Below the pieces are notes generated by a model that saw only the letters and a list, made by a program, of their open reading frames with translations, had not been told where the DNA came from and did no database searches. Shown here piece after piece: positions 1-21,478 of a stretch of DNA of 21,478 bases; within the stretch, counting starts at the first letter, position 1; each line of letters opens with the position of its first letter. Both the position numbers and the translations under genes were made by a program. The stretch is from a virus, in IMG/VR virus record IMGVR_UViG_3300002132_000004, positions 1 through 21,478 of that record; one strand, given 5' to 3'.

Positions 1-296
1 TAGTCCTGTGGCTTTAACTGACCTGATTTTAATAGTGTATTCACCATTAATAACTGCTTCTGTGCATCGTTACCAAAAGCTAGAGCCCATTCATTAAGAG
101 TCCCTGAGTCACCCATTGGTGTCTCGTTGAACACCCTCTGCATCTCACGGGTAGCACTATCTATCTCAGCTTTCTTCTCCTCACGTACCCTAGCTTCTTC
201 CTTGAGCATTCCGGTGAAGTTTGCTCCAACCTCTGCCCAATTTATCTGTTCAGAAGGGTCTCTACTAACGTATCCTATTTTAGTTGAACTTGCCAT
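1..296 (-). CDS. N-terminal part of a probable internal virion protein (cut by window edge)
   Basis: An open frame begins at ATG 296-294 with MASSTKIGYVSRDPSEQINW and stays open for 98 codons to base 1, so only the N-terminus is present. It is 3 bases downstream of the preceding gene's stop codon. The visible part is charged and probably helical: an AEVGANF segment, then a Glu/Lys/Arg-rich stretch at residues 28-45 that looks like coiled coil. There is no signal peptide or enzyme motif. Lying just after an Ala-rich internal-virion-type protein at the end of a tail gene block, it is probably another internal (cargo or ejection) protein, which in such phages is often large. The role is inferred from position and composition only; that the frame is coding is fairly sure. 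Confidence 0.7.
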   Translation of the reverse strand, partial: MASSTKIGYVSRDPSEQINWAEVGANFTGMLKEEARVREEKKAEIDSATREMQRVFNETPMGDSGTLNEWALAFGNDAQKQLLMVNTLLKSGQLKPQD

Positions 297-299
297 ATA

Positions 300-1253
300 T
301 TATGATTTACGAGGATTGTATATTTGGTACATAGGATTAAAAGAAGGGAAAAGATTGCTCCCCATACCTCCATAATTTAATAAGCTATATTTATTTGCAG
401 CAGGATTTTGATTTAATCCCATATTAATTGGATCTACAAGATTTGAAGGTGTGTTTATTATATTCAATCTAGCTACTTCAGGGTCTTGTACCGCTGCAGG
501 CTGAGGATTTACTAGATTACTGTATGCAGTAGTGTACTGAGGGCTTAGGTATACGCTATTGTATCCTGCAGAACCCTTTCCGCCTAGCTCTCTATTGTAC
601 TTTCTAAAGTCTTTATTACTTGCTGTAGCTGCATTAAATCCACTAGCAAATGTAGAATCTGCTGCTTGTGCATTGATAAGAGCTTCTCTCTGAATACCCT
701 TTGTTTGTTGGTATAGTGGTATCATTGACATTCCTGCCTCTGCAGTATTTGCTATTCCCTGTAGACCTGCTTGTTGTGCTTGAGCTGCAGCCAACCTAGA
801 GTCTGCAGCGGCTTGCTGCTTACCTGCTATCTCTTGCATATCTAGACCAACATTTACATCACGAAGCCTTGACTCTTCCTCTAGTATAGCATTCTCTATG
901 TTCTGCATATCAGTAGTCTGACGGTTAGTTATGTCAGCAGCTCCCATCTGTTGTGCAGCTAGTAACTGACCTGCTGTTGCAGCAGCACCTCTCTCACTCT
1001 CAGCAGCAGCTGTGGCAATCTGTTCACCTGCACTTAATAGAGCAAGGCGTTCTTGGTTGTAAGGCTCTTTCTGAATAGACATACTTTTTGCGTAGTTAAC
1101 TTGAAGTGCTTTACGTGCCTGAGCTAATGCTTTTGTAGCATCCGCCTCGTAGTCTGCTTGTGCTTTTTTTTCGTTACTCGCTTGAATAAACGACATTGTT
1201 GTAGTACCTGCTGATATACCAAGCCCTACTATGCCTGTTACTAATCCTGCCAT
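300..1253 (-). CDS. Ala-rich internal virion (cargo/ejection-type) protein
   Basis: 317 residues from an ATG in an A/T-rich leader; the start overlaps the end of the cupin gene by 13 bases. The N-terminus (residues 1-25, MAGLVTGIVGLGISAGTT) is a Gly/Ala-rich hydrophobic segment with G-x-x-x-G spacing. A long Ala/Gln/Glu helical region follows at about 28-180, probably coiled coil and rich in AAQ/QAQQA runs. The C-terminal third is low in charge and rich in Asn, Pro and Tyr. An N-terminal membrane-seeking segment followed by Ala/Gln helices is typical of podovirus internal core or ejected proteins (T7 gp14-like and P22 gp7/gp20-like by analogy). It follows the tail stabilization genes, where crAss-like phages keep their cargo proteins. 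No catalytic motif is visible. The role is inferred from composition and location. Confidence 0.72.
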   Translation of the reverse strand: MAGLVTGIVGLGISAGTTTMSFIQASNEKKAQADYEADATKALAQARKALQVNYAKSMSIQKEPYNQERLALLSAGEQIATAAAESERGAAATAGQLLAAQQMGAADITNRQTTDMQNIENAILEEESRLRDVNVGLDMQEIAGKQQAAADSRLAAAQAQQAGLQGIANTAEAGMSMIPLYQQTKGIQREALINAQAADSTFASGFNAATASNKDFRKYNRELGGKGSAGYNSVYLSPQYTTAYSNLVNPQPAAVQDPEVARLNIINTPSNLVDPINMGLNQNPAANKYSLLNYGGMGSNLFPSFNPMYQIYNPRKS

Positions 1254-1765
1254 AATAATTTTTTATTTAAAATAATGTGTTCGGGTAGGTCAAGATAGTT
1301 CTCTGTGTAAACATCCTTCTCTGCCTCTTCTATTGTTTCTTTATCTGTTCTGTAGACACAAACCCAAACACAGTCCTCGTGCATATACGCAACCCTCTGT
1401 GTTCCAATCTCTGTCATAACCTTCATTGGTGCTTGTATCCTTTGGATCTCTCCATTGTCCATAAGCACTGACATCTCACCCGACATAAAGAATGATGGAT
1501 GGTTAGTCTTATGTATGAAGCTAACTACTAGCGATCCCTTTGGCATAAGCACCTCTCTCGTGTACAGACCATCTTTTAGGTGGTGCGTAAGAGGAAAATG
1601 CTCTTCCATTTCAGGGGTATGGTGATTTACTGCACCATTTATTGACTGTATGCTTTCTTTAAAGTCAGATATAGCTTCCCAAAGAAGACCCCTATTAACG
1701 TCTATCAACTTCAATAAGTCTTCAGGCTTCTGTTTCTTTCTTTTAAATAAACTCAATACCCTCAT
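1241..1765 (-). CDS. Cupin-fold protein, conserved phage type
   Basis: 174 residues. A basic N-terminus (FKRKKQK) and a helix precede a compact beta domain at about 55-140. Cupin motif 1 is recognisable as HKTNHPSFFMSGEMSV (H85, H89, E97) and motif 2 as GTQRVAYMHEDCVWV (G121, H129), so H85, H89 and H129 could bind a metal; the pattern deviates from the strict cupin consensus. I recall homologues of this H-x-H...MPKG...THED type in marine phage genomes as hypothetical proteins. The substrate and the role in the virion or in infection are unknown. The gene starts 22 bases after the stop of the upstream structural gene and has its own promoter-like box (1772-1786), so it may be expressed separately from the tail genes. 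An out-of-frame ATG lies 7 bases upstream of the start used. Confidence 0.75.
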   Translation of the reverse strand: MRVLSLFKRKKQKPEDLLKLIDVNRGLLWEAISDFKESIQSINGAVNHHTPEMEEHFPLTHHLKDGLYTREVLMPKGSLVVSFIHKTNHPSFFMSGEMSVLMDNGEIQRIQAPMKVMTEIGTQRVAYMHEDCVWVCVYRTDKETIEEAEKDVYTENYLDLPEHIILNKKLLWQD

Positions 1766-1771
1766 ACATTG

Positions 1772-1786
1772 TACAAAGATAATAAA
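1772..1786 (-). promoter_or_regulatory. Bacteroidota-type promoter -7 box upstream of the cupin gene
   Basis: On the minus strand this reads TTTATTATCTTTGTA and contains TATCTTTG, a match to the Bacteroidota -7 consensus TAnnTTTG. It lies in the 22-base gap between the upstream stop codon (1788-1790) and the cupin start at 1765. The identical 15-mer occurs at 10139-10153, also just upstream of a gene. I see no clear TTG/TTTG -33 box at the usual distance, only a T-rich stretch. The transcript would have a very short leader of a few bases. Confidence 0.6.
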
Positions 1787-1787
1787 T

Positions 1788-2585
1788 TTAAGGAAAAGAT
1801 TTCATTACCTCGGACTCAACTGCAAAAAGTTCAGTTTTAGATGTATTGGTATTCTCAATATCAAATACGCAGTAGTGTCCCAACACACCGTGAGACTCAG
1901 CAATTGAGTTCTTTATGTACAAGAAGTAAGCGTCCTGAATAGAGATAGGTGTTGTTAGTGGTATAGTGGTATCAATAACAATCTGATTAACTCCGGCCCT
2001 TAGATTAATGTTAACTGCGGTAACCTGCCCTGCCAAGATAGGCTGACTATAGTTAGGTGGTAGTGCAAAGTATAGCATATCACCGATACTTATTATGTTA
2101 CCAACCTCTACATTTAGCGGGTAGTTTACTGTAGCAACCCCTGTAGTTATAACAACAGAAGAGCTGTTTCCTATACCATTTAAAGAGCGAAGTGCGTACT
2201 CGTTAGCCCCTGCAGGCACAGTTCCTGTGTTCCTAACAAATGCATACCAAGACTGCTCCTTCTTCTCAAACCAAGCATCATCAATGTACCCTGTGTCCTG
2301 TATGTCGGTCCTCATATTAGCCTCCCAAGAATCATCACCCTCTAAGTTTAATGTCTTAAATAGCTTGTTCTCAAGTGGCAAATCATTAAATACCCCCTGC
2401 AGAGTTGAGCTGTACTGCACACCATAAAAGTTATTCCTAACAGGATTTACATTATGACGGTAAAGATTACCCCCGTTAAACGTATAAAAGTAATTATTCA
2501 TCCCAATCATCCAATCGGGATTGTAGGAGTAGAAGGATGGAAATCCCTGTACTCCGTTATCGTATGTTAATGTATAATTTGCCAT
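1788..2585 (-). CDS. Conserved virion structural protein of crAss-like/Bacteroidota phages
   Basis: 265 residues starting MANYTLTYDNGVQGFPSFYS. The N-terminal 110 residues carry the pattern FPSFYSYNPDWMIGMNNYFY, then FNGGNLYRHN, NNFYGVQY and LENKLFKTLNLEGDDSW, which I recall from structural proteins of Bacteroidota phages. Residues about 140-225 form a separate beta-rich module (VEVGNIISIGDMLYFAL ... QVTAVN ... QIVIDT). The C-terminus ends in a short acidic segment. The gene starts 6 bases after the preceding stop codon in the tail block, so a tail or collar component is likely. Its exact place in the virion is unknown. No signal peptide or enzyme motif is seen. Confidence 0.72.
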   Translation of the reverse strand: MANYTLTYDNGVQGFPSFYSYNPDWMIGMNNYFYTFNGGNLYRHNVNPVRNNFYGVQYSSTLQGVFNDLPLENKLFKTLNLEGDDSWEANMRTDIQDTGYIDDAWFEKKEQSWYAFVRNTGTVPAGANEYALRSLNGIGNSSSVVITTGVATVNYPLNVEVGNIISIGDMLYFALPPNYSQPILAGQVTAVNINLRAGVNQIVIDTTIPLTTPISIQDAYFLYIKNSIAESHGVLGHYCVFDIENTNTSKTELFAVESEVMKSFP

Positions 2586-2591
2586 TCTTTA

Positions 2592-3521
2592 TTAAGGACA
2601 AGTTCCTAGTGCAATAATAACCCCATTCTCAACTTGCATAAATTGATTAGATGCTCCGTATCCATAAAAACCATCAGATAATATAAACTGACCATTAGTG
2701 TCTGAAAATACCCAATCGTATAAAGATGGAGTTCCAAACCCTACACCGTTAGGTGCATTGTAATAGACCTCAGTCTTTGTAGCTGAACAAGCTGCTCCTA
2801 TTGATCCAAATAAACTAGATGAGGAGTAACCACTAAGCTGCACAGGGCAGGCTATTGCTATGTCCCAAGCTGTAGTCTCGCAAGGTCCAACAATAGATAA
2901 GTTTACAATTGAAGGAGATGGAGTAACCTTAGGTATAACCATCAAGCAATACCCCGGAGGTGTTGGATCTGAAAGAGAAAGATCGCCTGCTGCAATAAAT
3001 AAAGACTGAGTATTTCCTGTTGCAGTAAACGCAGCACCATCGTACAAGAACTCTTCTATTGCAGGGTATGTTGCTCCTGATATAATCTGAGAACAGCTTG
3101 CAGGATCTGTATCATCCCTACCTAAAAATGTATGCGAAGTAGGAGATGTAGATGCGTGGTATCCATCTACCGTAGAGCTTAGCTTATTGTAAGTAATTCC
3201 GTTAAACGTAGCACGTATCCCATCGGGCTGAGATGCAGGGTTAAACCTAATTAATATAGCACCCGTGTCCAACTCAGTTTCGCCTGTCTCTAAGTTTATA
3301 AGGTATATACCTTGACCTCCTGACGCTCCTATTTCTTCACCACAAGGAGTGCCGCAAGTGCCGCAAGTCTGAGATGGAAGTAGAAGGCAGCTAACCTGCT
3401 CTCTTGACGTTACCCCATCTGAATAGAATCCATCAGGGGCACAAATAGTTAGCTCTGCATCTGTAAATATTGCAGTTGAGTTTGATAAAGTATTGCCGTC
3501 TATGTAGTATATATCTGCCAT
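2592..3521 (-). CDS. Probable tail-associated virion protein with Cys-rich N-terminal motif
   Basis: 309 residues starting MADIYYIDGNTLSNSTAIFT. After a short N-terminal repeat-like segment (CAPDGFYSDGVTSREQ, residues 27-42) comes a cysteine cluster C45-x7-C53-x2-C56-x3-C60. A beta-rich region of about 70-200 includes DTGAILIRFNPASQPDGI and FNGITYNKL. The C-terminus again has SDGFYGYGASNQFMQVENGV and ends in GTCP. The rest is rich in Ser, Thr, Gly, Tyr and Asn, as in exposed tail proteins. It lies 9 bases downstream of the 1559-residue stabilization protein. The N-terminal pattern (D-GFYSDG...REQV...LLP...C..C) is one I recall from Bacteroidota phage and prophage structural proteins. A receptor-binding or tail-tip role is plausible but unproven. 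Confidence 0.68.
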   Translation of the reverse strand: MADIYYIDGNTLSNSTAIFTDAELTICAPDGFYSDGVTSREQVSCLLLPSQTCGTCGTPCGEEIGASGGQGIYLINLETGETELDTGAILIRFNPASQPDGIRATFNGITYNKLSSTVDGYHASTSPTSHTFLGRDDTDPASCSQIISGATYPAIEEFLYDGAAFTATGNTQSLFIAAGDLSLSDPTPPGYCLMVIPKVTPSPSIVNLSIVGPCETTAWDIAIACPVQLSGYSSSSLFGSIGAACSATKTEVYYNAPNGVGFGTPSLYDWVFSDTNGQFILSDGFYGYGASNQFMQVENGVIIALGTCP

Positions 3522-3530
3522 TTTATTTTA

Positions 3531-6500
3531 TTAAAAGCTTGGACAATTTATTTCGTCTCCGCATTCAAATGTATTCGGTACTTGTATTGTAGCCGTTGGA
3601 GGTATTATTGCATTGCTTACAATTGTTCCACATCTGTCTGCTCCAAATCCTCCTCCTGCACCCTCTTTATACTTAACAACATCACCTATGTTAAATAAGA
3701 ATGGAGTCTGTAGTGCAAAGAAGCTATCTCCTGTTATACAGTCCTGTATTACAAATGTAGCAGGATTTCCCTCACCCTGACAATCACAGCAGGCAGTAGT
3801 TCTAGAGTCAGCATCGTAGCATAGCTGTATAGCTGTACTGTTTCTGTAGTCCCAAACTAAATACAAGTAGCTTCCTGTAGACGGCATAGTAAACTGAGAG
3901 TAGTATGCAGTGTTACCGTTTATTGGCGGGTTAATTGGAGTAGCCTCCGTTGTTGCCGCAAGAAGGCTCTGTATATCAGCCGCATTATTCTCGTACAACG
4001 TATTTGTTCTTAGGTACTTAAAGTTATCCTCAAACTGATTGAATACAAAGTTGTCAGGAACAATAGTGTTGTTGAACATTGTAACCGTTGCACCATTTGC
4101 GGGGATTACACCGCCACCCTGTAGTCCTGTTATAGTTTGGTACTGAGATACTATAGGATTGGTATAAAACTGTGCAAACTGTATGTTCTGACTATGTAGC
4201 GGTGAGTTAAAAGTACCATCAGACCATCTGTATTGGTTTGTAGTAAACAACCCAACCTCATTGCTGCTTGTCACAGTTATTAAAAATATTGTGACAGAAT
4301 CAGCGTCAGGGCAGTTTATAATTAACCCTAGAGTTACAAGACCTGTAGAGGTTATTGTTAGGTCTACAGTAGACACGTTAACTACAGATTTAGGGAACGT
4401 AAGAGTTCCGCTTGCGGTAACATTACCTGTGGTATAGGTTATACCATTGTAAACAGCTGTTATGTTAAATGTACCGCTAACATCAGATACGATGTAGTCA
4501 ATGTTTACGTCTCCGACTAGATCACCTAAGTTAAAGCAAGACTCAAAGCTTGATTCGCTTGATACATTTAATGAGACAGTTGTGTTGCAGCTGTCACATT
4601 CAATGTCTTGAGGCAGCGGAACTTCGTTAGACGCTAACACGTACTCGTTCATATATGGATCAAATCCACCTAGTTTTTGAGTTGTAAACGACTCGTTAAA
4701 TAGATCACGAAACCAAGTCCTCATACCATTCTGAGATATCACAGAAAGCTGATCGTTGTTTCTCTCAGTGCCTGTAAGCTTAATAACAGCACCTCTTTTT
4801 GCGTCTGTAAAGTACTTATCAGGACCCCACTGAACAAAACTTTCAGGGTTGCTTGATATACCATACTCCTCAATACGAGCTACTTGATTAGCTAGTATCT
4901 CAGGCGATGCCATCAAAGCACTGCCTCCTCCTGCATCCGTAAGTATGTTTTTGCCTTGAACTACATACGATATCTTATCTTCCTGTAGTGTCAATACGTC
5001 AGTCTCTCGACCAAATAATTTATTTATCGGACCAAATGACTGTTCGCAGGCTTTATAGTTAAGTAAACCAAGGTTAAACTCGTTAAGTTTATTTATGTTC
5101 GACTCTTCGTTGTAGATACCACTATAAGTGATATCAGAGAATCTTCTTGATTCCTTGTACTCTATAGTAGTTGTTATGTAGGCTCTATTACCCAACGACA
5201 ATCTCTTACCTGTTATAGAGTCCTGTATCTTATAGCTCTCTACGCCATTACCAAATGAGTAGCAGTTGTAGAAGTCAGTGTTTATAATAGCCGGGGTGTT
5301 AGATGCAAATACTTGACTTTGGTCTCCTTCGTTACCCAAGTGCTCTCCTGCGTTATTTATATTGTAAACCTCAGATGACTCGTACCAAAGGTTTGGTGCA
5401 GCATCAAGCGGATCTGTTTCAAAAACAACAGTGCTATTTGCACGTACAACTGTAATCCTTGCTTTATTATTTGTCCTAGTTTTTTTACCTCCGTACCCTT
5501 GTATCCCTGCAAAAAGCAAATAAGTATTATTATTAGGAATAACACTCAGCTTAGAAAACTGAAAATTAACTTCTCCTGAACATTCAAAATCTATATCCCC
5601 GGACGTTATAACCATAGTAGGCCAATAGGTTGCTACAGGCTCAGGTGCACTACAGGTGGCTTCTCTTACCACAAAGTCAGCGTTTAGTGTGCCTGCTACA
5701 TTGTCTCCATCCCACCATTCTTTAAAGCTATTGTAGTCCTTAGATGACGTAAAATCATTTTTATAGATATACGTTCTCCCTTCTATATTACATCCCCTGC
5801 CTTCCCTATCGCTCTCAAACTCTAATGTAATTTTTGATCCTGACGGTATAGGAAGATCTATGTACATAGTAGGATTATTTGGGTCTTGAACGCTAACAGG
5901 AATACTTATACCACCACATAAGAAAGAACTATCTTTTGTGTTACTTTTTAATTCTCCCGAATCAAGAACTGTTGGTAACCCATCGGGGCTCTCTATAGTT
6001 GTACTAAAGTTATTTGCCCTTAGCTTCATATACACACCTGCAGGTACAGCTAACTCTACACCGCTGCCATCGACAGGCTTTGGACTTAAAAAGTCAGCCT
6101 GCTGAGCTTCTTTCTCTAAAACAGTTGTGTACGTACAAGTATTTAACGGACCTACTGTGTCCTTCTTAACTATCAACTCATCTCCAAGCTGAATTTTTTG
6201 TGAGTTCTGACCCTCAAGTAAAAAGTAGTCAGCTCCTGATGTAGGGTCTCTAAAAAAGAACTGAGAGTATATTGTCTCGTATGTATCTCTATCAGGCTTT
6301 ATTACGAACTTATACCTTTCTGCCCAATAAGGAGCAATCTGTCCTGTTGGTATAGTTATGTTTATTTTATTCTGAAATTCAGATGCCGAGCAAGGAACGT
6401 GTACTGCATTGTTAGGGCTAACTAGAGCTGTAGATGATCTATTAAACTCATCCATATAAACAATACCAACCTCATACCCCCTGTTGCTGTGTAAGCTCGT

Positions 6501-8210
6501 AGGGCTTCCCACTTCAGAATAAAGTGCTGCTGCAAAAGTAATCTCGTAGTAAGAGTAGACACTTCTTGTAATCGGATTGTCTACATACCTAATGGCAGGT
6601 AGCTGAAGTCCTATTTTAGTAGACGCAGGAGATGAAAATATCTGTATAGCTTGACCCGCTGCAGAGATACCACTCTCATACTTAGTAAATGTAACATTTC
6701 CGGGATCTACAAGAGTTTGTTCTATTGAGCAGTTAAATCTATCTGTAAGGGTTAATCCATCACAAGAGTTTTGAACTGTTTGTATTGTGCTTACCGTCCC
6801 TATTTTTTCTACAAAATCAGGGTCTATAGCAAGCTCGTAAACGCTATTAAATGATTTTTGCAGTACATATGGAAATGATATAAGTGTATTTCCTTGTGTT
6901 TCTGTAGGTAATGGTACGTCACCTGAGTAAAGAGAGTTGCTGTACTGAATCTCTATAGTTAACAGTGCACCTGATACTAAATCTAAATTAGCAAAATCAA
7001 GGTAAATAACTGAAGAGCCTATCGTTTGAAGGCTATCCCAACTATATGTTCCTGTATCTAAGTTGTAATCTAATTCAGTGCTTCCTACCTCATTGGTATC
7101 TAGCTTAGCTATATACTCCAAGCTAGTAGGACTACCTGAGCTGTCGACCATATCATAACCCTCAACGTAGTTGCCGTACATAAGCCTGTTACCCATCATA
7201 GTCTGAGCCTTAGCAAATCTAGGAACATTATCGTATAGCCTTAGTATCTCAGAGTCTGCTAGTATTGTAAATATCTTACTATTTTGGAATTGGAACGTGT
7301 AGTCAGTGTTGTCACCAAGACCCTCGTTCTTTTTGTTTATCTTCTCTATTATACGAATTGTAGGGAAGTCCATCTCCTTAAACAATAGATCTATTGCCTT
7401 TACAAGTGGTCCTCCTGAGTTATAAGTAACCTCAGCCATATTAGCTATACTCTGCATACCGCTGTTTAAAGCAGTAGCGAAGTCGTAGTTAAATGTATTT
7501 GGTAGAAAAGCAGGCTTGCTCCACTGAGATGTAGCTGAGTACTCACCATCATCGTATCTATACCTGTAGGCAAAGCATATGAACCTTTCCTCCAAGAAGT
7601 TGTCCTGAGTTGATGTAATTGTTGGTACAACAACCGGAGCTGCAACAGGTGGTTTCTTTATTACAAGTATCGACTCTGCTGAAAATTGGTCAACGCCTGC
7701 AGATGGATTAGCATAACCCTTAGTTACATTAATCTGCCTTGGGGCATTGTAGTCATCAGTCCAATACAATAGATCCTGCACTTTATCTACGCCTGTTATT
7801 ACATACGTAGGGTCAAAGTTCAGTGTTGTATTGCTTGTAGCACCGTCTCTAATACTTATCAGATGATACGTTAGTATCGTAGTCTTTATATCATATGATA
7901 ATACCAAATCAATCTTCCCTGTAGGAGATGATGGGTAGTTATTGTCGTGTACAAACCAATAAATAGTCTCGTTTGTGCCATCCTCAAAAGCACCTATGCA
8001 CCTTGCATCTGAGCTAAGTGGTATACCATTATAAATTAATGTAGTAAGAGGTAAATTTCCCTTAGCATTTTCTATAACACCAATCTCTGAGTTCTCAGTA
8101 GAACCCATACGTATATTAAGAGCATCAATGTACTCGCCATTAGGAACAAGTCGTTCATCAACGGACTTGTTCATTCTGCCTGCTATAAAATTCCTTGATA
8201 AATTCGCCAT
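3531..8210 (-). CDS. Tail stabilization ('muzzle'-type) protein of crAss-like phages
   Basis: 1559 residues, the largest gene here. The N-terminus (LSRNFIAGRMNKSVDERLVP, then NGEYIDALNIRMGSTENSEIG) is the signature I associate with the stabilization/muzzle protein of crAss-like phages, which forms the distal part of the short tail. Further matching segments are LLYWTDDYNAPRQINVTKGY (148-167), YRYRYDDGEYSATSQWSKP, NRLMYGNYVEGYD, the region with WAERYKFVIKPDRDTYETIY, and KACEQSFGPINKLFGRETDV. It is beta-rich throughout with no transmembrane segment. The last 90 residues form a Cys-containing tail (CCDCQGEG, a GDVVKYKEG segment, FECGDEINC) that may be a separate module. It begins 1 base after the stop codon of a ring-type protein, the position expected for this family. 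I am sure of the family type; equivalence to phiCrAss001 gp44 is inferred. Confidence 0.85.
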   Translation of the reverse strand: MANLSRNFIAGRMNKSVDERLVPNGEYIDALNIRMGSTENSEIGVIENAKGNLPLTTLIYNGIPLSSDARCIGAFEDGTNETIYWFVHDNNYPSSPTGKIDLVLSYDIKTTILTYHLISIRDGATSNTTLNFDPTYVITGVDKVQDLLYWTDDYNAPRQINVTKGYANPSAGVDQFSAESILVIKKPPVAAPVVVPTITSTQDNFLEERFICFAYRYRYDDGEYSATSQWSKPAFLPNTFNYDFATALNSGMQSIANMAEVTYNSGGPLVKAIDLLFKEMDFPTIRIIEKINKKNEGLGDNTDYTFQFQNSKIFTILADSEILRLYDNVPRFAKAQTMMGNRLMYGNYVEGYDMVDSSGSPTSLEYIAKLDTNEVGSTELDYNLDTGTYSWDSLQTIGSSVIYLDFANLDLVSGALLTIEIQYSNSLYSGDVPLPTETQGNTLISFPYVLQKSFNSVYELAIDPDFVEKIGTVSTIQTVQNSCDGLTLTDRFNCSIEQTLVDPGNVTFTKYESGISAAGQAIQIFSSPASTKIGLQLPAIRYVDNPITRSVYSYYEITFAAALYSEVGSPTSLHSNRGYEVGIVYMDEFNRSSTALVSPNNAVHVPCSASEFQNKINITIPTGQIAPYWAERYKFVIKPDRDTYETIYSQFFFRDPTSGADYFLLEGQNSQKIQLGDELIVKKDTVGPLNTCTYTTVLEKEAQQADFLSPKPVDGSGVELAVPAGVYMKLRANNFSTTIESPDGLPTVLDSGELKSNTKDSSFLCGGISIPVSVQDPNNPTMYIDLPIPSGSKITLEFESDREGRGCNIEGRTYIYKNDFTSSKDYNSFKEWWDGDNVAGTLNADFVVREATCSAPEPVATYWPTMVITSGDIDFECSGEVNFQFSKLSVIPNNNTYLLFAGIQGYGGKKTRTNNKARITVVRANSTVVFETDPLDAAPNLWYESSEVYNINNAGEHLGNEGDQSQVFASNTPAIINTDFYNCYSFGNGVESYKIQDSITGKRLSLGNRAYITTTIEYKESRRFSDITYSGIYNEESNINKLNEFNLGLLNYKACEQSFGPINKLFGRETDVLTLQEDKISYVVQGKNILTDAGGGSALMASPEILANQVARIEEYGISSNPESFVQWGPDKYFTDAKRGAVIKLTGTERNNDQLSVISQNGMRTWFRDLFNESFTTQKLGGFDPYMNEYVLASNEVPLPQDIECDSCNTTVSLNVSSESSFESCFNLGDLVGDVNIDYIVSDVSGTFNITAVYNGITYTTGNVTASGTLTFPKSVVNVSTVDLTITSTGLVTLGLIINCPDADSVTIFLITVTSSNEVGLFTTNQYRWSDGTFNSPLHSQNIQFAQFYTNPIVSQYQTITGLQGGGVIPANGATVTMFNNTIVPDNFVFNQFEDNFKYLRTNTLYENNAADIQSLLAATTEATPINPPINGNTAYYSQFTMPSTGSYLYLVWDYRNSTAIQLCYDADSRTTACCDCQGEGNPATFVIQDCITGDSFFALQTPFLFNIGDVVKYKEGAGGGFGADRCGTIVSNAIIPPTATIQVPNTFECGDEINCPSF

Positions 8211-8211
8211 A

Positions 8212-9135
8212 TTATTTTAGCCATTTATCCTGTCCTCTGATATTCATTAATAGTCTACCGGGGTGGATATTGCTGATTCTTATTTTTGCATTGTTGTACA
8301 AAGCTCTTCTTCTTTTCTTAGCTCTATTGACTATGTATTCCTGAACACCAAACTTAGACCCTAAGATCGCGTACTCAATAGCTGCGTACATATAATCTTC
8401 AAACATCTTATTTACAGAGATACTGCTATCGTCACCATTCTCCATACCATCAGATGTATACTCAAGTACAACTAACTGTCCCTGCGTCCCTGAGCTAAAG
8501 TTTATAACACCACCCTTCTTGTTTATACTAAAGGTTGGGTTTGCGTTAGCTGTCTCTGTGTTAAGGCCAAACCTAGCACCAATATCCCTTGTAAAGTACC
8601 AATTACCATTATCGTTGTAGCCGTTGTAGCCATTAAACGGTGAATTACTATTTAAGTATATTGTCGGCTGTATAGTAAAAATTCTATCGTAGTCTAGCTT
8701 AGAAAACTGAGGAGATAGTGCATTACCATCCTGATCAAATAATATCTTACCTGAATTGTCCTGCAGATATGCTTTAGACCAATTAGTCTGTATGTTTTCG
8801 CTTAGAGGGTAAAGTATCCCTTGGTTCTCAATAGATATCCTAACCCAATTCACATAGTCAGACGGAAGAACATACCTTAGCTGATCATCAATGTTAAGCT
8901 CTAGTATCTTTATCTCCTTAAACGCATCGTAGTTAAGCTCCTGTATCGCTCTTTTTGCGTGGAACAAAACCTTAAACCTATCCTCGTTATTAATGAGGCT
9001 GTGGTTTCCTGCGTACATTAACATAAAGTTGTTTACTATGTCATACAACGATACGTACTGATACGATCCCCAATTTTTATCTTCAGGATTAGAACCCCCG
9101 TTAGCGTAGTATTGATACTGTGATATATACCCCAT
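8212..9135 (-). CDS. Ring/adaptor-type tail protein (crAss-like R1-type)
   Basis: 307 residues. After a Tyr/Asn-rich N-terminus, a helical segment LFHAKRAIQELNYDAFKEIK (57-76) leads into a beta segment with LPSDYVNWVRISIENQG (90-106), then YLQDNSGKILFDQDGN. The middle has a loop rich in Asn/Gly/Tyr (160-190). The C-terminal part is helical and ends basic (AKKRRRALYNNAKIRISN). Helical core plus beta insertion is the plan of connector/adaptor proteins (P22 gp4-like), and the AKR-IQELNYD and LPSDYV motifs are ones I recall from crAss-like structural proteins. It lies directly upstream of the stabilization protein, as ring protein R1 does in crAss-like phages. The match to R1 rests on order and remembered motifs. 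Confidence 0.75.
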   Translation of the reverse strand: MGYISQYQYYANGGSNPEDKNWGSYQYVSLYDIVNNFMLMYAGNHSLINNEDRFKVLFHAKRAIQELNYDAFKEIKILELNIDDQLRYVLPSDYVNWVRISIENQGILYPLSENIQTNWSKAYLQDNSGKILFDQDGNALSPQFSKLDYDRIFTIQPTIYLNSNSPFNGYNGYNDNGNWYFTRDIGARFGLNTETANANPTFSINKKGGVINFSSGTQGQLVVLEYTSDGMENGDDSSISVNKMFEDYMYAAIEYAILGSKFGVQEYIVNRAKKRRRALYNNAKIRISNIHPGRLLMNIRGQDKWLK

Positions 9136-9141
9136 TTTCTA

Positions 9142-10125
9142 TTATTGTTGTGATTGATTATCTATTTGCTCAAGGCCCTGCCCAAACTGAACTGCTGATA
9201 GCTCTCTAATAGACATACCCGCGTACTGAAGAATTTTATTAACTAAGTCAGGCTCGCAATCAAGCGGAAGCTCAAAGTCTTGGTAGTCGGGCTGCGACTG
9301 CGAAAATGCAGGCTCTCCACTAACTAGCGTAATATACGTCCACTTAGGATCTTTAGGGTATCTTATGTACTGAGACAACACCTGACCTACTTTATTTACT
9401 GTAGATGGGAATGCAGTTAGTATGATACCCTCCTGCGTATAGGCAGGGTACGTAAGGTTAGGCTTAGTCAACAAAGAGTTGTTGAGCATAGTTATTTTGC
9501 TGTGCGAAACCTTCTCTGCTTCCTCTAGCGAGTCCCTGTATATGTTGTAGTTTATGCCAATTGAATTGAACGGAGTTGAGGTTACGTTACTTGCTGTAGT
9601 GTATAGTGATGTCTCAGAGTTAACAAATGTTATCGTAACGTACTGCGTAATGCCTCCACTTACTAACGCAACAACATCACCGGCCTGCACTCCATCTGTA
9701 ATAAACGCAGAACTCAAATCTATTATCTCTTTCCCACTCGGATCTACGTCTGTGGTTGTACCGTCTACTATGAAATTATCATATACAAGAACCTTGTTTA
9801 ATAGGTAGTAGTCATCACCTGTTGTAGTTGGAGATGGCAGGTAGTATACGTTACTTATTGTTGGAGGAGTATTGCTTAAACTTAATGGATTAGATACTGA
9901 GAACATCTCAATAAGCTCTTCCATACTTTTGCGTATATCAGCATACCCTGTACCTGATTGGCGGGCATTCTCTTTATTAATCTGATAATTGTACTGATAG
10001 AAATAAGTCTCAAATAAATCTAATTGTGCCTGCTTGGAAAATAAATTAAAATCCGATGGCGATATATATCCGTAGTTATTCTTGTTCAGTACAGACAGAA
10101 CTGTGTTTCTAACTGAGTTGATCAT
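9142..10125 (-). CDS. Second ring/adaptor-type tail protein with inserted beta module
   Basis: 327 residues. The helical N-terminus (INSVRNTVLSVLNKNNYGYI, FNLFSKQAQLDLFETYFYQY) includes an RQSGTGYADIRKSMEELIEM segment. Residues about 118-200 are a beta-rich insert with the pattern FITDGVQAGDVVALVSGG ... YVTITFVNSETSLYTTA. The remainder contains SQYIRYPKDPKWTYITL and DCEPDLVNKILQYAGMSIRE, typical of head-tail connector ring proteins that pack near the portal. It is the first gene after a terminator-promoter pair and is followed after 6 bases by the other ring-type gene, so the two probably assemble together with the 1559-residue protein. Whether it corresponds to ring protein R2, R3 or R4 of crAss-like phages cannot be decided here. 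Confidence 0.72.
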   Translation of the reverse strand: MINSVRNTVLSVLNKNNYGYISPSDFNLFSKQAQLDLFETYFYQYNYQINKENARQSGTGYADIRKSMEELIEMFSVSNPLSLSNTPPTISNVYYLPSPTTTGDDYYLLNKVLVYDNFIVDGTTTDVDPSGKEIIDLSSAFITDGVQAGDVVALVSGGITQYVTITFVNSETSLYTTASNVTSTPFNSIGINYNIYRDSLEEAEKVSHSKITMLNNSLLTKPNLTYPAYTQEGIILTAFPSTVNKVGQVLSQYIRYPKDPKWTYITLVSGEPAFSQSQPDYQDFELPLDCEPDLVNKILQYAGMSIRELSAVQFGQGLEQIDNQSQQ

Positions 10126-10138
10126 CTGTAAACCTTTC

Positions 10139-10153
10139 TACAAAGATAATAAA
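10139..10153 (-). promoter_or_regulatory. Bacteroidota-type promoter -7 box upstream of the tail ring gene
   Basis: The minus strand reads TTTATTATCTTTGTA, containing TATCTTTG (consensus TAnnTTTG), 15 bases upstream of the ATG at 10125. It directly follows, and partly overlaps, the T-tract of a terminator, so transcription stops and restarts here. The same 15 bases occur upstream of the cupin gene. No clear -33 TTG box is seen, only the T-tract. Confidence 0.65.
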
Positions 10154-10189
10154 AAAAAAGAACCCCTTCATTTTCAGAAGAGGTCCTTT
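10151..10189 (-). terminator. Intrinsic terminator after the conserved 247-residue gene
   Basis: On the minus strand GGACCTCTTC and GAAGGGGTTC can pair over 10 positions (two G-T wobbles), extended by three A-T pairs, around a TGAAAAT loop. A run of T follows (10151-10159 on the plus strand is all A). It lies in the 87-base gap between the stop codon at 10213 and the next start at 10125, which is the expected place for a rho-independent terminator. Confidence 0.85.
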
Positions 10190-10212
10190 AGTTTATTATG
10201 AATAATGATTAA

Positions 10213-10956
10213 TTACAGTAACTTCTCAAGCAACTTAAAGTTCTCTATGCCGTTATCAGACTGAAGGAATGATGATACCATCCCCATAGGCTCTTCTCCG
10301 TAAGGTACGTTAAGCATTTTTGTTTTGTTAGTGTTGGTATTAAACCAAACCTCTTTGTTGTTCTTTCTAAATGTCAATAATCCCTTCTCAAAGAATAAAG
10401 TAACAGTAGATTGAAGCTTTAATGATGGGTCATTAATTACATTCAAAAAAGAACTTGGGTAGTTCCTAGCGTACACCAAGATATCTCTTCTAAGCTCTGC
10501 AGTAGACACTTTACTGATATCTTTATTGTATAGAACACGAGAAACCATCTCTACCTGCTCGATAGTCATCTCTCTTGCTGCGATAAGTGCATCTACCTCA
10601 GCATTCATCTGTTCAACCTCTGCCGAAGCATCTCTTTCTTGATTAACTTCCTCAAACTTAATCCCGTTTAGTGGGTGGTAGTGGAGGAACTCTTGTAGTA
10701 CAGGATTTGTTCTTGGAACGCTTAAGAAACCATCTTCAAAAATAACGGGCTCTAGGATAGCATTTCCATCCTGCTCATCCTCAAATGGAGACTTTTGATT
10801 CCTTGCATAGCGTAGTGCTCTGTTTGATCTTGCCTCTTCATCGAAGTATAATAATGGGAACTGTGCCGTATGTCTCGTTGGTATCATAAAAGATAACGGA
10901 GCTTCGGATCTTGTGAGTTTGTAAACCTTGTCTTTTGACTCTTGTATTTTTTTCAT
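10213..10956 (-). CDS. Conserved phage protein of unknown function between MCP and ring genes
   Basis: 247 residues starting MKKIQESKDKVYKLTRSEAP. It contains PFEDEQDGNAILEPVIFEDG (residues 57-76), TNPVLQEFLHYHPLNG, an acidic helical segment around 104-130 (EVEQMNAEVDALIAAREMT), ELRRDILVYARNYPSSFLNV, and a C-terminal part with KNNKEVWFNTNTNKTKMLNV. I recall near relatives in Bacteroidota and marine phage genomes, always as hypothetical proteins next to the capsid gene. No enzyme motif, signal peptide or membrane segment is visible. The gene is flanked on both sides by intrinsic terminators and has no clear promoter box of its own, so it is probably expressed by read-through past the capsid terminator. 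A minor head or head-completion role is possible from location, but unproven. Confidence 0.7.
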   Translation of the reverse strand: MKKIQESKDKVYKLTRSEAPLSFMIPTRHTAQFPLLYFDEEARSNRALRYARNQKSPFEDEQDGNAILEPVIFEDGFLSVPRTNPVLQEFLHYHPLNGIKFEEVNQERDASAEVEQMNAEVDALIAAREMTIEQVEMVSRVLYNKDISKVSTAELRRDILVYARNYPSSFLNVINDPSLKLQSTVTLFFEKGLLTFRKNNKEVWFNTNTNKTKMLNVPYGEEPMGMVSSFLQSDNGIENFKLLEKLL

Positions 10957-10979
10957 TTGATATAATTTAATTAAAATTT

Positions 10980-11012
10980 AAAAAAAGGGATGTGTCTTTA
11001 AAGACACACCCC
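10980..11012 (-). terminator. Strong intrinsic terminator after the major capsid gene
   Basis: The minus strand reads GGGGTGTGTC-TTTAAA-GACACATCCC followed by a run of seven T. The arms pair over 10 positions with a single G-T wobble, and the TTTAAA centre could pair further. It begins 14 bases after the TAG stop codon of the capsid gene, so it probably insulates high capsid expression from the genes downstream. Confidence 0.88.
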
Positions 11013-11026
11013 TATATTAAGTTGTT

Positions 11027-12472
11027 CTAGTTTTGGAACAAGAAGAAGTTGTTAGCACCTAAAGTACAAACTGCTCTTTCAGAAAGGAAGTTAACCTCCA
11101 TTGCATCAAGATCAGAAGTTTCAGCACCACCCGCAGAACCTGTAATCCAAGTTTTGTAGCGTCTATCTTCAGTTTCAGAAGCACGGTATCTAACGTGTAA
11201 GAAAGGTCTCTTAGCGTTTTTACCAAGGATCTGATCGTAAACAGTAGTAGAACCGGCAGGAACTAATAAACCACTTACTTTACCTGAACCTGCAGAAGTA
11301 GGCAATCCACCTCTCATTGTAGGATCGTTTAGGTACTTCCAATCAGATTTGTAGAAATCGTAACCTCTACGGAATCCTGTGAAACCTAAGTTAAGAGCCA
11401 TCTCTTTATCGTTTTCGAATAGACCGTAAGACGTTCCACCTGCACCGTAAGAGTTTTGAGCTGCTAACATATCATCAATGCTAAAGCTGAATGAACGATC
11501 AACAAAGATTACGTTCTCTTCGATTGAACCTTGCTTATCAAGACGAGATACGATAGTATCAAAATCAGCAAGAGTAGTTGGATAACCACCACCCCATACG
11601 TTCCCACGCTCGTTAACAACATAGAAGATACCTTCAGACCCCTTGTTACCAATTTGATCGTTAACTCCTGTCAATGCAGCAACACCTGAGTTCGCTTCAG
11701 CAGGAACAGCTTCGATCATTGCAGTCTCCAAGTAATCGTCAAAACGTAGACGAGTTTCGTGCTCAGACTTCATATACCAAAGGTAACCATTAGCACCATT
11801 TTCAGTAGTAACCTCTACCCATCCGATTTGAGCCATATCAGAACCTGATACTGCATACTTATCTTTGATGATGATTGGAGAGTTTTCGAAGATCTCATCA
11901 CTAGCTTCTAAAGAACCTTGCATTCCGTTAGTTCCTTTTTTAAACTCAGAACCGTAGATAAATACTGTCCATTTGTTTCCTGCAGATGCGTTAGTAATAC
12001 CAAACTCATTGTAGAATGCTACGGCAAAAGTTTTTGCAGAAGTGTTCACTGCTGTAACAATTGCTTTGTAACTAGCTCCACCTGTATTAAGTGTGAACAT
12101 AACAGTTTGACCTACTCTTATAGCTATAGAACCTTCTCCTGAAGGACCGCCTCCTGAAGGGATCAAAACATCATTTACAGTAAATGTAGCTATGTCAGAG
12201 TTAGCAAGAACAGATGTAGTACAATCAACATACTTAGTATGAAGACGACCCTGCTCAGCCCATTTGATAAGGTCAGAGTTAGAAGGCATCTCAGCTCCTA
12301 CCATACGTAAGAAAGATGCGATTGTTCTGTTACCATATCTCTCAAATTCTTTCTCATAAGTATCAGGAAGATACTGATTCAAGAAATCAAAGTTGGTAAT
12401 GTAGTTTGTTTTTAGTGGGACTTGTTGTGCACTTGGCTGCAACGCATATCCCGGAATTGCTTGTACGGACAT
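11027..12472 (-). CDS. Major capsid protein (HK97-fold, crAss-like type)
   Basis: 481 residues starting MSVQAIPGYALQPSAQQVPL. The N-terminal region (residues 28-70) has NFLxxYLP-type helices: FDFLNQYLPDTYEKEFERYG and IASFLRMVGAEMPSNSDLIK. Residues about 75-175 are a beta-rich insert (RVGQTVMFTLNTGG...AIVTAVN). The rest matches the HK97-type MCP I recall from crAss-like phages: YLETAMIEAVPA, IFYVVNERGNVWGGGYPT, ENVIFVDRSFSFSIDDMLAA, GFTGFRRGYDFYKSDWKYLN, RPFLHVRYRAS, DRRYKTWITGSAGGA and the C-terminal LSERAVCTLGANNFFLFQN. It follows the probable scaffold gene by 25 bases of nearly pure A/T, giving an A-rich leader directly before the ATG, as efficient Bacteroidota genes often have, and it is followed by a strong terminator. 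Both fit a very highly expressed gene. Confidence 0.92.
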   Translation of the reverse strand: MSVQAIPGYALQPSAQQVPLKTNYITNFDFLNQYLPDTYEKEFERYGNRTIASFLRMVGAEMPSNSDLIKWAEQGRLHTKYVDCTTSVLANSDIATFTVNDVLIPSGGGPSGEGSIAIRVGQTVMFTLNTGGASYKAIVTAVNTSAKTFAVAFYNEFGITNASAGNKWTVFIYGSEFKKGTNGMQGSLEASDEIFENSPIIIKDKYAVSGSDMAQIGWVEVTTENGANGYLWYMKSEHETRLRFDDYLETAMIEAVPAEANSGVAALTGVNDQIGNKGSEGIFYVVNERGNVWGGGYPTTLADFDTIVSRLDKQGSIEENVIFVDRSFSFSIDDMLAAQNSYGAGGTSYGLFENDKEMALNLGFTGFRRGYDFYKSDWKYLNDPTMRGGLPTSAGSGKVSGLLVPAGSTTVYDQILGKNAKRPFLHVRYRASETEDRRYKTWITGSAGGAETSDLDAMEVNFLSERAVCTLGANNFFLFQN

Positions 12473-12497
12473 TTTTTTTAGTTTTTAATTATTTTTT

Positions 12498-13583
12498 TTA
12501 CTTTCTACTTCTAATTCGCAGCCCCTTACCTGAGTCTTGGGCTACTTCTCTTATTGTCGTTCCTCCTGCAGCAATATTCTGTGGTGACTGTCGTGTAGAC
12601 ATATTAATATTTTTTGTCTTACGCATCACATCATCTACTGCCTCTGACTTGCCTTGCTCATAAAAGAACTTAGCAAACTTTTCAGGGTTCATTGCGACTG
12701 CCAACGCTTTATGATAGCCAACAGGGTCTGTCAAAAGACCATCCTCACCAATATATTTCTTTGTGAAATTTGATGGATCTAGGTGTATCTTCTTCAACTC
12801 TGTCGCGTCCGCAGGGGCGTAAACAAGCTTGTTATCGTCAATATTGAACTCAAAACCTTTGAACTCATTGCCAAAAACTTCACCTGTCTTTTGCTTGTAC
12901 CAATCCTCTCGGTGTTGGATCTGCTCACTTAAAGACATCGACTCTTCAACGTATCGCTTATACTCCTGTAGGGACTTTGAATCTTCTTCAGAAATAGAAT
13001 TACCCATTGACTCAATAGGTGATTTGTACTTTTCTTTTTCGGACTCAAAATACTCCTTGGCTTTAGCGACCATTTTTTTCTTTGCTAACTTGGCTTTCTT
13101 CACAAAAGATTCATCGTCAAGATCCTCATCGTAAGAATACTCCTCCATCATAGATTCAATATCCTCAGAATCGAGACCCTTCTCTGTTGCAGATAGAAAG
13201 TCACGTAACAATTTATCAGGGCTTACTTCATCAAGGTCTCTGCTTAACTTAACAAAGTCCTCAATTCCACGCCCGGTTTCTTTTTTGTATTTAAAGTAAG
13301 CTGCCACATCATCAGGCAAAGCCTCAGCTTCTTCCCTCTCACGTGTAAACTCCTCAAGGGAATTTATTTGCTTACCGTATCTTTTACCAATATATGAAAG
13401 AACATCTTCTTCTCTTAACTCCGCAGGCTCTTCAACTGCGTTGTTGTTTTCTATAGTTGTTTCAGCTATAGGCTCGTTAGGGGTATCTTTGAATTGTTGT
13501 TCGTGCTTGTCAAGTAGCTCTTGTTCTACCTGCTGAACGGACTTCTCTTCAGTCAATCCCATTTCTCTTACTTTTATTTCCAT
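12498..13583 (-). CDS. Probable capsid scaffolding protein
   Basis: 361 residues, strongly charged and mostly helical with no hydrophobic core segment. Residues 1-60 are acidic (EEKSVQQVEQELLDKHEQQF; AELREEDVLSYIG). An acidic run SMMEEYSYDEDLDDESF is followed by the Lys-rich helix VKKAKLAKKKMVAKAKEYFE, and a further coiled-coil-like part is KRYVEESMSLSEQIQHRED. The tail is basic (GKGLRIRSRK). An acidic helical protein with a basic C-terminus encoded between portal and MCP is the usual profile of a scaffold, whose basic end binds the capsid shell. The C-terminal part has some more folded-looking sequence (FNIDDNKLVYAPADATELKK). No protease catalytic motif is seen. A promoter-like box lies 21 bases upstream of the start. 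Role inferred from position and composition. Confidence 0.75.
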   Translation of the reverse strand: MEIKVREMGLTEEKSVQQVEQELLDKHEQQFKDTPNEPIAETTIENNNAVEEPAELREEDVLSYIGKRYGKQINSLEEFTREREEAEALPDDVAAYFKYKKETGRGIEDFVKLSRDLDEVSPDKLLRDFLSATEKGLDSEDIESMMEEYSYDEDLDDESFVKKAKLAKKKMVAKAKEYFESEKEKYKSPIESMGNSISEEDSKSLQEYKRYVEESMSLSEQIQHREDWYKQKTGEVFGNEFKGFEFNIDDNKLVYAPADATELKKIHLDPSNFTKKYIGEDGLLTDPVGYHKALAVAMNPEKFAKFFYEQGKSEAVDDVMRKTKNINMSTRQSPQNIAAGGTTIREVAQDSGKGLRIRSRK

Positions 13584-13603
13584 ATTAGATTAAATTTATT
13601 TTG

Positions 13604-13611
13604 CAAAGTTA
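13604..13611 (-). promoter_or_regulatory. Promoter -7 box upstream of the scaffold-capsid pair
   Basis: The 46-base gap after the portal gene reads on the minus strand ...TTTTTTATAACTTTGCAAAATAAATTTAATCTAAT before the ATG at 13583. It contains TAACTTTG (consensus TAnnTTTG), 20 bases from the start codon, giving a short A/T-rich leader. No good -33 box at the normal distance. Together with the terminator at 10980-11012 it would define a scaffold-capsid transcription unit. Confidence 0.55.
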
Positions 13612-13629
13612 TAAAAAATATATTATAGT

Positions 13630-16065
13630 TTATCGTGGGTCAAACTCAGCTAAGTCAAACCCATCTAAGCTATCCTCGTTAGACTCAAACGTAAGTGGTG
13701 GGAGGTTATTCTTTCTTTGGTTAATCAGCTTAGATTGCTCTGTGTTCTGCTGACTAATTCTCTTAGACTTAGCGTCCTCTCTCTCCTTCTCTCTAGAAGC
13801 TAGACCCTGAACCTCTATACCTTTTAGTTGCATATTAAGGTCAAACTCTTGCTGCATTAGCTGAGACTTAAGCATAGCTTCGTTCTTCATTTTCTCTATC
13901 TCAAAGGCTATCTCCGCCTGCTTTAACTGCATCTTAGACTGAGTCTCCATCTGAATCTTCTGCATAGCCACTTCACCTGCCATCTGCTGAGACTGTTGCT
14001 GAGCTTGTGCTTGCATCGCCTGCTGCTGAGCCATTAGCTTCTCTTCTCTTTCTTGCTTAGACTTACGCTTAAGCTTTAGTAGTTGGTTAGCTAACTTTAG
14101 GTTCTTAATATCTCGTATATCAATCGCATCCTCAAGGTTTATGTCACCCTTAGATAATGCCATCTGTATATTCTGTTCAAGCTGTGCTCTTTCCTCTTCA
14201 TCAGGAGCTACCTCTATAAATATACCAAAGTCATATATGTAAAGGTCCTTGATAGCGTTAAGGATGTTTATGTTGTACTTACCTATTTGGTTTATAAACT
14301 CATCCCTAAAATCAGCGTACTCAAGTATGTCAGCGACCCTATACGTCAAAGCCTCAGCTAGAGTTCTGTATATGTAAAGACTTGACTCAAGTATATGCCT
14401 AGTGGCTGTGTTTGAGTTAAGTGCTGCAAGCTTCTGTACACCAACCAATGAGTTTGGATCAGGCATACTGCCGTCTCTTGCCTCATTCAATCCCGTAACC
14501 TGTCTTATTTGACTTAGGTAGTGATTGTAGTTGCCTATAAGCATCTGAGTCTTAGAAGCACCTGAGTTAGATGTAAGCTGCTGTATTGGAACTTTAGCGT
14601 TGTTAAACTCACCATCTTGAGTGTAGCTTCGTCCAATCACACTACCTGTTTGGAAGTATAGCCTTAAAGCATCCTCCGGATTGTATGCTGCTCCTGTGCC
14701 AAGATCAACTTCACTAAGACCATCAGCATCAATAAATACACCGTCAGGCACTACCCTAGATATAACCTGCTGTAGCTTTAAGTGAGTAATCTGAATAAGA
14801 TCAGCAAAAGGTATCATTCTTCGAGTCAAGGACTCAATAACACCCTTGTACATACGTGGAGCAGAGGCAACGTAGTTAGGCATAGCGTGCTGAGTAGCAG
14901 ACTTAGGTCTAACCATATTCTCAGACATCTCCCACTTCAATAAGAAGTTAGTACCCATTACCATAACACCCTCGTACCAAACGTCAATAGTCTTAGACAC
15001 CTTCTCAAAGTTACCCTCCTTCATCATATCCTCAGGTGGATTAAAGGTATCATCCTTTTCAACCATCTTTATGTTCCCTGAGTCAGTTATTTTCTTCTTG
15101 TAGACAATATCCTTAGTGGTCTTGTAGTTGAAGTATAGTAACGTAGCAGTGTCCCTGTAGAATATATCATTCTGATAGAACTGTGCTATATTAAAGTAGT
15201 CCCACCAACTTTGACTGTACTTAGATATCTCATCTAGGTCCTCGTTTTTTAGCGTTGGATCAATTTTCTTTAGCTCTATAATTGGGACAGTCTTAATCTC
15301 TCCCCAATAAAAACAATCCTTAAAGTTAGGATCTTCAGTGTAGCTGTACACTACGTTAGCAGGATCAACGTATGATATTCTTACGCCATCACCCTTCAAG
15401 AACTCGTGCTTTGCAACTGCAACTCCGAGTACAGTCATATCATAGTCTAGTCTCTTTCTTACGTCATCGTAGTGGTTTGTATCAAAAAGAGTATTTATAG
15501 CTGTCTCCTCAGCTATCTCAATTGCAGGCTTGTAGTTAAGCTGCATATACAACGCAAGCTCCTCGTCTGTGTTTGGAAGCTCTGCAGGATCTGTAACAAA
15601 AGGATTAGCTCCTGTCTTATCCATAATCGTCTGAAGGATTGGCTTAGCTACCATCTGTCCTTCGATCATATCTTGATATGCACTTCGCTTAGACTGAGAC
15701 ATCGCATCCTGTGCATACGCCTTTACCTTAAACAAACGATCAGACATACCGTTAACAACGATATCTATAAACTTAGGTAGTATAGGAACAGGTGTCCAAT
15801 CTAAGTTTAGATAAGATAGATCACCGTCAACTGCTAATTCATTCTTGTATTTTGCTACAGATTGCTCCCCACGGGCGTATAATCTTAACCTGTGGAAATC
15901 TTTCCATTGACCGTAATATCTGCTACTGTTCCCATCTTTTCGAAACCATTCGTATTGGATGGCTTGCCCAATTTGTAAACCAAACTCTTCCGAAGCCTTC
16001 TCTTTATCGGAAACAAATTGGCTTGGAAACCCCGCAGATGTGATATCTATTTTAACATCTTTCAT
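13630..16065 (-). CDS. Portal protein
   Basis: 811 residues; it forms the dodecameric ring at the capsid vertex through which DNA is packaged and ejected. The start ATG overlaps the TerL stop codon (ATGA), implying translational coupling. Residues about 30-650 look like the portal core: YEWFRKDGNSSRYYGQWKDF (38-57), FIDIVVNGMSDRLFKVKAYA (99-118), VLGVAVAKHEFLKGDGVRIS, SYVDPANVVYSYTEDPNFKD, and LNEARDGSMPDPNSLVGVQK (526-545), followed by the long helix NTATRHILESSLYIYRTLAE. Residues about 655-785 are a Gln/Lys/Glu/Met-rich coiled coil (AQQQAMQAQAQQQSQQMAGE) and the last 20 are acidic. The family is clear from this pattern, its size and its place between TerL and the capsid genes; such long coiled-coil C-termini occur in crAss-like portals. 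Confidence 0.92.
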   Translation of the reverse strand: MKDVKIDITSAGFPSQFVSDKEKASEEFGLQIGQAIQYEWFRKDGNSSRYYGQWKDFHRLRLYARGEQSVAKYKNELAVDGDLSYLNLDWTPVPILPKFIDIVVNGMSDRLFKVKAYAQDAMSQSKRSAYQDMIEGQMVAKPILQTIMDKTGANPFVTDPAELPNTDEELALYMQLNYKPAIEIAEETAINTLFDTNHYDDVRKRLDYDMTVLGVAVAKHEFLKGDGVRISYVDPANVVYSYTEDPNFKDCFYWGEIKTVPIIELKKIDPTLKNEDLDEISKYSQSWWDYFNIAQFYQNDIFYRDTATLLYFNYKTTKDIVYKKKITDSGNIKMVEKDDTFNPPEDMMKEGNFEKVSKTIDVWYEGVMVMGTNFLLKWEMSENMVRPKSATQHAMPNYVASAPRMYKGVIESLTRRMIPFADLIQITHLKLQQVISRVVPDGVFIDADGLSEVDLGTGAAYNPEDALRLYFQTGSVIGRSYTQDGEFNNAKVPIQQLTSNSGASKTQMLIGNYNHYLSQIRQVTGLNEARDGSMPDPNSLVGVQKLAALNSNTATRHILESSLYIYRTLAEALTYRVADILEYADFRDEFINQIGKYNINILNAIKDLYIYDFGIFIEVAPDEEERAQLEQNIQMALSKGDINLEDAIDIRDIKNLKLANQLLKLKRKSKQEREEKLMAQQQAMQAQAQQQSQQMAGEVAMQKIQMETQSKMQLKQAEIAFEIEKMKNEAMLKSQLMQQEFDLNMQLKGIEVQGLASREKEREDAKSKRISQQNTEQSKLINQRKNNLPPLTFESNEDSLDGFDLAEFDPR

Positions 16066-18308
16066 CTAATTATTTCGCTTAGCGTTCCTTTATTGCTGTA
16101 CCTTGCAAAGTTAATCTTTATTTTTGATTGTTTTTTCTCAGGAAGGTATAGGTTCTTTTGTGTAGCCATAATAGCCAACCCTGAACTGATAGAAGCATCG
16201 TGCTTTGTTCTGTCTGAAATGTCAAACTTAGCCCAATCCTCTAGCGTTCGTATAAATATCATATCACCCATATCACCCGCATCTCTATAAGTGCCATCCA
16301 TATCCATACCTATGTACTTCTCAATGTAAGACTCAATAGCAGAGGCGTGAGCCTGCTTAACGTCCTCACTACTGTTTGGTATACCACCTAACTCTCTCTC
16401 TGTCTTAGATAGGTTGTTGTACTGCTTGTCAGGTCTGTTCATACAGAAACCTCTGTACCCCCTATTCTTAAAGTGATATAGTAGCCTTGGCTTGTTGTTC
16501 TCTATAAGTATTGGCATACCATAAAAAACACACGCCATTAGAACATCCTCATAAAAGATCTCAGCTGTCTGAGGTCTTGCTATGTACTCTAGAAAGAAAG
16601 TGTTTACAGGAGCTTCGTCCATATGGTAGGTGGTCAATCCGTGGAGAGCTCCGTTAGAGCCACCTCCACCAACAACACCTGAGATGTCATAAGAGTCACA
16701 ACCAAATGCACCTAGATGATCATTGCCGGGATACTTAACACCGTTCTTAGTTACCATCCTATTTTGCATATGCTGCTTAGGATTCCAAGAGATAAAGAAC
16801 CTTCCACTGTTGTTCGGGCTAAATATAACCTCAGTATCCTTTATACCGTTCTTCCAAGAGAACGATCCCCTTGTTACGTGGTGCTCTTTTATTAAAGAGT
16901 CGTTGTAGTCTATCTGCTGATATATTTTTGTTAGGTTAAATAGAGACTGCTTGCTCTCATCCCTAAACGCGTGAGACTCTGTCCTTGGAAACTGACGATA
17001 GAACTCATTTAATGCATCCGCATCGTTCTTAAGAGACTCTACCTCATTGCTCCAATAGTCTACAGCTCCACTCTTAATTAACCTTCCATCAACGCCAAGA
17101 ACAGGAGCTTCAGGTGTATTGAACACAGGCATACCATATCTGTCGATAAAGCCCTCCATATTCCATTCCATTGGTATAAATAAACCATAAAGACCACTCT
17201 TAGTCTGACCATTCTTATTCCTTTGCGATACATTTGAATCCTCGTAGATGTCCTTGTAGTTCTGACCTCCCTTGCTAAGTGCATTTGAGGTTGACCCCAT
17301 CATACACTTACCTATTATCTTCATACCTAGACGTAGACAGGTTTTAGTTACCCTCCAATTGTCTTTTATGTTATTTGGCTTAAGCCATTTAGCACTCTCA
17401 TCGTGAGCTAAGAACAATAGCTTCTCACCATCGTAGCTGTTGTCATCCGTATTCTTCCAATCTATTGATGTGTCAAGACCCTCGATATCGCTATCGTCAG
17501 TCTCGTACATATTCTTCTTAGTTATCTTTGACGCAGGAACTCTGAATGCAAGCTCTGTCTTTGGCTTATCCATACCATCCATTACGGGTCTAAAGAAGAA
17601 CGGAAGCCTTACGTTAATCGGAACTACCTTGTCCGTAAACATCTTCTTGGCATCTCCTCCCGTCTTAGATAGTATACCAATCCTCGCATCACGTGCAAGC
17701 GTACCTATATTAATGCACTCGGAGGATGACATAAATGAGAACCCTGAACGTCTAATTTTTAGATAGACCATCCCAAAGCTTCTTTCGTCTGCCCTGCAAG
17801 CCTCCCAAAAAATCCAATAGATCCTATTAGCTTCCCTGTAGTCAGGGTATCCAACGTCAATAGACGCCCACTGAAGGTACATATAATGAGACCCTGTTAT
17901 GTAGGTAGGGTTACCATTATTCATAAACCAATAGCCCCTCTCTCTGTAGTCAAACTCTTCCTCAATGTAGTCAACCCACCTATCCTTAAACTGAGATGGC
18001 TTTTCGTTCCATTGAAATATAGACTGTATTCTTGATAGCTCTTTAGGGATTGGCATCCTTTCCCAATACTGTTCCTCCGGCTTCTTGTGTCTTTGAGGAC
18101 ACAACCTAGGTGCTAACGGAAGACCTATCTTTAGGCCCTGTATATCCACTATATCTCCTACCGTGCCGTCCTTAGATATTACAATGAAATCATATTTTTC
18201 GTCATAGCCATACACCCAAGACTTTGCTTTGTTCTTGGTGGCCCTAACGGTGTTAGGTATGTAGTCTTGTACAACCCTGTATATGCTATCTTGCTCTTCC
18301 TTCTGCAA
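16062..18308 (-). CDS. terL: Terminase large subunit
   Basis: 748 residues; the ATP-driven DNA packaging motor and head-filling nuclease. The ATPase part contains KIRRSGFS (184-191), a deviant Walker A in which the usual GK[ST] lysine is replaced by Phe and a Lys precedes the loop, as in phage lambda gpA. Walker B is LLFLAHDE (D303, E304) and the coupling motif is GSTS (338-341). The nuclease part has FGCDSYD (D538, D541), LIENNKPR (E603) and the third acidic site KHDASISSG (D704), an RNase H-like set. The start is TTG: an in-frame stop codon lies 21 bases upstream, no ATG occurs before residue 85, and residues 1-84 look like genuine family sequence (SWVYGYDEKYD, SEQYWER-type). The start overlaps the upstream gene by 23 bases and follows a GGGAGG. 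Confidence 0.95.
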   Translation of the reverse strand: MQKEEQDSIYRVVQDYIPNTVRATKNKAKSWVYGYDEKYDFIVISKDGTVGDIVDIQGLKIGLPLAPRLCPQRHKKPEEQYWERMPIPKELSRIQSIFQWNEKPSQFKDRWVDYIEEEFDYRERGYWFMNNGNPTYITGSHYMYLQWASIDVGYPDYREANRIYWIFWEACRADERSFGMVYLKIRRSGFSFMSSSECINIGTLARDARIGILSKTGGDAKKMFTDKVVPINVRLPFFFRPVMDGMDKPKTELAFRVPASKITKKNMYETDDSDIEGLDTSIDWKNTDDNSYDGEKLLFLAHDESAKWLKPNNIKDNWRVTKTCLRLGMKIIGKCMMGSTSNALSKGGQNYKDIYEDSNVSQRNKNGQTKSGLYGLFIPMEWNMEGFIDRYGMPVFNTPEAPVLGVDGRLIKSGAVDYWSNEVESLKNDADALNEFYRQFPRTESHAFRDESKQSLFNLTKIYQQIDYNDSLIKEHHVTRGSFSWKNGIKDTEVIFSPNNSGRFFISWNPKQHMQNRMVTKNGVKYPGNDHLGAFGCDSYDISGVVGGGGSNGALHGLTTYHMDEAPVNTFFLEYIARPQTAEIFYEDVLMACVFYGMPILIENNKPRLLYHFKNRGYRGFCMNRPDKQYNNLSKTERELGGIPNSSEDVKQAHASAIESYIEKYIGMDMDGTYRDAGDMGDMIFIRTLEDWAKFDISDRTKHDASISSGLAIMATQKNLYLPEKKQSKIKINFARYSNKGTLSEIIR
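16106..16113 (-). promoter_or_regulatory. Possible promoter -7 box inside the end of terL, upstream of portal
   Basis: The minus strand reads TAACTTTGCAA, the same 11 bases as in the scaffold promoter region, 40 bases upstream of the portal ATG. Here it is coding (Asn-Phe-Ala of TerL), and no -33 box is seen, so it could be coincidence. The exact sharing with the scaffold site is the only reason to list it. Confidence 0.35.
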
Positions 18309-18567
18309 ATCCTCCCTTTGTGTGTACCTTATTCGGATTCTTTTCTAGAGACTCTATAGCCTCCTGCTCCGCATCTATTCTGTTTAAAATCTCAAACGCA
18401 TCAAATATAGCGAGCTTTTTAGTAGCCGCTGCATTTTTTAGTCTATCCGCAGATAGATCCTCACCGTCATCGTTCTTAATAATATCCTCCTTGGCAACCT
18501 TAATTAGCTGCTCAACGGCTGCGTGTCCCGCCTGTATTATCCTTAGCTTAGTATCCTTTGAGCTCAT
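18286..18567 (-). CDS. Small helical protein, candidate terminase small subunit
   Basis: 93 residues, almost entirely predicted helix: KLRIIQAGHAAVEQLIKVAK, then LSADRLKNAAATKKLAIFDA and FEILNRIDAEQEAIESLEKN, with a basic Gly-rich tail. No clear helix-turn-helix signature. It sits directly upstream of TerL, overlapping it by 23 bases, and overlaps the gene before it by 4 bases (ATGA), so the three are translationally coupled. Small helical DNA-binding proteins at this position are usually small terminase subunits, which select the DNA to be packaged. I recall similar proteins next to TerL in marine phages, without proven function. Confidence 0.6.
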   Translation of the reverse strand: MSSKDTKLRIIQAGHAAVEQLIKVAKEDIIKNDDGEDLSADRLKNAAATKKLAIFDAFEILNRIDAEQEAIESLEKNPNKVHTKGGFAEGRAR

Positions 18568-19127
18568 ATCACCATACTTATGTGGTGGTCGTACATTCTG
18601 TAAAGCTTCTCACCATCAATATTAAACTCGTACTCAGTGTCAGGCAAGAATGTAACTGTGTCACCACTCTTAACGCCCTTACTCTTTAAGTACTCGTTTA
18701 CGTACTTAATTTTGCCCATAAGAGGCTCTTCTGCGAACGGCTTGTATATGTACGACTCAATCGTAGGGATTGGTTTTATAAAGCAATACTTGTCGTATGC
18801 GGTCCACTCCTCACCGTTGTAGAACATAAAGAACTGCTCTGAGTCCACAAAAAATAAGTCATCCTTAAAAAAACTCCTTCCACTCCTTTGGTTACCCTTC
18901 ATATCGTTGTAGAACTTAAAAACATTGTGGTGTACAAGAAGTATGTCACCTATCTTTATAGGTCCTGAGTACCCTATTGGTGTTTCAACAACCTCACCGT
19001 ATCTATTAGCCGACTTGTAGTCCTCCTCTGAGGTGCTAACTATAAAGTCTACGTCACCAATTTTTTTTATATTATTGTACCTCTTGCCATCTAGTGGCCT
19101 TACTATAAAATTAAACGGTGATTTCAT
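18564..19127 (-). CDS. Probable double-domain GroES (Cpn10)-like protein
   Basis: 187 residues that read as two copies of a Cpn10-like beta barrel. Copy 1 (residues about 5-108): FNFIVRPLDGKRYNN, GEVVETPIG, IKIGDILLVHHNVFKF, FKDDLFFVDSEQFFMF. Copy 2 (about 113-187): KYCFIKPIPT, LMGKIKYVN, VKSGDTVTFLPDTEYEF, GEKLYRMYDHHISMVI. Each has the Cpn10 order: I-x-P-L/I, a G-[EK]-[VI] strand, a [IV]-K-x-GD-x-[LV] strand, and a terminal LF/LY...hh-x-M strand comparable to 'YLIVRESDILA' of GroES. Phages such as T4 encode a GroES replacement (gp31) to fold their capsid protein. The gene lies just before the terminase and head genes, which fits. I recall relatives only as hypothetical phage proteins; the chaperonin role is an inference from the pattern. 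Confidence 0.6.
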   Translation of the reverse strand: MKSPFNFIVRPLDGKRYNNIKKIGDVDFIVSTSEEDYKSANRYGEVVETPIGYSGPIKIGDILLVHHNVFKFYNDMKGNQRSGRSFFKDDLFFVDSEQFFMFYNGEEWTAYDKYCFIKPIPTIESYIYKPFAEEPLMGKIKYVNEYLKSKGVKSGDTVTFLPDTEYEFNIDGEKLYRMYDHHISMVI

Positions 19128-19351
19128 TAAAAGTTTATATTATACTCAATCGATATAGGCACTGTTTCTGAGAACTCTTTCCAAAGTAGTACCTCATCAC
19201 TGTGCTCGATCCATATCTCTATTGAGTTTTTATTATTAAATTTGATTAAATGTATTTTATGCGTATTGCCCAAGACATCCTGCCCTACTATGTAGTGCAT
19301 AGCTCCTGACTTGTAATCAGGTCCTATTGATATCTTTCTAATTGCTCCCAT
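19127..19351 (-). CDS. Conserved small phage protein, unknown function
   Basis: 74 residues starting MGAIRKISIGPDYKSGAMHY, with VGQDVLGNTHKIHLIKFN, VLLWKEF and the C-terminal motif VPISIEYNINF. It looks like one small beta-rich domain with no membrane segment, signal peptide or enzyme motif. It overlaps its neighbours by single bases (TAATG junctions at both ends), so it is translated as part of the same unit. I recall relatives with the same two ends (MGAIRKISIGPDYK and PISIEYNINF) in marine phages, next to the Cpn10-like gene. No function can be proposed from sequence. Confidence 0.7.
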   Translation of the reverse strand: MGAIRKISIGPDYKSGAMHYIVGQDVLGNTHKIHLIKFNNKNSIEIWIEHSDEVLLWKEFSETVPISIEYNINF

Positions 19352-19953
19352 TATGAGAACTTAAATATTTGAATTTGAGCTGATGGAACATCATCCCAAG
19401 TACTTGAAGCAGTATGAGTATACATACCACCTTGGTTAACTCCCGAAGAGTCTCTTAGTATCTCCCAAGTAAGAACAGTTCCAACCTCAGTAATGTTTAT
19501 TATAGTAGTAGTCTCGTAAGGGAACATAATACCTATTGAACTTAAGTCAAACCCTTTAACTACACCTGCCTGAACGCCATCTATTAAAGCTCTGAATAAT
19601 AAAACAGAAACTCCTCCTGAAGAACCTTGTCTCTCAATATTACCAAAACCATTAAACAAGTACATACCTGTTTGGTTAAATGTAATATTACCTAATGCGT
19701 CAAGCATCACAGGGTCTGTTGCAGTATTCTGTGCAGCACCAAATGTTACTTGTAGTGGTGTGTCTAACACACTAGGGGCTTGATTTACCGTAGAAAAAGC
19801 ATACAAAACACTTGTAGCTGATGCGCTTACTAAGTTTAAAATACTTCCTACTGTGTAGTTCTTTGTTTTGCTTGAGTCTTCAGCGTCAGTTCCTATTAAC
19901 TTATCTGCTAACGTAACCGTAGCGTCTATTGGGTATGTGCTTATTATTGCCAT
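19351..19953 (-). CDS. Probable trimeric virion protein with C1q/TNF-like jelly roll
   Basis: 200 residues. The N-terminal 40 (ISTYPIDATVTLADKLIGTD, then TKNYTVGSILNLV) match a short segment I recall at the start of many Bacteroidota phage fibre-type proteins. After a linker of Ser/Ala/Val, residues about 58-200 look like a C1q/TNF-like domain: VTFGAA, LDALGNITFNQTGMYLFNGF, VSVLLFRALIDGVQAG, ETTTIINITEVGTVLTWEIL, and the final strand AQIQIFKFS, with the typical 'G-x-I-T-F-x-x-x-G-x-Y-x-F' run. Such domains form trimers that bind ligands at fibre tips. The gene lies between lysis and terminase genes, not tail genes, so a head fibre is as likely as a tail fibre. Fold assigned by eye; role inferred. 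Confidence 0.6.
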   Translation of the reverse strand: MAIISTYPIDATVTLADKLIGTDAEDSSKTKNYTVGSILNLVSASATSVLYAFSTVNQAPSVLDTPLQVTFGAAQNTATDPVMLDALGNITFNQTGMYLFNGFGNIERQGSSGGVSVLLFRALIDGVQAGVVKGFDLSSIGIMFPYETTTIINITEVGTVLTWEILRDSSGVNQGGMYTHTASSTWDDVPSAQIQIFKFS

Positions 19954-19954
19954 T

Positions 19955-20191
19955 TTATTTTTGTTTTATTTCACCTGTTTCCATATTAAAGACCGCATCG
20001 GGCCCATAAGTCTCAATCAACCCTGACTCGATGCTGTTGTACGCGTTCTTTACGCCCTCTAGCTTTGACATAAGAGAGTGCTGTGCAATAACAGTATCGC
20101 CAAGCTGAATCTTAATGCTATCGTAATCAGACACCAACCTTTTTATTGATGAAAGTTCTTGATCCGTTAGCTTATCTTTATATTCTGACAT
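19955..20191 (-). CDS. Small coiled-coil protein, unknown function
   Basis: 78 residues from the ATG at 20191 (MSEYKDKLTDQELSSIKRLV). A longer version from a TTG at 20215 is possible but would add only eight residues within the end of the endolysin gene. Residues about 8-60 are amphipathic helix (LSSIKRLVSDYDSIKIQLGD; HSLMSKLEGVKNAYNSIESG) and the C-terminus ETYGPDAVFNMETGEI recalls a small family of marine phage proteins with a conserved 'YG...N...G.I' ending. There is no signal peptide or transmembrane segment, so it is unlikely to be a spanin despite its place after the endolysin. It overlaps the endolysin gene by 14 bases. Confidence 0.65.
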   Translation of the reverse strand: MSEYKDKLTDQELSSIKRLVSDYDSIKIQLGDTVIAQHSLMSKLEGVKNAYNSIESGLIETYGPDAVFNMETGEIKQK

Positions 20192-20726
20192 ATTCGTATT
20201 TTTTACCGTTAACAACCTCAGATATTATCTGACCGCTGTCCTGAAGTTTCTTTAAATCCTTCCAAGTCTTACCAAATGTAATCTCAAAGTGTGGCTTGTC
20301 AGTAAACTTCCAATCACCACCCCATACAGCACCGATTGATTTAAAGTATCTTACAACCTCGTCCCAATCTGCAGTACCATCCTTATCAAAATCAGCTTTA
20401 GTATCCCAACTTACGGATTCAAATATACCATTATTATCTTTATCAATTAGCAAAACAATATCCCACGCTAGGTGGTAGTTGTGTATACTCTGACCTCCCT
20501 TTGCTTTTGTCACTATGCCTAGACGCTTTCCGTTGTTGTCGAAAAGTTTTGTACGGCCCTGTGCGTATAGCTCATCCTGCTCTTGAATACTCCGGCTAGT
20601 GTAGGCAAACCTTAGCCTTACACCTTTACCTAGAAGCTTATTGTTTATGTGCGTGTATGCATCTAAGATCCTTTCCCTAATCTTAGGATGCAGTGTTGCA
20701 ATCCTATCGATAGTGATCTTATCCAT
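20178..20726 (-). CDS. Endolysin, M15-family peptidase with EF-hand loop
   Basis: 182 residues; a zinc peptidase that cuts peptidoglycan stem peptides (VanY/L-Ala-D-Glu peptidase group). Zinc ligands are H82 and D89 in SIHNYHLAWDI, a variant of SxHxxGxAxD with His in the Gly position, and H146 in DKPHFEITFG; GAVWGGDWKFTD precedes the last, with D143 the likely catalytic acid region. The N-terminus (HPKIRERILDAYTHINNKLL; RFAYTSRSIQEQDELYAQGR) is typical of phage M15 enzymes. Residues 112-123 (DFDKDGTADWDE) fit a full EF-hand calcium loop, and a half-loop DKDNNG lies at 95-100. There is no signal peptide, so release to the periplasm needs the holin encoded directly upstream; their TAATG junction implies coupling. 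Family sure; calcium dependence is inferred by analogy with T5 endolysin. Confidence 0.93.
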   Translation of the reverse strand: MDKITIDRIATLHPKIRERILDAYTHINNKLLGKGVRLRFAYTSRSIQEQDELYAQGRTKLFDNNGKRLGIVTKAKGGQSIHNYHLAWDIVLLIDKDNNGIFESVSWDTKADFDKDGTADWDEVVRYFKSIGAVWGGDWKFTDKPHFEITFGKTWKDLKKLQDSGQIISEVVNGKKYEYVRI

Positions 20727-21145
20727 TACAACTGACCCTTAATGTTTTTTATCTTTACAATAATAGACTTAGCCCTGTCAATAAACGAGTATCCATTTAC
20801 CTTGATAAACGACTCGTCCATACTCTTAACCTCTATAGCTACTAGCACTAACGATAGTATTTTGGTAGATATAAAGTCAACGCTTACTAAGCTCCTTGTT
20901 AGCTCGTTTATAATAAACACATCAGAGGCAAATATTAGCATCGTTGCCGCTACGTAGGTAAGAAGCTTAGACAATAGTCCCTTTCTGAATATCTTACTTG
21001 TCACATCCTCTCCAAGCTTTACAGCTTTCCATACGCCAAAGCAAGTATCTATAATAGTAGCAAGAGCCACCATTAATATTATGCCCTTAATAGGTGCAAA
21101 GAATAATACCAATGCGGTTGTTATACTACTCAGATATATCTTCAT
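20726..21145 (-). CDS. Holin-like membrane protein
   Basis: 139 residues from ATG 21145 (MKIYLSSITTALVLFFAPIK). Hydrophobic segments lie at about 8-32, 62-78 and 91-103. The order D-x-x-x-G-x-x-K-A (DTCFGVWKAVKLGEDVTSK), GLLSKLLTYV, then AIEVKSMDESFIKVNGYS is the pattern of the phage_holin_4 (Bhl-type) family: conserved D/G/KA after the first helices and 'E-x-x-S-x-x-E-x' near the end. A longer frame from ATG 21271 would add 42 hydrophobic residues but would overlap the upstream gene by 146 bases, so the shorter start, with a 20-base overlap, is preferred. The endolysin follows at a TAATG junction, which supports a lysis role. Confidence 0.77.
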   Translation of the reverse strand: MKIYLSSITTALVLFFAPIKGIILMVALATIIDTCFGVWKAVKLGEDVTSKIFRKGLLSKLLTYVAATMLIFASDVFIINELTRSLVSVDFISTKILSLVLVAIEVKSMDESFIKVNGYSFIDRAKSIIVKIKNIKGQL

Positions 21146-21473
21146 CGGGTATAACGCAATAAGGACTATCGGGGTAAATGCTGCAAAACTCAGCCGTATA
21201 AGTCTCAGCCCATCCCGCAAATATATGAACACCGCAAGGATTAGGATAGACCACAAAAGGTGCAAGCTCATCGAGCTCTACTGCTAGTAGCATATCAACT
21301 GCGTACTTAGTACTAAGGTCTATACACTCGCCCTCTTCGTTAGTAGCAAGGCATATGTTTCCTATTTCGTGGATTGCCGTTACTTCGGGAATCAATACCC
21401 CATCTTCATAAAGGCTATCTTTTATTGTTAGCCATTCGGCTTCGTTTTCAAATTCAAATTTTAGAAATTTCAT
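21126..21473 (-). CDS. Small acidic protein upstream of the lysis genes
   Basis: 115 residues starting MKFLKFEFENEAEWLTIKDS. It is acidic (ends VIPDEDISE) with four cysteines. The layout K-F-L-K-F-x-F-x-x-E-A at the N-terminus and PFVVYPNPCGVHIFAGWAET near residues 72-91 resembles a family of small proteins of about 100 residues (MKFLKF...E/A; 'P..P.RvFaGW') that I recall next to tail-fibre and lysis genes in many tailed phages. Their function is not known to me. There is no membrane segment or signal peptide. The ATG is 5 bases from the window edge, so the promoter and any upstream gene lie outside. Confidence 0.65.
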   Translation of the reverse strand: MKFLKFEFENEAEWLTIKDSLYEDGVLIPEVTAIHEIGNICLATNEEGECIDLSTKYAVDMLLAVELDELAPFVVYPNPCGVHIFAGWAETYTAEFCSIYPDSPYCVIPDEDISE

Positions 21474-21478
21474 ATTAT

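Follow-up and report, generated by a model that had tools for sequence, protein, structure and literature searches.

Gene content of the locus

The window, meaning the whole stretch of DNA analysed here (record IMGVR_UViG_3300002132_000004, 21,478 bases), is an entire viral contig whose main genes all lie on the minus strand. It is a block of virion genes akin to those of Bacteroidota phages (Elemovirus, Pervagoviridae and Pachyviridae), with crAss001 as a distant relative. The nearest named record is MW202828, with 72% identity in the capsid protein, followed by Maribacter phage Panino, Elemovirus and the Cellulophaga phages phi38:1 (Pervagoviridae) and phi13:2 (Pachyviridae); Callevirus (Pervagoviridae) and Baltivirus (Pachyviridae) are also among the nearest named records. 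The genes follow the order terminase, portal (phrog_6547), a 361-aa protein, capsid protein (phrog_13704), a 247-aa protein and two ring/adaptor-type proteins (phrog_14543 and phrog_13977), and continue with a 1559-aa muzzle-type protein (phrog_14478), a 309-aa protein, a 265-aa muzzle C-terminal piece and small tail genes. The terminase, on the minus strand like the rest, was assigned from its position and from comparison with MW202828. The features on which the analysis turns are the following.

11027..12472, minus strand: major capsid protein homologue, 481 aa (phrog_13704)
11951..12238, minus strand: capsid segment, residues 79-174, at the position of the crassvirus E-loop I-domain
9142..10125, minus strand: tail-ring type protein, 327 aa, with insert (phrog_14543, E 3.7e-29)
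9526..9780, minus strand: optional insert, predicted beta barrel, ring residues 116-200, lacking in 33 of 54 relatives
8212..9135, minus strand: second ring/adaptor-type protein, 307 aa, without such an insert (phrog_13977, E 1.5e-50)
3534..3788, minus strand: end of the 1559-aa muzzle protein, cysteine-rich and variable, not counted as a module
1788..2585, minus strand: split-off muzzle C-terminal piece, 265 aa (Pfam crAss_MUZ_C, E 1.9e-17)
1902..2180, minus strand: predicted barrel module, residues 136-228 of the 265-aa protein, extra relative to the crAss001 muzzle

Residues 1-323 of the ring protein match positions 4-228 of the 234-position phrog_14543 profile ('virion structural protein'), and the gene order around the ring gene is that of MW202828 and Elemovirus. 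Compared with the crAss001 ring protein gp34, the ring profile reaches an hhalign probability of 26%. The neighbouring 307-aa protein has a weak SU10_adaptor match (E 0.0033) and is 286-311 aa long in 170 complete homologues. The capsid protein is matched over residues 1-480 by a Cellulophaga phage Calle_1 protein annotated 'structural protein /major capsid protein'; its profile gave no sequence match to crAss001 gp32 (0.3%), and it sits in a different PHROG.

Assignment of the 265-aa protein to the muzzle draws on three comparisons: it scores 63.9 bits against crAss_MUZ_C (PF25729), above the curated cut-off of 27; it matches residues 1200-1285 of crAss001 gp44 (profile match 87%; HMM 4.1e-11); and its fold aligns with the crAss001 muzzle 7qol_P at Z 9.1, over 129 residues between 21 and 262. 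The muzzle is thus encoded by two genes (1559 aa, 3531-8210; 265 aa, 1788-2585) with the 309-aa gene between them. It is likewise split in Maribacter phage Panino and is one chain in phi38:1 and Elemovirus; the muzzle end of phi13:2 had no match above threshold to the 265-aa protein. Homologues of the 309-aa gene (2592-3521) vary widely in length, most complete hits being 298-568 aa and a few being ORFs of muzzle size (1628 and 1821 aa).

Two further observations concern other genes. The 200-aa protein at 19351-19953 (phrog_3614), which is close to the gene at the peptidase M15 place of MW202828, may belong to a fibre or a spike. In one related locus (L036:4064-6447) the portal reading frame is divided into two overlapping ORFs of 316 and 502 aa, perhaps through an assembly error.

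An optional insert in the ring protein

The ring insert is optional, occupies a single site and has an empty counterpart in close relatives. Complete ring homologues are bimodal in length, mostly 225-262 aa or 310-353 aa, with two in between: L046 (289 aa) has the insert and lacks an N-terminal stretch in the alignment, and L058 (280 aa) is insert-free. We determined the frequency of the insert in loci found through the capsid protein (the best 80 of at least 594), a set that was therefore not chosen for ring state; 54 of the 80 have a complete ring gene, and the other 26 were left out of the count. Among these 54 the insert is present in 21 and absent from 33, so that its presence does vary among related phages at the ring site, in keeping with an earlier sequence-only reading that had suggested a mobile insert domain here. 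Four further sets, selected by their queries (three of them the best 80 of a longer list), were not used for this purpose, since selection by the query makes their insert frequencies meaningless.

Aligned with the filled site (...NKVLVY[85 aa]EEAEKV...), the empty site reads ...NKVLCYSAGNLLGEAEKV..., and the flanks match across the gap. The closest pair that differs in insert state, L138 with it and L052 without it, shares 80% identity in the ring core. The insert is also missing from the rings of phi38:1, phi13:2, Elemovirus and Panino, and none of 79 phage-collection records reaches 80% coverage of the ring query; MW202828 comes closest, at 75% in two pieces. Insert state has to change at least 10 times on the tree of the capsid protein, 7 times each on the trees of the ring core and the 307-aa ring protein and 11 times on that of the 247-aa protein; the changes forced by starred branches number 2, 2, 3 and 3, respectively. 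As shuffled labels need about 17 changes, the state is clustered yet has been switched repeatedly, by gain, loss or exchange, which change counts cannot separate. At 0.409, the GC content of the insert lies between those of its two flanks (0.351 and 0.431) and bears no foreign mark. Mean identity is lower in the insert than in the ring core (0.36 versus 0.66), as it is in the capsid segment (0.49 versus 0.82) and the muzzle-piece module (0.40 versus 0.60) relative to their cores. The window itself, locus L004, was omitted from these rate sets, as well as from the folding alignments and the barrel-tree sets.

Modelled alone with AlphaFold2 from 96 sequences, the insert reaches a mean pLDDT of 90.7, with core blocks at 94-98, and is predicted to be an independently folding small beta barrel set in a short loop that joins two conserved parts of the ring core. 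Foldseek against the PDB gave nothing strong (best E 0.047). By VIA, in which Z values of 7-9 may reflect a common arrangement only, the model matched at up to Z 8.7 over its residues 17-99, equivalent to ring residues 116-198. The closest solved phage folds (Z 7.3-8.7) are in a Solidus tailspike (24qj 389-471, Z 8.7), a VP1 capsid chain (9in6_M 64-147, Z 8.1), the lambda tail tip (8k35_A 489-565, Z 8.0) and a JBD30 baseplate protein (8rk3_b 479-558, Z 7.3). These differ from the present case in that their hosts are not ring proteins, and their identity to the insert is 8-12%. Many N-terminal barrels of F1/V1 ATPases match too (Z ~7-8), nearly always with model residues ~17-100. This barrel, which we take to be the 'HAS barrel' (PF09378), belongs to a cellular enzyme and gave no significant family match, PF09378 matching one of the 96 insert-family members at E 0.0058. 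The sequence-only reading had likened the segments to an SH3/KOW-type barrel. No SH3 or KOW family appears among Pfam matches of the window segments at E<=10; SH3, KOW and the crAss001 and P22 capsid I-domains are likewise absent among the 50 VIA matches listed, an absence that excludes nothing. With ATPase-type and phage barrels as the nearest folds listed for the model, an SH3/KOW nature is neither shown nor excluded.

Among predicted viral structures (best E 3.8e-4), most of the named top matches are proteins of tail tips and tail fibres, and many others are unnamed. Two tail-fibre PHROGs match members of the insert family: phrog_1980 matches 36 of the 96 at E<=0.1 (best 9.6e-9), and phrog_28473 has a best E of 2.1e-6. 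The window's own ring segment, searched alone against Pfam and PHROG, gave nothing firm (phrog_1980, E 0.0044). In the phage collection, tblastn with the window and L046 inserts, the L156 and L167 domains and the MW202828 barrel returned nothing beyond weak or self matches, the weak ones (E 0.3-0.8) being to the Escherichia phages EP-B-K_E2, N15 (tail fibre) and SaltyDalty. The barrel alone as a query against viral contigs yielded nothing confirmed, and a PDB sequence search with proteins and profiles found no relevant relative.

Predicted barrels in other virion proteins

We ran an HMM of the ring insert on 4,498 ORFs from the loci. Outside ring proteins it found a 156-aa protein of MW202828 (5.6e-14), a 184-aa protein of L156 (3.5e-10) and a 273-aa protein of L036 (8.8e-8). 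The MW202828 protein is the counterpart of elemo gp41 with an inserted barrel; elemo gp41 itself (88 aa, phrog_12296, annotated as a tail fiber protein) is the empty form. Across at least 118 phrog_12296-type proteins from two scans, the HMM matched all 83 long forms (4e-22 to 1e-10) and none of the 35 short ones. By these profile matches the ring insert and the barrel of the small protein belong to the same sequence family, and both have empty forms. They differ in host protein and gene position, and they fall mostly into separate sequence groups. The barrel-family proteins at L036:10436-11257 and L156:9360-9914 lie downstream of the 247-aa gene, that of L156 directly before the ring gene. 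Weaker matches were to the capsid protein of L055 (0.0014) and to a 562-aa protein in L023 and L024 (0.0029); the first, a direct link from the ring insert to the capsid segment, was rejected because reversed decoys reach 0.0032.

On single genomes the ring and small-protein sites vary separately. In the six genomes from which both genes were retrieved, two have the barrel at both sites, three, MW202828 included, have it in the small protein only, and one has it in the ring only. A poorly resolved barrel tree (81 columns) places ring and small-protein copies mostly apart, with five changes of host protein, one of them forced, against 47 for shuffled labels, which suggests an old division rather than recent hopping between the two proteins. 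With related viruses that have or lack the insert, and with the module also present in a small fibre protein, the module behaves as an interchangeable add-on.

The sequence-only reading had gone further, describing one layout in four segments, those of the ring, the capsid protein, the 265-aa protein and the end of the 1559-aa muzzle, and proposing a domain reused across the virion. All four ranges translate in frame to the residues it quoted. A regular expression for that layout, written post hoc and run on the 21 window proteins and 500 shuffles, matched at 4 places (ring 149, capsid protein 121, 265-aa protein 168, muzzle 1229) against 0.70 in shuffles, 4 of the 500 shuffles reaching 4; the claimed muzzle end was without a match. 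We also compared family profiles of the segments by hhalign with control windows of ~90 aa from eight window proteins. The top matches of the ring segment were the 265-aa protein (40%) and the capsid protein (22%), in register (128 comparisons); those of the capsid segment were the 265-aa protein (19%) and then the ring (122 comparisons). For the 265-aa segment, two muzzle windows (91-210) outranked the ring and capsid segments (130 comparisons). Absolute probabilities among the segments were at most ~40%. The muzzle end ranked 20th, 25th and 19th from the ring, capsid and 265-aa profiles, and its own profile found as best hits ring windows, weakly and over 17 residues (87 comparisons). Three of the four segments thus stand out as mutual top or near-top matches.

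The muzzle end was rejected as a fourth copy on these ranks among the controls and because its HMM, outside its own family, finds solely the cysteine-rich C-terminal ends of four p309-type proteins. It is filled in 57 of 101 alignment rows.

The muzzle-piece module is present in 76/76 relatives (74-103 aa) and in the one-piece muzzles of phi38:1 and Elemovirus. Its residues ~128-228 match F1/V1 ATPase barrels (Z 6.1-7.5) and JBD30 8rk3_b 479-559 (Z 7.1) by VIA, so that it shares with the ring insert both the F1/V1 barrels and the same JBD30 domain (479-558/559) as PDB neighbours; the models show it to be the same kind of barrel. The capsid segment, in turn, is present in 167/167 homologues (69-110 aa), and its strand pattern and motif persist in phi38:1 and phi13:2. 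As described in passages of PMC10172136, the crAss001 major capsid protein has a beta-barrel I-domain in its E-loop at 79-180 that is widespread in crassviruses, and parts of PMC9855967 report additional beta domains of a similar kind in models of capsid proteins from Crassvirales, Pachyviridae and Pervagoviridae. From its position and these papers, we infer that the capsid segment is an E-loop I-domain and probably the same kind of barrel: residues 75-175 of the window protein occupy the same range as the crassvirus domain, with no sequence match to gp32. The crassvirus I-domain resembles the ring insert, to go by the same passages (PMC10172136), in being a beta barrel within a loop of a virion protein, and differs in being fixed in the capsid family where the ring insert is optional.

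The proposal of a shared, mobile, reused module therefore survives in part. The likeness stands out from the controls, at low probabilities, in the profile ranks of the ring, capsid and 265-aa segments and does not extend to the muzzle end. Mobility applies to the ring, with its presence and absence, its empty sites and a second host protein; found in every relative examined, the capsid and muzzle-piece segments are instead fixed, integral parts of their families, contrary to the idea of a mobile insert. Reuse across one virion is borne out at fold level for the ring and muzzle piece, which match the same PDB barrels, is likely for the capsid segment from its position and motif, and was not upheld for the end of the 1559-aa protein. 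Common descent of the ring, capsid and muzzle-piece modules is possible.

The three may instead owe their likeness to the 'GD box', reportedly the subject of a 2009 paper by Alva, and to small-barrel geometry; each would then have arisen on its own, with mobility confined to the ring insert. We give this explanation slightly less than an even chance. GD-box motifs are described across cradle-loop barrels in part of the ECOD paper, profile probabilities do not exceed about 40% and decoys reach an E-value similar to that of the ring-capsid match; F1/V1-ATPase barrels, moreover, match about as well as those of phages. Against separate origins, each of the three segments has the others, in register, at or near the top of more than 120 comparisons, and the ring insert and muzzle module match the same domain of JBD30 8rk3_b.

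Possible position and role of the insert

Taking the evidence as a whole, we lean towards a reading in which ring residues 116-200 are an optional barrel insert, of a family shared with a small tail-fibre protein, that serves as an outer decoration. Passages of PMC10172136 describe the crAss001 tail barrel as a stack of ring proteins in 12-mers; the rings R1 and R2 carry the docking hubs for the fibres. If the ring protein here forms 12-subunit tail-barrel rings in the same way, each ring would gain up to twelve barrels from the insert. These barrels would not be needed to build the tube and, in what is the least certain step, would lie outside the tail as a variable decoration touching fibres, collar or cell surface. 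Surface exposure or protein contacts, which the sequence-only reading had also suggested for such modules, are plausible. Outside decoration is the simplest reading of the loop position, the tail-fibre kinship and the faster change of the insert relative to the core; the faster change of the modules may also reflect weak constraint instead of exposure.

Alternatively, the insert could be where tail fibres or hub proteins dock onto the ring, and not a free decoration. The docking hubs on crAss001 rings R1 and R2 (passages of PMC10172136) and the occurrence of the insert's domain family in tail-fibre-annotated families speak for this. We nonetheless think it unlikely: across the six genomes from which both genes were retrieved the ring and small-protein states are uncoupled, no partner gene came to light and the kinship of this ring to R1/R2 amounts to the 26% match to gp34. 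That the segment belongs integrally to the ring core, and was lost by the short relatives or missed in them by gene calling, is very improbable: change counts alone do not separate gain from loss and the insert is present in 21 of the 54 complete ring genes (best 80 of at least 594 capsid-scan loci), but the flanks align across the empty site, short forms occur in several phage families (phi38:1, phi13:2 and Elemovirus, for example), the phrog_14543 profile is only 234 positions long and the insert is predicted to fold alone.

Domains that may be present or absent are familiar from tail fibres and from the decoration of capsids. Domain shuffling in tail fibre, spike and baseplate proteins is described in part of PMC10684548; that portion on tail-protein mosaicism mentions no ring protein, and the domain seen here lies inside a protein of tail-barrel type. 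Barrels inserted into capsid and tail proteins of phages, like the shuffling of tail-protein domains, are already known. The crAss001 paper's passages on insertions (PMC10172136) mention none in a ring protein, and a narrow search of the open-access literature found no such insert in a crassvirus ring protein.

A broader version of the decoration reading, which we regard as tentative and rather doubtful, holds that one barrel lineage acts as a general add-on, old and fixed in the capsid E-loop and muzzle tip, switchable in the ring and small fibre protein, and switched independently at these last two. If it is true, head, tail barrel, tail tip and fibre would all be decorated with versions of the same module. 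What sets this case apart is an optional domain inside a ring protein, which is expected to be under tight assembly constraint. The natural insert-free relatives provide controls, so that a direct test of a decoration role in adsorption, fibre attachment or stability is possible. The case also shows how one module family is distributed over different virion proteins within a single phage group.
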